Positions 1 through 64,000 of a stretch of DNA of 64,000 nucleotides are shown here, one piece after another (within the stretch, counting starts at the first letter, position 1; the number at the start of each line of letters is the position of its first letter). Below the pieces are notes generated by a model that searched no databases, was not told where the DNA came from, and saw nothing but the letters and a program-made list of their open reading frames with translations. The stretch lies in the NCBI RefSeq assembly GCF_019331775.1, contig NZ_JAHBBD010000005.1, positions 62,001 to 126,000 on the forward strand. Direction: 5' to 3'. The DNA is from Bifidobacterium phasiani. Its GTDB lineage: Bacteria; Actinomycetota; Actinomycetes; Actinomycetales; Bifidobacteriaceae. Both the position numbers and the translations under genes were made by a program.

Positions 1-781
1 TCAGCTTGCGGATGCCGGCGCGGATCTCGTCCTCGCTCAGCTCGCCGGACTCGAGGTACTTCTCGAGCAGCTCCTCGTCGGACTCGGCGACCATGTCGAG
101 CAGCTCGGAACGATACTGCTCGGCCTTGTCCTGCAGGTCGGCCGGGATGTCGACGGTGTCGTAGTGGGCGCCCATGTCGTCCTTGACGTCGTTCCAGACG
201 TAGGCCTTCATGCGGATCAGGTCGACGACGCCGACGAAGTCGTTCTCGGCGCCGATCGGCAGCTCGACGACCAGCGGGGTCGCGCCCAGCTTGTCCTTGA
301 TGGTCTGGACCGAGTAGTAGAAGTCGGCGCCGAGCTTGTCCATCTTGTTGATGAAGCAGATGCGCGGGACGCCGTACTTGTCGGCCTGACGCCACACGGT
401 CTCGGACTGGGGCTCCACGCCCTCCTTGCCGTCGAAGACGGCGACCGCACCGTCGAGCACGCGCAGCGAGCGCTCGACCTCGGCGGTGAAGTCCACGTGG
501 CCCGGGGTATCGATGATGTTGATCTGATACTTGTCGCCGGTGTCGTGGGTCTGACGGTTCCAGAAGCAGGTGGTCGCGGCGGACTGGATCGTGATGCCGC
601 GCTCCTGCTCCTGAGCCATGAAGTCCATCGTCGAGGCGCCGTCGTGGGTCTCGCCGATCTTGTAGTTCTTGCCGGTGTAGTACAGGATACGCTCGGTGGT
701 GGTGGTCTTACCGGCATCGATGTGGGCCATGATGCCGATGTTGCGGACCTTGTTCAGGTCAGTGAGCACGTCTTGTGCCAT
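1..781 (-). CDS. fusA: Elongation factor G, N-terminal part (cut by window edge)
   Basis: GTPase that drives ribosomal translocation in the cytoplasm. The first 260 residues lie here and the rest continues beyond base 1. The G1 P-loop AHIDAGKT is at residues 19-26, followed by the switch region [11 protein letters not shown], the G3 motif DTPGHVDF and the G4 motif NKMD, all in the spacing of EF-G rather than EF-Tu. The ATG at 779-781 is preceded by an AAGGA ribosome-binding site. It is the third gene of the str operon, 32 bases after rpsG. No stop codon is visible, so it is partial at the 3' end only. The gene appears intact and typical. Confidence 0.97.
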
Positions 782-813
782 GAGTGTTTTCCTTAGCTCT
801 CGTAGTCGAGTGA

Positions 814-1284
814 TTACCAGCGGTAATGAGCGAAGGCCTTGTTCGCCTCCGCCATCTTATGAGTATCCTCGCGGCGCTTGACAGAGGCGCCCAGGCCGTT
901 GGAGGCGTCGAGGATCTCGTTGGCAAGACGCTCGGCCATCGTCTTCTCGCGGCGGGCGCGCGAGAAGTCGGTCAGCCAGCGCAGCGACAGCGTGTTCGCG
1001 CGGGCCGGCTTGACCTCGACCGGGACCTGGTAGGTCGCGCCGCCGACTCGGCGGGAGCGGACCTCGAGGCTCGGGCGGATGTTGTCCAGGGCGCGCTTGA
1101 GAACGGCGACCGGCTCCTGGTCGGTCTTCTCCTTGACCATGTCGAGCGCGGAGTAGACGATGTCCTCGGCGATCGACTTCTTGCCGTCGAGGAGGATCTT
1201 GTTGATGAGCTGGGCCACGACGGTCGAGCCGTAGATCGGATCGGGCAGCAGCTGGTGCTTCTTGGAGGGTCCTTTACGTGACAT
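814..1284 (-). CDS. rpsG: 30S ribosomal protein S7
   Basis: Primary binding protein of the 3' domain of 16S rRNA. It is 156 residues, the usual family length, beginning [20 protein letters not shown] and ending [15 protein letters not shown]. The middle [28 protein letters not shown] is the strongly conserved S7 core. It sits 5 bases after the rpsL stop and 32 bases before fusA, which is the standard str operon order, so the three genes are presumably one transcript. In many bacteria S7 is the translational repressor of this operon; no leader structure for that can be recognised here by eye. Confidence 0.98.
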
Positions 1285-1289
1285 GTCTC

Positions 1290-1661
1290 TTACTTCGCCT
1301 TCTTTGCTCCATACAGGGAACGACCCTGCTTGCGGTCCTTGACGCCCTGGGTATCGAGTGCGCCGCGCACGATGTGGTAGCGCACGCCCGGCAGATCCTT
1401 GACACGGCCGCCGCGCACGAGCACGATGGAGTGCTCCTGCAGGTTGTGGCCCTCGCCCGGGATGTAGGCGGTGACCTCGATGCCCGAGCTCAGGCGCACA
1501 CGGGCGACCTTACGCAGAGCCGAGTTCGGCTTCTTCGGGGTGGTGGTATACACACGGGTGCACACGCCGCGGCGCAGCGGGCTGCCCTTCAGGGCCAAAG
1601 TCTTCGACTTCTTCGGCTTGGCCTGACGTCCCTTACGGACGAGCTGTTCAATCGTAGGCAA
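1290..1661 (-). CDS. rpsL: 30S ribosomal protein S12 (TTG start)
   Basis: Decoding-centre protein of the small subunit. It is 123 residues, starting [14 protein letters not shown] and containing the streptomycin-relevant loop [13 protein letters not shown] and the stretch [17 protein letters not shown]. The reading frame stays open far upstream to about 2000, but homology begins exactly at a TTG codon (1659-1661). A GGAG sits 7 bases before it, so TTG is taken as the start. Wild-type Lys is present in both PKKPNS and GRVKDLPG, so there is no sign of a classical streptomycin-resistance change. First gene of the str operon. Confidence 0.97.
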
Positions 1662-2031
1662 CTGAATTCTCCGATTCGTTGGTTGTTCTTCCTGTGGGGT
1701 CGCCGCACTGCGCCCACACTTTTCCCCGAATCGGAAAAGATACAGCCCAGTCCACCGGCCCGATGGCCCTCCGCCCTCCTGCCGCCGCATTACTGCGCGC
1801 AATCTCACGGGCTCGGGGATATCCCACTGCGCACGCCTGTCACATAAGGCATGCCAATGGCACACACGAATATTCAGCATACCATACGCCTGGACAAGTC
1901 GGCCCGCGGCGCGCCTCGGTCCAGTCGCATCGCATGGCGCGGCGCGTCGGACGCTCGTCGCAGGAACCGCACGGCGCCGGGACGCCGGAACGTCCATCAC
2001 GACGCCCGCCGGCGTCGGTACGGCCTGATGC
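1662..2031 (-). promoter_or_regulatory. str operon leader and promoter region
   Basis: No gene is seen in this 370-base stretch. On the minus strand TTGTCC followed 17 bases later by AATATT (about 1880-1910), and a GTATCT hexamer near 1741-1746, are possible promoter elements for rpsL, but neither is close to consensus. The ISL3 element begins just upstream, so the operon promoter must lie in this stretch or partly in the element. The last part (1987-2020) resembles sequence on the other side of the insertion element. Confidence 0.4.
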
Positions 2032-2039
2032 CCGAAAGG

Positions 2040-3491
2040 GGCTCTTCCGGTTTTGGCGTGTAGGTGGAGGGTGTAAGGGCCGCGTTGTTTTATTGGTTGT
2101 GTGAATGGAAAATCGAATAAGACAACGCGGCTTGGTATCGAGTGTACCGCGTTCGATGGTCGCGTGCTGCTCGGGTTGGACGTGTTGGGGCTGATCCCGG
2201 TGTCCCAGCGTCGCGTGGATCGGGGCGACCGGGGCGGGGTATGGCTGGTCGGGTGCGAGCCGGAGACCGACGTGTCGGCCCGGTCGTGCCGCGCGTGCGG
2301 CGGCGTGGCGCGCGTCAGGTCTTCGTGGACGCGCCGGCTGGTGCATGTGCCGGTGGGCCAGTGCTCGACGCATCTGCTGGTGCGGGTGCGCCGCTACGAG
2401 TGCCGGTACTGCACGCGGCGGTGGACGGACGATCTGCGCCGCGCCGCCCCGGACGGCGGGGCGATGACGGAGGCGGCCGCGTGGTGGGCGGTCGCGGAGG
2501 TCGTGTTGAAGTCGAAGAGCGTCCTGGCGTGCGCGCGCGACCTGCATTGCTCGTGGGACATGGTCAATCAGGCGGTCCTGGACAGGGGGCTGGAGCATCT
2601 GATCGGCGACGAGCGCCGGTTCGACGGGGTGCGGATGCTGGGCGTGGACGAGCACGCGTGGCGGCATACGCCCCGCGGCAGCCGGTACGTGACCGTGGTC
2701 GTGGACCTGACCCCGAGAAAAGACGGGCGGCCCGCCAGGCTTCTGGACGTGGTCGAGGGCAGGAGCGAGAAGGCGTTCGCAGACTGGCTCGCCGCGCGGC
2801 CGGAATCGTTCCGGGAGAACGTGCAGGTCGTGGCGATGGACGCGTTCGCCGGGTACAAGAAGGCCGCCGCCCGCCAGGCGCCCCACGCGGTCGAGGTCCT
2901 CGACCCGTTCCACATGGTCCAGCTCGCCGGCCAGAAGGTCACCAAGGTCAGATGCCGGCTCCAGCGGGAGGCCACCGGACGGCGGGGCACCAGACGCGAT
3001 CCGCTCTACCAGTGCCGCAGAATCCTGCTGAAGACCGAATCGCTGCGCACCGACAGGCAGAGGGAAAAGACCGACGAGCTCCTGTCGGACCCGGCCAACG
3101 GCCCGCTGCGCCTCGCGCACGGCGCCTACCGGAAGATCATCGCCTGCTACGCGCACCCCGACAAAAGGAAGGGACGCGGCATGATGGCCGAGCTGATCGA
3201 GTCCCTCGCCGCCCCCGGCGCCTGCAAAGGCTGCCCCGAACTCGCCGTCCTGGGACGCACCATGAAGAAACGCATGAAGGACATCCTCGCCTTCTTCGAC
3301 TGGGACAACAGCGCCAACGGCCCCACCGAGGCCATCAACGGCAGACTCGAGACCCTACGGGGCATCGCCCTCGGCTTCACCAACCTCGGCAACTACATCA
3401 CCCGCAGCCTCCTGCACACCGGAGGCTTCAAACAAGCCATCCAACCCCACCTCCTCCGATAACCCACCTACACGCCAAAACCGGAAGAGCC
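2040..3491 (+). mobile_element. Intact ISL3-family insertion sequence, 1452 bp
   Basis: The ends are perfect inverted repeats: 2040-2067 reads inward GGCTCTTCCGG... and 3464-3491 is its exact reverse complement, 28 bases without a mismatch. An 8-base direct repeat CCGAAAGG flanks the element (2032-2039 and 3492-3499). ISL3 elements are known for about 8-bp duplications and GGCTCTT-type ends. The single transposase gene is complete. Perfect ends and an intact duplication suggest recent insertion. The site is about 380 bases upstream of the rpsL start, in the divergent orientation. Confidence 0.95.
2101..3462 (+). CDS. ISL3 family transposase
   Basis: Cut-and-paste transposase of the surrounding element, 453 residues. 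The N-terminal part has a zinc-finger pattern (CRACGG, then CRYC about 45 residues later) typical of ISL3. A helix-turn-helix-like region follows ([18 protein letters not shown]). The catalytic DDE-type domain shows [21 protein letters not shown] with DPFHMVQLA, and the C-terminal glutamate in [15 protein letters not shown]. No frameshift or internal stop is seen and the length is in the family range, so it is probably active. The ATG at 2101 is in a weak context (no clear Shine-Dalgarno), as is common for transposases. Confidence 0.95.
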
Positions 3492-3530
3492 CCGAAAGGG
3501 CCGCGCGGGTGAGGAACGTCCATCGCGACG

Positions 3531-3648
3531 CCCGCCAGCGTCGGTTTTGGTTGGTAAACAACAAGGCGACTGCGTTTTAGCGGACGCTGGGCGATCCCCA
3601 ACGTCGGTTCGGTAGCACACGTGCCGCCGCAAGTGCTACGGAACCGAC
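3531..3648. repeat. 118-bp dispersed element, copy A
   Basis: Matches 45175-45292 over 118 bases without gaps, with 8 differences by eye count (about 93 percent). It ends in a hairpin: GTCGGTTCGGTAGCAC, a 14-base loop, and a complementary arm with one mismatch in this copy. No start codon and ribosome-binding site were found for a gene in either strand. A partial third match to its left edge, 34 bases with 3 differences between 1987-2020 and 3513-3546, lies on the other side of the insertion sequence. Confidence 0.8.
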
Positions 3649-3948
3649 GCCGGGATGGGAGACGGCCGGGCAGAAGACGACACCCGGACGAAAAACGACA
3701 ACGAACGGGAAACGGCAACCGGGCACGGAGGCGGTCGCAACGCCGAGGAACCCGGCGGGGCCGGCGGCGCGGACGGCATCGCCCCGGCCGGAAGACGGCC
3801 GAATCGCCGAAAACCCGGGAACGGCACCGGCACCGGCTGGAATGAATAACCCGCCAGACACCCCGACACCACCGAATGCCCGCCACCGGACACACAATCT
3901 GGCCTATAACCCCAGGCCCGGCGGGGCCGGCGAGTCCGAAAACGCGGA
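3649..3948. other. Intergenic stretch without recognised gene
   Basis: About 300 bases of GC-rich sequence between the dispersed element and the tRNA-His terminator. Open frames exist on both strands, but none has a ribosome-binding site or a recognisable protein. The composition (many Gly, Arg and Asp codons in every frame) looks like non-coding spacer. Confidence 0.4.
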
Positions 3949-3974
3949 AGGCCCCGCACCGAGATGCGGGGCCT
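3949..3974 (-). terminator. Terminator of tRNA-His
   Basis: Perfect 10-bp stem AGGCCCCGCA / TGCGGGGCCT with a 6-base loop. On the minus strand a short TTTT follows 5-10 bases after the stem. It starts 9 bases downstream of the tRNA 3' end. Confidence 0.75.
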
Positions 3975-3982
3975 ACCGACCG

Positions 3983-4058
3983 TGGGGTGGATAACGCGAC
4001 TCGAACGCGCGACCTGCTGAACCACAATCAGCTGCTCTACCGGCTGAGCTATATCCAC
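3983..4058 (-). tRNA. tRNA-His (anticodon GTG)
   Basis: Cloverleaf read on the minus strand: acceptor GTGGATA / TATCCAC, D arm GCTCAGCCGGTAGAGC, anticodon stem GCTGA / TCAGC with loop TTGTGGT (anticodon GTG), T arm with GTTCGAGTC. The CCA end is encoded (3983-3985). The base before the acceptor (4059) is G and the discriminator is C, the G-1:C73 pair that identifies histidine tRNAs. A TATAGT box about 40 bases upstream (minus strand, near 4098-4103) is a likely -10 element. Confidence 0.96.
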
Positions 4059-4059
4059 C

Positions 4060-4588
4060 ATGTGTGTGTCCGGCGTACCGGATTCGCACAACAGATGGAT
4101 ACTATACATGATTTTTTGGACATAGCCTATTCGGCGCGTCGTGACCCCGGCATGATCTCCCGAAAACCGCGGAATTCCAGTCCCCTGCCACACGACACGC
4201 CAACGCGCGGTCCGACCGGCATGACACGCCGGCGCGGAGCCCGACCGGAACCGGCCATGTCGTCGCGCGCCCGACGCGACCGTCATCATCGGCCTTGATT
4301 CCGCCCCCCCTATCGCCATGTCGACGCATGCCCGACACGAACCGGCATGTCCGCCGAGGCCGCTTCGGTTCGCATGGGGCCGCACCAGCGGAGGCGGCGG
4401 CGGTGCAGGCTGGCGGGGAGCCGCTTCGGTTCGCATGGGGTACACCGCCCCACCCCGACGCGGCCCGTGGACGTCGGGGTCGCGGCGGTTTGGAATATGC
4501 GCGGATGGATGATAATTGACGCGGCCCGTGGATGTCGGGATCGCGGCCTTCCGAGCAACGCCATGCCGGCGCGCACCCGGCGCGGCCG
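4060..4588. other. Repeat-bearing intergenic region
   Basis: No gene found in about 530 bases. It holds two pairs of short direct repeats with the same 61-base offset: 4359-4379 repeated at 4420-4440 (21 bases identical) and 4457-4485 repeated at 4518-4546 (29 bases, 2 differences). The tRNA-His promoter is at the left edge and the 3' end of the acetyltransferase gene at the right. Confidence 0.6.
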
Positions 4589-5137
4589 CTAGACGAAGCG
4601 CGTCAGGTCGAGCGTGCGGACCGCCCGGGCCGGGTTGCCCACCACGACCTCGCCGTCCTCTACGTCGCGCGTCACCACCGCGCAGGCGCCCACGATCGCA
4701 TGCCGTCCGACGCGCACGCCGGGCAGCACAGTCGCGCCGGCGCCGATCCACGCGCCCTCCTCGATGCGGATGGGCCGGCAGGTGAGCACCATCCGGTCGT
4801 ACGGGTCGTGGTTGTTGGTGATGAGCTGCACGTTCGCGGCGATCTGCACGTCGTCGCCGATCTCGATCCCGCCGCGCGCCATCGCGAGCAGGTTGGCGTT
4901 GATCACGACGCCGCGGCCGACGACGATGCGGTCGAGGCAGGTCCCCCGGATCGGCGCCGCGACCGTGCTGCCCTCGCCCAGGCGGTCGCCGAAGATCGCG
5001 CGCAGCGCCGCGTCGTATTCGGGCGTGCCGGGCATCGCGTGGTCGAGCTCGAACATGAGCCGCGACAGGCGCTCGGCCTGGGCGCGTTCCTCCGGAGTCG
5101 CGGTCCGGATGTCGTATCTGGTCTCCTCACACTGCAT
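4589..5137 (-). CDS. Maltose/galactoside-type sugar O-acetyltransferase
   Basis: Acetyl-CoA-dependent transfer of an acetyl group to a sugar hydroxyl; LacA/Maa/NodL group of hexapeptide-repeat acetyltransferases, cytoplasmic trimers. The protein is 182 residues, close to the family's 185-200. Residues 12-50 (EERAQAERLSRLMFELDHA...) match the N-terminal Mac domain, then left-handed beta-helix repeats (INANLLAMARGGIEIGDDVQI) and the catalytic-His loop TNNHDPYD. The end VVVGNPARAVR is typical. The frame is open to 5311, but the Mac domain and a strong GGAAGGAGA site fix the ATG at 5135-5137. The substrate cannot be told from sequence. It stands alone, with palindromic operator-like sites 160-210 bases upstream. 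Confidence 0.92.
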   Translation of the reverse strand: MQCEETRYDIRTATPEERAQAERLSRLMFELDHAMPGTPEYDAALRAIFGDRLGEGSTVAAPIRGTCLDRIVVGRGVVINANLLAMARGGIEIGDDVQIAANVQLITNNHDPYDRMVLTCRPIRIEEGAWIGAGATVLPGVRVGRHAIVGACAVVTRDVEDGEVVVGNPARAVRTLDLTRFV

Positions 5138-5293
5138 GGCGTCTCCTTCCGTCCCGGTTGCGCGCGTCCATGGTAACGCCGCCGTCCGCGTCCGGGGCCG
5201 TCTGCCGCCGTCTGCCGGACCGGCCGAGCAACCTGCGCGCCGCCGCCAGCTCCCGGGCCCGGACGTCTCCGCACCGGACGCGATGAGCAAAAG

Positions 5294-5351
5294 CGAACAT
5301 GCGGCCGCCACCCATGTTCGTTTCCGTTCATCTCATGTTTTCTTGAAAACA
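5294..5351. promoter_or_regulatory. Two adjacent palindromes, probable operator sites
   Basis: First palindrome: CGAACATG (5294-5301), 11 bases, CATGTTCG (5313-5320). Second: TGTTTTC-TT-GAAAACA (5336-5351), a perfect 16-base palindrome. They lie between the minus-strand acetyltransferase and the plus-strand TATAAT at 5409. The half-site CGAAC resembles LexA-box halves but the spacing is too wide; the second resembles LacI/ROK-type sugar operators. The regulator is unknown. Confidence 0.5.
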
Positions 5352-5408
5352 CCTCTCCCGATTGGGTTTTGCGACATTCCGAAGACTTTCCATGTGCGCA
5401 TGATCGCG

Positions 5409-5414
5409 TATAAT
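5409..5414 (+). promoter_or_regulatory. Consensus -10 box TATAAT
   Basis: Perfect TATAAT, the only one noticed in the window outside genes. The upstream hexamer at 17-bp spacing, CTTTCC (5386-5391), is a poor -35. A transcript would start near 5420 and run into the hairpin at 5678-5709 with no convincing protein in between. Confidence 0.45.
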
Positions 5415-5419
5415 GAAAG

Positions 5420-5712
5420 TGGAGGCCGGAGTTACGGTCGGGCGGAACAGCCACCAGGCGGTAACGAAGCGTCACCCGTCGGGATGCACGCAACGCCTCC
5501 AATAAAAACTTCAGACGAGCGCCGCGCACGGCACAGCGATGGAGCATGCGGCAGACGGCAAGGAGGCCGTGGGGCGCGGCGGTGAGGTAACAGAGGAACA
5601 GTGGCGATGATTGACAACGATTCGCGCAGGGCGGCGCGAAGCACGAGGGTACGATGATCACCTCCTTCCCCGGAGACGGCCCCGGAACCGTAAGATCGGT
5701 TCCGGGGCCGCC
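5420..5712 (+). ncRNA. Candidate small RNA (unidentified)
   Basis: Inferred from a TATAAT box at 5409, a closing stem GGAGGC (near 5421) with GCCTCC (near 5490), and a strong hairpin at 5678-5709. No conserved motif of tmRNA, RNase P RNA, SRP RNA or a riboswitch class I know could be found. Just before the hairpin, GATCACCTCCTT (5657-5668) equals the 3' end of 16S rRNA (anti-Shine-Dalgarno). It could instead be an untranslated leader of the downstream aldolase gene or simply spacer. Confidence 0.25.
5678..5709. terminator. Strong GC hairpin, possible terminator
   Basis: Perfect 13-bp stem GGCCCCGGAACCG, loop TAAGAT, complementary arm. No T tract follows on either strand, so termination is plausible (high-GC hosts often lack the tail) but unproven. 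Confidence 0.5.
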
Positions 5713-5785
5713 TCACGTCCGGGGCCGGTCCGGACACACGGTCCCGGATTCCGGGGCGCAGGCGCCGTGGCCGGCGGAATCGGAC

Positions 5786-5791
5786 TAGACT
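5786..5791 (+). promoter_or_regulatory. -10 box of the aldolase gene
   Basis: TAGACT, 53 bases before the ATG at 5845. The leader holds a small hairpin (CGGCACC / GGTGCCG, 5798-5818) and then ACGGAGG. Confidence 0.45.
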
Positions 5792-5844
5792 GCGTTGCGG
5801 CACCACCACGCGGTGCCGTCACACCGTCTCACGGAGGATTTCCC

Positions 5845-6870
5845 ATGCTGTCATTCGAGAACGACTACTGCTGCGGCGCCCACCCGGCGATCCTCGAGCG
5901 CCTCGCCGCCGCCAACGCCACGCAGTTCCCCGGCTACGGCTCCGACGAGGTCTGCGAGTCGGCCAAGGCGAGGATCCGCGAGGCCTGCGGCGCGCCCGAC
6001 GCCGACGTCTGGTTCCTGGTCGGCGGCACGCAGACCAACCAGACCGTCATCGACGCCGTCACCCCCGCGTACGCCGGCGTCGTCGCGGCCGACACCGGGC
6101 ACGTCAACGTGCACGAGGCCGGCGCCATCGAGGCCACCGGGCACAAGGTGCTGACGCTGCCCCACCACGACGGCAAGATCGACCCGGCCGAGCTGGACCG
6201 GTACTGCGCCACGTTCTACGCGGACGGCAACTACGAGCACATGGTCTTCCCCGGCACCGTGTACGTCTCGCACCCCACCGAATACGGCACGCTGTACACG
6301 CTCGACGAGCTCACGGCGCTGCGCGAGGTCTGCGACCGCTACGGCATGCCGCTGTTCCTGGACGGCGCCCGCCTCGGCTACGGCCTGACCGCCCCGGGCA
6401 CCGACGTGACGCTGCGCGACATCGCCCGGCTGACCGACGTGTTCTACATCGGCGGCACCAAGGTCGGCGCGCTGTTCGGCGAGGCCGTGGTGTTCACGCA
6501 CGGCAACGCGCCGAGGCACTTCCTCACGCTGATCAAGCGGCACGGCGCCCTGCTGGCCAAGGGCTGGCTGCTCGGGCTGCAGTTCGACACGCTGTTCGAC
6601 GGCGGGCTGTACCTCGACATCGCCCGCCACGCCAACGACGCGGCGGCCCGCATCCGCGACGTGCTGCGCGAACGCGGCTACACGCTGACGATGGACACCC
6701 CGACCAACCAGATCTTCATCACGATGGACAACGACGTCGCGGCGCGCCTGCAGGAGCACGTGCGGCTCGGGTTCATGGAGAAGGCGGACGACACGCACAC
6801 CGTCATGCGCATCTGCACCAGCTGGTCGACCACCGACGAGCAGGTCGACGAGCTGATCGCCCTGCTGTAG
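5845..6870 (+). CDS. Threonine aldolase family PLP enzyme
   Basis: Fold-type I PLP lyase of the beta-eliminating lyase family; low-specificity threonine aldolases split L-threonine or L-allo-threonine to glycine and acetaldehyde. The protein is 341 residues, the usual length. Key points: FPGYGSDEVCESAK near the N-terminus, VGGTQTNQTVIDA, FLDGARLGYGL with the PLP-ring aspartate, and FYIGGTKVGALFGEAVV with the Schiff-base Lys206. The start is the ATG after ACGGAGG at 5845; the open frame extends to 5611 but without homology. It is followed by a convergent glycosyltransferase gene. Glycine production would suit the many purine genes nearby, but that link is inference. Confidence 0.9.
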   Translation: MLSFENDYCCGAHPAILERLAAANATQFPGYGSDEVCESAKARIREACGAPDADVWFLVGGTQTNQTVIDAVTPAYAGVVAADTGHVNVHEAGAIEATGHKVLTLPHHDGKIDPAELDRYCATFYADGNYEHMVFPGTVYVSHPTEYGTLYTLDELTALREVCDRYGMPLFLDGARLGYGLTAPGTDVTLRDIARLTDVFYIGGTKVGALFGEAVVFTHGNAPRHFLTLIKRHGALLAKGWLLGLQFDTLFDGGLYLDIARHANDAAARIRDVLRERGYTLTMDTPTNQIFITMDNDVAARLQEHVRLGFMEKADDTHTVMRICTSWSTTDEQVDELIALL

Positions 6871-6894
6871 CGGCGCACGCCACGCCACGCCGCA

Positions 6895-8076
6895 TCACGC
6901 CGCGGTCAGCTCATGGCCGCGCGCATCGGCGATGGCCTCGCGCTCCATCGCCACGAACCGCCGCACGCTCTCCTCGACCGAGTAATGCTCCCTGGTGTGC
7001 TCGGCGTAGCGCGCGCCCCACGCATTGAGCTCGCCCGGGTGGTCGAGCCACCAGTCGATGCGGTCGGCGAGCGCCTGCGCGTCGCCCACCGGGAACAGCG
7101 ACTCCTCGCGCAGCGCGAAGTGCCCGGCGGCGCTCAGCGGCGAGGACGCGATGATCGGCACGAGCCCGCTGGCCATGCCCTCCAGCACGCTCACCGATTC
7201 GAGGTCGGCGATCGAGGGATGCACGAACAGGTCGGCCGAGCGCAGCAGCGCCGGCATCTCGGCGTTGCGGTGGAACCCGATCGAGGCCGGGCGCGGCAGC
7301 AGGCGCGCCGCCTCGCGCTGCAGCCTGCGCTTCAGCGGACCGGTGCCGGCGATGGTCAGCTGGATGTCGTCGGCGTGCCGGCTCAGCGCCACGGCCCGGA
7401 TCAGCGTGATCTGGTCCTTCTCGTTGCTCAGGCGGCCGGACGCGATGATGCGGATCGGCCAGTCCGGCGGCTCGTCGCCGGGGCGCTGCCGCTTGGCCGT
7501 GAACCGCGGCTCGTAGCCGTTCGAGATCACGTGCAGCTTGGACGTGTAGCCGTGCGAGCGCAGCAGCTCGGCCCCCAGCTCGGTGGGGACGTGCACGTGC
7601 CCGACGTTGCGGTACAGCCAGTGGCGGAACAGCCAGTAGATGAACGAGTCGATGCCCGGCACGTACTTCAGCGGGCCGGCGGAGTACGTGATGTTCTCCG
7701 GCTGCACGTGGTAGCCGGCGGTCACCGGCACGCCCATCTGCCGGGCGACCCGGCAGGCGTGCTGCCCGAAGCGGAACGGCGTGTAGATGTGCACGACGTC
7801 CGCCCCGAGGAACGCCGCGCGGAACAGCGTGTCGCTGGGCTCGGCGAACTGCATCTGCTGCTTCCTGGCCACCCAGCTCACCAGCGGGACGTGGTTGACC
7901 TTCGCCGGGAAGTCCGGCGCCCCGATGCCCACCAGCCGGATCCGGTGCCCCTGCCGTTCGAGTTCCCGCGCCCACTGCAACGCCGAGTTGGATGTGCCGT
8001 TGCCCCGGTTGCCCGACGTGTCGACCACCATCGCGATGGTGAGCGGATCCTCCACCTTCACCTTGTTCTCTTGCAT
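6895..8076 (-). CDS. Family 4-type glycosyltransferase
   Basis: GT-B retaining glycosyltransferase, 393 residues. N-terminal domain: IAMVVDTSGNRGNGTSNSA, then ADVVHIYTPFRFGQHA and VTAGYHVQPENITY, the acceptor-side pattern of diglyceride or phosphatidylinositol sugar transferases. C-terminal domain: IIASGRLSNEKDQ, AGTGPLKRRL, and the E-x7-E nucleotide-sugar motif in ESVSVLEGMASG. No signal peptide or membrane helix. The acceptor is unknown; glycolipid synthesis is a fair guess because this type often acts on membrane lipids. The chosen start (MQENKVKVED) is the first Met at the beginning of homology; the frame is open to 8175. It is divergent from purT. Confidence 0.88.
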   Translation of the reverse strand: MQENKVKVEDPLTIAMVVDTSGNRGNGTSNSALQWARELERQGHRIRLVGIGAPDFPAKVNHVPLVSWVARKQQMQFAEPSDTLFRAAFLGADVVHIYTPFRFGQHACRVARQMGVPVTAGYHVQPENITYSAGPLKYVPGIDSFIYWLFRHWLYRNVGHVHVPTELGAELLRSHGYTSKLHVISNGYEPRFTAKRQRPGDEPPDWPIRIIASGRLSNEKDQITLIRAVALSRHADDIQLTIAGTGPLKRRLQREAARLLPRPASIGFHRNAEMPALLRSADLFVHPSIADLESVSVLEGMASGLVPIIASSPLSAAGHFALREESLFPVGDAQALADRIDWWLDHPGELNAWGARYAEHTREHYSVEESVRRFVAMEREAIADARGHELTAA

Positions 8077-8170
8077 GTCATCATGGTACCGCCGCCCCGG
8101 AATGCGGCCGCTCCTCCCCCGGGATGATTGCCCGCGGCGCCGCGGGCCGCCCGCTATCGCCCGCCGATGG

Positions 8171-8184
8171 CACAATGTGTGGTA
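8171..8184 (+). promoter_or_regulatory. Leaderless promoter of purT
   Basis: CACAAT at 8171-8176 is 7 bases before the ATG at 8184, the distance from a -10 box to the first transcribed base. There is no Shine-Dalgarno sequence, so the mRNA probably begins at its own start codon. Confidence 0.45.
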
Positions 8185-9503
8185 TGGCTCAGAACACGAC
8201 TGCTTCCCTTGACGATTCCCTCGACGCCCCGCGCCCGGCCGACGGCGCCTGCCCCCTGGACGACCGCCCGCTGGGCACCCCCCTCGGCGAGCGCCGGACC
8301 CGCGTGCTCTTCCTGGGCTCCGGCGAGCTCGGCAAGGAGGTGGTGATCGAGCTGATGCGCCTGGGCGCGTGGGTGTGCGCGGCCGACTCGTACGCGGGGG
8401 CCCCGGCCCAGCAGGTGGCGCACGAGTCGCGCGTGCTCGACATGGCGAACGCCGCCGAGCTGCGCGCGCTGTTCGACGAGGTCCGCCCGGACATCATCGT
8501 GCCGGAGGTCGAGGCGATCGCGACCTCGGAGCTGGCCGGGGCGGCCGCCCGCGGCGCGCAGGTGGTGCCGAGCGCCGAGATCGCGGCCATCTGCATGGAC
8601 CGCGAGCGGCTGCGCGTGCTCGCCCACGAGGAGCTGGGGCTGCCGACGACCCCGTACCGCTTCGCCGGCACGCCGGAGGAGCTGCGCGCCGGGGCGTCGG
8701 CCGTGGGCTACCCGTGCGTGGTCAAGCCGGTGATGAGCTCGTCCGGCCACGGCCAGTCCGTGGTGCGTTCCGCCGACGGCATCGACGCCGCGTGGACCGA
8801 GGCCCAGCGGGGGCGCCGCGCCGCGGACGAGGGCGACGTCTCCCGCGTGATCGTGGAGGCGCTGGCGCCGCTGGACTACGAGCTGACCGTGCTGACCGTC
8901 AGCTCGTCGGCCGGGATCGTCACCTGCGCGCCGATCGGGCAGCGCCAGGAGGGCGGCGACTACCGCGAGTCGTGGCAGCCGGCGGCCACCGACGGGGCCG
9001 TGGCCGAGCGGGCCCGCGAGCTCGCCCGCGCCGCCGTCGAGGGGCTGGTCGCCAAGGCCCGGGCGACCGGCGAGCGCGGCTGGGGCGTGTTCGGCGTGGA
9101 GCTGTTCGTGCTGACCGACGGCACCGTGCTGTTCAACGAGGTCTCCCCGCGCCCGCACGACACCGGCATGGTGACGATGGCCTCGCAGAGGCTCAGCGAG
9201 TTCGCGCTGCACGCCCGCGCGATCCTGGGCATGCCGGTCACGCCGGGGCACGTGGCCCTGTCGCTGCCGCAGGGCGCGGCGGCGGCCAGCCACGCGATCG
9301 TGGTCGAGGGCGACGGGCAGGCGGTGTTCGGCGGCACGGCCGCCGCCCTGGCGGAGCCGGGGACCGACCTGCGCATCTTCGCCAAGCCCGGGGTGCACGG
9401 CCACCGGCGCATGGCCGTCGCGCTGGCGGTCGGCGGGGACCCCGACGACGCCCGCGCCCGGGCCGCGCGCGTCGCGGACGCGCTGCGCGTCGACGTGCGC
9501 TAG
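8184..9503 (+). CDS. purT: Formate-dependent phosphoribosylglycinamide formyltransferase
   Basis: Converts GAR, formate and ATP to formyl-GAR, the folate-independent third step of purine synthesis. The protein is 439 residues; the core from RTRVLFLGSGELGKEVVIELMRLGAWV is collinear with PurT, and the first about 37 residues are an acidic extra tail. ATP-grasp signatures: PEVEAIATSEL, YPCVVKPVMSSSGHGQSVV, VFGVELFVLTDGTVLFNEVSPRPHDTGMVTM. Use of formate fits bifidobacteria, which make it with pyruvate formate lyase. The start is chosen at the ATG of MAQNTTASLD; it appears leaderless. It stands about 140 bases upstream of purC. Confidence 0.95.
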   Translation: MAQNTTASLDDSLDAPRPADGACPLDDRPLGTPLGERRTRVLFLGSGELGKEVVIELMRLGAWVCAADSYAGAPAQQVAHESRVLDMANAAELRALFDEVRPDIIVPEVEAIATSELAGAAARGAQVVPSAEIAAICMDRERLRVLAHEELGLPTTPYRFAGTPEELRAGASAVGYPCVVKPVMSSSGHGQSVVRSADGIDAAWTEAQRGRRAADEGDVSRVIVEALAPLDYELTVLTVSSSAGIVTCAPIGQRQEGGDYRESWQPAATDGAVAERARELARAAVEGLVAKARATGERGWGVFGVELFVLTDGTVLFNEVSPRPHDTGMVTMASQRLSEFALHARAILGMPVTPGHVALSLPQGAAAASHAIVVEGDGQAVFGGTAAALAEPGTDLRIFAKPGVHGHRRMAVALAVGGDPDDARARAARVADALRVDVR

Positions 9504-9640
9504 GCGCTCGGGTGCCCCCTCCCGCCGCCGGGGCGCCGCCGCACGGCGTGTGTCGGGATGTATCCGGCGGTTGGTAGCCTGTTGCCCGTAAGTTCATCCC
9601 CTGATATGCCGCGGATTGTCGCGGTTTCGGAAGGCGAGTC

Positions 9641-10393
9641 ATGGAGAAACTGGAGAAGCTCTACGAGGGCAAGGCCAAGAAGCTGTACGCGACCGACGAC
9701 CCGGACGTGCTCTGGGTCGAGTACATGAACCAGGCGACCGCCGGCAACGGCGAGAAGAAGGCCCAGATCGAAGGCAAGGGGGCTCTGAACAACCGCATCA
9801 CCGCCGTGGTCTTCGACCTGCTCAGGGCCCGCGGCGTGGACAGCCACTTCGTGCGCCGCATCTCCGAGACCGAGCAGCTGGTGCGCAAGATGAACATGTA
9901 CCCGCTGGAGATCATCATGCGCAACACCGCGGCCGGCTCGTTCGCCAAGCGCTACGGCGTCGAGGAGGGCACCGAGCTGAACAAGCCGATCCTGGAGTTC
10001 TGCCTGAAGTCCGACGAGCTGGGCGATCCGTTCATCAACGAGGACGGCATCGTGGCCCTCGGCCTGGCCGACGAGGACGAGGTCGCCGAGATCTCCCGCC
10101 AGGCCCGCGCCGTGAACGCCGCGCTGACCGACATCTTCGCGAGGATCGACGTGCGCCTGGTCGACTTCAAGATCGAGGAGGGCCGCACCTCGGACGGCGC
10201 GATCCTGCTCGCCGACGAGATCACCCCGGACACCTGCCGTTTGTGGGACCTCAAGGACCGCAGCGGCCGGATCGAGCACCTCGACAAGGACCTGTTCCGC
10301 CGCGACCTGGGCAACATCATCCCGGCCTACGAGGAGATCCACGACCGCCTGACGGCGCTCGCCAAGGCCGAGGGCCTGGACGAGGCCGAGTGA
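9641..10393 (+). CDS. purC: SAICAR synthetase
   Basis: Joins aspartate to CAIR with ATP, giving SAICAR. The protein is 250 residues. [20 protein letters not shown] is the family's start; [38 protein letters not shown] and [29 protein letters not shown] carry the conserved ATP and CAIR contacts. A GGAAGG ribosome-binding site is 8 bases before the ATG. It is 107 bases upstream of purL and the two are probably co-transcribed. Confidence 0.97.
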
Positions 10394-10500
10394 CCTTCGG
10401 GCCCGCATCCGACGGCTCAGCCGGGTGCGGGCCTTCGCAATACCGACCCATCCCGCATCATCCGCATCATCCAGCACCATCAGCAAGGAGTGAACCAACC

Positions 10501-13500
10501 GTGGTCTTTCGCGTGTACGTGGAGAAGAAGCCCGGATTCGACGTCGAGGCGCAGCAGCTCGGCGACGAGCTGACGACGATCCTCGGCATCGGCGGTCTCG
10601 ACGCCGTGCGCATCGTGAACCGGTACGACGCCGAGGGCATCAGCCGCGAGCTGTTCGAGCAGGCGACGCCGACCGTGTTCAGCGAGCCGCAGGTCGACGT
10701 CGTCGGCGCGGACCTGCCCGACTTCGGCGACGCGACGGTGTTCGCCGTCGAGTACCTGCCCGGCCAGTTCGACCAGCGCGCCGAATCGGCCAGCGAATGC
10801 ATCCAGCTCATCAGCCAGGGCGAGCGCCCCACGGTGCGCTCCGCGAAGGTGTACGCGCTCTCCGGCTCGCTGAGCGAGGCCGACGTCGAGGCCATCAAGC
10901 ACTACGTCATCAACCCGGTGGAGGCGCGCGAGGCGTCGCTTCAGCCGCGCGACACGCTGCGCATGGAGGTCGCCATGCCGGGCAAGGTCGAGCTCGTCGC
11001 CGGGTTCGACGAGCTCGACGACGCCGGACTGCAGGCGTTCATCGACGGGCGCGGCCTGGCGATGGACCTGGCCGACGCCCGGTTCTGCCAGGAGTACTTC
11101 CGCGCCGAGGGCCGCGAGCCGTCGATCACCGAGATCAGGGTCATCGACACCTACTGGTCCGACCACTGCCGCCACACCACCTTCGGCACGCGGCTGGAGC
11201 ACATCGAGATCGACGACGCCGTGGTCCGCGCCGCCTTCGACCGCTACCTGGCGATGCGCCGCGAGCTCGGCCGCGACGACCGGCCGGTCACGCTGATGGA
11301 CATGGGCACGATCGGCGCGAAGTGGCTCAAGGCCAACGGCGTGCTGAAGAACCTCGACGAATCCGACGAAATCAACGCCTGCACGGTCAAGGTCAGGGTC
11401 GACGTCGACGGCGAGGACCAGGACTGGCTGTTCCTGTTCAAGAACGAGACGCACAACCACCCCACCGAGATCGAGCCGTTCGGCGGCGCGGCCACCTGCA
11501 TCGGCGGCTGCATCCGCGATCCGCTGTCGGGCCGCTCCTACGTGTACCAGGCGATGCGCGTCACCGGCGCGGCCGACCCGACCGTCCCGGTCTCCCAGAC
11601 CCTGGAGGGCAAGCTGCCCCAGCGCAAGCTCGTGACCACCGCGGCGGCCGGCTACTCCTCGTACGGCAACCAGATCGGCCTGGCCACCGGCCAGGTCGAC
11701 GAGATCTACCATCCCGGCTACGTCGCCAAGCGCATGGAGGTCGGCGCGGTCGTCGGCGCGACGCCGGCCGACCACGTGCGCCGCGAGGAGCCGGCGCCCG
11801 GCGACCGGATCATCCTGCTGGGCGGGCGCACCGGCCGCGACGGCATCGGCGGCGCCACCGGCGCGTCGAAGTCGCAGAACGTCGAAAGCCTGGAGGACTG
11901 CGGCGCCGAGGTGCAGAAGGGCAACGCGCCGATCGAGCGCAAGCTGCAGCGCCTGTTCCGCCGCGGCGACGCCTGCCGGCTGATCAAGCGCTGCAACGAC
12001 TTCGGCGCCGGCGGCGTGTCCGTGGCCACCGGCGAGATCGCCGACGGCCTGGACATCGATCTGGACACCGTGCCCAAGAAGTACGAGGGCCTCGACGGCA
12101 CCGAGCTGGCGATCTCCGAGTCGCAGGAGCGCATGGCCGTGGCCATCGCCGCCGACGACGTGGACGAGTTCCTCGGCTACGCGCGCGAGGAGAACCTCGA
12201 GGCGACCGTGATCGCGACCGTCACCGAGGCCAAGCGCCTGCGCATGACCTGGAACGGCGACGTGATCGTCGACCTGTCGCGCGAGTTCCTCAACTCGAAC
12301 GGCGCGCCGAAGCACATGGACGTGCACGTCACGTCCGGCGCGGGCTACGAGACGCCGTGGATGTCCGGCACGCTGGCCGAGCGCATGCACGCGCTGGTCA
12401 CCGACCTGAACGTGGCCTCGAACAAGGGCCTGTCCGAGCGCTTCGACTCGACGATCGGCGCGGCCACCGTGCTCATGCCGTTCGGCGGGCGCCGTCAGCT
12501 GACCCCGAACAAGGCGATGGTGGCGAAGTTCCCGGTGTTCGGCGAGACCACCACCGCCTCCGCGATGGCGTGGGGCTTCAACCCGTACATCTCCGAGCGC
12601 AACCAGTTCACCGGCGCCTACCTGGCCGTGGTCGAGTCGCTGGCCAAGCTCGTGGCGGCCGGCTTCGAGCACGAGAAGGCGTACTTGAGCTTCCAGGAGT
12701 ACTTCGGCAAGCTCAAGGACGTCCCCGAACGCTGGGGCAAGCCGATGGCCTCGGTGCTCGGCGCCCTGATGGCCCAGGCCGACCTGGGCGTCGGCGCGAT
12801 CGGCGGCAAGGACTCGATGAGCGGCAGCTTCGAGGACCTCGACGTGCCGCCGACGCTGATCTCCTTCGCCGTGGCGGTCGGCGACATGCGCCGCGCCACC
12901 TCCCCCGAGTTCAAGAGGGCCGGGCACCGCGTCGTGCGCATCGCGCCGCGCTACCTCGCCGACGGGCTGACCCCCGACAAGGACGGCCTGCTCGCCGCGA
13001 TGACGATGGTCGAATACCTCACCGACTTTCACGACGCCGTCGCCGTGTCCACGCCGGGCTACGGCGCGACCGCCGAGACGCTGTTCACGATGACGGTCGG
13101 CAACGGCATCGGCGTGCGGCTCGACCCCTCGATCAAGATCGACGACCTGTTCACGCCGGCGTACGGCTCGTTCATCGTCGAGCTCGCCGACGACGCCGAG
13201 CTGCCCAAGGTCACCAACCTCGTCGAAGTCGGCCAGATCGGCGTGACCACCGAGGAGTACGTGTTCGAGGCGTGCGGCGAGAAACTCGACCTCGACGCGC
13301 TGCAGGACGCCTGGGAGGGCGGCATCGAATCGGTGTTCCCGTACCGCAGCGCGAAGGACGACGCCGCGGCGCACGCCCCGGTCGAGACCGTCTCGTTCGA
13401 GGCGCCGGCCAAGACCGTGTACACGGGCGCCGGCGTCGCCAGGCCGCACGTCGTCATCCCGGTGTTCCCGGGCAACAACTGCGAGTACGACTCCGCCGCC

Positions 13501-14241
13501 GCGTTCGAGCGCGCCGGCGCCGACGTGACCACGCTGGTGATCAACAACCTCACCCCCGCGGCCGTCGCCGAGTCCACGCAGGCGCTGGTCGACGAGATCC
13601 GCCGCAGCCAGATCGTCATGATCCCGGGCGGCTTCTCCGGCGGCGACGAGCCGGACGGCTCGGCGAAGTTCATCACCGCGTTCTTCCGCGCGCCCGCGGT
13701 CACCGACGCGGTGCGCGACCTGCTGAAGAACCGCGACGGCCTGATGCTCGGCATCTGCAACGGCTTCCAGGCGCTGATCAAGCTCGGCCTGGTGCCGTTC
13801 GGCGACATCGTGCCGATGACCGCCGACTGCCCGACGCTGACCTTCAACACGATCGGCCGCCACCAGAGCCGCCTGGTGCGCACGCGCGTGGCCTCGAACC
13901 TCTCCCCGTGGCTGGCCAGGACCTCGGTCGGCGACGTGCACACCGTGGCCATCTCGCACGGCGAGGGCCGCTTCGTCGCCTCCGACGAGACGCTCGCGCG
14001 GCTCAAGGCCAACGGCCAGATCGCCACGCAGTACGTGGGCGAGGACGGCGTGCCGTCGATGGACCTGGCGGTCAACCCGAACGGCTCGCTGCTCGCCGTC
14101 GAGGGCATCACCAGCCCAGACGGCCGCGTGTTCGGCAAGATGGGCCATTCGGAGCGTTCCGGCGCCGGACTGTACGTCAACGTGCCGGGCGACAAGTACC
14201 AGCCGATCTTCGAGGCCGGCGTGGAGTACTTCGCCGCCTGA
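10501..14241 (+). CDS. purL: Phosphoribosylformylglycinamidine synthase, single-chain
   Basis: ATP- and glutamine-dependent conversion of FGAR to FGAM. The protein is 1246 residues and contains all parts in one chain: PurS-like N-terminus (about 1-190), a DTYWSDHCRHTTF linker motif near 220, two AIR-synthase-like halves, and a C-terminal glutaminase from about residue 980 (VIPVFPGNNCEYDSA). The glutaminase nucleophile is Cys1086 in GICNGFQALI, with SHGEGRF later. The architecture is the type seen in bifidobacteria, clostridia and streptococci. The start is a GTG at 10501 after AAGGAG; a longer in-frame reading back through 9616 is a shadow of purC. A strong terminator follows at 14293. Confidence 0.96.
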   Translation: MVFRVYVEKKPGFDVEAQQLGDELTTILGIGGLDAVRIVNRYDAEGISRELFEQATPTVFSEPQVDVVGADLPDFGDATVFAVEYLPGQFDQRAESASECIQLISQGERPTVRSAKVYALSGSLSEADVEAIKHYVINPVEAREASLQPRDTLRMEVAMPGKVELVAGFDELDDAGLQAFIDGRGLAMDLADARFCQEYFRAEGREPSITEIRVIDTYWSDHCRHTTFGTRLEHIEIDDAVVRAAFDRYLAMRRELGRDDRPVTLMDMGTIGAKWLKANGVLKNLDESDEINACTVKVRVDVDGEDQDWLFLFKNETHNHPTEIEPFGGAATCIGGCIRDPLSGRSYVYQAMRVTGAADPTVPVSQTLEGKLPQRKLVTTAAAGYSSYGNQIGLATGQVDEIYHPGYVAKRMEVGAVVGATPADHVRREEPAPGDRIILLGGRTGRDGIGGATGASKSQNVESLEDCGAEVQKGNAPIERKLQRLFRRGDACRLIKRCNDFGAGGVSVATGEIADGLDIDLDTVPKKYEGLDGTELAISESQERMAVAIAADDVDEFLGYAREENLEATVIATVTEAKRLRMTWNGDVIVDLSREFLNSNGAPKHMDVHVTSGAGYETPWMSGTLAERMHALVTDLNVASNKGLSERFDSTIGAATVLMPFGGRRQLTPNKAMVAKFPVFGETTTASAMAWGFNPYISERNQFTGAYLAVVESLAKLVAAGFEHEKAYLSFQEYFGKLKDVPERWGKPMASVLGALMAQADLGVGAIGGKDSMSGSFEDLDVPPTLISFAVAVGDMRRATSPEFKRAGHRVVRIAPRYLADGLTPDKDGLLAAMTMVEYLTDFHDAVAVSTPGYGATAETLFTMTVGNGIGVRLDPSIKIDDLFTPAYGSFIVELADDAELPKVTNLVEVGQIGVTTEEYVFEACGEKLDLDALQDAWEGGIESVFPYRSAKDDAAAHAPVETVSFEAPAKTVYTGAGVARPHVVIPVFPGNNCEYDSAAAFERAGADVTTLVINNLTPAAVAESTQALVDEIRRSQIVMIPGGFSGGDEPDGSAKFITAFFRAPAVTDAVRDLLKNRDGLMLGICNGFQALIKLGLVPFGDIVPMTADCPTLTFNTIGRHQSRLVRTRVASNLSPWLARTSVGDVHTVAISHGEGRFVASDETLARLKANGQIATQYVGEDGVPSMDLAVNPNGSLLAVEGITSPDGRVFGKMGHSERSGAGLYVNVPGDKYQPIFEAGVEYFAA

Positions 14242-14292
14242 CACGCGTCTGACGGCGCTCTCCCGCGTCGCCGCCGACGGCTGACAGCGATA

Positions 14293-14330
14293 GAAACCGT
14301 GCATCTCAGGGCTCTGAGATGCACGGTTTC
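14293..14330 (+). terminator. purL terminator hairpin
   Basis: Perfect 17-bp stem GAAACCGTGCATCTCAG with a 4-base loop, 52 bases after the purL stop. The tail is only CGTTAT. Confidence 0.8.
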
Positions 14331-14403
14331 CGTTATGGGTACCGCGATATATGCGCGGGTGACGGCATGACGACGGGCGCAGAATCCGGCGATGCCCGTC
14401 CAT

Positions 14404-14441
14404 GAGAAAACGTACGTTTGAATGCTCCCGAATGTACGTTT
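14404..14441. promoter_or_regulatory. Inverted repeat upstream of the RibD-like gene
   Basis: GAAAACGTAC (from 14404) and GTACGTTTTC (to about 14441) are exact 10-base arms about 18 bases apart, centred roughly 200 bases before the ATG at 14626. The wide spacing suits two half-sites of a dimeric repressor. The remaining 380 bases between purL and this gene hold no other recognised feature besides the terminator. Confidence 0.4.
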
Positions 14442-14625
14442 TCCATTGCGGGACGCGACGCGACATGCCGGAGCGTCGGGTGCGGCGGTCAGGATGCCAT
14501 GTGTTTGGCGTATGGCTCGTATGTGACAATGACATTTGCGTCTGGTTGGCGATGCCCGTAGTACTGGAGTCAGACCGACGCCCGGTGACGGTGCGCGGAA
14601 TTTCCACTGACGAACAGGAGTACCG

Positions 14626-15300
14626 ATGGCCGACAAGCCGTATGTCATCTGCCACATGATGGCGTCCGTCGACGGCCGCATCGACTGCGGCATGACGATC
14701 AAGCTGCGCGGCAACGACGAATACTATGCGACCCTGGATGCGTTGGACGCGCCGACCCGCGTAAGCGGCCGCGTCACCGCGCGGACGGAAATGGCGCTGT
14801 CGGGCGAGTTCCGCAGCGAGGGCGAGGCGCTGGGCGCCGCCGGTTTCGGCAGAGCCGCTGCCGCCGACGGTTACAACATCGTGGTGGACACCAAGGGCAC
14901 GCTGCTGTGGCCCGATCAGTCGGGCAATCCGATGCCGCTGCTGGTACTGACCAGCGAGCAGGTCGGAAAGGACTATCTGGCATATCTGGACGAGCGCCAT
15001 ATCTCGTGGATCGCCTGCGGCGACGGGCATATCGACCTCGTGCGCGCCTGCGAGATTCTGGCCGACGAGTTCGGCGTGGAGCGTATGGCGGTCGTCGGCG
15101 GCGGCCATATCAACGCCGGGTTCCTCGATGCCGGTCTGCTGAATGAGGTGAGCGTGCTGATCGGCCCCGGCATCGACGGACGCGGCGGCATGGTGTCAGT
15201 GTTCGACGGCCTGCCGATGGACCGTGAACCCATCGCCCTCAAGCTGGAATCGGTCACCCCGTACGACGACGGCGCCGTCTGGCTGCGCTATTCGCTGTGA
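14626..15300 (+). CDS. RibD C-terminal domain (dihydrofolate-reductase-fold) protein
   Basis: NADPH-dependent reductase fold shared by DHFR and the pyrimidine reductase domain of RibD. The protein is 224 residues. It starts MADKPYVICHMMASVDGRID, the RibD_C signature in which the DG pair binds substrate phosphate. Further marks are GYNIVVDTKGTLLW, VERMAVVGGGHINAGFLDAGLLNEVSVLIGPGIDG (the NADPH-binding GGG motif) and the C-terminal LESVTPYDDGAVWLRY. There is no deaminase domain and no riboflavin gene nearby, so a general reductase of this fold is safer than a riboflavin role. ATG preceded by AGGAG. It ends just before a shared hairpin with the convergent flavin gene. Confidence 0.85.
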   Translation: MADKPYVICHMMASVDGRIDCGMTIKLRGNDEYYATLDALDAPTRVSGRVTARTEMALSGEFRSEGEALGAAGFGRAAAADGYNIVVDTKGTLLWPDQSGNPMPLLVLTSEQVGKDYLAYLDERHISWIACGDGHIDLVRACEILADEFGVERMAVVGGGHINAGFLDAGLLNEVSVLIGPGIDGRGGMVSVFDGLPMDREPIALKLESVTPYDDGAVWLRYSL

Positions 15301-15320
15301 TTCGACGAGTCGATATGCGC

Positions 15321-15344
15321 GTGGCCCGGGATTGCCCGGGCCAC
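15321..15344. terminator. Bidirectional terminator between convergent genes
   Basis: Perfect 10-bp stem GTGGCCCGGG, loop ATTG, complementary arm. It sits between the RibD-like gene (plus) and the oxidase-like gene (minus). Confidence 0.65.
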
Positions 15345-15379
15345 AGTGCGGCTTCCCGCGCGCCGTTCGAACCCGACAA

Positions 15380-15796
15380 TCAGAATTCGTATCTTGTCCC
15401 GTGCGACAACAACAGACCGTCGGTCAACTCTATGCGCAGGATTATGGTGTTCTCGTCGTCGAGATCGGCATGTCCGTTATCGATCCATCCGGCGAAGACC
15501 GTCTTCAGCCGTTCGGCAACCGTCCGGTTCTCCTCTTTCCCGAAATATCCCAGATCCACGCCTTTCCCATGTGCGGTAAACCATTCTCCCGATACCGCAA
15601 CGGTAGGATTGCGTCTGATGTGCTGCATCTTGTTTGAATGCACATGCGTAATGACATAGAACGCACCGTTTTCATAATATGCATTCACGCTTCGCACGTA
15701 GGGCACGCCATCGACAGCCGTCGCCAATGCGATGACCGTATCCTTGCCGAAACGTTCGATCATTACCCGTTCGGCTTCATGACTCAATGTCCCCAT
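15380..15796 (-). CDS. Pyridoxamine 5'-phosphate oxidase-like flavin protein
   Basis: Split-barrel FMN-binding protein, 138 residues. The first strand pair VIALATAVDGVPYVRSVNAYYENGAFYVITHVHSNKMQHIRRNPTVAVSGEWF is the typical PNPOx-like core for small flavin-binding reductases. The substrate is unknown; these proteins often reduce small electrophiles or bind heme or F420. The start is set at MGTLSHEAERVM, which has AAGGGGG 5 bases upstream; the frame extends further without homology. It lies in a stretch of lower GC than the surrounding genes. Confidence 0.82.
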   Translation of the reverse strand: MGTLSHEAERVMIERFGKDTVIALATAVDGVPYVRSVNAYYENGAFYVITHVHSNKMQHIRRNPTVAVSGEWFTAHGKGVDLGYFGKEENRTVAERLKTVFAGWIDNGHADLDDENTIILRIELTDGLLLSHGTRYEF

Positions 15797-16152
15797 CGTT
15801 ACCCCCTTGCTCCGACTTCCGCGTCGCGATACTCCGTCGCATCGTCGGCTTTCGATGTATCGCATGCGTAACGCGCAACCAATGACGAACCGGACAGCGC
15901 ACCGCATAGTGAACAGCCTATACGTAACACGCATAGACGGTATATCGTTCCCGGCATTGTACAGGCATAGTCAGGGCACCTACGATGAAGGTGTCCATCC
16001 GACGCGGCGGTGCCGCACCCGCCCCATGCATGCGATGCCACGCACGACGTCGGTCCGCCGGAGAACCCGGCGCATGCGGCGATACGTCGGCGGGTGCAAG
16101 ACTTCGCCCGTTGGCAGGTCAGCGGCGCGATCATATGAAAGGACGATTGGCG

Positions 16153-16632
16153 ATGAGCACGATGTTGGTAACGTATTTTACGGCTTCGGGCACGACCCGC
16201 ACGGTGGCCGAGCATCTGGCCAAAGCGGCCGGGGCGGATATCGCGGAACTGGTTCCGGCGCAGCCGTATACGGCGGCCGACCTGAACTGGACCGACCACG
16301 CGAGCCGCTGCGTGCGCGAGCACGAGGACCCCTCGATCCGCCCGCAGATCGCCGACGCGCCGGACGTCTCCGGCTACGACGCGGTGTTCGTCGGCTACCC
16401 GCTGTGGTGGGAGCAGGCGCCGAACATCATCCGCACCTTCCTGGAGGGGCAGGACTTCTCCGGCAAAACCGTGGTGACCTTCGCGACCTCGTCGACGAGC
16501 GTCCGCGGCGCGGACGGCGAGCACCTGCACCGATGCTGCTCGCCCGACACAAACTGGAAGGCGGGCCGGCGGCTGACCCCGCGCGACAGCGAGGCGGGCC
16601 TGGCCCGGTGGGTCAGGGGCCTCGGCCTGTGA
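16153..16632 (+). CDS. Flavodoxin-family protein
   Basis: Small FMN-type electron-transfer or quinone-reductase-like protein, 159 residues. The phosphate-binding loop is TYFTASGTTRTVAEHLA at residues 6-22; the second flavin loop region is FVGYPLWWEQAPNIIRTFLE. The C-terminal third matches this group (WKAGRRL). The usual GS-rich third loop is replaced by ATSSTSVRG. ATG after AAAGGA (16136-16141). It is in the same direction as the RibD-like gene but separated by the convergent oxidase gene. A second flavodoxin is at 46153. Confidence 0.85.
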   Translation: MSTMLVTYFTASGTTRTVAEHLAKAAGADIAELVPAQPYTAADLNWTDHASRCVREHEDPSIRPQIADAPDVSGYDAVFVGYPLWWEQAPNIIRTFLEGQDFSGKTVVTFATSSTSVRGADGEHLHRCCSPDTNWKAGRRLTPRDSEAGLARWVRGLGL

Positions 16633-16645
16633 CCCCGACGGGCCG

Positions 16646-16876
16646 CTAGGCGGCGACCCACCCCTCGTCGAGGCCGTCGACCGGCGTGTTGGCGGCCTCG
16701 ACCCGCGCCTCGTTGCGGCTGGCGGTCTCGGCGATGATGGCCTCGTAGCCGGTGAGCGCCGCGAACGGCATGAACTGCGCGGCCCGGTTCAGCCGCGACA
16801 TCGGCGGATGCCTGCGCGAGCGGTGGTGCGGCAGGTCGATGATGTCGTCGTACCGGTGCGTCGGCTCAAGCGGCAT
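16646..16876 (-). CDS. YolD-like small protein
   Basis: Seventy-six residues: YDDIIDLPHHRSRRHPPMSRLNRAAQFMPFAALTGYEAII is the pattern of YolD-like proteins found next to Y-family polymerases in Gram-positive bacteria. Their biochemical role is not settled; they are thought to be SOS-linked partners or regulators of the polymerase. The ATG at 16874-16876 follows GGGAGG. The gene is 36 bases downstream of the polymerase stop, in the same direction, so they form an operon. Confidence 0.75.
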   Translation of the reverse strand: MPLEPTHRYDDIIDLPHHRSRRHPPMSRLNRAAQFMPFAALTGYEAIIAETASRNEARVEAANTPVDGLDEGWVAA

Positions 16877-16912
16877 GGGCGCCTCCCTTCAATGGACGGG
16901 CGAAACGACGGA

Positions 16913-18484
16913 TCATGCGGCGTGGCCTCCGATCTGCGCGTTGCGCGCGATGCCGGTGGCGCCCTGTTCGAGATCCATCCCCTTGATCACGGCGTTCCGC
17001 CCGAACTTGCGTTTGATGTCGAGCACGGCGCGCTGCACCTCGTGGTCGCGGCGGTCCGCGCGCTCCGTCGCCTCGCGGGCGCGCGCCTCCCCCTCGGCGT
17101 CGGCGAACAGGTCGGGCTGCTCGTAGCGCGGGGCCTGCGGCCTCGCCCCGGCCGGCGCAAGGTCGTCCGCCACCACGGTGATGCGTCGGACCAGCAGATC
17201 GGGATCCACCAGCCGGTCGAACAGCTCCGCCATCGCCCCGCGGATCCGCGACGCCGAATCCGTCGGCGCGCCCAGCGACTGCGAACCGCTGACGGGCTTG
17301 GGCACCCGCCTCCCGTAACGGTCGGCGGCGACCGGTCCGGCGTAGCGCCGCGCCGCCCGCTCGCGCGCCGCCCGCTGCTGCGGCGGCAGCGGCCCGCAAT
17401 CGGTGCGCGACGGATCCAGACTGCCCGCGTCGTACCCGACGCCCAGCGCCACGCGCCCGGCGACCAGCCCCTGCTCGACCAGTTCCAGGGCGAGCGCATC
17501 CGCCATCTCGCGCGTGATCAGTCGCGCGGTCGCCCAGGGCGTCGCGCCGGAGAGCACCTGCCCCGAGCTGATGCTGTGCCCCTCGGGCCGGTACGCCTTG
17601 ATGTCGGCGATCGTGCAGGGCTCCCACCCCCAGGCGTGGTCGATGAGCAGCTCGGCGTTGACGCCGAACATCCGGTACAGCAAATCCTCGTTGTAGTAGT
17701 CCCGCGGCCCGCCCAGCGAGCAGCGGGCGATGTCGCCCATCGTCATCAGCCCCTGGGCCTCGAGCCTGGAGGCGTAGCCGCGGCCGACCCGCCAGAAGTC
17801 GGTGAGCGGACGGTGCCCCCACAGCATCCGCCGGTACGACATCTCGTCGAGCTGCGCGACGCGCACGCCGTCCCGATCGGCGGGGATGTGCTTGGCCACG
17901 ATGTCCATCGCGACCTTGGCCAGGTACAGGTTCGTGCCGATGCCCGCGGTGGCGGTGATGCCGGTGCCGCGGTAGATGTCGCGCACGATCGCCGCCGCCA
18001 TCTCGCGCGGGGTCATGCCGCGCGCCCGCAGGTACCGCGTGGCGTCCAGGAACACCTCGTCGACGGAGTACACGTGGATGTCCTCCGCGGCGGCGTACCG
18101 CAGGTAGATCTCGTAGATGCGCGCGCTCTGCCGCAGGTAGTGCGACATGCGCGGCTTGGCTACCACCATGCCGGCCTCGAGCCCCGGATCGGACGCCAGC
18201 GCGCCGGCGTCCGAGGAACGCCCCGAGAACCGCCGGCCGGGGGCCCGCGGCAACCGCTCCGCGTTGACCTCGCGCAGCCTCTGACGCGCCTCGAACAGCC
18301 GGCACCGCCCCGGCAGCCCGTACGCCTTGAGCGACGGGGAGACGGCCAGGCAGATCGTCTTGTCCGTGCGCGACTCGTCGGCCACGACCAGATGCGTGGT
18401 CAGCGGGTCGAGCCCGCGCTCGACGCACTCCACCGAGGCGTAGAACGACTTGAGGTCGACCGCGATGCATGCCCTCCCTTCCAC
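16913..18484 (-). CDS. Y-family DNA polymerase (UmuC/DinB-like)
   Basis: Translesion DNA polymerase, 523 residues, longer than DinB (about 350-400) because of a C-terminal extension, as in the Gram-positive UvrX/ImpB group. Motif I IAVDLKSFYASVECVERGLDP begins at residue 7; VADESRTDKTICLAVSPSLKAYGLPGRCRLF follows; the catalytic carboxylates are in HVYSVDEVFLDAT; ITATAGIGTNLYLAKVAMD is the thumb/palm motif. A GTG at 18482-18484 with AAGGGGG five bases upstream is chosen; an ATG at 18514 is possible. The LexA-type box at 18569 suggests SOS control. It is followed by the YolD-like gene. Confidence 0.88.
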   Translation of the reverse strand: MEGRACIAVDLKSFYASVECVERGLDPLTTHLVVADESRTDKTICLAVSPSLKAYGLPGRCRLFEARQRLREVNAERLPRAPGRRFSGRSSDAGALASDPGLEAGMVVAKPRMSHYLRQSARIYEIYLRYAAAEDIHVYSVDEVFLDATRYLRARGMTPREMAAAIVRDIYRGTGITATAGIGTNLYLAKVAMDIVAKHIPADRDGVRVAQLDEMSYRRMLWGHRPLTDFWRVGRGYASRLEAQGLMTMGDIARCSLGGPRDYYNEDLLYRMFGVNAELLIDHAWGWEPCTIADIKAYRPEGHSISSGQVLSGATPWATARLITREMADALALELVEQGLVAGRVALGVGYDAGSLDPSRTDCGPLPPQQRAARERAARRYAGPVAADRYGRRVPKPVSGSQSLGAPTDSASRIRGAMAELFDRLVDPDLLVRRITVVADDLAPAGARPQAPRYEQPDLFADAEGEARAREATERADRRDHEVQRAVLDIKRKFGRNAVIKGMDLEQGATGIARNAQIGGHAA

Positions 18485-18568
18485 CGCGACCCCCTTTCCG
18501 CCGTTCCGATGCATCCGCCGGCGACGCCGAGAGGGCGGCCGCCGTGCGATACAGCATAGCAGACGATT

Positions 18569-18582
18569 CGAACATATGTACG
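18569..18582 (-). promoter_or_regulatory. LexA/SOS box of the polymerase operon
   Basis: CGAACATATGTACG, one base off the Gram-positive LexA consensus CGAAC-N4-GTTCG in its right half. On the minus strand a TATGCT -10 box follows within about 20 bases, so the site covers the -35 region. The remainder of the 325 bases between 18485 and 18809 shows no gene. Confidence 0.7.
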
Positions 18583-18809
18583 AACCGCGCGTCACGCCCG
18601 GCGGACGGCGACGCAAACGCCGTGCGTCCCGGCGATCCGAGGCGCACGGCGCACATTGCCGAACCCGCAGACATCCCGCGGGGATTGCGGGCGACCGCCG
18701 GACACGGGGCTCCACGGAAGGCCGGGACGCCGCCCCGGGCCGCGGCCCCGCCGGTCCGGCCCCCTGCACGGGCCCGATCCGCCGCCCGGCATCCGGCGCG
18801 GGACGTCCG

Positions 18810-19568
18810 TCAGCCGGCGAACTCCCGTTCGCAGATGCGGGCCACCTCGGCCACGCAGGCCTCGGCGATGATCCGGCCGCGCTCGGCGCTCGACCCGCGC
18901 GGGTCGGCCAGGCCGCCGTAGGCCGGCACGTCGCCGTCGCGCACCGGGTAGCGCACGTACGGCCGGGCCTCGACCGCCTCCTCGTAGACCACGCGGTCCA
19001 TGTGCACCAGCTCGGGCGCGTAGTGCAGCATCAGCGAGGTCTCGGTGACCGCGGCGTGCTCCAGGGCCCATCCGGGGAACGCCAGACCGTCGAACACGCG
19101 GTCGACCACGTCCTGCGGCAGCGGGTCCCACCAGTTCGTCTCGACGATGGTGGCCGCGCCGCCGGTCTCCCGGGTGACCAGGTCGATCGCCTCCACGACG
19201 AACGCCTCGTTCTCGAAATGCGCGTTCATCACCACGATCTTCGTGAACCCGTCGTCGATGATCTCACGCAGCACGTCGTGCATCTGCGCGACGACCGTGG
19301 CCCCGTTCATGTCGATCGTCCCCGGGAACAGCGGCCCGCCGCCGGACAGCGGCTTCGACTTGTACCCGTAGGCCATGACCGGCATCACCGTGCCGTCCAC
19401 CGCCGCGGCGAGGTCGGCCGCCAGCCGGTCGGCCAGCAGCGCGTCCACGCACATCGGCAGGTGCCGGCTGTGCTGCTCGGTCGAGCCCACCGGCACGATC
19501 ACCGGCCGGTCGCGCCGGGCCGCGAACTCGGGCCAGGTCATCTCGTCCATGCGATAGCAATCCGTCAT
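18810..19568 (-). CDS. Creatininase family amidohydrolase
   Basis: Metal-dependent cyclic-amide hydrolase, 252 residues; the prototype opens creatinine to creatine. PVGSTEQHSRHLPMCVDALL supplies the metal ligands Glu31, His33 and Asp42; MAYGYKSKPLSGGG, FPGT, VVMNAHFENEAF and LEHAAVTETSLMLHYAPELV follow in the same order as in the Pseudomonas enzyme. This is closer to true creatininases than to MftE or the deformylase branch, but that judgement is from remembered sequences. It is the last gene of a minus-strand group with the MFS transporter 48 bases upstream. No creatinase gene is in the window. The ATG at 19568 follows a GGAACGGAT-type site. Confidence 0.82.
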   Translation of the reverse strand: MTDCYRMDEMTWPEFAARRDRPVIVPVGSTEQHSRHLPMCVDALLADRLAADLAAAVDGTVMPVMAYGYKSKPLSGGGPLFPGTIDMNGATVVAQMHDVLREIIDDGFTKIVVMNAHFENEAFVVEAIDLVTRETGGAATIVETNWWDPLPQDVVDRVFDGLAFPGWALEHAAVTETSLMLHYAPELVHMDRVVYEEAVEARPYVRYPVRDGDVPAYGGLADPRGSSAERGRIIAEACVAEVARICEREFAG

Positions 19569-19616
19569 ATCCGTTCCTTTCGTTTCCGAACAGCCCCCGT
19601 CGTCGCGACACCGGGG

Positions 19617-20987
19617 CTAGATGTCGGCCAGTTCCCTGTCGGAGTGCTCGTGCGAGCAGATCATCGCGACCAGCGCGACCGCGGCGACCGCGACCATGTA
19701 CCACGCCGGGGCCATGGCCGAGCCCGTCGCCCAGATCAGCCATGTGGCGATGAACGGCGCGGTGCCGCCGAACACCGCGTTGGCCAGGTTGAAGCTGACC
19801 GCGAACCCCGTGAACCGCACGCCGGTCGGGAACGTCTCGGTCAGGTAGCTCGACAGCGTGCCGTCGTTGGCGGTCAGCGCCGCGCACAGCGCGAGCTCGA
19901 CCAGCAGCACCGGCCAGAACAGCCCGGTGTTCAGGATCACGAACGCCGGCACCGTCAGCGCGATGAACGCCACGCAGGCGCCGATCAGCACCTTCCTGCG
20001 CCCGAAGGCGTCGGAGACGCGCCCCATGGCGAAGACCAGCAGCACGTACAGCACCAGGCACACGGACGTGATGGCCGAGGACCGGCTCGCCTCCATGCCC
20101 ACGGTCTCCGACAGGTAGGTGGGCAGGTAGGTCAGCACCGTGTAGAAGCCGACGGCGTTGAGCATGCTGGCGCCGAAGCTGATGACGAGCTCCTTGGCGT
20201 GGTATCGGAACAGCGTGCGCAGCGGCGACGAGGCCTTCGCCCGCGAATCGCCGGCCGCCGCGCCGCCCTTGGCCTCCAGCGCCTTGGTCATGCGCTCGTA
20301 CACGGGCGAATCCGCCAGGTTGGTGCGGATGTAGTGCACGATCAGGCCGAGCGGCCCGGCCAGCAGGAAGGGGATGCGCCATCCCCAGCCGACCAGCGCG
20401 GCCTCGCCCAGGTTCGCGCTCATCACGCTGGCGATCGTGGAGCCGGCCAGCAGGCCGATCGCGGTCGAGGCCGGGATCAGCGAGCAGTAGAAGCCGCGCC
20501 GTGAGGCGGGCGCGTACTCGCCGAGGAACGTCGCCGCGCCCGCGTACTCGCCGGACGCCGAGAAGCTCTGCACCATGCGCAGGAGCAGCAGCAGGGCCGG
20601 CGCGGCCAGGCCGACGGCCGCGTACGGGGGCAGGCAGCCGATCAGGAACGAGGCGCCGGACATCAGGACGATCGACACCGACAGCGCGCCCTTGCGGCCC
20701 TTCCTGTCGCCGTAGTCGCCCCAGAACAGCGCCCCGACCGGGCGCAGCACGAACGACAGCGCGAACACGCCGAAGGTCTGCATCAGGGCCACGGTCCGGT
20801 CGGAGGACGGGAAGAACACCTGGGCGATCGTCGTGGCGAAGTACGAGTACGACGCGTAGTCGAACCATTCGATGAAGTTCCCCAGGAACGACGACGCGGC
20901 CACCTTGCGGACCATCGACCGCTCCTCGCTGACGGGGCCGCCGCCCGCGGCGCGCACCCTGGCGGGCAATTGCATTTCGTAGCTCAT
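19617..20987 (-). CDS. MFS transporter, metabolite:H+ symporter type
   Basis: Twelve-helix cytoplasmic-membrane transporter, 456 residues. The opening VAASSFLGNFIEWFDYASYSYFATTIAQVFFP is diagnostic of the MHS (ProP/KgtP-like) branch, followed by the MFS loop GDYGDRKGRKG, MVQSFSASGEYAGAATFLGEYAP and GWGWRIPFLLAGPLGL. The substrate is unknown; being co-directional with the creatininase gene it probably imports that enzyme's substrate. MSYEMQLP with AAAGGTG upstream is taken as the start. The promoter region upstream (20988-21126) shares motifs with the codA-like promoter. Confidence 0.9.
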   Translation of the reverse strand: MSYEMQLPARVRAAGGGPVSEERSMVRKVAASSFLGNFIEWFDYASYSYFATTIAQVFFPSSDRTVALMQTFGVFALSFVLRPVGALFWGDYGDRKGRKGALSVSIVLMSGASFLIGCLPPYAAVGLAAPALLLLLRMVQSFSASGEYAGAATFLGEYAPASRRGFYCSLIPASTAIGLLAGSTIASVMSANLGEAALVGWGWRIPFLLAGPLGLIVHYIRTNLADSPVYERMTKALEAKGGAAAGDSRAKASSPLRTLFRYHAKELVISFGASMLNAVGFYTVLTYLPTYLSETVGMEASRSSAITSVCLVLYVLLVFAMGRVSDAFGRRKVLIGACVAFIALTVPAFVILNTGLFWPVLLVELALCAALTANDGTLSSYLTETFPTGVRFTGFAVSFNLANAVFGGTAPFIATWLIWATGSAMAPAWYMVAVAAVALVAMICSHEHSDRELADI

Positions 20988-21062
20988 CGGACACACCTTT
21001 CCATTCCACCGGGCGGACCCGGCGCTGCTCGGTACAGCTGCGACGAACTATCCGCCGTCCGG

Positions 21063-21097
21063 TTTACGCGGCCATGAACCGACGGTTACGGGCGGCG
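21063..21097 (-). promoter_or_regulatory. Candidate PucR-type operator, transporter promoter
   Basis: TTTACGCGGCC (21063-21073) and CGGTTACGGGCGGCG (21083-21097) occur upstream of the transporter gene. The same two strings (TTACGCGGCC and the identical 15-mer) occur at 22795-22806 and 22859-22873 in the promoter of the deaminase gene. Sharing suggests one regulator, most simply the PucR protein encoded between them. Confidence 0.5.
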
Positions 21098-21126
21098 CGG
21101 CGGCGACTGGACATTGTGCACATCGC

Positions 21127-22761
21127 TCACTGCGGGGGCGTGCGGCCGCGGGCCAGGGCGAGTTTCGCCGCGAACAGCATCAGCGGCCACACCTCGACGT
21201 CGTCGCGGGCCGTCAGCGTCAGCCGGCTCACTTTGTCCAGCCGGTTGTACAGCGTCTGCCGGCGGATGCCGAGCCGGGCGCACGCCTCGGTCTTGTTGTC
21301 GGCGACGTCGAAGCACGCCGCCAGCGTGGCCGTCAGCGACGGATCCCCGAGCACGCCGCCGGGCAGCATCAGCGGGCACAGCATCGCGCAGGCCTCGGGC
21401 ATCGAGTCGCAGGCCGCGAACCGCGTCAGCGCCAGCGCGGCCGCGCGCGTCACGGACCCCGGCCGCGCGTCGGCGGAGCGCAGCGCCCAGTCGACCATGC
21501 CGGCGGCGTTCACCAGCGCCCTCGCATCGGGGGCGGCCTGCCCGGCCACGACCCAGACGCCGTGGCGACGCGCCACGTCGGCGAGCCGGCGGCGGCACAG
21601 GGACTCGAACACGGCGCCGGCGCCGGCCGCGCCGATCCCGTCCGCGCCGTCCGCGCAGGCTTCACCGTCCATGCCGCCCGCACCCGCCGCACCGCCCGCA
21701 TGCCCCGCATCGCCCGCGACGGTCGCGCCGCCTTCCGCCCGCGACGCCAGCAGCCCCATGACGGCGCCGCCGCGCAGCGCCAGCGACACGGCCCCGATCC
21801 CCCGCGCGCACTCCCGCAGCGAGGCGACGACGCCGGCGCAGTCGCGCAGCGTACGCAACGCCACGGCGAACGGCATGACGGCGGCGCCCTCGGCCACCCC
21901 GACCGCCCTCAGCATCGTCGCCGCGTCCCGGGCCTCGGCGTCGGCGGCGCACACCCCGTCGCCGGGCCCGCGCAGCAGCCGGGCGACCATGGCGACGCCG
22001 ACGTCCGCCCGCACCACGCGGGGCACGCACGCCTCCACGCACCGGCGCACCGCCGCGAGCGACTCGGCGTCGAACAGCCGGAGGCGCTGCGTCAGCTCGA
22101 TGCTGGCCAGCGGGTTGCCGTTGCGCTCCACCGCCATCGTCACCGTCCCATCGCCGCCCTCCGGCGAAGCGGAATCGGACTGGCCGGCGACCGGACCCGA
22201 CGAGGCCAGCGGGGTGCCGTCCGCCGCGACCATCGTCGCGCCCTCGCCCAGCAGGTCGGACAGCGCGGCGACGACGTCCCGGGGCGTCGCCGCGCCGGCC
22301 AGCGCGCGGCGCAGGTCGCTGGACAGAACGTCCACATGGGAGCGGTAGGTCAGCCGCTCGCGCACGATCGCCGTGTTGATCGACTGGCACAGGTCGACGA
22401 ACGGCTGCCTGGCGTACAGGCCGACGACCGGCAGCGCGCGTTCGTCGGCGCGGCGGCGCATGGCCTCGGGCACCCGGCGGACGCCCTGCACCAGCTCGAT
22501 GACGACGCCGCCGGCCCGGGCGTCGGCCAGCGCGTCGACGTACCGGACGATCTCGGCGTCGGTCATATGCGCCAGTAGCGCGCTGCCCTCGATGATCAGC
22601 AGCTCGCCGCCCGACAGGAACGAGGCGACGTCGTACCGCTCGTTCGTGTAGGCCCACCGCACCGTGCGGCCCAGCCCGTCGCGGCCCGCCTCCACCACGG
22701 GCTCGGCCCTACGCAGCACCTCGTCCCGCAACACATCGCGCATCGTCACCGTCATACACAT
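21127..22761 (-). CDS. PucR family transcriptional regulator
   Basis: Regulator of purine, allantoin or amino-acid catabolism type, 544 residues. N-terminal PucR domain about 5-125 (VLRRAEPVVEAGRDGLGRTVRWAY... GGELLIIEG). The C-terminal helix-turn-helix is CARLGIRRQTLYNRLDKVSRL near residues 505-525. Residues about 345-387 are a low-complexity Ala/Gly-rich insert (AGDAGHAGGAAGAGGMDGE) inside the middle GGDEF-like region. Several starts (22761, 22755, 22746) are possible; a GGAAATGGA lies upstream. It is transcribed away from the deaminase gene and towards the transporter and creatininase, which makes it the likely local regulator. Confidence 0.88.
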   Translation of the reverse strand: MCMTVTMRDVLRDEVLRRAEPVVEAGRDGLGRTVRWAYTNERYDVASFLSGGELLIIEGSALLAHMTDAEIVRYVDALADARAGGVVIELVQGVRRVPEAMRRRADERALPVVGLYARQPFVDLCQSINTAIVRERLTYRSHVDVLSSDLRRALAGAATPRDVVAALSDLLGEGATMVAADGTPLASSGPVAGQSDSASPEGGDGTVTMAVERNGNPLASIELTQRLRLFDAESLAAVRRCVEACVPRVVRADVGVAMVARLLRGPGDGVCAADAEARDAATMLRAVGVAEGAAVMPFAVALRTLRDCAGVVASLRECARGIGAVSLALRGGAVMGLLASRAEGGATVAGDAGHAGGAAGAGGMDGEACADGADGIGAAGAGAVFESLCRRRLADVARRHGVWVVAGQAAPDARALVNAAGMVDWALRSADARPGSVTRAAALALTRFAACDSMPEACAMLCPLMLPGGVLGDPSLTATLAACFDVADNKTEACARLGIRRQTLYNRLDKVSRLTLTARDDVEVWPLMLFAAKLALARGRTPPQ

Positions 22762-22794
22762 CGTCCATTTCCGCCGCCGCGCGGCTCACCCGCG

Positions 22795-22873
22795 CGTTAC
22801 GCGGCCGCAAATCTCGGCGCCGATACTAGCCAGCGCACATTACGGGACGTTGTGCTGCCGGTTACGGGCGGCG
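22795..22873 (+). promoter_or_regulatory. Candidate PucR-type operator, deaminase promoter
   Basis: Contains GTTACGCGGCC (near 22796), the imperfect inverted repeat GCACATTACGGGACGTTGTGC in two halves (GCACA and TGTGC, near 22834-22854), and CGGTTACGGGCGGCG (22859-22873). The first and last strings recur in the transporter promoter. Confidence 0.5.
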
Positions 22874-22893
22874 ACATGCAGAAAGGAACGATC

Positions 22894-24192
22894 ATGAGGA
22901 CGCTATTCACCAACGCGCGCGTCGACGGCACGGGCCGCACGCTGGACCTGCTCGTGGAGGACGGCGCGTTCGCCCGCATCGGCGAGCGCCTGTCGGAGGC
23001 ACTGCCAGCGCAGGGGATGGACCTCGCCGGCGTGGAGACGGTGGACCTCGGCGGGCGGCTGGTGTGCCCGCCGTTCTGCGACACGCACCTGCACCTGGAC
23101 TACGTGTTCACGGCCCGCAAGCCGGGCGCGACGAACGAGTCCGGCACGCTGTTCGAGGGCATCCGGCGCTGGAGCGAGACGAAGTCCGACCTGAGCGTCG
23201 AGGAGGTCAAGGAGCGCGCCAGGCGGGCGGTGGCGATGGAGCTGCGCCACGGCGTGCAGTTCATCCGCACCCACGCGGACGTGACCGACCCGAGGCTCGT
23301 CTCCCTCAGGGCGCTGCTGGAGCTGCGCGAGGAGCTGCGCGACCTGGTGACCATCCAGATCGTCTCGTTCCCGCAGGAGGGCATGTACTCCTACCGCGGC
23401 CCGTCGGGCGAGTCCGGCGCCGACCTGGTCGAGGAGGGGCTGCGCATGGGCGCCGACTGCGTGGGCGGCATCCCGCACTACGAGATGTGCCGGGAGTTCG
23501 GCGAACGCTCGATGCACACCGTGGTCGACCTCGCCGTGAAATACGGCCGGCTCATCGACGTGCACTGCGACGAGACCGACGATCCGAACTCGCGGTTCGT
23601 CGAGCTGCTCGCCGCGCTCGCTCACCGCGAGGGCATCGGCGAGCTGACCACGGCGAGCCACACCTGCTCGCTCGGCTCGGCGGACGACAGCTACTTCTTC
23701 CACCTGACCAAGCTGCTCAGGGCCGCGCGGATCAACTTCGCGTGCGCGCCGACCGAGAACCTGTACCTGCAGGGCCGGCAGGACACCTACCCCAAGCGCC
23801 GCGGCATCACCCGGGTCAAGGAGCTCTCCGACAACGGCGTCAACGTCTCGCTGGGCCAGGACTCGATGCAGGACCCGTGGTATCCGCTCGGCAACGGCAA
23901 CATGATGATCATCCTCGACTATCTGCTGCATCTGTCGCAGATGATGAGCTTCGCCGAGCTGGACGACGCGCTGCGGTTCGCCACCGTCAACGGCGCGACC
24001 ACGATGCGGCTGGGCGACGGCTACGGCATCGCCGAGGGGCGGCCGGCGAACTTCATCGTGCTCGACGCCGACGGCCCGTTCGACGCCGTGTACCGGCGGG
24101 CCGACGTGATCCGATCGGTGCGCGCCGGCCGGACGCTGTTCACCGCCACGACCACGGTGCGCTCCGACGTCGCTCCGCTCACGCTCGCGTAG
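22894..24192 (+). CDS. Cytosine-deaminase-like amidohydrolase
   Basis: Metal-dependent deaminase of the amidohydrolase superfamily, 432 residues, closest by motifs to CodA. The metal ligands His65 and His67 are in [30 protein letters not shown] supplies the next histidine and HCDE; SHTCSL and the final Asp in [18 protein letters not shown] complete the set. Known activities in this family include cytosine, isoguanine and creatinine deamination; the creatininase gene nearby makes the last worth considering. ATG at 22894 after AAAGGA. It is transcribed divergently from the PucR gene and ends at a terminator, 158 bases before purF. Confidence 0.88.
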
Positions 24193-24204
24193 GACGCGCC
24201 GCAC

Positions 24205-24241
24205 GGGGGAGCCGCACGGGTCGGGACCGCGCGGCTCCCCC
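24205..24241 (+). terminator. Terminator of the deaminase gene
   Basis: Perfect 11-bp stem GGGGGAGCCGC / GCGGCTCCCCC with a 15-base loop, 12 bases after the stop codon. Confidence 0.7.
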
Positions 24242-24350
24242 TCGTCCGATTCGCCGGGGACCCCGCGCGGGGCACGCCACGGCCCGGGATGTAGCCCTTG
24301 ATTGCTATCGTTGTTCTGTAACGCTCCACGCCGACAAGGAGGCATCAGGC

Positions 24351-25886
24351 TTGTCCGCCGAACTTGAAGACATCCACGAGGAATGCGGCATCTTTGGCGT
24401 CTGGGGGCATCCGGACGCGGCCAGGCTCACGTACTTCGGCCTGCACGCCCTGCAGCACCGCGGCCAGGAGGGCGCCGGCATCGTCTCCAACGACCACGGC
24501 CGCCTCATCGGGCACCGCGGTCTGGGACTGCTCACCCAGGTCTTCTCCGACGAACGGGAGATCACACGGCTCAAGGGCGACCGCGCGATCGGCCACGTCC
24601 GCTACGCCACCGCCGGCTCCGGGTCCACCGACAACATCCAGCCGTTCATCTTCCGCTTCTCCGAGGGCGGCGACATGGCGCTGGCCCACAACGGCAACCT
24701 GACCAACTGCCTGACGCTGCGGCGCGAGCTCGAGTCCCAGGGCGCGATCTTCCGCTCGAACTCCGACACCGAGGTGCTCATGCACCTGATCCGCCGCTCC
24801 GAGCAGCCCACGTTCATGGACAGGCTCAAGGAGGCGCTCAACACCGTCCACGGCGGCTTCGCCTACCTGCTGATGACCGAGAACGCGATGATCGGCGCGC
24901 TCGACCGCAACGGCTTCCGCCCGCTGTCGCTGGGACGCATGACCAACGGCGCCTACGTGCTCGCCTCGGAGACCTGCGCGCTCGACATCGTCGGCGCCGA
25001 GCTGATCCGCGACATCCGCCCCGGCGAGATCGTGGTCGTCGACGACCACGGCTACCGCATCGACACCTACACCGACCAGACGCAGCTGGCGATCTGCTCG
25101 ATGGAGTTCATCTACTTCGCCCGCCCCGACTCCAACATCTACGGCGTCAACGTGCACTCCGCGCGCAAGCGCATGGGCGCGCGCCTGGCGCAGGAGTCCC
25201 CCGTCGACGCCGACATGGTCGTCGCCGTGCCGAACTCCTCGCTGTCGGCCGCCTCCGGCTACTCCGAGGCCGCCGGGCTGCCCAACGAGATGGGCCTGAT
25301 CAAGAACCAGTACGTCGCCCGCACGTTCATCCAGCCGACGCAGGAGCTGCGCGAGCAGGGCGTGCGCATGAAGCTCGCCGCCGTCCGCGGCGTCGTCAAG
25401 GGCAAGCGCGTCATCGTCGTCGACGACTCGATCGTCCGCGGCACCACGTCGCGCCGCCTGGTCCAGCTGCTGCGCGAGGCCGGCGCCTCCGAGGTGCACA
25501 TGCGCATCTCCTCGCCGCCGCTGAAGTACCCCTGCTTCTACGGCATCGACATCTCCACGACCAAGGAGCTGATCGCCGCCCGCAAGTCCGTCGAGGAGAT
25601 CCGCGGGTTCATCGGCGCCGACTCGCTGGCCTTCCTCAGCCTCGACGGCCTGATCGAGTCGATCGGGCTGAACGCCGACGCGCCGTACGGCGGCCTGTGC
25701 GTCGCCTACTTCAACGGCGACTACCCCACCGCGCTCGACGACTACGAGCGGGACTTCCTCGCCTCGCTCAGCGCCGAGGACCGCGTGCGCATCCCCAAGT
25801 TCGCGCTCGACGACAGCGACTACGAGGGCAACGAGTTCTCCTGCCAGCAGGGGCTCAAGCCCGGCGAATGGCCACCGCAGGACTGA
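24351..25886 (+). CDS. purF: Amidophosphoribosyltransferase (TTG start)
   Basis: First committed step of purine synthesis: PRPP plus glutamine to phosphoribosylamine. The protein is 511 residues. The Ntn-type glutaminase begins after a short propeptide; [16 protein letters not shown] puts the nucleophile at Cys12. [22 protein letters not shown] and the phosphoribosyltransferase motif [14 protein letters not shown] (about residues 354-367) are present. A TTG at 24351 with AAGGAGG 8 bases upstream is the only start that fits; a much longer reading back to 23064 is a shadow of the deaminase gene. It heads purF-purM-purD. Confidence 0.96.
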
Positions 25887-25958
25887 CGCCGCAGCCGACG
25901 AACCCAACGAACCCATCGCAGCAAGCCGGCGAGGCCGGAGATCCAAGAAAGGGAAATC

Positions 25959-26993
25959 ATGCCCAAAGCCTATGAGAATGCAGGAGTCAGCGTTGAGGCC
26001 GGCTACGAGGTCGTCAAGCGCATCAAGTCGCATGTGGCGCGCACGAGCCGACCGGGCGTCGTCGGCGGCATCGGCGGGTTCGGCGGCCTGTTCGACCTCG
26101 CCTCGCTCGGCTACCGCGAGCCGGTGCTGATCTCCGGCACCGACGGCGTCGGCACCAAGCTGGTCGTCGCCAAGATGGCGAACCGGCACGACACGATCGG
26201 CGTGGACTGCGTGGCGATGTGCGTCAACGACATCGCCGCCCAGGGCGCCGAGCCGCTGTTCTTCCTCGACTACATCGCCTGCGGCAAGAACGACCCGGCC
26301 CTGCTGGAGCAGGTCGTCGCCGGCGTGGCCGACGGCTGCGTCCAGGCCGGCGCCGGCCTGATCGGCGGCGAGACCGCGGAGATGCCCGGCATGTACGACG
26401 AGGACGAGTACGACCTGGCCGGCTTCGCGGTCGGCGTGGCGGAGCGCTCGGCCATCGTCGACGGCTCCGGCATCGCCGAGGGCGACGCGCTGATCGGCCT
26501 GCCCTCCTCGGGCGTGCACTCCAACGGCTTCTCGCTGGTGCGCAAGGCGCTGTTCGAGCAGGCCGGCTACGGCGTCGACGACACGCTCGACGAGCTGGGC
26601 GGCGCGACGCTCGGCGAGACGCTGCTGACCCCGACCCGCATCTACGTCAAGGCCCTGCGCCCGCTGTTCCGGGCCGGCGTGGTCAAGGGCGTCGCGCACA
26701 TCACCGGCGGCGGGTTCATCGAGAACATCCCGCGCATGATCCCCGACGGCCTGGCCGTGCGCATCGACCTCGGCTCCTGGCCGGCGCTGCCGATCTTCGA
26801 CGTGATCGAGCGCGCCGGACAGGTCGACCACATGGAGATGTTCAACATCTTCAACATGGGCCTGGGCATGGTGCTCGCCGTCGACGCCGCGCGCGCCGAC
26901 GAGACGGTGGCCATGCTGGCCGAGCACGGCGAGCCCGCCTACCGCATCGGCTCCGTCATCGCCAAGGCGTCCGACGACGTCGAGTTCGTCTGA
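25959..26993 (+). CDS. purM: Phosphoribosylaminoimidazole (AIR) synthetase
   Basis: ATP-dependent ring closure of FGAM to AIR. The protein is 344 residues, usual length. It shows [19 protein letters not shown], the [11 protein letters not shown] loop, [45 protein letters not shown], and [14 protein letters not shown], the whole PurM signature. ATG after AAAGGG. It is 72 bases after purF and 43 bases before purD in the same direction. Confidence 0.97.
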
Positions 26994-27036
26994 TCACGGT
27001 CCCGTCCAGCGGAACGCAACAATCCAGGAGGTAGCA

Positions 27037-28317
27037 ATGAAGGTTCTGGTCATCGGATCGGGCGCCCGCGAGCATGCGATCGCCCATGCGCTGATGCGCG
27101 GCGGCAGCGTCGAGGAGGTCACCGTGGCCCCCGGCAACCCCGGCATGGAGCTCGACGGCATCCGCACCACCAGGATCGACCCGTCGAACCATGCGGCGAT
27201 GATCGATTTCGTGAAGAACAACGGGTACGACTGGGTGTTCGTCGGCCCCGAGGTCCCGCTGATCGAAGGCATCGTCGACGCCTTCGCCGAGGCCGGCATC
27301 AAGGCCTTCGGCCCGAGCAGGGCGGCCGCGCAGATCGAGGGCTCGAAGGACTTCGCCAAGCGCCTGATGGCGCGCCACGGCATCCCCACCGCGCAGTACC
27401 GCACGTTCGACGAGCTCGACCCGGCGCAGGCCTACGTGCGCGAGCACGGCGCGCCGATCGTCATCAAGGCCGACGGCCTGGCCGCCGGCAAGGGCGTCAC
27501 CGTGGCGATGGACGAGGCGACCGCGCTCGAGGCGCTGGAGGACATCTTCGTCGACCACCGCTTCGGCTCGGCCGGCGCCAAGGTCGTGATCGAGGACTTC
27601 CTGGAGGGCCAGGAGTTCTCGCTGATGAGCTTCGTCAACGGCACCGACTTCTGGCCGATGCCGATCTCTCAGGACCACAAGCGCGCCTACGACGGCGACA
27701 TGGGCCCGAACACCGGCGGCATGGGCGCCTACAGCCCGGTGCCGCAGATCGGCCGCGACGTGGTCGACGCCGCGATCGAGACGATCGTGCGCCCGACCGT
27801 CGAGGCGATGGCCGCCGAGGGCACGCCGTTCACCGGCATCCTGTACGCCGGGCTCATCGCCACCGCGGACGGCCCGAAGGTCATCGAGTTCAACGCGCGC
27901 TTCGGCGACCCGGAGACCGAGGTCGTGCTGCCCAAGCTCACCAGCGACCTCGGCGCCGCCATCGACGCGATCCTCAACGGCGGCGAGCCGGAGTTCGCCT
28001 GGGACGAGGAGCGCGCCACGCTCGGCGTCGTGCTCGCCTCCGACGGCTACCCCGGCAACGTCGTCAAGGGCGCCGCGGTGCCCGAAATCCCGGTCGACGG
28101 CGACAGCCACGTCTACTACGCGGGCGTGTCCGCCGCCGAGCACGGCGGGCTGATGGCCTCCTCCGGCCGCGTGCTGCTCGTGCAGGCCACGGCCGACGAC
28201 ATCAGGGCCGCGCAGGAGAAGGTGTACGGCATCGTCGACGCGCTCGACACCACCGGCATGTTCTACCGCCACGACATCGGTGCGAAGGCGCTGGCCGAGG
28301 CCGCGGCGCAGGAGTAG
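27037..28317 (+). CDS. purD: Phosphoribosylamine-glycine ligase (GAR synthetase)
   Basis: Joins glycine to phosphoribosylamine with ATP. The protein is 426 residues with the ATP-grasp layout. Seen: MKVLVIGSGAREHAIAHAL, VFVGPEVPLIEGIVDAF, APIVIKADGLAAGKGVTVAMDE, ISQDHKRAYDGDMGPNTGGMGAYSP and EFNARFGDPETEVVLPKL. It is a stand-alone PurD rather than the fused eukaryotic form. ATG after GGAGG. It ends the purF-purM-purD unit and is followed by a long hairpin at 28365. Confidence 0.97.
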   Translation: MKVLVIGSGAREHAIAHALMRGGSVEEVTVAPGNPGMELDGIRTTRIDPSNHAAMIDFVKNNGYDWVFVGPEVPLIEGIVDAFAEAGIKAFGPSRAAAQIEGSKDFAKRLMARHGIPTAQYRTFDELDPAQAYVREHGAPIVIKADGLAAGKGVTVAMDEATALEALEDIFVDHRFGSAGAKVVIEDFLEGQEFSLMSFVNGTDFWPMPISQDHKRAYDGDMGPNTGGMGAYSPVPQIGRDVVDAAIETIVRPTVEAMAAEGTPFTGILYAGLIATADGPKVIEFNARFGDPETEVVLPKLTSDLGAAIDAILNGGEPEFAWDEERATLGVVLASDGYPGNVVKGAAVPEIPVDGDSHVYYAGVSAAEHGGLMASSGRVLLVQATADDIRAAQEKVYGIVDALDTTGMFYRHDIGAKALAEAAAQE

Positions 28318-28364
28318 CGGCGCGGAGGCCCGGCGGTTCTTCCGCATGGGCACGCCGGGCACGG

Positions 28365-28418
28365 CATACGGCAGTGGGCCCGAACCGAAGTATTCCGGTT
28401 CGGGCTCACTGCCGTATG
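28365..28418. terminator. Bidirectional terminator, purD and aldehyde dehydrogenase
   Basis: 22-base arms (28365-28386 and 28397-28418) pair fully apart from one G-U wobble, around a 10-base loop. It lies between convergent genes. Confidence 0.8.
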
Positions 28419-28440
28419 AGCCCCAGTCCGCCCGGGTCCG

Positions 28441-29841
28441 CTATCCGAGCCTGCCGATCACCTTGATCAGAAACTGCCGGAAGTCGTTGAACGGCGGGTA
28501 GACGAACCACAGCGTGTCCGGGAACATCGGCTTGCTGACCACCGTCTTCTTGTGGCTGAAGATGCGGAAGCCCTCCTTGCCGTGGTAGGCGCCCATGCCC
28601 GATTCGCCGGTGCCGCCGAACGGCAGCCGGCTGGAGATCAGGTGGCCCAGCGGCAGCGAGTAGCCGAGCGCGCCGGCGTTGACGTCGCGCTCGAACATCG
28701 CGCGGGTCCTGCGGTCGCGCGAGAACACGTAGGCGGCCAGCGGGCGGCTGCGTTCGTTGATGAAGCCGACCGCCGCGGCCGCGTCGTCGACCACGAGGAT
28801 CGGCAGGATCGGGCCGAAGATCTCCTCGCCCATCACCGGGGCGTCGGGCGAGGTGCCGAACAGCACGGTGGGCGCGATGTACCGGTCGTCGCGGTCGGTG
28901 CGACCGCCGCACACGATCTGCCCGGCCGGGTCGTCGCCGTCGCCCTCCTGCGGCAGCAGCCGGGAGAGCCGGTCGAAATGCCGCTCGTTGATGATGCGGG
29001 CGAAGCTGCGCGAGGCCTGCGGCTCCTCGCCGTAGAACTCGCCGACGGCCACGGCGATGCGTTCGGCGAGCACCTGCGCGATGTCGGGCGTGGCCAGCAC
29101 GTAGTCGGGCGCCACGCAGGTCTGCCCGGCGTTGGTGAACTTGCCCCAGGCGATGCGCCGCGCCGCGGTCGCCAGGTTCACGGTGCCGTCGACGTAGCAC
29201 GGTGACTTGCCGCCCAGCTCCAGCGTGACCGGCGTCAGGTGCTCGGAGGCGGCCTTCATCACGATGCGGCCCACGCGCCCGCCGCCGGTGTAGAAGATGT
29301 GGTCGAACCGCTCGGCCAGCAGGTCGGTCGTCTCCTGGGGGCCGCCCTGCACCACGGCGATGGCGCTGGTGTCCATGTACCGCTCGATCAGCTCGGCGGT
29401 CAGCTGCGAGATGTGCGGCGAGAGCTCGGAGGGCTTCAGGCAGATCGCGTTGCCGGCGGCGATCGCGTCGACCATCGGCTCGAGCGAGAGCAGCACCGGA
29501 TAGTTCCACGGCGAGATGATGAGCACCACGCCCTTCGGCTCGTTGATCGTCCAGCCGAACGCCGGCTGCAGCAGCCAGTGCATCGGCTTGGGGTGGCGGG
29601 CCGACCACAGGCGCATGCGCCGGCGGACGAACCTCGCCTCGTTGAGCACCAGGTCGATCTCCATGAGCAGCGTCTCGGCCGCCGGCTTGCCCAGGTCCGC
29701 GGCCACCGCGTCGACGATGGCCTGGCGGTTCTCGACGAGCATGCGCCGCAGCGCGTTGAGCTGCCCGCGCCGCCACGACAGCGGCTTGGTGACGCCGGCC
29801 TCGAAGGTCTCCCGCAGCCGGCCGACTACCTCGTGGGTCAT
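28441..29841 (-). CDS. Aldehyde dehydrogenase family protein
   Basis: NAD(P)-dependent aldehyde oxidation, 466 residues, class 3-like (fatty or aromatic aldehyde type). SPWNYPVLLSLEPMVDAIAAGN is the cofactor loop, VTLELGGKSP holds the general base Glu208, and FTNAGQTCVAPDYVL the nucleophile Cys242. The C-terminal tail HKKTVVSKPMFPDTLWFVYPPF is typical of class 3 and may sit at the membrane. ATG after GGGAGG. It starts 25 bases after the stop of the short-chain dehydrogenase, so the two probably form an operon for alcohol/aldehyde interconversion; the substrate is unknown. Confidence 0.92.
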   Translation of the reverse strand: MTHEVVGRLRETFEAGVTKPLSWRRGQLNALRRMLVENRQAIVDAVAADLGKPAAETLLMEIDLVLNEARFVRRRMRLWSARHPKPMHWLLQPAFGWTINEPKGVVLIISPWNYPVLLSLEPMVDAIAAGNAICLKPSELSPHISQLTAELIERYMDTSAIAVVQGGPQETTDLLAERFDHIFYTGGGRVGRIVMKAASEHLTPVTLELGGKSPCYVDGTVNLATAARRIAWGKFTNAGQTCVAPDYVLATPDIAQVLAERIAVAVGEFYGEEPQASRSFARIINERHFDRLSRLLPQEGDGDDPAGQIVCGGRTDRDDRYIAPTVLFGTSPDAPVMGEEIFGPILPILVVDDAAAAVGFINERSRPLAAYVFSRDRRTRAMFERDVNAGALGYSLPLGHLISSRLPFGGTGESGMGAYHGKEGFRIFSHKKTVVSKPMFPDTLWFVYPPFNDFRQFLIKVIGRLG

Positions 29842-29866
29842 GTCGTCCTCCCTTCCATGACGGCCG

Positions 29867-30703
29867 TCAGCGGCGGCCCGTGAAGTGGTCCATGCCCTCG
29901 TTCAGGCCGAAGACGCCGTAGATCGGGTCGGCGATCTTCGGCGGCAGCGCGGCCACCAGTCCGGCGACGGCCGCGAACGGCGGCATGATGAGCCGCTCGC
30001 GCCCCTTGGCGACGGCCTCGACGATCCGGTCGGTGACCTTCTCCTCCTTGAGGATGGGCAGCAGCAGCGGGAACTTGGTCGTCACGCCCTCGAACATGCC
30101 GGTGTCGATGTAGTACGGGCACACGACGAGCGTGCGGATGTGCGAGCCGGCCTTCTTGAGCTCGGCGCGCAGCGAGTTGGTGAAGCCGACGGCGGCGAAC
30201 TTGCTGGCCGCGTAGTCGGTCTGCCGGGCCACGGCCACGATGCCGGCCGCCGAAGCGACGGTGACGACCGCGGCGCGGCGCTGGCGTTTGAGCTCCGGCA
30301 GGAACGCCTTGGTGGTCCAGAACAGGCTGAGCACGTTCACCTCGAAGGTGCGCCGGATCTGCCGTTCGGTGAGTTCCTCGAACGGCGCGCCGGAGACCAC
30401 GCCGGCGTTGTTGATGAGCACGTTGACCTTGCCGAGCGCGGCGACGGTGTCGGCCGCGGTCTGCCGCACCGCCGTGCTGTCGGTGACGTCGACGGTGAAG
30501 GCGACGGCCCTGGGATGGGCCGGGTCGGCGCCGACCTGAGCGTTGGCCATGTCCGCGGTCGTGCGCGCGGCCTCGGCGTCGATGTCCCAGACGGCGACGG
30601 AGCCGCCCTCCTCCACGATGCGCAGCGCCATCAGGCGGCCGATGCCGGAACCGGCGCCGGTGACCACCACGCTGGCGCCTTCATAATACTGATGAGGTTT
30701 CAT
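29867..30703 (-). CDS. Short-chain dehydrogenase/reductase
   Basis: NAD(P)-binding oxidoreductase of the classical SDR family, 278 residues. The cofactor motif TGAGSGIG is at 15-22, NNAGVVSG follows, and the catalytic set includes the Ser in VASAAG and YAASK. VAFTVDVTDS supplies the adenine contact. The C-terminal PPFAAVAGLVAALPPKIADPIYGVFGLN resembles membrane-associated SDRs acting on long-chain or lipid substrates. ATG at 30701-30703 after AAAGGAG. First gene of a likely two-gene operon with the aldehyde dehydrogenase. Confidence 0.92.
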   Translation of the reverse strand: MKPHQYYEGASVVVTGAGSGIGRLMALRIVEEGGSVAVWDIDAEAARTTADMANAQVGADPAHPRAVAFTVDVTDSTAVRQTAADTVAALGKVNVLINNAGVVSGAPFEELTERQIRRTFEVNVLSLFWTTKAFLPELKRQRRAAVVTVASAAGIVAVARQTDYAASKFAAVGFTNSLRAELKKAGSHIRTLVVCPYYIDTGMFEGVTTKFPLLLPILKEEKVTDRIVEAVAKGRERLIMPPFAAVAGLVAALPPKIADPIYGVFGLNEGMDHFTGRR

Positions 30704-30741
30704 GTCAGCTCCTTTGCCAGACGAATCGAAGGAAATGCAAC

Positions 30742-30769
30742 GATGCCGACCGGCATGCCGGTCGGCATC
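30742..30769 (-). terminator. Palindromic terminator after the LTA-synthase-like gene
   Basis: A perfect 28-base palindrome, read outward from its GCATGC centre with arms GATGCCGACCGGCA. It lies 48 bases past the stop of the sulfatase-like gene, ahead of the dehydrogenase start. Confidence 0.6.
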
Positions 30770-30816
30770 ATCCCTGCCATCCATCGTAGCGCGGAACGGC
30801 GTGTTCCGGCGGCTTT

Positions 30817-32895
30817 CTACCGCGTTGGCGCGTCCATGAACCCGGTGTCCCTGAGGTAGTTGGAGCCGGCGGTGACGTCGTACTGGATGAGCAGGTAGTC
30901 CTCCAGCAGCTGCCGGGTCTGCTCGTCCATGTCGCTCTCCGCCATCGGGTCGCCGTCGGCGTCCAGGTAGATCGACTGGCCCTCGGGGATGCGGTCCCAG
31001 CCCTGGATGTTGTTGACGACCGGCGGCTCCATCGCCGAGACGTGCTCGTGCATCTGCGTGAGGAACGCGAGGAACGGCGAGACCTTGGCGTTCATGTGCT
31101 CCGCGGCCTGGGCGATGAAGAAGTTCGGCGACGTGTAGTCGCTGTCGTCGTTCTTCGCGCCGCTGCCCGCGGACGCCTGGTTCGACCAGATGAAATAGTC
31201 GGTCAGGTGCAGCGCGAGCGAGTTGTCGTCGTCCTCGCTGGCGGTCGAGTAGATGCCGGGCAGGTGGTCGCCGTAGAAGACGACGGTGACCGGCTTGTCC
31301 AGCTGGTCGAGCTCGTCGAGGAAGTCCTTGGTGGCCTCGTCGCTGATCGAGACGCCCTTGGCGTACGTCTCGATCGACTCGGTCTCGTCCTCGCCCAGCG
31401 GCTGGGAGGGGTCGGTGCTCTCCACCGTGAAGTCGTTGTCCCGGTACCAGTCGTTGTACGGCATGTGGTTCTGCATCGTGATGATCTGGATGAACTGGTT
31501 CGCGTCGGTGGACTCGATCTCCTCCAGGGCGCTGCGATAGGTCGCCTCGTCGGACACGTACGGCGAATCGTCGATCGTGTCCTGGTGGGCGATGATATCC
31601 TCGCCCTCCAGCGTGTAGAAGTGCGAGAACCCGAACTTCTCGTAGTTCGTCGCGCGCGAGTACATCGACGGCTCGTACGGGTGGAAGCCGATCGAGTTCT
31701 CGGCCGCGCCCCACATCTGGTTGACGGTCGGGGTCCAGTGCTGGCTCGGCACGAGCTGCTGGTACGGGCTGGTCAGCGACGAGTCGAAGTTCGCCATGCT
31801 CATGCCGCTCAGCCCCATGTACTCGAGATTCGCCGTGCCGCCGCCGTAGCCGGAGGACAGCATCAGGCCGCTGGTCGTGTTCTCCTTGATCTCGCGGACG
31901 TTCGGCATCGCGTCCTGGTTGAGCTCGAGGCCGGGCACGCGCGAGGGGTCGGAGAACGATTCGGAGAGCACGAACACCACCGTGCTCTCGTCCAGGTACT
32001 CGGAACGGGTCTCGTTGATGGCGTCGGCCGCCTGCCGGTAGCGCGCGGCGACCTCCTGCATCGTCTCCTCGCTGTAGTCCTCCGGCTCGTCCATGACCTT
32101 GGGGTTGAGCTGGCGCACGAACGCGACGACCGGACCGTTGCGCTGCGCGTCGTACACCGAATCCCACATCGACGGGGTGTCGCCGAGCGCGGACGAGACG
32201 GCGTTGGCCCACGAGCCGACGGTGCCCACCTGCATGGCGTACAGGCCGAACAGCATGCCCGGGCACAGGATCAGCAGCAGGCGGACGATCGCGTTCATCG
32301 CCGGGTTGGCGGTGCGGATCATCCGGCCGTGGCGGCCGTCGATGCGGTCGAGGACCACGAACAGCGCGACGAACACGGCGAACACCGCGACCGCGCCGAG
32401 GACGGCCCACTGCCACCCGGCGGGCATGAAGCTCATCAGGTTGCCGGTGTTCGACCCCAGGAAGCTCAGGTCCGAGGGCAGGATGGCCTCGTACCGGATG
32501 CCGACCTTGAAGTGCTCGATCACCGAGATGATCAGCGCGAGCGCGAGCACCACCGGCGTGGCCACCCAGAAGCGGTTGCACGCCATCAGCACGATGAGGT
32601 AGACGATGCCCACCAGCAGCATGTTGAGGATCAGCACGAAGTTGGCGTGTGTGAACATCTTGGCGATCATGTCGCCCAGGCCGACCAGCGGGCTGGACAG
32701 CTCGATGCGCGTGCTGTCCATCGTCACGCCCCACTGCAGGATGGCCACCGCCGCGAAGTCGAACACGACGAACAGCAGGGCGTACAGCCATCCGGGGAAC
32801 GGCCTGCGTTGCTTTGCCTTGGATTGGGGTGTCCGTGTGATGCTCAATTCCTCGATCACGTTCCCTTCAGTCGATTCGCTCATAGTGCACTTCAT
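30817..32895 (-). CDS. LTA-synthase/sulfatase family membrane protein
   Basis: Membrane enzyme related to lipoteichoic acid synthase, which transfers glycerol-phosphate from phosphatidylglycerol; 692 residues. Five membrane helices lie in the first about 230 residues, then an extracellular sulfatase-like domain from about 300. VVFVLSESFSDPS carries a metal-binding Glu; the catalytic Thr is in SSGYGGGTANLEYMGLSG; VVFYGDHLPGI and MQNHMPY provide the later metal and substrate residues. MSESTEG (32883) is an alternative start; neither site has an ideal ribosome-binding site. It stands alone. A polyglycerol-phosphate or related cell-wall polymer is the likely product. Confidence 0.88.
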   Translation of the reverse strand: MKCTMSESTEGNVIEELSITRTPQSKAKQRRPFPGWLYALLFVVFDFAAVAILQWGVTMDSTRIELSSPLVGLGDMIAKMFTHANFVLILNMLLVGIVYLIVLMACNRFWVATPVVLALALIISVIEHFKVGIRYEAILPSDLSFLGSNTGNLMSFMPAGWQWAVLGAVAVFAVFVALFVVLDRIDGRHGRMIRTANPAMNAIVRLLLILCPGMLFGLYAMQVGTVGSWANAVSSALGDTPSMWDSVYDAQRNGPVVAFVRQLNPKVMDEPEDYSEETMQEVAARYRQAADAINETRSEYLDESTVVFVLSESFSDPSRVPGLELNQDAMPNVREIKENTTSGLMLSSGYGGGTANLEYMGLSGMSMANFDSSLTSPYQQLVPSQHWTPTVNQMWGAAENSIGFHPYEPSMYSRATNYEKFGFSHFYTLEGEDIIAHQDTIDDSPYVSDEATYRSALEEIESTDANQFIQIITMQNHMPYNDWYRDNDFTVESTDPSQPLGEDETESIETYAKGVSISDEATKDFLDELDQLDKPVTVVFYGDHLPGIYSTASEDDDNSLALHLTDYFIWSNQASAGSGAKNDDSDYTSPNFFIAQAAEHMNAKVSPFLAFLTQMHEHVSAMEPPVVNNIQGWDRIPEGQSIYLDADGDPMAESDMDEQTRQLLEDYLLIQYDVTAGSNYLRDTGFMDAPTR

Positions 32896-33096
32896 CTGCC
32901 GCGCGGCGTCCTTTCCTCACGCATACGGTCACCATTGTGCGCGACCATGCTGGGAAGGGCCCCGTCGGCCCCGTCTTTCTTTACGATTGTTGCCAAAACA
33001 CCAAGATAATAGCCGGTCGCGCGGCCATGCCCCCTTGCATGCCCTGATTTTTCCCTGAGCCGGCATCGGCCGACCGGCCCGCGCGGCCGATGCCGG

Positions 33097-33474
33097 CTAC
33101 CGGCAGTCCGGGCACAGGCCGAACACCTCGACCGTGTGCGACTGGACGGTGAAGCCGTGCGCGTCCGCCACGCCGCGCAGCCACGACTCGCTCGGCGGCT
33201 CGATCTCCACCGTCCTGCCGCAGCGCACGCAGACCAGATGGTGGTGGTGCCCGTCGTCGCCGCACAGGCGGAACAGCTGCTGGCCGTCGAGGCGGATCGT
33301 GTCCGCCTGCCCGGAATCGGCGAGCGCGTTGAGCTGGCGGTAGACCGTGGCCAGGCCGATGTGCATGCCGTGCTCCTCCAGCAGCCGGTGCAGGTCCTGC
33401 GCCGAGATGAACTCGTCGCAGCGGCGCAGCGCCTCGCGGATCGCGTCCTTCTGTCGGGTCTGCCGCTCGGCCAT
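33097..33474 (-). CDS. Fur family regulator, probably Zur
   Basis: Metal-sensing repressor, 125 residues. The winged helix covers QKDAIREALRRCDEFISAQDLHRLLEEHGMHIGLATVYRQLNALADSGQ. The metal domain has GDDGHHHHLVCVRCGRTVEI and ends VEVFGLCPDCR, so the two CxxC pairs of the structural zinc site are present. The short length and GLCPDC end resemble zinc-responsive Zur rather than iron Fur, but this is inference. The start is set at MAERQTRQ with GGAGGGG upstream. No metal transporter genes are in the window. A GC palindrome (33059-33097) overlaps the stop codon. Confidence 0.88.
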   Translation of the reverse strand: MAERQTRQKDAIREALRRCDEFISAQDLHRLLEEHGMHIGLATVYRQLNALADSGQADTIRLDGQQLFRLCGDDGHHHHLVCVRCGRTVEIEPPSESWLRGVADAHGFTVQSHTVEVFGLCPDCR

Positions 33475-33497
33475 GTCCTGTCCCCTCCTCATACGGC

Positions 33498-33559
33498 GTC
33501 CCGTCGCCGGCGCCGGACGTCCGCGGCGATGTGCCGCGTGCCGGCGCCGACGGCGGGAC
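33498..33559 (-). terminator. purE-purK terminator hairpin
   Basis: 19-base arms 33498-33516 and 33541-33559 pair with two mismatches around a 24-base loop, between the purK stop and the start of the regulator gene. Confidence 0.55.
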
Positions 33560-33577
33560 CATGTTCGCGGCCGGCGG

Positions 33578-34747
33578 CTACCTCAGGTCGTCCCAGCAGC
33601 CGGTGGCCTCCAATGCCCGCGCCGCCGCGTCGGTGTCGTCGGCGAGCACGGTGATGTGCCCCATTTTACGGTCGTGCTTGACCTGGGCCTTGCCGTAGTC
33701 GTGCACGTTCCATTCGGGATGCCCGCCGATCAGCGCGCGCGTCGGGGCCACGTGCTGGCCGAGCACGTTGACCATCACCGCGGGGCTGAGCAGCCGGGGC
33801 TGCGGCAGCGGCCAGCCGGCGATGCCGCGGATGTGCGCGTCGAACTGGTCGATCGAGCACGCCTCGATCGTGTAGTGGCCGGAGTTGTGCGGGCGCGGCG
33901 CCAGCTCGTTGACCAGCACGCGGCCGTCACGGGTGACGAACAGCTCGATGGCCAGCGTGCCGGCGAGCCGGAAGCCGCCGGCGAGCGTGAGCGCCAGCTC
34001 GTGGGCCCGGGCCGCGACCTCGTCCGGCACCTCGGCGGGCGCGATGGTCATGTGCAGGATGTTGTTGCGGTGCACGTTGCGCACGATCGGGAACGTCACG
34101 TAGTGCTCGCCGTCGCCGGACACCAGGATCGAGGCCTCGAACGCGAAGTCCACGAACCCCTCGAGGATGGCCTGCGGGAAGTCGTCGTCCGGCCAGACGG
34201 CCGCGAGGTCGTCGGCGGAGCGCAGCACGATCTGCCCGTGGCCGTCATAGCCGCCCTCGCAGGTCTTGAGCACGGCCGGGTAGCCGAGCTCGGACAGCGC
34301 CGCGTCGAGTTCGGCCCGATTGCCCACCGCGCGCCACGGCGCGGTCTCGATGCCGTGGCGGTTGACGAAGCTCTTCTCCGCGATGCGGTTCTGCGTGACG
34401 CGCAGCAGGTCGGTGCCCTGCGGCACCGCGCACCGGCCCTCGCCGACGCCGCGCACCTCGTCGAGGGCGTCGGCGTCCACGTTCTCGAATTCGTAGGTGA
34501 GCACGTCGCTTTTGGCGGCGAGCTCGCGGATCGCGGCCTTGTCGTCGTAGTCGGCCACGATCTGGAAGTCGCCGACCTGCGCGGTCGGGCAATTAGGGGT
34601 CGGGTCGAGCACGCCGACGCGGAAGCCCATGTACTTGGCGGACAGCGCCATCATGCGGCCGAGCTGGCCACCGCCGACGATGCCGATCGTCGATCCGGGC
34701 ATCAGGCGCGACACCGCGCCGCGGGTCTCGTCACACAAGCTGGGCAT
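33578..34747 (-). CDS. purK: N5-carboxyaminoimidazole ribonucleotide synthetase
   Basis: ATP-grasp enzyme that carboxylates AIR to N5-CAIR with bicarbonate. The protein is 389 residues. [30 protein letters not shown] is the N-terminal fold, then [29 protein letters not shown] and [19 protein letters not shown], the PurK-specific ending. The reading overlaps purE by 17 bases, so translational coupling is likely. The first 18 residues before STIGIVGGG are extra; GTG or ATG starts nearer the core cannot be ruled out. Confidence 0.96.
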
Positions 34748-35228
34748 TGGATTCGGCCACCTTCTGCTTGAGTCCGTCGCGGTACGCCTGCAGCTTGTCG
34801 GCCAGCGCCTGGTCGGTGGTCGACAGGATGCTCACGGCGAGCAGGCCGGCGTTCGTCGCGCCGGAGTTGCCGATGGCCGTCGTGGCCACGGGGATGCCGC
34901 CGGGCATCTGCACGATCGACAGCAGCGAATCCCAGCCGGAGAGCGCGCGCGACTGGACCGGCACGCCGATCACCGGCAGCGTGGTCTGGGCCGCGACCAT
35001 GCCGGGCAGGTGGGCGGCCCCGCCGGCGCCGGCGATGATGACCTTGAGGCCGTTGGCGCGGGCGTTGTGCGCGAACTCGGCCATGAGCTCGGGCGTGCGG
35101 TGCGCGGAGATCACCTGCTTGATGTAGGGGACCCCGAACTGGTCGAGCATCTCGCATGCGTGCTGCATCGTCGCCCAATCGCTCGCCGAGCCCATGATGA
35201 CCGCGACCTGCGGCGTGTTGTCTGCCAT
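34731..35228 (-). CDS. purE: N5-CAIR mutase
   Basis: Class I PurE, moves the carboxyl group of N5-CAIR to give CAIR. The protein is 165 residues. [28 protein letters not shown] and [11 protein letters not shown] are the family motifs; [25 protein letters not shown] and [13 protein letters not shown] contain the nucleotide-binding loops. It is paired with PurK downstream, the standard bacterial two-enzyme route. The upstream 590 bases to the next gene hold only repeats and the promoter. Confidence 0.97.
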
Positions 35229-35621
35229 AGAAACCTCCCGAAATCGAAGCCGTGCCGCGCATGGGCGGCGTCGGATACGTTCCCACTCTACCGTCGGGTT
35301 GCGTCAACCCGCATGGTTGCAGCCGTCCGGGCCGGTGTCCGGCGACCGGGCGGGACCGCGGCGCCCAATGCGAGCGGCGTCCGGCTTCGGCTCCGATGCG
35401 CCGCCGGAATATCGACGTGCGGCGTCCGCGTGGGCGGCGCGCCGGCCGCACAATGTGCGCCACGGCGGCGTCTGGGCAGGCGGCACCCGCGCAAGGCATG
35501 CCCGGCGCCCACGCGGAGTCGCGTCGGCGACGCCGAATCCGCCCGTCGGAACGGGAGCCGACCTCTCGCGGGCATCCGGCGGCCGGTCTCGGAGAGGCCG
35601 CTGACGGGGTTTCTTGGTTAT
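35229..35621. other. Intergenic stretch upstream of purE
   Basis: About 390 bases without a supported gene. On the minus strand TAGAGT near 35286-35291 could be the purE -10 box. A GCACAATGTGCG string is at about 35446-35457; variants of it form the arms of the long palindromes elsewhere. Confidence 0.35.
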
Positions 35622-35791
35622 CTGTAGACGATTTGGGGGTCTGCGGACACCCAATTGCGCTACGTGAGGCAGCCTGGACGCCCCACCCCGGGTAGCGGGC
35701 GCGGAATTCCGCCATCGATACTCCAGGTCTTCGGGAAAGGCTGCCTCGCGTAATGCAGATAGGTGTCTGCAGACCCCCAAATCCACTACAG
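35622..35791. repeat. Imperfect 54-bp inverted repeat
   Basis: Arms 35622-35675 and 35738-35791 are equal in length and match as reverse complements at 45 of 54 positions by eye, around a 62-base centre. They share ATTTGGGGGTCTGC and GAGGCAGCCT. No transposase is between them. It could be a remnant of a small mobile element or a large structured RNA. It abuts the 3' end of the quinone oxidoreductase gene. Confidence 0.7.
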
Positions 35792-35817
35792 CTAGTGCAG
35801 ATAGAAGGCCTCCGGAC

Positions 35818-36807
35818 TCACACGCGCAGCACCAGCTTGCCGAACACGTCGCCGGCGACCATGCGGGCGAAGGCGGCCGGCGCCTCGTCCAGCGCATAGA
35901 CGGCGTCGATCGTCGGATGCAGGTCGGCATGCTCGACGAAACGCAGCAGGCGGCCGAAGTCCTCGCGCGTGCCCATCGTGACACCCTGCACGCGGATGTC
36001 CTGGAAGAACACGCGGGTCAGTTCGGCGCCCGGCTGGTCACCGGTGGTCGCGCCGCACACGGCGATCGTGCCGCCCGGGCGCACCGACCTGACCGAATGG
36101 CCCCACGTCGCCGCGCCGACCGATTCGATGACCGCGTCGACCTTGCGCGGCAGCCGCGCGCCGGGCTCGAACGCCGCGTCGGCGCCGAGCGCCAGCGCCC
36201 TGGCGCGCTTGCCCTCAGACCGGGAGGTGACGAACACCTCCAGCCCCGCCGCATGGGCCAGCTGGATCGCGGCGGTGGACACGCCGCCGCCGGCGCCCTG
36301 CACCAGGATCGTGTCGCCGGGCCTGACGTTCGCGGACGCGAACACCAGGGAGTAGGCGGTCAGCCAGCTCGTGCCGAGGGCCGCGGCCTCGTCCATGCTC
36401 AGGTTCGCCGGCTTGGCGAACACGTTCGCGCTCGGCACCGCGACCTTCTCCGCCATCGTGCCCGGGTAGCGCTCGGACAGGATCGAGCGGCGCTCGCCCG
36501 GCATCACGCCGGCGCCGTCCGTGCCGACGAACGTGTACAGCACGACCTCGCTGCCGGCCTTGAGCCCGTGTCTGCCGGGGATGTCCTCGTCGAGCACGCC
36601 GGCGGCGTCGGTCCCGAGGATCATCGGCGTCTGTTCGGCGGACAGGCCGACGCCCTGCAGGCTCCACACGTCATGGTGGTTCACCGTCACGGACGCGACG
36701 GACACCGTGGACCAGTACGGGCGGGGTTCCGGCTCGGGCATGTCGCCGACCTTCAGCACCGACAGGGGGTCATCGCGGTTGGTTCCTGCTGCGTATGCGG
36801 CCTTCAT
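35818..36807 (-). CDS. Zinc-independent quinone oxidoreductase-like alcohol dehydrogenase
   Basis: Medium-chain dehydrogenase/reductase of the quinone oxidoreductase (zeta-crystallin) branch, 329 residues. N-terminal GroES-like part with VASVTVNHHDVWSLQGVG and MILGTDAAGVLDE; the Rossmann part has DTILVQGAGGGVSTAAIQLAHAAGLEVFVTSRSEGKRA for NADPH. The structural-zinc cysteines of classical alcohol dehydrogenases are absent. Substrate unknown. The ATG at 36805-36807 follows AAGGAGT. It is divergent from the DXS-like gene. Confidence 0.88.
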   Translation of the reverse strand: MKAAYAAGTNRDDPLSVLKVGDMPEPEPRPYWSTVSVASVTVNHHDVWSLQGVGLSAEQTPMILGTDAAGVLDEDIPGRHGLKAGSEVVLYTFVGTDGAGVMPGERRSILSERYPGTMAEKVAVPSANVFAKPANLSMDEAAALGTSWLTAYSLVFASANVRPGDTILVQGAGGGVSTAAIQLAHAAGLEVFVTSRSEGKRARALALGADAAFEPGARLPRKVDAVIESVGAATWGHSVRSVRPGGTIAVCGATTGDQPGAELTRVFFQDIRVQGVTMGTREDFGRLLRFVEHADLHPTIDAVYALDEAPAAFARMVAGDVFGKLVLRV

Positions 36808-36880
36808 TGGCACTCCTTCGCTTGGTAACGGCTCATCCGGGGGTCGGTCGGGCGGCAGCGCCGAGCGGTCCCGTACCCCG

Positions 36881-36966
36881 TGCACATTGTGCGCGGGGAA
36901 AAGCGGCATCCGCCCGCATGATGCGCCGTCCGCAGCATCGCCCCTCAATGCACATTGTGCGCGGGG
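36881..36966. repeat. Two solo copies of the palindrome arm sequence
   Basis: TGCACATTGTGCGCGGGG occurs at 36881-36898 and again at 36949-36966, identical to the outer arm of the long palindrome 150 bases further right. Confidence 0.75.
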
Positions 36967-37119
36967 TGGGCGACCGGATGCCGCGCGGATGACTGCGGCC
37001 GAAGCAACCGCCCAACTGAATACCGCAATCCCAAGGAAGCCCGCAGCGCCCGATGCGCCGGCGAAGATGTGCGCAGAGAAAATGATGCCCGACCGCCGGT
37101 TTCGCCCCCATCCTCTCCT

Positions 37120-37199
37120 CCCGCGCACAATGTGCAGTTTCTCACGCTGAGTGGCCTTTTTCTTGGCCTCAGCGTGAGAAACTGCACATTGTGCGCGGG
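37120..37199. repeat. Long palindrome, copy 1
   Basis: Arms 37120-37151 and 37168-37199 are exact 32-base reverse complements; inner bases add a short GGCC pairing. It lies between the divergent quinone oxidoreductase and DXS-like genes. A second copy at 63406-63487 has the same outer arms and a different centre. Extruded as DNA or transcribed, it would form a very stable hairpin. No mobile-element gene is associated. Confidence 0.85.
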
Positions 37200-37380
37200 G
37201 GGATGCGGCGAAAAACCGCGGGGAGGGAGGATGGGCGCGAGATGCGGAGCGGGACGGCGGGCGACGCGCGGTACCCCGCGATGATACGGAGAACTCGCGC
37301 ACATTTGCACCGGTGCGCGCGTTGCCGGCACCGGGTCGTTTAGAATTTCGCCGGTGAACAAGGAGGAAGGAGCACAAGGC

Positions 37381-39489
37381 ATGAGCGGCGAACTGTTGGC
37401 ACACATCGGATCCCCCGCCGACGTGAAGGCGCTCGACGCCGCCGACCTGCCGCAGCTGTGCGCCGAAATCCGCGCCGCGCTCGTCGCCTACGGGAAGTCC
37501 CACGGCGGGCACATCGGGTCGAACCTCGGCATCGTCGAGGCGACCGTCGCCCTGCACCGCGTGTTCGACTCGCCCCGCGACCGCATCGTCTTCGACGTCT
37601 CGCACCAAAGCTACGTGCACAAGATGCTGACCGGCCGCGCCCGCGCCTACCTCGACCCCGCGCTGGCCGACAGCGTCACCGGGTTCACGAACCCCGCCGA
37701 AAGCGAGCACGACCAGTTCGTGCTCGGCCACACCGGCACCTCGATCTCGCTGGCCTGCGGCCTGGCCAAGACGCGCGACCTGCTGGGCGGCCCCGGCGGG
37801 GCCGGCGGCGTGGGCAACGTCGTCGCCGTCATCGGGGACGGCGCGCTGAGCTCGGCCATCGCATTCGAGGGGCTCAACAACGCCGCCGAGCAGGGCGGCA
37901 ACCTCATCATCGTGTTCAACGACAACGAGATGTCGATCGCCGAGGACTTCGGCGGCATGTACGGCCCGCTGGCCCGGCTGCGCGCGTCGGGCGGCACGGC
38001 GGAGCCGAACATCTTCCGCGCGTTCGGCCTGGACTACCGCTACGTGGAGCACGGCAACGACGTGGCCGCGCTGGTCGAGGCGTTCGAGCAGGTGCGCGAC
38101 TGCGACCATCCGGTCGTCGTGCACATCCACACGCACAAGGGGCTCGGCCTCGACGCCGAGGACGCGGCCCACGGCATCCGCGACGGCAGATGCGAGGCCA
38201 ACCACTGGCAGGACCCGTTCCGCGACGCCGCGCCGGAGCCGGGTCCGCGCAAGTACTACGGCGAGATGGCCATGGCCGCGCTGGAGTCCCGGTTCGCCGA
38301 CGAGCCGGGACTGGTGGTCGTCTCCCCCGCCACGCCGGGGTCGAACGGCATCACGCGGGCGTTCCGCGAGCGTGCCGGCGCGCACTACGTGGACACCGGC
38401 ATCGCCGAGGAGCATGCGGTGACCTTCGCCTCGGGCATCGCGAAGGCCGGCGGGCGGCCGGTCGTGGCGACGTCGGCCACGTTCTTCCAGCGCACCTTCG
38501 ACGAGCTGCAGCAGGAGGTGGCGCTCAACCGCACGCCGGTCACGCTGCTGGTGTTCGCCGCGGGCGTCTCCGACGCCGACAACACGCATTCGGGCGCGTT
38601 CGACATCGCGATGATGGCGAACATCCCCGGTCTGGCCTGCCTGGCGCCGACCTGCCGCGACGACTTCCTGGACATGCTCGCCTGGTCGACGAGCGCGGCG
38701 AACCACGGTCCGGTGGCTATCCGCGTGCCGGGCGAGGCGGTGCTGGCGGCCGAGCGCGCCGGCGGATACCCCCGGCATCGGAACGCCGGGCGGACGCCGC
38801 ACGCCGATGAGCCGGCCGCCGCCCCGGCGCCGGGCGCCGAACCGACAACCGGCCTCCGCTCGACGCCGCACGCCGCTCCGGCGCCGCAGACCGCCGATCC
38901 GACGGCCGGCTCCCGTTCGACGCCGCATACCGCCCCGGCACTGGACTCCCATACCACGCCCCGCACCGACGCGCAGGACGCGCAGAGCGCGCGGTTCGAC
39001 GCCGGCACGCCGTGGGACCGCTATCTGATCGCGCACCGCGGCGCCGACGTCGCCGTCATCGGCCTGGGCGACGCCTATCCGCTCGCCGAGCGCGTCGCCG
39101 CGCTGCTGGCCGACGACGGGGACGCGCCGGTGGATGCCACGCTGGTCGATCCGCGCCGGTACGACCGGCTCGACGCCCCCACGCTCGACCGGCTCGCCGA
39201 GGATCACCGCGTCGTCGTCACCATCGAGGACGGCCAGCTGGACGGCGGCTGGGGCGAGCGGATCACCGCGTACTACGCGAACCGCGATGCCGTGGGCCGC
39301 GCCGCCGCGCCCGCCGCGGCCGGCCGCTCCGGTGGCGGGGACGGCGCACGCGGGCCGATTGTGCTCAACGTCGGCGCGGCCAAGGAGTTCACCGACCGCG
39401 TGCCGCTCGCCGAGCTGCACAGGCGCTACGGGATGGAGCCCGAGCGCATCGCCGCGCGCATCCGCGGCGCGATCGCGTCGTGCCGGTGA
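37381..39489 (+). CDS. 1-deoxy-D-xylulose-5-phosphate synthase-like protein
   Basis: Thiamine-diphosphate enzyme of the DXS family (pyruvate plus glyceraldehyde-3-phosphate to DXP, for isoprenoids, thiamine and pyridoxal), 702 residues. SHGGHIGSNLGIVEATVALHRVFDSPRDRIVFDVSHQSYVHKMLTGR and GDGALSSAIAFEGLNNAAE...NDNEMSIAE are the ThDP domain; DTGIAEEHAVTFASGIAKAGGRPVV is the pyrimidine domain; the C-terminal transketolase domain follows. Residues about 470-536 are an Ala/Pro/Thr-rich insert between domains 2 and 3. It belongs to the shorter DXS subgroup by its GALSSAIAFE motif. The ATG at 37381 after AAGGAGG is preferred over a GTG at 37354. Whether it is the cell's only DXS is not known. Confidence 0.85.
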   Translation: MSGELLAHIGSPADVKALDAADLPQLCAEIRAALVAYGKSHGGHIGSNLGIVEATVALHRVFDSPRDRIVFDVSHQSYVHKMLTGRARAYLDPALADSVTGFTNPAESEHDQFVLGHTGTSISLACGLAKTRDLLGGPGGAGGVGNVVAVIGDGALSSAIAFEGLNNAAEQGGNLIIVFNDNEMSIAEDFGGMYGPLARLRASGGTAEPNIFRAFGLDYRYVEHGNDVAALVEAFEQVRDCDHPVVVHIHTHKGLGLDAEDAAHGIRDGRCEANHWQDPFRDAAPEPGPRKYYGEMAMAALESRFADEPGLVVVSPATPGSNGITRAFRERAGAHYVDTGIAEEHAVTFASGIAKAGGRPVVATSATFFQRTFDELQQEVALNRTPVTLLVFAAGVSDADNTHSGAFDIAMMANIPGLACLAPTCRDDFLDMLAWSTSAANHGPVAIRVPGEAVLAAERAGGYPRHRNAGRTPHADEPAAAPAPGAEPTTGLRSTPHAAPAPQTADPTAGSRSTPHTAPALDSHTTPRTDAQDAQSARFDAGTPWDRYLIAHRGADVAVIGLGDAYPLAERVAALLADDGDAPVDATLVDPRRYDRLDAPTLDRLAEDHRVVVTIEDGQLDGGWGERITAYYANRDAVGRAAAPAAAGRSGGGDGARGPIVLNVGAAKEFTDRVPLAELHRRYGMEPERIAARIRGAIASCR

Positions 39490-39490
39490 T

Positions 39491-39511
39491 CACGCCGGCA
39501 GTCACGGCGTG
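39491..39511. terminator. Hairpin between convergent genes
   Basis: Perfect 7-bp stem CACGCCG / CGGCGTG with a 7-base loop, directly after the DXS-like stop and before the permease stop on the other strand. Confidence 0.45.
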
Positions 39512-39530
39512 CCGCTGATCGCGCCGCCGG

Positions 39531-40967
39531 TCACGTCGTGTTCCTGATCGCGTCCAGCGCGGGGATCCGCACGGCGCGGTTCGCGGGTTGGAACCCCGAC
39601 AGCAGGCCGATCGCGGTGGAGAACGCGAGCGCGAACAGGTACAGCCACCACGGGATCACCGACACGCGCACGGCCTCCCCGCCGCCGACCAGGGCCGTGA
39701 CGACGCCCCGCACGTCCACGCTTCCGAACGACACCAGGTTGATGGCCACGGACGCGACCGCGCTGATGACGCATCCGATGGCGCCGCCGATGAACCCGAT
39801 GGCGCCGGCCTCGCCCAGGAACATGATGCGGATGTCGCGCACGGTGCAGCCCAGCGCCTTCATGATGCCGATCTCACGGGTGCGTTCGGTCACGGACATG
39901 ACCATGGTGTTGGCGATGCCGATGGCCGCGACGAGCAGCGACACCGCGCCGATGCCGCCGAGGATCAGCTGGATGGCGCGCGACTGCTCCTCGAGGTTCT
40001 CGCGCATCTGACGCACCGACGAGGTGCCGAACCCCAGCGCGCGGATCTGGTCCTCCACCTCGCCCACCTGCGCCATGTCCGAGACCTTGACCAGCACCTG
40101 GTCGTAGGCGGAGGCGCGCGCGGACGAGGGGTCGGCGTCGCGGATGAGCCGCTTCAGGTCGTCGAGCGGCAGGATCACGCCGCTGGACGTGGCGCCGCCC
40201 TTGTTGTAGTCCTCCTCGAGGATGCCCACCGGCGTCAACGTGGTCTCCAGCGGGGCGCCCGCCCCCGTGTCGCCCGCCATCACGCCCTCGGACGACAGCA
40301 GGCCGTTGAACGAGGGGCCGGTGACCAGGGTGAGCGGCGTGTCCAGCGGGTCGAAGAACGGGTCGGGGTCGTCGGCGACCTCGCGGCACGTCCCGGTGGT
40401 CTCGTCGTACACGCACATGCCGCCGGAGCCGCGCGAATGGTAGCGCATGCTGTCCTCGCCGGCGCGGAACCGGTCCGTGAAATCGTAGGCGGTGTACTCG
40501 CCGAGCAGCGCCTCGCCGGGCCGCAGCGGGGCGCGCCCCTCCAGGAGCACGTACCCCATCGCGTCGAGCTGGGTGGTGTCGATGCCCATGACCTGCACGT
40601 AGTCGACGACGTAGCGGTCGCCGCCTCCCGTCTTCAGCGAGGCGGTGTACGGCATCGAGGCCATCGGCGTGACGCCCGCCACCTGCGGGATCGAGCGGAA
40701 CTCCTCGACGGCCTTGTCGTCGAGCGCGGCCGGCTTGCCGTCGGCCCCGCCGCCGGCGCCCGAACCGCCCGTGTACACGGTGATGATGCTCAGGTCGCCC
40801 ATCGACTCCAGCATGCGCTCGTTCTGCTCGTTGATGCCGGCGCCCAGGGACACCATCAGCACGATGGAGCAGCAGCCCACGACGACGCCGAGCACGGTCA
40901 GCACGGTGCGCGACTTGCGGCGCAGCAGGTTCTGCCGGCACAGCCGCAGGATGTCGGCGAACCTCAT
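39531..40967 (-). CDS. MacB/FtsX-type ABC transporter permease
   Basis: Four-helix permease, 478 residues. Helix 1 is about residues 20-42 (SRTVLTVLGVVVGCCSIVLMVSLGAG); the periplasm-like external domain is about 45-335; helices 2-4 are in the last 145 residues (LGGIGAVSLLVAAIGIANTMVMSVTERTREIGIMKALGCT is the FtsX coupling motif). The external domain contains a pair of Cys (GMCVYDETTGTC). It overlaps the start of its downstream partner by 4 bases in an ATGA arrangement and is the last gene of a three-gene operon. MacB-type systems export peptides or respond mechanically to the envelope; the substrate is unknown. Confidence 0.92.
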   Translation of the reverse strand: MRFADILRLCRQNLLRRKSRTVLTVLGVVVGCCSIVLMVSLGAGINEQNERMLESMGDLSIITVYTGGSGAGGGADGKPAALDDKAVEEFRSIPQVAGVTPMASMPYTASLKTGGGDRYVVDYVQVMGIDTTQLDAMGYVLLEGRAPLRPGEALLGEYTAYDFTDRFRAGEDSMRYHSRGSGGMCVYDETTGTCREVADDPDPFFDPLDTPLTLVTGPSFNGLLSSEGVMAGDTGAGAPLETTLTPVGILEEDYNKGGATSSGVILPLDDLKRLIRDADPSSARASAYDQVLVKVSDMAQVGEVEDQIRALGFGTSSVRQMRENLEEQSRAIQLILGGIGAVSLLVAAIGIANTMVMSVTERTREIGIMKALGCTVRDIRIMFLGEAGAIGFIGGAIGCVISAVASVAINLVSFGSVDVRGVVTALVGGGEAVRVSVIPWWLYLFALAFSTAIGLLSGFQPANRAVRIPALDAIRNTT

Positions 40968-42226
40968 CGCCGCATCCCGTCGGCCCCGTCGGCGATGACC
41001 TGCGTCCGCTCGCCGTCGGCGGACGGGGCGCCGCCGGGCAGTGCCACCACGTCGCCGGACCCTGCCGGATCGCCGGAACGCGCCGCCGCATCGTCGTCGG
41101 ACCGCGAGGGACCGCCGGACACGCCCGAACCATCGGACACGCCAGCGTCACCGGACGCGCCGCCATCCGCGCCGCCGGCCTCGGGGTCGCCGCCGTCCCA
41201 GTCGTCCCAGTCCTCGTCGTCCGCCCGACGGGCCGCATGCCGCGCGCGACGGCGGCGCACCGCCACCACGGCCAGCGCCACGGCCAGCGCGGCCAGCGCC
41301 GCTCCCCCGGCGATCCACGCCCACAGCGGCACCGCCGGCTCGGGCTCGGGCTCCAGGTCCATGCCCTCGTCGATGACGGGGACGCTCTCGTCGACGTTGA
41401 GCGTGATCGGGAAGTCGCGGGTCTTCGCCTCGCCGTTGGGGTCCTCGTAGCTGATGTGCAGCGTCGCGTTCACCTCGCCGGCGGCCAGCGGGGTGAACGC
41501 GAAGCCGACCGACCCGGTGCCGCCCGAGGCCACGTTGCCCAGGTACTGGCTGGACACGGCGCTTTCGATGCCCTCGCCCTCGATGCTGGCCTCGACGTTG
41601 GCGACGTCGGCCTTGCCCTTGTTCACGTAGGCCATCGTCACGGTGACCTCCTCGCCGGCGTACGCCGATTCGGGCAACACGGGGTCGTTGATCTGGAAGC
41701 GGTCGGGCTGGACCACCGGCACCGCGATCCTGATGTCGCTCGAACCGGTGCTGCGCACGCCGGCGTCCACGTATTCGTACCGGAAGCCCACCGTCACGGC
41801 GTGCGCGCCGCTGGCGGCGCTGCCCAGCGCCTGCATCGGCACGCTCTGGGTGAGCGAGTACCCGGCGTCGAGCCAGTCGACGTAGAACGTGTTGGTGCCG
41901 CCGGCGATCGAGAAGCTGTCGCCGCCGTCGACCGTGACCACCATGTTCTGCACCGCGACGCGGCCCATGTTCTGGAACGTGTAGCCCAGCGTGAAGTCGC
42001 CGCCGACCGTGGCCGGGGCGTCGCCGTAGGTGAAGTTGGTGATGATGACGTTCGGGACGGGCCCGGCCGTCGGCGCGACGGTGGCGGCGTCCGCCGCAGG
42101 GTCGTCGTCCGCGCGGGCGGGCGGCGCCGGCAGCAGCGCCAGGGCCAGCGCGAGTGCCGCCGCGATCAGCGCGGCCCATGCGGCCATGGCCGGCCCCGCC
42201 GCGCGGCGGGATGCACGATGCGTCAT
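40964..42226 (-). CDS. Secreted, membrane-anchored CARDB-like protein
   Basis: 420 residues with signal peptide 1-40 (basic start, long Ala/Leu core, cleavage near PPARA-DD), two CARDB-like beta-sandwich regions (NVIITNFTYGDAPATVGGDFTLGYTFQNMG and PVLPESAYAGEEVTVTMAYVNKGKADV), a membrane helix about 295-323 (VPLWAWIAGGAALAALAVALAVVAV), then a basic stop and an acidic Gly/Ser-rich cytoplasmic tail of about 90 residues. It overlaps the permease start by 4 bases and follows the ATPase by 26 bases. It occupies the operon position that the MacA adaptor has in Gram-negatives; a substrate-presenting or ligand-binding role is inferred. Confidence 0.8.
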   Translation of the reverse strand: MTHRASRRAAGPAMAAWAALIAAALALALALLPAPPARADDDPAADAATVAPTAGPVPNVIITNFTYGDAPATVGGDFTLGYTFQNMGRVAVQNMVVTVDGGDSFSIAGGTNTFYVDWLDAGYSLTQSVPMQALGSAASGAHAVTVGFRYEYVDAGVRSTGSSDIRIAVPVVQPDRFQINDPVLPESAYAGEEVTVTMAYVNKGKADVANVEASIEGEGIESAVSSQYLGNVASGGTGSVGFAFTPLAAGEVNATLHISYEDPNGEAKTRDFPITLNVDESVPVIDEGMDLEPEPEPAVPLWAWIAGGAALAALAVALAVVAVRRRRARHAARRADDEDWDDWDGGDPEAGGADGGASGDAGVSDGSGVSGGPSRSDDDAAARSGDPAGSGDVVALPGGAPSADGERTQVIADGADGMRR

Positions 42227-42252
42227 GATGGTGGTCCTTCCTCGGGTCCGGT

Positions 42253-43038
<786 letters not shown>

Positions 43039-43464
43039 CTGCCCCCCCTGTCTGCGCCGCCGTCGGCGCGCCCTCGTAGGTCGGGACGGCCCCGCCGGGA
43101 CCGTATTCGAAAATGCGACAATGTTACCCGGAGTATACCGATATCGCCACGGCCGCGCCACCCCTAGGGGGATACCCTGACATCCGCGTGATTCCGGGCC
43201 CTGGCACGCAATCGGGCCACGGCCTGCGCCATTCCGCCGGTTTCGCCACGGGCGCAATCGCGACACGCAGGCGGCACCCCGAGCCGACGGAGAGGCGCGC
43301 CCGCGTCGCGCGCGATCGGCGCATATCGCGACCCATAGCATCCGGTTGCGCCGTGGGCGCAACGCCGGCCCGGACCGGTTGCATCGTGGCCCTTCCCGCC
43401 CGCGCGCGCCGCCGGCGGCGTAGCCTGTGCCCGGAAACGACGGACGACCGGGACAAGGAGACCC
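43039..43464. promoter_or_regulatory. Divergent promoter region, ABC operon and MFS gene
   Basis: Over 400 bases without a gene. It holds GGTATACTCCGGGTAACATTG-like sequence (minus strand, near 43115-43140) with possible TAACAT -10, a perfect CCCCTAGGGG palindrome (about 43161-43170), and the MFS ribosome-binding site AAGGAG at 43455. The regulator is unknown. Confidence 0.4.
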
Positions 43465-44736
43465 ATGACGACGCATGACGCACCCGACCGCATGCTCACC
43501 CGCGACGTGGCGCTGGTGATGGCGGCCGCGTTCTGCTACATGGCCAGCAACATGATCGGCACCCCGCTGATGCCCGGCTACGCCGGCGAGCTCGGCGCCA
43601 CCGGCACGGTGCTGGGCGTCGTCTCCGGCATGATGAGCTTCGTCTCGCTGTTCTGCCGCCCGATCGCCGGCAACCTCGCCGACCGGCTGAGCAAGCGGCT
43701 CATCGTCGGCGTCGGATCGGCGCTGTATCTGGTCTCGAGCCTCTGGTACGCCTTCGCCACGTCGCCGGGCTCGCTGATCGCCGCGCGCATGGTCAACGGC
43801 GTCGCGTTCGCCTGCTGCTCGGTGTGCCTGGCGACGTGGATGGCGACGCTGCTGCCGATCCGGCACATGGGCGCCGGCATGGGGCTGTACGGCACCGTCA
43901 ACGCGCTGGCGATGGCGATCGGCCCGGCGATCGGCATCGAGGTGCAGCGGTTGGTCGGCTACCGGGCGACGTTCCTGATGTCGGCGGTGCTGGCGGTGGT
44001 GATGGTCGCGGCGGTGCTGCTGGTGCGCGACGGCGGGCGGCCGGTCGGGGCCGCGGCGCGCGGCGCGGCGGGCGACGGGGACGCGCGGACCGACGGCGCG
44101 CGGACCGCGGACGGCGGCGCGGAATCGGCGGTCCGGCGCGCAGGCCCGCCGCGCCGGCTGCTCGGCGCGGTCATCGAGCCGCGCGTGCTGCCGCTGGCGC
44201 TGGTGTTCATGCTGTTCGTCGCACCGTACTACGCGACGCAGTCGTTCGTCGTCGAATACGCGGCGGCGCGCGGCTTCCACGTCGCCGTGAGCCTGTTCTT
44301 CCCGCTGTACGCCCTCGCCCTGCTGATCCTGCGCATCACGCTGCGCGACCTGTTCGACCGCAAGTCGTTCCGGTTCTTCTTCGTCGCATGCTCGGCGTGC
44401 ATGCTGGCCGCGCTGCTGTGCCTGGACCTGATGGCGAACAACGCCGTGCTGGTCGCCGCCGCGGTCCTGACGGCGTTCGGCTACGGCGTGATGAGCTCGG
44501 CCACGCAGTCGCAGGCGGTCATCATCGCCGGCCGCGCCCATGCCGGACTGGCCAACAGCACGTACTACGTGGGCATCGACCTGGGCATGACACTCGGCTC
44601 GCTGCTCGGCGGGTTCCTGTACGGCAACGTCGGCATCGAGTGGTTCTACCCGGTCCTCATGCTCTCGATGCCGCTGGCGTGGGTGATCTACATCGCCGCC
44701 GCGCACATCATCCATCCGGCGCACACGCGGCGGTAG
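43465..44736 (+). CDS. MFS transporter, putative exporter
   Basis: Twelve-helix membrane protein, 423 residues. Helix 1 VALVMAAAFCYMASNMIGTPLMPGYAGELGA and the loop CRPIAGNLADRLSKRLI are major-facilitator marks; the second half repeats the layout after a long cytoplasmic loop. That central loop (about residues 190-222) is a low-complexity run (GAAARGAAGDGDARTDGART) unlike the rest of the protein. The substrate is unknown; the family resembles drug or sugar-efflux MFS members. ATG after AAGGAG. It ends 95 bases before tRNA-Arg. Confidence 0.85.
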   Translation: MTTHDAPDRMLTRDVALVMAAAFCYMASNMIGTPLMPGYAGELGATGTVLGVVSGMMSFVSLFCRPIAGNLADRLSKRLIVGVGSALYLVSSLWYAFATSPGSLIAARMVNGVAFACCSVCLATWMATLLPIRHMGAGMGLYGTVNALAMAIGPAIGIEVQRLVGYRATFLMSAVLAVVMVAAVLLVRDGGRPVGAAARGAAGDGDARTDGARTADGGAESAVRRAGPPRRLLGAVIEPRVLPLALVFMLFVAPYYATQSFVVEYAAARGFHVAVSLFFPLYALALLILRITLRDLFDRKSFRFFFVACSACMLAALLCLDLMANNAVLVAAAVLTAFGYGVMSSATQSQAVIIAGRAHAGLANSTYYVGIDLGMTLGSLLGGFLYGNVGIEWFYPVLMLSMPLAWVIYIAAAHIIHPAHTRR

Positions 44737-44812
44737 CGGCGGCCCCGCGGCGCACGGGACGCCGGCGAGGCCAACCCGGCGGAAGGACGCTCGCGGACGG
44801 TCCCCGTTCGCG

Positions 44813-44818
44813 TGTATA
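44813..44818 (+). promoter_or_regulatory. -10 box of tRNA-Arg
   Basis: TATACT about 14 bases before the first tRNA base; no good -35 seen. Confidence 0.5.
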
Positions 44819-44831
44819 CTATGGGTGATTT

Positions 44832-44905
44832 GGCCCCGTAGCTCAGTTGGATAGAGCATGTGACTTCTAATCTCAAGGTCGGGAGTTCGAGCCTCCCCGG
44901 GGTCA
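44832..44905 (+). tRNA. tRNA-Arg (anticodon TCT)
   Basis: Acceptor GGCCCCG / CGGGGTC, D arm GCTC-AGTTGGATA-GAGC, anticodon stem TGTGA / TCTCA around loop CTTCTAA (anticodon TCT), T arm GGGAG-TTCGAGC-CTCCC, discriminator A. The middle pair of the anticodon stem (positions 29 and 41) is a T-T mismatch. CCA is not encoded. It reads AGA codons, rare in this GC-rich genome. Confidence 0.95.
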
Positions 44906-44908
44906 CTC

Positions 44909-45063
44909 GTTGTGTCGATTGTTCGTCGCGAGTGCCCGACATTGCCGGTTGCGTTGGTTGTTCGTCGCAAGTGCCCGACATTGCCGGTTGCGTTAATTGC
45001 CTATCGCGAATGCCCGGCATCGCCGGTTGCGTTGGTCGTCCGTCACGATGCCCGGCATTGCCG
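44909..45063. repeat. Four tandem 39-bp repeats
   Basis: Units 44909-44947, 44948-44986, 44987-45025 and 45026-45063 (last one 38 bases). They begin GTTGCGTTGG (unit 1 differs) and end GACATTGCCG or GGCATTGCCG. The period is divisible by three, so a minus-strand reading encodes a 13-residue repeat, but that frame has no start signal. It starts 4 bases after the tRNA-Arg. Confidence 0.85.
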
Positions 45064-45174
45064 GTCAGTCCGCTTCGTCGGCGGGGCGGCCCCCTGGACG
45101 GGACAAGGCCTATGAACGGGACAGGCCCGCGGACGGGTCTGCTCCGTGAACGGGACGGGACCCGGACCCCGATG

Positions 45175-45292
45175 GCCGCCGGCGTCGGTTTTGGTTGATA
45201 AACAACGGGGCGACTGCGTTTTAGCAGACGCTGGGCGATCCCCAACGTCGGTTCGGTAGCACAGGTGCCGCCGCAAGTGCTACCGAACCGAC
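45175..45292. repeat. 118-bp dispersed element, copy B
   Basis: Partner of 3531-3648. Here the terminal hairpin is perfect: GTCGGTTCGGTAGCAC, 14-base loop, exact complement. Both copies are near a tRNA gene but in different orientations relative to it. The remaining bases to 45577 hold no supported gene. Confidence 0.8.
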
Positions 45293-45577
45293 CCGATGCC
45301 GATGCGCAACGGGCGGCACGGTAGCCATGATGCCGCAAATGCCACGGAGCCGACGCCCGGACGGAAGACAACAACCGGTACACGCGCGCCACACCCGGAT
45401 ACGCTCCATGCCGCCACGCCCCTCCTCGCCGTGCTGCGGCTTGTCCGCCATCCCCCGGCACCGCCGGGATGATCCCGACCGGGGTGACGCGGCGATGCGG
45501 TCCGCCTGTTATCGCCTGGCTCCGATTCATTCCGACGCATGGCGAGACGACAGGCCGCCGTTATCGCACGGCGCCGC

Positions 45578-45592
45578 TAGACTCGGGCGCCA
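45578..45592 (+). promoter_or_regulatory. Leaderless promoter of the GNAT gene
   Basis: TAGACT (45578-45583) ends 8 bases before the ATG, with no ribosome-binding site, so transcription probably begins at or next to the start codon. Confidence 0.45.
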
Positions 45593-46104
45593 TGAGACTG
45601 ATCGAGGCATGGAACGCCAACCCGGAGCGCGCCTACGCGCTGTTCGGCGCGTTCCCGGCGAACGAGCACGGGTTCGTCAACGATGCGTACGGCATGGACC
45701 GCGACGAGTTCGCGCGGTACCTGCGCCGGACCGAGGACATGCACGCCGGCCGCGACCTGCCGCCGGGGTACGCGCCCGCCACGAAGTACATCCTCGTCAA
45801 CGACGAGGGCGAGTATGTGGGCATCGTCAACCTGCGGCACCGGCTCAACGACGCGCTGCGCGAGGGCGCCGGGCACATCGGCTACGGCATCGCGCCCGCA
45901 TACCGCGGCCACGGCTACGCGACCGAGGGGCTGCGGCTGGCGCTGGCCATCGCCCGCGACGTCCACGGCATCGACGAGGCCTACCTGAGCGTCGACAAGG
46001 ACAACCCCGCCTCGCTGGCCGTGCAGCGGCATTGCGGCGCGCGCATCGACCACGAGAACGACACCGAGTACTTCACCCGCATCGACACGACCGCATTGGA
46101 CTGA
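45592..46104 (+). CDS. GNAT family N-acetyltransferase
   Basis: Acetyl-CoA-dependent acetyltransferase, 170 residues. The core VGIVNLRHRLNDALREGAGHIGYGIAPAYRGHGYATEGLRLALAIARD has the acetyl-CoA loop (YRGHGYA), and VDKDNPASLAVQRHCGARIDHEN the final helix. The pattern resembles RimJ/RimL-like or YjdJ-type GNATs; substrate unknown. An open frame extends to 45469, but homology and the -10 box support 45592. It is convergent with the flavodoxin gene. Confidence 0.88.
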   Translation: MRLIEAWNANPERAYALFGAFPANEHGFVNDAYGMDRDEFARYLRRTEDMHAGRDLPPGYAPATKYILVNDEGEYVGIVNLRHRLNDALREGAGHIGYGIAPAYRGHGYATEGLRLALAIARDVHGIDEAYLSVDKDNPASLAVQRHCGARIDHENDTEYFTRIDTTALD

Positions 46105-46152
46105 CCGCCGCGCTCCGGCGGCCGGACGGGTGTCGGAGCGCCGGACGGGGCG

Positions 46153-46710
46153 TCACCCGGCCGACACCCCGTCCGCATCCGCCGACGCCAGCCACCGGGC
46201 GACGAGGGGACGCAAGGCGTCGGGGTCGGACTGGACTGCGGAGCCGAGGACCGGCAGGCCGTCGCGCACGTCGCACCCCGGCAGCGCCCCGCGCAGCTCG
46301 TCCATCGTGCGGGCCAGCCCGCTGCCCTCGTTGGTGCAGAACGGCAGGATCGTCTTGCCGCGCAGGTCATGGCCGTCCAGGAACGTGCGCACCGGCATCG
46401 GCAGGGAGCCGCACCAGATCGGGTAGCCGAGCGCGATGCGGCCGGCGGCGGCGACGGCCCGTTCCGCGTCGAGGCCGTCCGGGGACACGGCCCGCAGCGC
46501 GATCCCGGGACGCGCCTGCGCCTCGAGCTCGTGCTGGATGAGCGACTTGGCCTCGTCGTAGCCGGCCGGATACGCCCGGTCCGGCACGATGCGCACCGAC
46601 GCCGCGCCGGACTCCTCCGCCACGATGCGCGCCAGCTTCGCGGTGCTGCCCTCGTCGACGACGCCGACGTTGAAGTTCTCCCCGGGACGCGAGAAAAACA
46701 CCACCAGCAT
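46153..46710 (-). CDS. Flavodoxin
   Basis: FMN-binding redox protein, 185 residues. VVFFSRPGENFNVGVVDEGSTAKLARIVAEE is the phosphate loop region with a Pro-Gly-Glu variant of the usual S/T-rich loop; ALGYPIWCGSLPMPVRTFLDGHDLRGKTILPFCTNEGSG carries the two flavin-ring loops. This is the flavodoxin-4-like group, which often acts with nitro- or quinone-reducing enzymes. ATG after AAGGAGGT. It shares little sequence with the flavodoxin at 16153. It is divergent from the next gene. Confidence 0.88.
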   Translation of the reverse strand: MLVVFFSRPGENFNVGVVDEGSTAKLARIVAEESGAASVRIVPDRAYPAGYDEAKSLIQHELEAQARPGIALRAVSPDGLDAERAVAAAGRIALGYPIWCGSLPMPVRTFLDGHDLRGKTILPFCTNEGSGLARTMDELRGALPGCDVRDGLPVLGSAVQSDPDALRPLVARWLASADADGVSAG

Positions 46711-46859
46711 ACGGGACCTCCTTCGTCCGGACGGACGCCCGGCCGTGCGGCCGGACCGTCCGCCCCATCATACCCCCGACGCACCGCCGGAGCGGCCGCC
46801 GCCGCACGCCCGTCGCGCGGGACGCCGCGGCGCGGCCGCACGCCGGGGGCGCATGCGGC

Positions 46860-46872
46860 TAGGATGATGCCA
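46860..46872 (+). promoter_or_regulatory. Leaderless promoter of the repeat-protein gene
   Basis: TAGGAT (46860-46865) lies 6 bases before the ATG at 46872; no ribosome-binding site is seen. Confidence 0.4.
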
Positions 46873-47534
46873 TGACCACTGCGCCTCGCCTGTACCGGCC
46901 GCTGCGGCTGGGGCATCTGACGCCGCTGGACGGCACGACCGTGCGCCCCGAGGATTCCTGCGACTCGGTCCGCATCGGCGTCGACGGCACCGTCGGGCTC
47001 CTGGACTGGTCCGGCTGCTCGTTCTTCAACTGCGCCATCGAGTCGATCGGCGCGACCCGTCTCGCCGCCTCGTCGGCGCGCTGCTCCGGCGTGCGCATCG
47101 AGGCCGTCACGGCGCCGCACGCCGCCTTCGACCAGGCCTCGCTGCTGTCGGCCGAGATCCGCGACTCCCGCTTCGGCGCGATGGAGGCGATGGAGGCGAC
47201 GATGCACTCGCTGCTCGTCGAGCGCTGCCGCATCGACTACCTCAACCTGCGGATGGCCCGCTGCCGCGACGTGGTGTTCCGCGGCTGCCTGATCGGCGAC
47301 TTCGACGCGGCCGACGCCCAGCTGGAGCGTGTCGCCTTCGAGGACTGCGAGATCCGCTCGCTGACGTTCCGCCACGCCCGGATCAGGGACGTGGACCTGC
47401 GCGGCGCGCGGCTCACGGAGATCCGCAACGCCGAGGCGCTGGCGGGCGTGACGATGACGCCCGGGCAGGTGGCCGACCTCGCCCAGGCCTTCGCCCGCCA
47501 TCTCGGCGTCCGCATCGAGCAGGCCGAACGCTGA
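46872..47534 (+). CDS. Pentapeptide-repeat-like protein
   Basis: 220 residues made largely of five-residue steps with a hydrophobic centre (LDWSGCSFFNCAIESIGATRLAASSARCSGVRIEAVTAPHAAF, then RCIDYLNLRMARCRDVVFRGCLIGDFDAADAQLERVAFEDCEI), which predicts a right-handed quadrilateral helix. It ends with an alpha-helical tail (PGQVADLAQAFARHLGVRIE). Cys-rich in the repeats. Some members of this family mimic DNA to protect gyrase, but nothing here shows that function. It appears leaderless. It is convergent with pgl. Confidence 0.78.
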   Translation: MTTAPRLYRPLRLGHLTPLDGTTVRPEDSCDSVRIGVDGTVGLLDWSGCSFFNCAIESIGATRLAASSARCSGVRIEAVTAPHAAFDQASLLSAEIRDSRFGAMEAMEATMHSLLVERCRIDYLNLRMARCRDVVFRGCLIGDFDAADAQLERVAFEDCEIRSLTFRHARIRDVDLRGARLTEIRNAEALAGVTMTPGQVADLAQAFARHLGVRIEQAER

Positions 47535-47574
47535 CCGCGCCCCGACCACCGCTCCCGCCACGCGACATATGCAA

Positions 47575-47607
47575 AACCGCGCACCCCGTCACATGGGATG
47601 CGCGGTT
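47575..47607. terminator. Bidirectional terminator before pgl
   Basis: AACCGCGCA / TGCGCGGTT 9-bp stem extended by CCC / GGG, between convergent genes; AAAA precedes it and supplies a T run on the minus strand. Confidence 0.75.
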
Positions 47608-47638
47608 CCGTGAACGCGGAAGGCGCCGGACCGGGCCG

Positions 47639-48454
47639 CTACCGCCAGCGCAGCAGCGAGGCCGCGTCGGCGTCCAGGTACCACAGGGTCCGCTCGGCGC
47701 CGGCGGCGTAGGAGCTGGGGGTGTGCGGATCGCACGCCGTGCCCAGCGCGCGGGCCGCGGCCTCGGCCTTGCCCCGCTTCGAGGCGACCATCCACACCTC
47801 GCGGCTGCGGCGGATGAACGGCACGGTCAGGCTCACGCGCAGCGGCGGCATCTTCGGCGAGCGGGCGACGCCCACCGTCCAGGTGCCGGGCTCGTCGATC
47901 CGCACCTCGTCGCGGTCGGGGAACAGCGAGGCGAAGTGGCCGTCCGGCCCGATGCCGAACATCGCGACGTCGAACGCGCCGTCCGGGCCAAGCTGCCCCT
48001 CCAGCTCGCGCCGATAGTCGGCGGCCGCGCGAGCCAGGATCGCGTCGTTCTCCGCGTCGTCCGCGGCGTCGGCGACCTCGCGGGGCCGGTCGTCGGCGGG
48101 CATCTCGTGCACGTTGGCCTCGGGCAGCAGACCGTCGGCGACCAGCGCGCCGAACCAGGCCTCGCGCGCCTGCCCGGCGTTGCGGTCGGGGTCGTCGGGC
48201 GTCACGAATCGTTCGTCGCCCCACCACAGGTGGACGCGGTCCCACGCCACCGCGGCGGCGAACGGGTGCCCGACCATCGCCTGCAGCACGGCGATGCCGT
48301 CGCTGCCGCCGGTCAGCGCCACGTCGAAGCGCGGCCGTTCGGCCAGCGTCTCCGCCATCGTGAGCAGCAGTCGCGCGGCGACGGCCTGATGCAGCGTGCC
48401 GCGGTCGGGGAAGGTGACGACGGTGCGTCGTGATGTCGGTTCGGATTCGGCCAT
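47639..48454 (-). CDS. pgl: 6-phosphogluconolactonase
   Basis: Hydrolyses 6-phosphogluconolactone to 6-phosphogluconate. The protein is 271 residues. FDVALTGGSDGIAVLQAMVGHPF and VHLWWGDERFVTPDDPDRNAGQAREAWFGALV are the substrate phosphate sites; FDVAMFGIGPDGHFASLFPD holds the catalytic His. Together with opcA, zwf and gnd just upstream it completes the oxidative pentose phosphate branch. ATG after AAAGGA. It is the last gene of the minus-strand group, 65 bases after opcA. Confidence 0.95.
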   Translation of the reverse strand: MAESEPTSRRTVVTFPDRGTLHQAVAARLLLTMAETLAERPRFDVALTGGSDGIAVLQAMVGHPFAAAVAWDRVHLWWGDERFVTPDDPDRNAGQAREAWFGALVADGLLPEANVHEMPADDRPREVADAADDAENDAILARAAADYRRELEGQLGPDGAFDVAMFGIGPDGHFASLFPDRDEVRIDEPGTWTVGVARSPKMPPLRVSLTVPFIRRSREVWMVASKRGKAEAAARALGTACDPHTPSSYAAGAERTLWYLDADAASLLRWR

Positions 48455-48519
48455 GCATATTCCTTTCAGGACAATTTCGAATCAATGGGCGGCGAGGCCA
48501 TGACGCGCGGCCCGCGGGC

Positions 48520-49443
48520 TCACTCGTGGTCGACGAGCGTCCAGCCCTGCTCGATCACCTCGGCGTACACCTCGTCCGGGTCGAGCCGGCGCAGCTCCTC
48601 GCTCAGGCAGTCCTCGGGGGTGCGCATCGGCATCGGCACGGTCTGCTCGAACTCGCCGGGCAGCGACACGGCCATGCGCTCGTTCTCGCGGTGCATGCCG
48701 AACTCGCCGTCCTCGCACACGAACGTCACGCCGGCCACGCCCTCGGCGTTCCCGTCGCGATCGATGACGACCGGCACGCCGAGCCTGAGCGCCAGCCACG
48801 AGCCGAGCAGCTCCACCGACAGGTGGCGGGGCTGGCCGAGCACGCGCACCGAGCGGATCGGGCTGGCGGGCCGCTCCTCGAGCAGCGAGGCGAGCGTGGC
48901 GCGCCACATCGTCAGGCGCGTCCACGACATGTCGATGTCCTTGTCGGTGTAGTGCGCGCGCAACGCGGTGAACGCGGCCTCCGGGTTCTGGGCGCGCATC
49001 GCGTCGGTGATGCGGCTGCGGGCCATCATGCCGATCGGGTCGGCGGACGGGTTCTCGGGGGCGCGGGTCGGCCACCAGGCCACGACCGGCGCGTCGGGCA
49101 CGAGCAGCGGGATGACCAGCGTGTCCAGATGCCGCGTCAGCCCGCCGGTCGGCCGCAGCACGATGATCTCGCCGGCGCCGGCGTCCGCGCCGAAGCGCAC
49201 CTGGGCGTCGAGCCGCGCGTCGTCGCCGACGTCGCGCCCCTCGGTGACGATGGCGATGACGCGGCACGGGTGCTCGCGGCTGGCGGCGTTCGCCGTGGCG
49301 AGCGAGTCCTCGAGGTTCGCGGCGTCGGTGCACACCAGCAGCGTGAGCACGCGGCCGAGCGCCGCCTCGCCGCGCCGCTCGTGCAGCTCGTCGATCTTGC
49401 TGGCGATGGCCGACGTGCTGGTGTCGGGAAGTTCAACGATCAT
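48520..49443 (-). CDS. opcA: Glucose-6-phosphate dehydrogenase assembly protein
   Basis: OpcA activates or assembles the zwf product, mainly known from cyanobacteria and actinobacteria. The protein is 307 residues; MIVELPDTSTSAIASKIDELHERRGEAALGRVLTLLV, VIPLLVPDAPVVAWWPTRAPENPSADPIGMMARSRITD and the end EELRRLDPDEVYAEVIEQGW match the family. The start codon overlaps the zwf stop (ATGA at 49440-49443), so translation is coupled to zwf. Confidence 0.93.
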   Translation of the reverse strand: MIVELPDTSTSAIASKIDELHERRGEAALGRVLTLLVCTDAANLEDSLATANAASREHPCRVIAIVTEGRDVGDDARLDAQVRFGADAGAGEIIVLRPTGGLTRHLDTLVIPLLVPDAPVVAWWPTRAPENPSADPIGMMARSRITDAMRAQNPEAAFTALRAHYTDKDIDMSWTRLTMWRATLASLLEERPASPIRSVRVLGQPRHLSVELLGSWLALRLGVPVVIDRDGNAEGVAGVTFVCEDGEFGMHRENERMAVSLPGEFEQTVPMPMRTPEDCLSEELRRLDPDEVYAEVIEQGWTLVDHE

Positions 49444-50990
49444 GGCATCCTCCAGTGATGGCCGTCGCGGGCGAGCATCTCGTCGGCCTCGGCAGGCCCC
49501 CACGTGCCCGCGCGGTAGGGCTGCGGCTGGCCCAGCGTGGACCAGTACTCCTCGATCGGGTCGAGGATCCTCCAGGACAGGTCGACCTCCTCGGTGGTCG
49601 GGAACAGCGGCGGGTCGCCGAGCAGCACGTCGAGGATCAGGCGCTCGTAGGCCTCCGGCGACGACTCGGTGAACGAGCGGCCGTAGCTGAAGTCCATGCT
49701 CACGTCGCGCACCTCCATCGCGGTGCCCGGCACCTTCGCGCCGAAGCGCATCGTCACGCCCTCGTCGGGCTGGACGCGGATCACGACGGCGTTGGCGCCG
49801 AGCTCCCGGGTGGCGGTCGTCTCGAACGGCAGGTGCGGCGCGCGCTTGAACACGACCGCGATCTCGGTGACGCGCTTGCCCAGGCGCTTGCCGGTGCGCA
49901 GGTAGAACGGCACGCCGGCCCAGCGGCGGGTGTCGACGTCCAGGCGGATCGCCGCGTAGGTCTCGGTGGTCGAGGCCGGGTCGATGCCCTGCTCCTCCAG
50001 ATAGCCGATGACCTTCTCGGCGCCCTGCCAGCCGGCCGCGTACTGGCCGCGGGCGGTGTGGGCGGCGAAGTCGTCGGGCAGGCGGACCGCGGAGAGCACC
50101 TTGGTCTTCTCGGCGGTCAGGTCGCCGGCGGCGAACGAGACCGGCTCCTCCATCGCGGTCAGCGCCATGAGCTGCAGCAGGTGGTTCTGGATCACGTCGC
50201 GCGCGGCGCCGATGCCGTCGTAGTAGCCGGCGCGCCCGCCGATGCCGATGTCCTCGGCCATCGTGATCTGCACATGGCTGACGTAGTTGGCGTTCCACAC
50301 CGGCTCGAACATCGTGTTGGCGAAGCGCAGCGCCAGCAGGTTCTGCACGGTCTCCTTGCCCAGGTAGTGGTCGATGCGGAACACCGACTGCGGCTCGAAG
50401 ACCTCGGAGACCACGCGGTCGAGCTCCTGGGCGCTCTTAAGGTCGTGGCCGAAGGGCTTCTCGATGATGACGCGGCGCCAGGCGCCCTCGCTGGAGCGCG
50501 CCAGGCCGCAGGCGGCGAGCTGGCGGGAGACCAGCGGGAAGTCGCGCGGCGGCACCGACATGTAGAACGCGTGGTTGCCGCGGGTGCCGCGGACGCGGTC
50601 GAGCTCGGAGACCGTGTCGGACAGTCGGGTGAAGGCCTCGGGGTCGTCGAACGTGCCGACGACGAAGCGCATGCCGTCGTGCAGCTGCCGGAACGTGCGC
50701 TCGTTGAACGGCGTGCGGCAGTGCTCGCGCACGTTCTGCTCGACGAAGCGGGCGAACTCCTCGTCGCTCCACTGGCGGCGGCCGAAGCCGACCAGCGCGA
50801 ACCCGGCGGGCAGCAGGCCGCGGTTGGCCAGGTCGTACACGGCCGGCAGCAGCTTCTTCTTCGACAGGTCGCCGGTGACGCCGAAGATCACCAGCGAGCA
50901 GGGGCCCGCGATGCGCGGCAGGCGCAGGTCGCGCGGGTCGCGCAGCGGGTTGGTCCACGCCTCCTGGGGCGTGGCTGGGGTTGTTGCCAT
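49440..50990 (-). CDS. zwf: Glucose-6-phosphate 1-dehydrogenase
   Basis: NADP-linked oxidation of glucose-6-phosphate. The protein is 516 residues. GPCSLVIFGVTGDLSKKKLLPAVYDLANRGLLP is the coenzyme motif; RIDHYLGKETVQNLLALRFAN contains the substrate-binding RIDHYLGK; MQLMALTAMEEP follows. ATG after AAGGAT. It heads a zwf-opcA-pgl group with gnd 77 bases upstream across a strong hairpin. In bifidobacteria the bifid shunt carries most carbon, so this branch mainly supplies NADPH and pentoses. Confidence 0.97.
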   Translation of the reverse strand: MATTPATPQEAWTNPLRDPRDLRLPRIAGPCSLVIFGVTGDLSKKKLLPAVYDLANRGLLPAGFALVGFGRRQWSDEEFARFVEQNVREHCRTPFNERTFRQLHDGMRFVVGTFDDPEAFTRLSDTVSELDRVRGTRGNHAFYMSVPPRDFPLVSRQLAACGLARSSEGAWRRVIIEKPFGHDLKSAQELDRVVSEVFEPQSVFRIDHYLGKETVQNLLALRFANTMFEPVWNANYVSHVQITMAEDIGIGGRAGYYDGIGAARDVIQNHLLQLMALTAMEEPVSFAAGDLTAEKTKVLSAVRLPDDFAAHTARGQYAAGWQGAEKVIGYLEEQGIDPASTTETYAAIRLDVDTRRWAGVPFYLRTGKRLGKRVTEIAVVFKRAPHLPFETTATRELGANAVVIRVQPDEGVTMRFGAKVPGTAMEVRDVSMDFSYGRSFTESSPEAYERLILDVLLGDPPLFPTTEEVDLSWRILDPIEEYWSTLGQPQPYRAGTWGPAEADEMLARDGHHWRMP

Positions 50991-51014
50991 ATCAGATCCT
51001 TACGATTCGGATGT

Positions 51015-51057
51015 CGGCCGGCGGCGCGGGGCCGGTGCCGCGCCGCGCCGCCGGCCG
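51015..51057 (-). terminator. gnd terminator hairpin
   Basis: Perfect 15-bp stem (51015-51029 with 51043-51057) of CGGCCGGCGGCGCGG type and a 13-base loop, 10 bases beyond the gnd stop. Confidence 0.7.
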
Positions 51058-51066
51058 GGCGGCTGG

Positions 51067-52557
51067 TCAGGACTGCTTGATCTCCTCGCGGCCCTCCTCG
51101 GCCCACAGCGTGTGGAACACGCCGGGCTCGTCGACGCGGCCGTAGGTGTGGGCGCCGAAGTAGTCGCGCTGCGCCTGGATCAGCGCGGCGGGCAGACGGC
51201 GCGAGCGCAGGCCGTCGTAGTAGGCCAGCGACGAGGCGAACACCGGCACCGGGACGCCGGCCTGCGCGGCGCGGGCCACGACGCGGCGCCAGGAGTCCTG
51301 GGCGCCCTCGACGGCGGCCTTGAAGAACGGGTCGAACAGCAGCGAGCCGGGCTTGGTCCCGCCGGCGTAGGCGTCGGCGATGCGGTTGAGGAACCGCGCG
51401 CGGATGATGCAGCCGCCGCGCCAGATCTTGGCGACGGCGCCGAGGTCGATGTCCCAGCCGTGCTCGGCGGCGGCCTGTTCGATCTCGTTGAAGCCCTGCG
51501 CGTAGGCGACGATCTTCGAGGCGTACAGCGCCTGGCGCACGTCCTCGACGAAGGCGGCGCGGGCCTGCGGGTCGGCGGCGATCGGTGCGAGCACGGCGGC
51601 GGGCTCGGGGCCGGCCAGGGCCTTGTCCCGGGCCTCGGCGCGCAGCCCGGCCTGCGAGGACAGGCCGCGGGCGAACACGGCCTCGCCGATGCCGGTGACC
51701 GGCACGCCCAGCGACAGCGCGGTCTGCACGGTCCAGGTGCCGGTGCCCTTCATACCGGCGCGATCGACGACCACGTCGACGAACGGCTTGCCGGTCTTCG
51801 CGTCCTTGTGGCGCAGGATGTCGGCGGTGATCTCGATGAGGTAGGAGTTCAGGTCGCCCTCGTTCCAGGCGGCGAACACGTCGGCCAGCTCGTCGGCGGA
51901 CATGCCCAGGCCGCGGCGCAGCAGGTCGTAGCTTTCGGAGATCAGCTGCATGTCGGAGTACTCGATGCCGTTGTGCACCATCTTGACGAAGTGGCCGGCG
52001 CCGTCGGTGCCGATGTGCGTGACGCACGGCTCGCCCTCGGCCTGCGCGGCGATCTGGCGGAAGATCGGGCCGAGGGTCTTCCACGACTCCTCGGTGCCGC
52101 CGGGCATCATCGACGGGCCTTTGAGCGCGCCCTCCTCGCCGCCGGAGACGCCGCAGCCGACGAAGTGCAGGCCGCGGGCGCGGATCGCCTTCTCGCGCCG
52201 GATCGTGTCCTCGTAGTAGGCGTTGCCGGCGTCCACGATGATGTCGCCGGGCTCCATCAGGTCGGCGAGCGCGTCGATCATCGCATCGGTGGGCGCGCCG
52301 GCCTTGACCATGATGATGGCCGTGCGCGGCCGGGTCAGGCTGGCCACGAATTCCTCGAGCGTGTCCGCCGGGACGAACGCGCCCTCGTCGCCGTGCTCGC
52401 GCATCAGCGTCTCGGTGCGCGCGTGGCTGCGGTTGAACACCGCCACCGTGTTGCCGTGGTGCGCGAGGTTGCGCGCCAGGCTGGCGCCCATCGCGGCCAG
52501 GCCGACGACGCCGATGTTGGCCTGCGGTTCGTTCGTGTGGTTGCTTTCCTGTGCCAT
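51067..52557 (-). CDS. gnd: 6-phosphogluconate dehydrogenase, decarboxylating
   Basis: Converts 6-phosphogluconate to ribulose-5-phosphate and CO2 with NADP. The protein is 496 residues. IGVVGLAAMGASLARNLAHHGNTVAVFNRSHART is the NADP site; GCGVSGGEEGALKGPSMMPGG and HFVKMVHNGIEYSDMQLISESY are substrate-binding and catalytic motifs; GMKGTGTWTVQTALSLGVPV follows. The ATG at 52555-52557 has GAAAGG upstream. A likely promoter with TACACT is about 50 bases upstream. It stands upstream of, and in the same direction as, zwf-opcA-pgl. Confidence 0.97.
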   Translation of the reverse strand: MAQESNHTNEPQANIGVVGLAAMGASLARNLAHHGNTVAVFNRSHARTETLMREHGDEGAFVPADTLEEFVASLTRPRTAIIMVKAGAPTDAMIDALADLMEPGDIIVDAGNAYYEDTIRREKAIRARGLHFVGCGVSGGEEGALKGPSMMPGGTEESWKTLGPIFRQIAAQAEGEPCVTHIGTDGAGHFVKMVHNGIEYSDMQLISESYDLLRRGLGMSADELADVFAAWNEGDLNSYLIEITADILRHKDAKTGKPFVDVVVDRAGMKGTGTWTVQTALSLGVPVTGIGEAVFARGLSSQAGLRAEARDKALAGPEPAAVLAPIAADPQARAAFVEDVRQALYASKIVAYAQGFNEIEQAAAEHGWDIDLGAVAKIWRGGCIIRARFLNRIADAYAGGTKPGSLLFDPFFKAAVEGAQDSWRRVVARAAQAGVPVPVFASSLAYYDGLRSRRLPAALIQAQRDYFGAHTYGRVDEPGVFHTLWAEEGREEIKQS

Positions 52558-52725
52558 GTTGCTGCCTTTCGCCAAGTTGAGCGAGGGTTATCAGTAGTGT
52601 ATTCCCACCGGGTATGGTACTCGGGGGTGTGCGCCGTACGCCCATCGCGTACGCGTCCGGTCCCGCCGGCCGGCATGGACGGCGGGCCGGACAGCCCGCG
52701 CGCGGGCGCGGCGCCGGGTCCGCGG

Positions 52726-55062
52726 TCAGTCCACGACGACCAGCGTGACGCTGTACGCCGGGACGGGCACGGCGACGTGCACGTGCGGCGAGGACAGCCG
52801 GTACTCGCGCACGTCGTGGCGGACCCCGCCGCGCGGCGCACCGGTGTAGGCCAGCGAGCGCTTGGCCGAGGGCGGGCCGCAGAGCGTCTCCACGCGCAGG
52901 CGCGGCGCGCGGCCGGAACCCGAGCCCAGCGCCCGCAGCCCGGGCGCCACGTCGAGCGTGACGCGCACCGGCGCGTCGCCGACGTTGACGATCTTGACGC
53001 AGCGCCGCGAGCCCTCGTCGCCGGTGGCGCACACGAACAGCCGGCCGGCTCCCCCGTCCTCCCCCGTCACCGCGCACTCGTAGGCCGTCGTGCCCACGTT
53101 GGCCGAGAACAGCCGCTGCACCTCGTAGTTGACGGTCGGCGAGACGGTCGCCGGGTTGAACTCGATGAGGTTCTGCTCCCAGCCCTTGCCGGTGATGTGG
53201 GCGAGCAGCGGGGCGTACGAGGTCATGCGCACCACGTCGCTGTTGCGCTCGCACCCGGTCAGGAACGCGGCCTCGGCCAGGGCGGAGCGCCACCGGCAGG
53301 CCGTCTCGTAGGTCTGCGGCCGCGCGGCGAAGTAGCCGTTGGCCGAGTACTCGCCGAAGCACACGCCGGCGCCGTCGCGCGGGTAGTCGTCGAAGCGTCC
53401 GGCCTGCCGGACGAACCACTCGGGGGCGTGGTAGGAGTGCTCGTCGACGACGATCGCGTCGCCGGTCGCCGACCCGCGGGCGCCGACCCGCGCGGTTCCG
53501 GCGGTTCCGGAAGCCGCCGCGGTCCCGGACCCGGCGGCCCCGTCGGCCGCGGCGGCGGAGGCGTCGCGACCCTCGGCGTCCCCGACGACCCCGGTTCCGG
53601 AGGTCCCGACGGTTCCGGTCCCGTCGGCCGCGGCGGTTCCGGCCCCAGCGGCGTCCCCGGCCACGGAGGCCTCGGCGGCGACGGCCCGCGCGTGCTCCCA
53701 GGCGCGGCGCATCGGCAGGCGGAACGGGAACAGCCCCGCGCTCATCACGCACAGCATCGAGGGGTCCTTGGCGTGCACGGCCCGGCAGATCGCGTCGTAC
53801 TTGTCGACGTAGTCGGGGCCGTGGTTCTCGTTGCCCACGCCGATCATGTCCAGGCCGAACGGCTCGGGGTGGCCCATCCGCGCCCGCACCCGCGCCCATG
53901 CGTCGGTCTCGGGGTCGCCGTTGGCGAAGTCGATCAGGTCGAGGTAGTCCTGCACGACCGCCTCGCGGAAATACGCCGAGTCGGTGGCGATGTGCCTGGG
54001 GTCGCGGTAGGGCGACTGGCAGGTGATGCCGGCGAACAGCGTGGGCAGCGGCCGGGCGCCCAGGTCCTCGCACAGGCAGAAGTACTCGTAGAACCCGATC
54101 TGGTAGCTCTGCGAGTAGCTGGATCCGTCGGCGGTGCGGAACGCCCACATGCTGTACTGCTGGCGGCGGGCCGGCAGCGCGCCGACCGTGTCCTTCCAGC
54201 GGTACTCGTTGCCCGGGGTCACGCCCTCGACGATGCAGCCGCCCGGGAAGCGCACGAACGACGGCCTGAGCGCGGCGATGGCCTCCACCAGGTCGCGGCG
54301 CAGGCGGCCGTGGCGCCACTTCGGGTCGCCCCGGCCCCAGTGGTCGGCGTCCATCAGCGACACGCAGTCGAGGTCCAGCGTCACCGGCCCGTGCTCTGCC
54401 CCGCCCGAGCCGCGGCGCACGACGCCGATGCGCAGCTTGCCGTAGTCGGTGGCCGCGCCCGTCAGCGTGCACGCCACGCGACTCCACCCGTCGCGCGCGA
54501 ACGGGTCGTCGGGATCGGGGGCGGGACGCGCCTCGAGCACGTCGCTCAGCGGCAGACCGTAGCGGTCGACCACCGACACCAGCAGCGCGCACCCGCCCGC
54601 CACCGGCCGCACGTAGGCCGAGAACTCGTAGCGCCGCCCCGCCGCGACGGCCATCGCGCAGGCGTCGGCATGCTCGCCGCCGCCGTTGTACCCGAGGTTC
54701 TCGACACGCCCCGAATCCCCCTCCATCGTCAGTCTGGCGTACCGGCTGTTGTCGTGCAGCGGCGGCGCCGGGCAGTCGGTGGCCACGCTCCGGCCTCGCT
54801 CGCCGCGGATCCGGGTGCCGCAGCTGCGGGCCGCCACGCCGTCGAAGATCCAGAACCGCAGCGGGTCCGGCAGGGTGCGCCACCGCTCCTCGCCGCGCAC
54901 GCGCAGGCCGTGGTGGTCCAGGTACACGCCGTCGAAGCTGTAGTTGTTCACCATGTTGGCGTTCAGCCCGCCGTCGGCGCCGAAGTTGATGTCCTCGAGG
55001 AACACGCCGTACAGCCGATCGCTCACCGGGTGCGTAGGGGCACCCACCGTCACCGTCACCAT
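52726..55062 (-). CDS. GH51 alpha-L-arabinofuranosidase with inserted linker
   Basis: Exo-acting removal of arabinofuranose from plant arabinans or arabinoxylans, probably intracellular because no signal peptide is seen. The protein is 778 residues. A carbohydrate-binding beta-sandwich-like domain lies at about 85-230, the GH51 barrel at about 235-620 and the C-terminal beta domain after that. VGNENHG (near 410) holds the acid/base Glu; VCFGEYSANG probably the nucleophile Glu. Between them, residues about 460-532 are an Ala/Gly/Thr-rich run (AGDAAGAGTAAADGTGTVG) absent from ordinary GH51 enzymes. The start at 55062 appears leaderless. The RpiR regulator is divergent. Confidence 0.88.
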   Translation of the reverse strand: MVTVTVGAPTHPVSDRLYGVFLEDINFGADGGLNANMVNNYSFDGVYLDHHGLRVRGEERWRTLPDPLRFWIFDGVAARSCGTRIRGERGRSVATDCPAPPLHDNSRYARLTMEGDSGRVENLGYNGGGEHADACAMAVAAGRRYEFSAYVRPVAGGCALLVSVVDRYGLPLSDVLEARPAPDPDDPFARDGWSRVACTLTGAATDYGKLRIGVVRRGSGGAEHGPVTLDLDCVSLMDADHWGRGDPKWRHGRLRRDLVEAIAALRPSFVRFPGGCIVEGVTPGNEYRWKDTVGALPARRQQYSMWAFRTADGSSYSQSYQIGFYEYFCLCEDLGARPLPTLFAGITCQSPYRDPRHIATDSAYFREAVVQDYLDLIDFANGDPETDAWARVRARMGHPEPFGLDMIGVGNENHGPDYVDKYDAICRAVHAKDPSMLCVMSAGLFPFRLPMRRAWEHARAVAAEASVAGDAAGAGTAAADGTGTVGTSGTGVVGDAEGRDASAAAADGAAGSGTAAASGTAGTARVGARGSATGDAIVVDEHSYHAPEWFVRQAGRFDDYPRDGAGVCFGEYSANGYFAARPQTYETACRWRSALAEAAFLTGCERNSDVVRMTSYAPLLAHITGKGWEQNLIEFNPATVSPTVNYEVQRLFSANVGTTAYECAVTGEDGGAGRLFVCATGDEGSRRCVKIVNVGDAPVRVTLDVAPGLRALGSGSGRAPRLRVETLCGPPSAKRSLAYTGAPRGGVRHDVREYRLSSPHVHVAVPVPAYSVTLVVVD

Positions 55063-55074
55063 GGCACCATTATC
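55063..55074 (-). promoter_or_regulatory. Leaderless promoter of the GH51 gene
   Basis: On the minus strand GATAAT (55069-55074) lies 6 bases before the ATG, with no ribosome-binding site. The rest of the 154-base divergent region to 55216 has a direct repeat, TTCACCCG (near 55109 and 55120), possibly an operator. Confidence 0.45.
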
Positions 55075-55216
55075 CGGCATCCGCCCGCCGGGGCCGGCCG
55101 ACGTCCACAATTCACCCGCTGTTCACCCGCGGTTCGGCCGCCCGGCCCCGTCGGCTCACCCGGCGGCGCTAGTCTGGGCCCGGCCGCCCGCCGGGGCGGA
55201 TAGCAGAGGAGACGAC

Positions 55217-56086
55217 GTGCACACTTCCACGGGGATCAGGGAACGCATCGACCACGTGTACCCCTCGCTGCGGCCGGCGGAACGGGCCGTCGCGCAATAC
55301 GTGCGCGACCATCTGGCAGAGTCCGCCGAGCTGACCGTCGGCCAGCTGGCCGCGGCCGCGCACGTCAGCGAGCCGACGGTCATCCGGTTCTCACGCAAGC
55401 TGGGCTTCGGCGGCTACCGCGAGCTGCGCTACGTGCTGCGCCACCCGCAGGCGGAACGGCGCGCGACCTTCGACCCGCTGGAGGGCTTCGACCTCAACCC
55501 GTGGGACAGGCTCGAGGACGTGCCCGACAAGGCGGTGCACGGCACGGCGTCGCTGCTCGACGACCTGCTCGCCTCGCTCGACCGCAGGGAGTTCCGCAAG
55601 GCGGTGGCCTTGCTCGCGGGCGCCGACCTCATCGACGTCATCGGCGTGGAGAACTCGCTGGCGCCGGCCACCGACCTGTTCACCAAACTCAGCTACCTGG
55701 GGCTGCGCTGCCGGATGAACGCCGACGCCTACCTGCAGCAGATCGCCGCCGGGCACCTGTCCGGGGGCGACGTGGTCGTCGCGTTCTCCTACTCCGGCGC
55801 CTCGGCGGACACCGTCAAGGCGCTGCGGCTGGCCAAGTCGCGCGGCGCGCGCACGATCGCCGTCACCAACGCGCCGGGCTCGCCGATCTGCAACTGGGCG
55901 GACGTGGCCCTGCTCGCCGGGCGCGGCGAGCGCACCATCTACGGCAACGCCATCTTCTCGCGCGCCGCGCACGTCGTCATGGTCGACATGCTGTACATGG
56001 GCGTGATCCTCAGCGACTACGGGCGCTTCTCCACCGAACTCGACCGTTCGGGCCGCACCATCCAGGACCGCGGCTACAACGGCTGA
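55217..56086 (+). CDS. RpiR family transcriptional regulator
   Basis: Sugar-phosphate-responsive regulator, 289 residues. The HTH-6 domain covers about 1-78 (LTVGQLAAAAHVSEPTVIRFSRKLGFGGYRELRY); the SIS domain covers about 125-260 (DVVVAFSYSGASADTVKALRLAKSRGARTIAVTNAPGSPICNWADVALL). The GTG at 55217 has AGAGGAGA upstream; an open frame extends to 54944 over the divergent gene. By position it may control the arabinofuranosidase gene, or the phosphonate operon 418 bases downstream. A terminator follows directly. Confidence 0.9.
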   Translation: MHTSTGIRERIDHVYPSLRPAERAVAQYVRDHLAESAELTVGQLAAAAHVSEPTVIRFSRKLGFGGYRELRYVLRHPQAERRATFDPLEGFDLNPWDRLEDVPDKAVHGTASLLDDLLASLDRREFRKAVALLAGADLIDVIGVENSLAPATDLFTKLSYLGLRCRMNADAYLQQIAAGHLSGGDVVVAFSYSGASADTVKALRLAKSRGARTIAVTNAPGSPICNWADVALLAGRGERTIYGNAIFSRAAHVVMVDMLYMGVILSDYGRFSTELDRSGRTIQDRGYNG

Positions 56087-56088
56087 GC

Positions 56089-56125
56089 GGGCACGGCCGG
56101 GGCCGCGCGAGCCCCGGCCGTGCCC
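56089..56125 (+). terminator. RpiR gene terminator
   Basis: Perfect 15-bp stem GGGCACGGCCGGGGC with a 7-base loop, 2 bases after the stop codon. The following 380 bases to 56504 hold no gene; an inverted repeat ACTACG / CGTAGT lies near 56264-56284 and may be an operator for the phosphonate operon. Confidence 0.75.
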
Positions 56126-56504
56126 CGGCGGGCCGTGGACGCGGCGCCCGGACGCGCCATGCCCGAATCCTTCGCGGGCGCCGCACCGCATCCGCCCGCC
56201 GCCTCGCCCGCGCCTCCCCGCGCCATTGGACGGACGCCGCGCCCGCCGGGCCGCGACTACAAGACTACGGCGCCGGCGCGTAGTTTTACGCGGAATTCAC
56301 CGTCCTTTCCCCGAGCTTTCTTCCGGATCGTCCCGCCGGCGCCGGAGCCGGACGGACGATGGAATCACGGCCGACACCACGGCCCGCGCCGCAGACGACC
56401 CATCCGGCGCACAACCGAACACCGATCCCGGCCGGCGGCAAGGGCCGGCACCCATGCGGCGGACGACGGCCAGGAGCCGCGCCCGCGGAAGGCAGATACG
56501 AACC

Positions 56505-57305
56505 ATGCTCGAACTGAAGAACGTCACCAAGTCGTTCGGGGACGCGCACGTCCTCAACGGCATCAGCCTGACCCTCGACAAGGGCCGGATCATGTCCATC
56601 CTCGGCCCCTCCGGCGGCGGCAAGACCACGCTGCTCAACATCATCCTCGGCATCACCGACGCCACCGGCGGGCGGATCCTCTTCGACGGCGAGGACCTGA
56701 CGCACGTGCCGATGGAGAAGCGCGGCTTCAACATCGTGTTCCAGGACTACGCGCTGTTCCCGAACCTCAACGCCTACGAGAACATCACCTACGGCCTGAG
56801 GAACGACCCCGGCCTGTCCTCCCCCGGGGAGATCCGCGAGTTGATCGCGCTGCTGGGGCTGGAGGAGCACCTCGACAAGTCCATCGACGAGCTGTCCGGC
56901 GGCCAGAAGCAGCGCGTGGCGCTCGCCCGCACGCTGGTGATGAAGCCGCGGCTGCTCCTGCTCGACGAGCCGCTGTCCGCGCTCGACGGCGTCATCAAGG
57001 AGTCGATCAAGGCCAAGATCAGGCAGATCGTCGACCAGTACCACCTGACCACCATCATGGTCACGCACGACCCCGAGGAGGCGTGCACGATGAGCGACCG
57101 CGTGCTCATCCTCAACCAGGGCGCGATCGCGCAGTACGACACCCCGGAGAACATCATCGAGCATCCGGCCAGCGACTTCGTCCGCACCTTCATCCTCCAC
57201 CAGCTGGAGGTCAAGCGCAACAACATCTATTCGCTGTTCGCCGACGGCCGGCCGGCGCACGGGGCGCCGGCCGCGCAGCCCGCCGGCCGCGCAGGCAAGG
57301 AGTGA
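56505..57305 (+). CDS. ABC transporter ATP-binding protein, 2-aminoethylphosphonate type
   Basis: Energises uptake of a phosphonate; 266 residues. Walker A GPSGGGKTT, Q-loop NIVFQDYALFPNLNAYENI, signature ELSGGQKQRVALARTLV, Walker B LLLLDEPLSALD, switch MVTHDPEEA. The sequence is the spermidine/iron/2-aminoethylphosphonate importer class. The C-terminal FILHQLEVKRNNIYSLF has no large regulatory domain. ATG at 56505 after GGAAGG (about 11 bases upstream). The next gene begins 3 bases after its stop. Assignment to 2-aminoethylphosphonate rests on the phnW and phnX genes that follow. Confidence 0.9.
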   Translation: MLELKNVTKSFGDAHVLNGISLTLDKGRIMSILGPSGGGKTTLLNIILGITDATGGRILFDGEDLTHVPMEKRGFNIVFQDYALFPNLNAYENITYGLRNDPGLSSPGEIRELIALLGLEEHLDKSIDELSGGQKQRVALARTLVMKPRLLLLDEPLSALDGVIKESIKAKIRQIVDQYHLTTIMVTHDPEEACTMSDRVLILNQGAIAQYDTPENIIEHPASDFVRTFILHQLEVKRNNIYSLFADGRPAHGAPAAQPAGRAGKE

Positions 57306-57308
57306 GCC

Positions 57309-60176
57309 ATGTCCGTCGAATCGATCCAGGCAGGCAAGCAGCTGCCCAACATCGCCCCGGAGATCGTCAACTACGAGCGCAGGCCGTCCAAGCCCCGGCA
57401 GACCGAGCTGTGGGCGCTGCTGGCCGTCGTCGCCGTCGCGTTCGCCGCGTTCCTCGTCGTGCCGATGGCGCTGGTCGTGATCCGCTCGTTCCAGACCGGC
57501 GACGGCGCGGCCACGCTGAGCAACTATGCGGCGATCCTGGCCCGGCCCGAGTTCGCGACCTCGGTGCTCAACTCGCTCAAGGTGGCGGGCGCCTCCGCGC
57601 TGGTCGCCGTGCTGCTGGCGTTCCTGCTCGCCTACACGGTCAACTGCACGAACGTGCCGAAGGGGCTGAAGAAGGCCATCACGCTGCTCACCCAGGTGCC
57701 GATGCTGCTGCCGACCATCACCTACGGCTTCGCCATCATCTACAGCTTCGGCAACCAGGGGCTGATCACCCGGCTGCTCGGCTTCCAGCCGTTCGACATC
57801 TACGGCTTCACCGGACTGCTCATCGGCTACGTCGTCTACACGCTGCCGACCTGCTTCCTGCTGATCAACAACAGCTTCCGGTTCGTCGACAAGAAGTTCG
57901 TCATCGTCTCGCACATCATGGGCGACAAGCCGTGGACGACGTTCCTGAACACGGTGCTGCGGCCGCTGGTCGGCACGCTCGCCGTCGCGTTCATCCAGGC
58001 GTTCTTCCTGGCGTTCACCGACTACGGCATCCCGACCTCGGTCGGCGGCACGTACGACGTGCTCGCGATGACGCTGTACAACCAGATGCTCGGCTCGATC
58101 CCGAACTTCAACCGCGGCGCCGTGATCGCCGTGTTCATGCTCGTCCCCTCGATCGCGTCGATCATCCTGATGACCGTGCTCGAGCGCTACTCGATCCGCT
58201 ACGCCAAGGTCTCGCAGGTCGAGCTGCCCAAGGGCCCGCGGCGCGACTGGCTGTGCGGCGCCGGGTCGGTGCTCGCGCTGGCGTGCGTGCTCTCGCTGTT
58301 CGCGGTGATCCTCATCATCCCGTTCGTGGCCGAATGGCCGTTCGACACCTCGTTCACCTGGGAGCACATCACGCGGCTGTTCACCGACGGCTCGCTGAGC
58401 TCGGTGTACCTCAACTCGCTGTACGTGGCGGTGATGACCGCGATCGTCGGCTGCCTGTTCGCCTACGCGGCCGGCCTGGTGACCTCGCGCTCGAAGCTGC
58501 CGAATTGGGCCAAGCGCGTCGTCGACGCGATGAGCTCGGTGATCAACACCGTGCCGGGCATGGTGCTGGGCATCGCGTTCCTGTTCGCGTTCTCCGGCGG
58601 CTCGCTGCAGAACACGTTCTGGATCCTGATCGCCGCGAACGTGGTGCACTACTTCGCCACGCCGTACCAGATGATCAAGGACTCGCTGTCGAAGATGAAC
58701 GGCTCGTGGGAGACCACGGCCAAGCTCATGGGCGACAGCTGGATCAAAACGATCGTACGCGTGGTCACGCCGAACGCGTGGCCCACGATCCTGCAGGTGT
58801 TCGGCTACTACTTCGTCAACGCGATGGTGACGATCTCCGCGGTCGTGTTCCTGACCGGCGCGCGCACGCAGGTCATCACCACCGAGATCTCCGTGCTGCA
58901 GCACCTGGCCGAGTTCGACCAGATCTTCGCGCTGTCGGTCCTGATCCTGGCGACCAACCTCGTCGTCAAGGGCGTGATCGCGCTGGCCACCCGCGAGCGC
59001 GGCCGGGCCACGGTGCGCGAGCGCGTCGTGCAGGTCGCCACCGCCGCGATGACGGTGCGCCGCGACGCCAGGCTGATCGCGCTGGAGCAGGCGTCGGTCA
59101 CCGGCTCGCCGGACTTCCCGCTGCCGACCTCCGGCAACCGCCGCGGCCGGCGCATCTTCACGGGCACGCTCTCCGGCATCCTCGCCGTCATCCTCGTCGC
59201 CTTCGGCTTCGGCGCATTCTCCGGCACCGCCGCGGCCGACGGCCAGGTCGTCATCTACACGAACGCCGACGACGAGGCGGTGACCGCGTTCCAGCACGCG
59301 CTCGACGCGAACGGATTCGGGAACCGGTACGTCATCCAGAGCTTCGGTACCTCCGAGCTCGGCGGCAAGCTGCTCGCCGAGGGCCGCGCGCTGGAGGCCG
59401 ACCTGATCACGATGAGCTCGTACTACATCGACTCGGCGCAGGAGCGCAACCACATGTTCGCCGACCTGACCGAGGTCGCCTCGCGGCCGCTCGGCGCCGA
59501 CGGCAACTCCACCGCGCCTGTCTGGCGCCGGCCGACCACCGTGCAGGAAGGCGCGATCTTCTACAACACCACCGTGCTCGAGGACGAGGGGCTGCCGGTG
59601 CCGGAAAGCCTGGCCGACCTGGCCGACCCGATCTACGAGGGCCAGATCTCCGTGACCGACATGGAGGGTTCCTCGACCGGCTGGCTGATGGTCCAGGCCA
59701 TCGCCGACGCGTACGGCACCGGCGAGCGCGGCCGCGAAATCCTGACCGGCATCTACCGCAACGCCGGACCGCACCTGCAGATGTCCGGATCCGGACCGCT
59801 GAACTCGGTGCGTTCGGGCGAGGTGGCGATCGGCTTCGGCCTGCGCCACCAGGCGGTCGCCGACAAGACCGAGGGGCTGCCGATCGACTACGTCGACCCC
59901 GAGGAGGGCAACTACTCGCTCACCGAATCGGTGGCGGTGCTCGACAAGGGCGACCGGACCAACCCGCTGGCGCAGAAGATGGCCGGGGTGATCGTCGACG
60001 AGGGCCGCGCCGAGCTGCTGGAGACCTACCCGGTGCCGCTGTACGCCGGAGAGACGGAGTCCGCCGACGGTTCGGCGAACCCGAAGGTCTTCCCGGATCC
60101 GCTGACCGTCGACCTGCTGCAGGAGCACCAGGACTTCTCCGAGGCCTGCAAACGCGCCGCGCAGGGCGACCGGTAG
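57309..60176 (+). CDS. Fused double permease and substrate-binding protein (phosphonate ABC importer)
   Basis: One 955-residue chain holds three usually separate parts. Residues about 35-310 and 315-600 are two binding-protein-dependent permease domains, each about six helices, with EAA-type loops (HIMGDKPWTTFLNTVLRPLVG and KLMGDSWIKTIVRVVTPNAW). A thirteenth helix about 615-640 then places residues about 644-955 outside; this part (QVVIYTNADDEAVTAFQHAL, TVQEGAIFYNTTVLEDEG, MEGSSTGWLMVQA, IGFGLRHQAV) is a periplasmic-type iron/phosphonate binding protein. Topology is consistent: cytoplasmic end of permease two, helix, exported domain. SD AAGGAG before the ATG. No frameshift is needed, so the fusion appears real. 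No separate lipoprotein gene is nearby. Confidence 0.9.
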   Translation: MSVESIQAGKQLPNIAPEIVNYERRPSKPRQTELWALLAVVAVAFAAFLVVPMALVVIRSFQTGDGAATLSNYAAILARPEFATSVLNSLKVAGASALVAVLLAFLLAYTVNCTNVPKGLKKAITLLTQVPMLLPTITYGFAIIYSFGNQGLITRLLGFQPFDIYGFTGLLIGYVVYTLPTCFLLINNSFRFVDKKFVIVSHIMGDKPWTTFLNTVLRPLVGTLAVAFIQAFFLAFTDYGIPTSVGGTYDVLAMTLYNQMLGSIPNFNRGAVIAVFMLVPSIASIILMTVLERYSIRYAKVSQVELPKGPRRDWLCGAGSVLALACVLSLFAVILIIPFVAEWPFDTSFTWEHITRLFTDGSLSSVYLNSLYVAVMTAIVGCLFAYAAGLVTSRSKLPNWAKRVVDAMSSVINTVPGMVLGIAFLFAFSGGSLQNTFWILIAANVVHYFATPYQMIKDSLSKMNGSWETTAKLMGDSWIKTIVRVVTPNAWPTILQVFGYYFVNAMVTISAVVFLTGARTQVITTEISVLQHLAEFDQIFALSVLILATNLVVKGVIALATRERGRATVRERVVQVATAAMTVRRDARLIALEQASVTGSPDFPLPTSGNRRGRRIFTGTLSGILAVILVAFGFGAFSGTAAADGQVVIYTNADDEAVTAFQHALDANGFGNRYVIQSFGTSELGGKLLAEGRALEADLITMSSYYIDSAQERNHMFADLTEVASRPLGADGNSTAPVWRRPTTVQEGAIFYNTTVLEDEGLPVPESLADLADPIYEGQISVTDMEGSSTGWLMVQAIADAYGTGERGREILTGIYRNAGPHLQMSGSGPLNSVRSGEVAIGFGLRHQAVADKTEGLPIDYVDPEEGNYSLTESVAVLDKGDRTNPLAQKMAGVIVDEGRAELLETYPVPLYAGETESADGSANPKVFPDPLTVDLLQEHQDFSEACKRAAQGDR

Positions 60177-60183
60177 CCCCCCG

Positions 60184-60205
60184 CGGGCGGGTTCCGGCCC
60201 GCCCG
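60184..60205 (+). terminator. Hairpin after the transporter gene
   Basis: CGGGCGG / CCGCCCG-type stem with GGGCGGGTTCCGGCCCGCCC, 8 bases after the stop. It may only attenuate, since phnW lies 250 bases downstream in the same direction. No gene in between. Confidence 0.5.
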
Positions 60206-60423
60206 TTCCCGGCCCGCACCCGGTTCGCATCCGGCCCGCACCCGACGGCCCGGGAAATGCAAGAACCGGCGGATTCTCACGTCGAGACCGCCGACGCCCG
60301 CGCCGGGGCGCAGGGATTCCCCGATTCCCGCGCCCCAAGATCGGCGGGACCAGCGGGACCGGCGAGAATGCCGGAAACACGCCGATAAACCACCACAGAA
60401 CAGATCAGAAGAAAGGGTCAACC

Positions 60424-61596
60424 ATGAACCGCGACTACAAGCTGCTCACCCCCGGACCGCTGACCACCACGCGCACGGTCAAGGAGGAGATGCTCTTCGA
60501 CCACTGCACCTGGGACGACGACTACAAGGCCATCACCCAGAAGATCCGCGCCGACCTGCTCGAGCTGGCGCACTGCGACCCGTCCCGGTACACGGTCGTG
60601 CTGATGCAGGGCTCCGGCACCTTCGGCGTCGAAAGCGTGCTGACCAGCGTGATCGGCGCCGACGAGAAGGTGCTGCTGTGCACCAACGGCGCCTACGGCG
60701 ACCGCCAGGTCAAGATCTGCGAGCACGCCGGCATCGATCATGTGCGGTACGCGGAGCCCTACGACCGCATCCCCGACGCCGCGCGCGTCGAACGGATCCT
60801 GGACGCCGACCCGTCGATCACGCATGTGTCGATGATCCATTCGGAGACGACCTCCGGCCTGCTCAACGACATCGAGTCGGTGGCCCGCGTCGCCAAGGAG
60901 CACGGCTGCACGATGATCGTCGACGCGATGAGCTCGTTCGGCGGCGTGGACATCCCGGTGGCCGACTGGGGCATCGACTTCATCGTCAGCTCGGCGAACA
61001 AGTGCATCCAGGGCGTGCCCGGATTCAGCTTCATCATCTGCGACAAGGCGAAGCTGGAGGCCGCCAGGGGCAAGGCGCGCAGCCTGTCGCTGGACCTGTG
61101 GGACCAGTGGAACACGCTGGAGAAGGACAACGGCAAGTGGCGCTACACCTCCCCAACCCACGTCGTGCTCGCGTTCAACAGGGCGCTCGACGAGATGAGG
61201 GAGGAGGGCGGCATCCCCGCCCGCTCGGCCCGCTACGCGCGCAACAACCGCATGCTCATCGCCCGCATGAAGGCGCTCGGCTTCGGCACGTTCCTCAAGG
61301 ACCACCAGGGCCCGATCATCACGACCTTCACCTACCCGCAGGGCGCGGACTTCGATTTCGCCGACATGTACGCGTTCATCAAGGAGCGCGGCTACGCGAT
61401 CTACCCGGGCAAGCTCACCGACGAGGAGACCTTCCGCCTGGGCAACATCGGCGAGATCTACCCCGACGACATCGTGCGCGTCACCGAACTGTTCGCGATG
61501 TACATGGCCGAGCGCGGGCTGCTCAAGCCCTGCGCCGGCACCGGCGACGTCGCCGAGGCGATCGCCGCGATGGACCGGGCCTCGCAGGCCATCTGA
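60424..61596 (+). CDS. phnW: 2-aminoethylphosphonate-pyruvate transaminase
   Basis: PLP enzyme giving phosphonoacetaldehyde and alanine. The protein is 390 residues, close to the usual 365-380. KLLTPGPLTTTRTVKEEMLFDHCTWDDDYKAIT is the diagnostic N-terminus; GSGTFGVESVL binds the phosphate; IVDAMSSFGGVDIPVADWGIDFIVSSANKCIQGVPGFSF holds the Asp and the Schiff-base Lys193. The end (GLLKPCAGTGDVAEAIAAMDRA) is slightly extended. ATG after AAAGGG. Between transporter and PhnX genes, so the substrate is well supported. Confidence 0.94.
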   Translation: MNRDYKLLTPGPLTTTRTVKEEMLFDHCTWDDDYKAITQKIRADLLELAHCDPSRYTVVLMQGSGTFGVESVLTSVIGADEKVLLCTNGAYGDRQVKICEHAGIDHVRYAEPYDRIPDAARVERILDADPSITHVSMIHSETTSGLLNDIESVARVAKEHGCTMIVDAMSSFGGVDIPVADWGIDFIVSSANKCIQGVPGFSFIICDKAKLEAARGKARSLSLDLWDQWNTLEKDNGKWRYTSPTHVVLAFNRALDEMREEGGIPARSARYARNNRMLIARMKALGFGTFLKDHQGPIITTFTYPQGADFDFADMYAFIKERGYAIYPGKLTDEETFRLGNIGEIYPDDIVRVTELFAMYMAERGLLKPCAGTGDVAEAIAAMDRASQAI

Positions 61597-61657
61597 CCGG
61601 CCGCATCCCGACCGGCCGCATCCCGACCGGCCGCAGACCGACCGGCCGCAGACCGAC
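61595..61657. repeat. Tandem 15-bp repeats after phnW
   Basis: About four units of GACCGGCCGCATCCC or GACCGGCCGCAGACC, beginning at the phnW stop. Probable slippage-generated spacer. Confidence 0.75.
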
Positions 61658-61835
61658 GAAGTCCGTGGCGGGGCGGGGCGCGATACCGTCCCCGCCCCGC
61701 CGCGGACCGGCGCACGGCCGCCACCAACCGCCACGGCGGACCACTGCCATCGCATGGCCGCACACGCCGCCGACAGCATCCCGACAAACCCGCTGTCGAG
61801 GGACACGACGCACCGCCCTTCGACGCAACCACCGA

Positions 61836-61877
61836 CGAGATTCATCGCCGAGGGAAAAACCGCGGCGATGAATCTCG
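61836..61877 (+). terminator. Hairpin in the phnW-phnX spacer
   Basis: Perfect 15-bp stem CGAGATTCATCGCCG / CGGCGATGAATCTCG around a 12-base loop. It stands midway in the 456-base spacer, with similar sequence on both sides (about 61695-61785 and 61920-62015). Terminator or attenuator; no T tract follows. Confidence 0.5.
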
Positions 61878-62052
61878 ACAATAACCACCGGCGGAGTGCG
61901 CGATGCCGCCCCGCCACGGACCGAGGCCGCCCAGCCGGCGCACGCGCCGGACGCGCGGCCGCCACCAACCGACGCGACGGCCCACCGCCGCCGCATGGAC
62001 TCACATACCGCCGGCAGCGACCGACCGCCGACGGCAACCAACCGGAGGATAT

Positions 62053-62835
62053 ATGATGACCAACCGTTTTGACGCCGTGATCTTCGACTGGGCCGGCACG
62101 ACCGTGGACTACGGCTGCTTCGCCCCCGTGCAGGCGTTCATGGAGGCGTTCCGCGAGCACGGCGTCGAGCCGACGATGGACGAGACCCGCAAGCCGATGG
62201 GCATGCTCAAGCACGACCACATCGCCACGATGCTCGGCATGCCGCGCATCGCCCGCGCGTGGGAGGACGCGCACGGCGCCGCGCCGACCGACGCCGACGT
62301 GGACGCCGTCTACGAGCGCTTCGAGCCGAAGCTGCTGGGCATCCTCGACCGCTTCGCCGACCCGAAGCCCGGCGTGGTCGACGCGGTCGACGCGCTGCGC
62401 GCCGCCGGACTGAAGATAGGCTCGACGACCGGCTACACCGACGCGATGATGGCGATCGTCGCGCCGAAGGCCGCCGAGCTCGGCTACGCGCCCGACTACT
62501 GGATCAGCGCGGACGGCACCGAGGGCTACGGCCGGCCGTACCCGTACATGATCTTCCGCAACATGCAGGCGCTGCATCTGCAGGACGTGCGCCGCGTCGC
62601 CAAGGTCGGCGACACCATCTCCGACATCCGCGAGGGCAGGAACGCGGGCGTCTTCACCGTCGGCGTGACCGAGGGCAGCTCGCAGATGGGGCTGTCGCAG
62701 GCCGAGTTCGAGGCGCTCTCCCCCGCCGAGCGGGACCGCGAGCGCACGTCGGCGCGCGAGGCGTTCCTCGCCGCCGGCGCCGACGCGGTGATCGACACGA
62801 TGGCCGAGCTGCCGGCGCTGCTGCTGGGCTGCTAG
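62053..62835 (+). CDS. phnX: Phosphonoacetaldehyde hydrolase
   Basis: Haloacid-dehalogenase-fold enzyme that splits phosphonoacetaldehyde to acetaldehyde and phosphate through a Schiff base. The protein is 260 residues. The nucleophile is Asp12 in FDWAGTTVDYG and the Schiff-base lysine is Lys53 in KPMGMLKHDHI; both numbers equal those of the well-studied Bacillus cereus enzyme when the first of the two adjacent ATG codons (62053) is used. VVDAVDALRAAGLKIGSTTGYTDAMM and KVGDTISDIREGRNAG complete the family motifs. GGAGG is 4-7 bases upstream. It completes the pathway begun by PhnW. Confidence 0.95.
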   Translation: MMTNRFDAVIFDWAGTTVDYGCFAPVQAFMEAFREHGVEPTMDETRKPMGMLKHDHIATMLGMPRIARAWEDAHGAAPTDADVDAVYERFEPKLLGILDRFADPKPGVVDAVDALRAAGLKIGSTTGYTDAMMAIVAPKAAELGYAPDYWISADGTEGYGRPYPYMIFRNMQALHLQDVRRVAKVGDTISDIREGRNAGVFTVGVTEGSSQMGLSQAEFEALSPAERDRERTSAREAFLAAGADAVIDTMAELPALLLGC

Positions 62836-62917
62836 GCCGAGCTGCCGGCCGGACACATGACATGCGAGCGGCCCTGCGCGTCGGCGAGTCCGCCGCCGAA
62901 CCATCCGACGGATATGC

Positions 62918-62954
62918 GCGGGCGCCCCGGGCGACGTACGCCCGGGGCGCCCGC
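62918..62954. terminator. Strong bidirectional terminator
   Basis: Perfect 15-bp stem GCGGGCGCCCCGGGC with a 7-base loop, between phnX (plus) and the small membrane protein gene (minus). Confidence 0.75.
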
Positions 62955-62958
62955 TCCG

Positions 62959-63051
62959 TCATCGGTCCCGCCGCGACCGGCGCCGGTACAGCGCCACGCC
63001 GCCGCACACCACCGCGCATGCCGCGGCGATCGCCGCAATGATTCCGGCCAT
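62959..63051 (-). CDS. 30-residue single-helix membrane protein
   Basis: Too short for usual gene calling. Codons from the ATG at 63049-63051 to the TGA at 62959-62961 give a protein that starts MAGIIAAIAAACAVVCGGVA and ends LYRRRSRRDR. One hydrophobic segment of about 22 residues with two cysteines is followed by a strongly basic tail, the layout of a single-pass protein with its C-terminus inside. AAGGAGG, a perfect ribosome-binding site, stands 6 bases before the ATG, and a strong hairpin starts 5 bases after the stop. I do not recognise the family. Function unknown. Confidence 0.6.
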   Translation of the reverse strand: MAGIIAAIAAACAVVCGGVALYRRRSRRDR

Positions 63052-63405
63052 CACGCGCCTCCTTGTCGTCATGCCGGTCCCGTCGCCGGCGTCGCGTTCA
63101 GCATGGGGCGGGGATTTTGGCGGAATGCCTGCGATATGTCAGCGAATCGTAAGCCGGCGAACAGCGGGCCGATCCGCCCGGCCCGCCGTTCGGTCGGCCG
63201 CCCTCCGGCATCCGGCCCGCCTCGCCGGCATCGTGCTCCGCTCCGTCGATATCCTGCCCCGCCGGTTCCCGGTCCCTTGATATCCTTCCTTTTGCCGGCC
63301 TCCTGCCCTCCCGGCGTCTTTCCTTCCTTCGGGTTCCCACCGCCCCATGCCTTTCTCCGGCCCGCTCATGCCCATCCGGGCCGCCCCGGCCCTTCCGCGC
63401 CAAAC
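63052..63405. other. Intergenic stretch without recognised gene
   Basis: About 350 bases upstream of the small membrane protein gene. No promoter close to consensus could be picked out and no open frame has a convincing start signal. Confidence 0.35.
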
Positions 63406-63487
63406 CCCCGCGCACAATGTGCAGTTTTTCACGCTGAGCCGCCGATTTCGGGCTCTCAGCGTGAAAAACTGCACATTGTGCGCGGGG
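63406..63487. repeat. Long palindrome, copy 2
   Basis: Exact 33-base arms 63406-63438 and 63455-63487. The outer part is identical to copy 1 at 37120-37199. Near the inner part the left arm reads CAGTTTTTCACG where copy 1 reads CAGTTTCTCACG, and the right arm carries the matching change, so pairing is preserved. The centres of the two copies differ. Confidence 0.85.
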
Positions 63488-63490
63488 AGG

Positions 63491-63715
63491 TGAGGGATTA
63501 GGGATTCCGGGATTAGGGATTCCGGGATTAAAAATCCGGGATCAAGGATTCGGGATCCAGAATCGGGGGATCTGGGATAGGGGATCCGGTATTAGGGATC
63601 CGGGATTGGGAATCAGAGATTCCGGGGATTGGGATGATTGCTTGGGGTTAGGAGCCGGGATTAGAGATTAGAGGTTGGGCATCTTGATTTAAAAAAATGG
63701 GATGGATAGGGGCTA
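63491..63715. repeat. Degenerate GGGATT-rich simple-sequence tract
   Basis: About twenty irregular repeats of GGGATTCCGGGATTA type spaced 8-15 bases apart, distinctly lower in GC than the rest of the window. It holds no gene. It ends just past the stop of the repeat protein gene on the other strand. Confidence 0.8.
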
Positions 63716-63721
63716 AGCGAA

Positions 63722-64000
63722 TCAATGCTTGGGCTGATTGTCGTCGGGGGCGTCCCGCCCATCCGCCGAAGCGCCATGCGGCTGCGAGCGGCGCAGCCGG
63801 GCCTTCGCGTCCGCGACGCTTTCGCCGTCCTCGGTCAGGAAACGGTCCACGAAGGCATCCTCGACGGCCTCGTAACCGTCGACCACCGTGCGCTCGACGG
63901 TCTTATACCCGCCGACCACCGCACCCTCGACCGCCTTGTAGCCGCCGACCACCGCCTTCGCGATCTTCTTGTTCACGTTCACCAATGCCGATTTCGCCAT
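63722..64000 (-). CDS. Small protein with 11-residue amphipathic repeats
   Basis: 92 residues. Residues about 12-52 are four 11-residue steps (KAVVGGYKAVE, GAVVGGYKTVE, RTVVDGYEAVE, DAFVDRFL), predicting an amphipathic helix with a repeating Tyr/Val face, like apolipoprotein or LEA-type 11-mers. The rest, TEDGESVADAKARLRRSQ, is charged, with a polar tail. Similar short repeat proteins ending in a DGE-x4-AKARL motif are common in lactic and gut Gram-positives, without known function. No signal peptide. The ATG is at the last three bases of the window, so any ribosome-binding site lies outside. Confidence 0.7.
   Translation of the reverse strand: MAKSALVNVNKKIAKAVVGGYKAVEGAVVGGYKTVERTVVDGYEAVEDAFVDRFLTEDGESVADAKARLRRSQPHGASADGRDAPDDNQPKH

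Follow-up and report, generated by a model that had tools for sequence, protein, structure and literature searches.

A probable phosphonate importer of Bifidobacterium phasiani with its binding domain fused to a two-domain permease

Introduction

In ABC importers, free binding protein is usually present in excess. Why some of them instead tie down a fixed number of binding domains is an old question. Tethered binding domains are already known from two systems. In OpuA of Lactococcus lactis the binding domain is held on a hydrophobic anchor and an 11-residue linker, with two such domains per transporter (PMC11065425). In Mycoplasma, the binding component is joined to one of the two permeases in one gene, potCD (PMC3177781), and the PotB-PotCD spermidine/putrescine importer would thus have one tethered binding domain per heterodimeric transporter. 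Other described systems resemble our locus in their membrane parts. AepXVW comprises a two-domain, single-chain permease (PhnU2/AepW), a PhnT2-like ATPase and a separately encoded binding protein (PhnS2/AepX), adjoining phnWX; AepX, which has the Pfam domain PF13343, is a proven binder of 2-aminoethylphosphonate (2AEP), with a Kd of 23 nM (PMC8316502). The FbpB/AfuB permeases (solved for FbpBC, 9j4r) likewise have both membrane domains in a single chain, and lack a fused binding domain.

Here we describe a gene in a window of 64,000 nucleotides from Bifidobacterium phasiani, which encodes both membrane domains and the binding domain in one chain. The best explanation, and one that we consider probable, is that it encodes a fused 2AEP importer chain with a tethered binding domain, derived from a permease-lipoprotein operon.

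Architecture of the fused chain

The gene (57309-60176, forward strand) is a single open reading frame of 955 codons with an ATG start and no internal stops, recovered also in the genomes of relatives. Its product was originally predicted to hold two permease domains, a thirteenth helix and an external binding domain, and this was borne out. Pfam found two BPD_transp_1 domains (4.8e-20) and one SBP_bac_6 domain at residues 742-890 (1.8e-10); the PF13343-type binding domain scored 41.1 bits, above the Pfam gathering score of 24.6. Permease domain 1 (57402-58190, residues 32-294) and permease domain 2 (58236-58991, residues 310-561) have six helices each, by hydropathy of the aligned family and by an AlphaFold2 model of moderate confidence; hydropathy and the model also place a thirteenth helix at residues 611-632 (59139-59204). 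Between permease domain 2 and helix 13 lies a linker, predicted to be cytoplasmic (58992-59138, residues 562-610), and after helix 13 an outer tether of about 12-14 residues leads to the solute-binding domain (59241-60173, residues 645-955). The region of linker and helix 13 (residues 563-644) has a pLDDT below 50 in the model.

The NCBIfam profile PhnU2 (TIGR03262) matches residues 35-565 (2.8e-104) from profile position 4 to 537 of 546, at 349.7 bits, below its curated cut-off of 593 for full-length members; the permease part is, by profile comparison, a PhnU2 relative and not a certified family member. Similarly, phnS2 (TIGR03261) matches residues 638-906 (1.4e-25) at 90-93 bits, below its cut-off of 393. 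As the PhnU2 profile spans both membrane domains, and the top Foldseek match of the membrane part is a single-chain FbpB, two membrane domains per chain are normal for the PhnU2/AepW and FbpB families. The original prediction that a permease-permease-binding-protein fusion is unusual thus holds for the added C-terminal binding domain only, and the permease-permease join was rejected as the unusual part. We found no published chain of this kind in the open-licence literature, which is weak evidence of novelty.

Compared with AepXVW, then, the Bifidobacterium chain has its binding protein fused C-terminally, and its two parts score below the curated cut-offs. It resembles OpuA in that the binding domain follows the membrane part at the C-terminal end, on what is predicted to be an extra hydrophobic anchor and a short linker. 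The OpuA binding domains, however, belong to a different binding-protein family and are linked to its two membrane domains, whereas both membrane domains of the Bifidobacterium transporter are in one chain, which would give one binding domain in place of two. This also separates it from PotCD, the fused chain of which has only one membrane domain and serves a different substrate.

Three states of the permease-binding protein junction

Among the sequences of our tree, the junction between permease and binding protein was found in three states. In the first, represented by 22 sequences (for example L047, L051 and L101), permease and binding protein are encoded by separate genes, the latter with a start of its own and a lipobox. 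A further two-gene relative (45% identity) lies at 44358-46858 of a Mammaliicoccus sciuri plasmid, NZ_CP077961.1, from chicken-farm air. In the second state, found in 11 Lachnospiraceae sequences, the permease stop codon is gone and a single frame runs through, but the ATG, the lipoprotein signal peptide and the lipobox remain as relics; the internal ribosome-binding site is nearly always among the six strongest of the 53-89 possible in-frame internal starts, L109 being the weak case. In the third state, the full fusion, helix 13 is present, with neither a lipobox nor a good internal start. This state comprises 45 Bifidobacterium sequences, which have a longer linker, and a pair from Lachnospiraceae (L105 and L139). 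We placed two sequences manually: L088 went into the relic group on account of an unusual lipobox, and L139 was counted as a full fusion on account of cysteines near the start of its helix. The lipobox is missing, too, from a Slackia copy (L050, 7983-9383) that has lost most of its permease through an in-frame deletion.

The linker of the window's gene lacks a good internal ribosome-binding site, and a search for internal starts in the Bifidobacterium linker gave no good candidate in L001. A GTG in L019 does rank first, but was rejected as the site is absent from the others inspected.

Related gut bacteria thus have this importer in three natural forms (split, intermediate and fully fused), with which one can directly test what tethering costs and gains, and how one binding domain compares with two.

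Origin of the fusion

In a tree built on the permease and binding domain together, with the root set by one distant outgroup, the full fusion occupies two places, and a single origin of all full fusions was rejected (AU p 1e-42); on this tree, there were at least two origins. Sequences in the relic state lie dispersed among relatives with separate genes, and a single clade for this state was rejected among Lachnospiraceae. The split lipoprotein copy of Bifidobacterium, L047, branches as the sister of the clade of 45 fused sequences (SH-aLRT 92 for this clade and 100 for both together). Given its long branch and unusual composition, however, the support value overstates how firmly L047 is placed. 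The ATPase gene of L047, moreover, carries a frameshift.

We suggest that the ancestor was an operon with the binding lipoprotein gene directly after the permease gene. The simplest reading is that loss of the permease stop codon came first, and that the internal ribosome-binding site, the ATG and the lipobox decayed later, the old signal peptide of the lipoprotein being retained as the membrane anchor, helix 13, which occupies its place in the chain. In some lineages, the genes may have re-split. It is possible, though somewhat less likely than not, that the relic-state frame of Lachnospiraceae yields two products, a tethered chain and, from the internal start, extra free lipoprotein, and that the Bifidobacterium chain descends from such a frame that ceased to make the free form, so that many free binding proteins per transporter gave way to exactly one.

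Sampling across the phylum of the window and that of the Lachnospiraceae added very few further members. Copies from Coriobacteriia (L113/L153 of genome G597, L114/L155 of genome G559, and L050) share 64-66% identity with the window protein, those of Lachnospiraceae being more distant (51-58% for the permease part), which suggests exchange between the Coriobacteriia and the lineage of the window protein.

Helix 13 and the outer tether

The gene encodes binding and membrane domains in one covalent chain with helix 13 predicted between them, which would be tethering of the OpuA kind if the chain stays uncut. The lipobox cysteine is gone from helix 13 of the window protein, in keeping with the original suggestion that the fusion removes the need for a lipoprotein, and the lipobox is lacking in all 45 Bifidobacterium sequences of the tree. 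The window's genome has one copy of the importer gene, and no free homologue or paralogue of the binding protein was found in it with the query and threshold used.

We propose that the binding domain, held by helix 13 and the short outer tether, binds the substrate on the outer side of the membrane and then docks to the translocator of its own chain. Signal peptidase I might instead cut after helix 13 to give a free or loosely held binding protein, so that the fusion would serve only to couple expression; small, AxA-like residues do directly follow the hydrophobic stretch in Bifidobacterium (for example SGTAAADG). We consider such cleavage unlikely: a single-membrane cell would lose a released protein, the independent Lachnospiraceae fusion L105 is without such a site, and the uncharged stretch has a median length of 33, against 22.5 for the signal peptides in relatives with split genes, although this count may extend into the start of the domain. 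With the tether uncut, one chain, contributing both membrane domains, and two copies of the adjacent ATPase would make up one complete transporter, and hence one binding domain per transporter, as had been predicted.

Operon and likely substrate

The phosphonate setting named in the original prediction is evident from the neighbouring genes, all on the forward strand. Upstream of the fused gene are a MurR/RpiR-family regulator (55196-56086), kept in many relatives, and the PhnT2-like partner ATPase (56505-57305, its start taken at MLELKN), which aligns with the PhnT2 profile (353 positions) from position 3 to 236 and no further, and thus seems to lack the usual C-terminal domain. Downstream are PhnW, 2-aminoethylphosphonate-pyruvate transaminase (60424-61596; 508 bits against an NCBIfam cut-off of 401), and PhnX, phosphonoacetaldehyde hydrolase (62050-62835; 370 bits against 220), giving phnW and phnX adjoining an ABC importer, as in a 2AEP phosphonatase operon. 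Among the loci long enough to reveal it, the order ATPase, permease, binding protein, PhnW, PhnX is kept in nearly all those of Bifidobacterium, Lachnospiraceae and Coriobacteriia, and this is our main reason for naming 2AEP as the likely substrate. With the permease and binding parts scoring below their NCBIfam cut-offs, the assignment draws on synteny and fold.

Modelled alone, the binding domain reached a pLDDT of 89. Its top structural matches are AfuA (Z 31 over 299 residues, rmsd 2.6), VcA0625 and P5PA, binders of phosphorylated ligands (glucose-6-phosphate or pyridoxal phosphate); ferric-binding proteins match less well (Z 24-28), and STM0429 of Salmonella, which we take to be PhnS, gives Z 26. 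Together with the Pfam and NCBIfam matches, this AfuA/FbpA-like fold excludes the possibility that the C-terminal part is anything other than a binding protein. AfuA holds phosphate with Ser148-Gly149-Thr150 among others, and requires His205, Asp206 and Glu229 for sugar phosphate (PMC8427247). In the sequence alignment, Ser-Gly-Thr becomes an invariant Ser-Ser-Thr, His205 corresponds to a nearly invariant His203, Glu229 to an invariant Glu222, and Asp206 to an invariant Gln204 (alignment A2 numbering). Such conservation fits a ligand that has a phosphate-type group but differs in its organic part, and the fused domain has PF13343 in common with AepX.

That the same architecture carries another phosphonate, or a phosphate ester such as a sugar phosphate, seems to us improbable. 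The ligands of the nearest solved structures and the scores under the 2AEP cut-offs would suit it, but PhnW and PhnX, enzymes for 2AEP and its product, keep their order in almost every relative, and the Asp206 needed for sugar phosphate is replaced by glutamine. We therefore retain 2AEP as the likely substrate: imported 2AEP would be converted by PhnW to phosphonoacetaldehyde, and this by PhnX to acetaldehyde and phosphate. This would point to phosphonate use by animal-associated bifidobacteria, a subject on which we found no paper in the open-licence literature.

Distribution and continuity of the frame

Across 112 Bifidobacterium genomes, the family is present in 39. The full-length frame is unbroken in 37 of these, frameshifted in one (L041, genome G047) and divided into two genes in another (L047, genome G065); four more matches in the genus are distant permeases of 25-28% identity. 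Three of the 37 intact copies sit in single-contig genomes. Length differences among 45 linker regions are all multiples of three, and over 90 pairs the linker differs at 722, 536 and 2299 sites in codon positions 1, 2 and 3 respectively, which shows that it is translated coding sequence. Although the frameshift in L041 shows that errors or decay do happen, the fear that an assembly error or frameshift had joined two genes can be dismissed, given 37 independent intact copies, three of them in single-contig genomes, and coding constraint throughout the linker.

Frameshifts were seen at about 9556 in L041 (affecting permease and PhnW), at about 7520 in L047 (ATPase) and in several genes of L142, so that some copies may be decaying or contain sequencing errors. 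Large deletions in the importer operon also recur among draft genomes. In a Coriobacteriia copy (L155, 3246-5033) the permease runs into a PhnX fragment. In Sellimonas caecigallum SW451 (L039, 7236-10910) the ATPase, permease, binding protein and PhnW tail form one open frame, made, by comparison with L038, by two in-frame deletions at short matching sequences, which could be real or an assembly fault.
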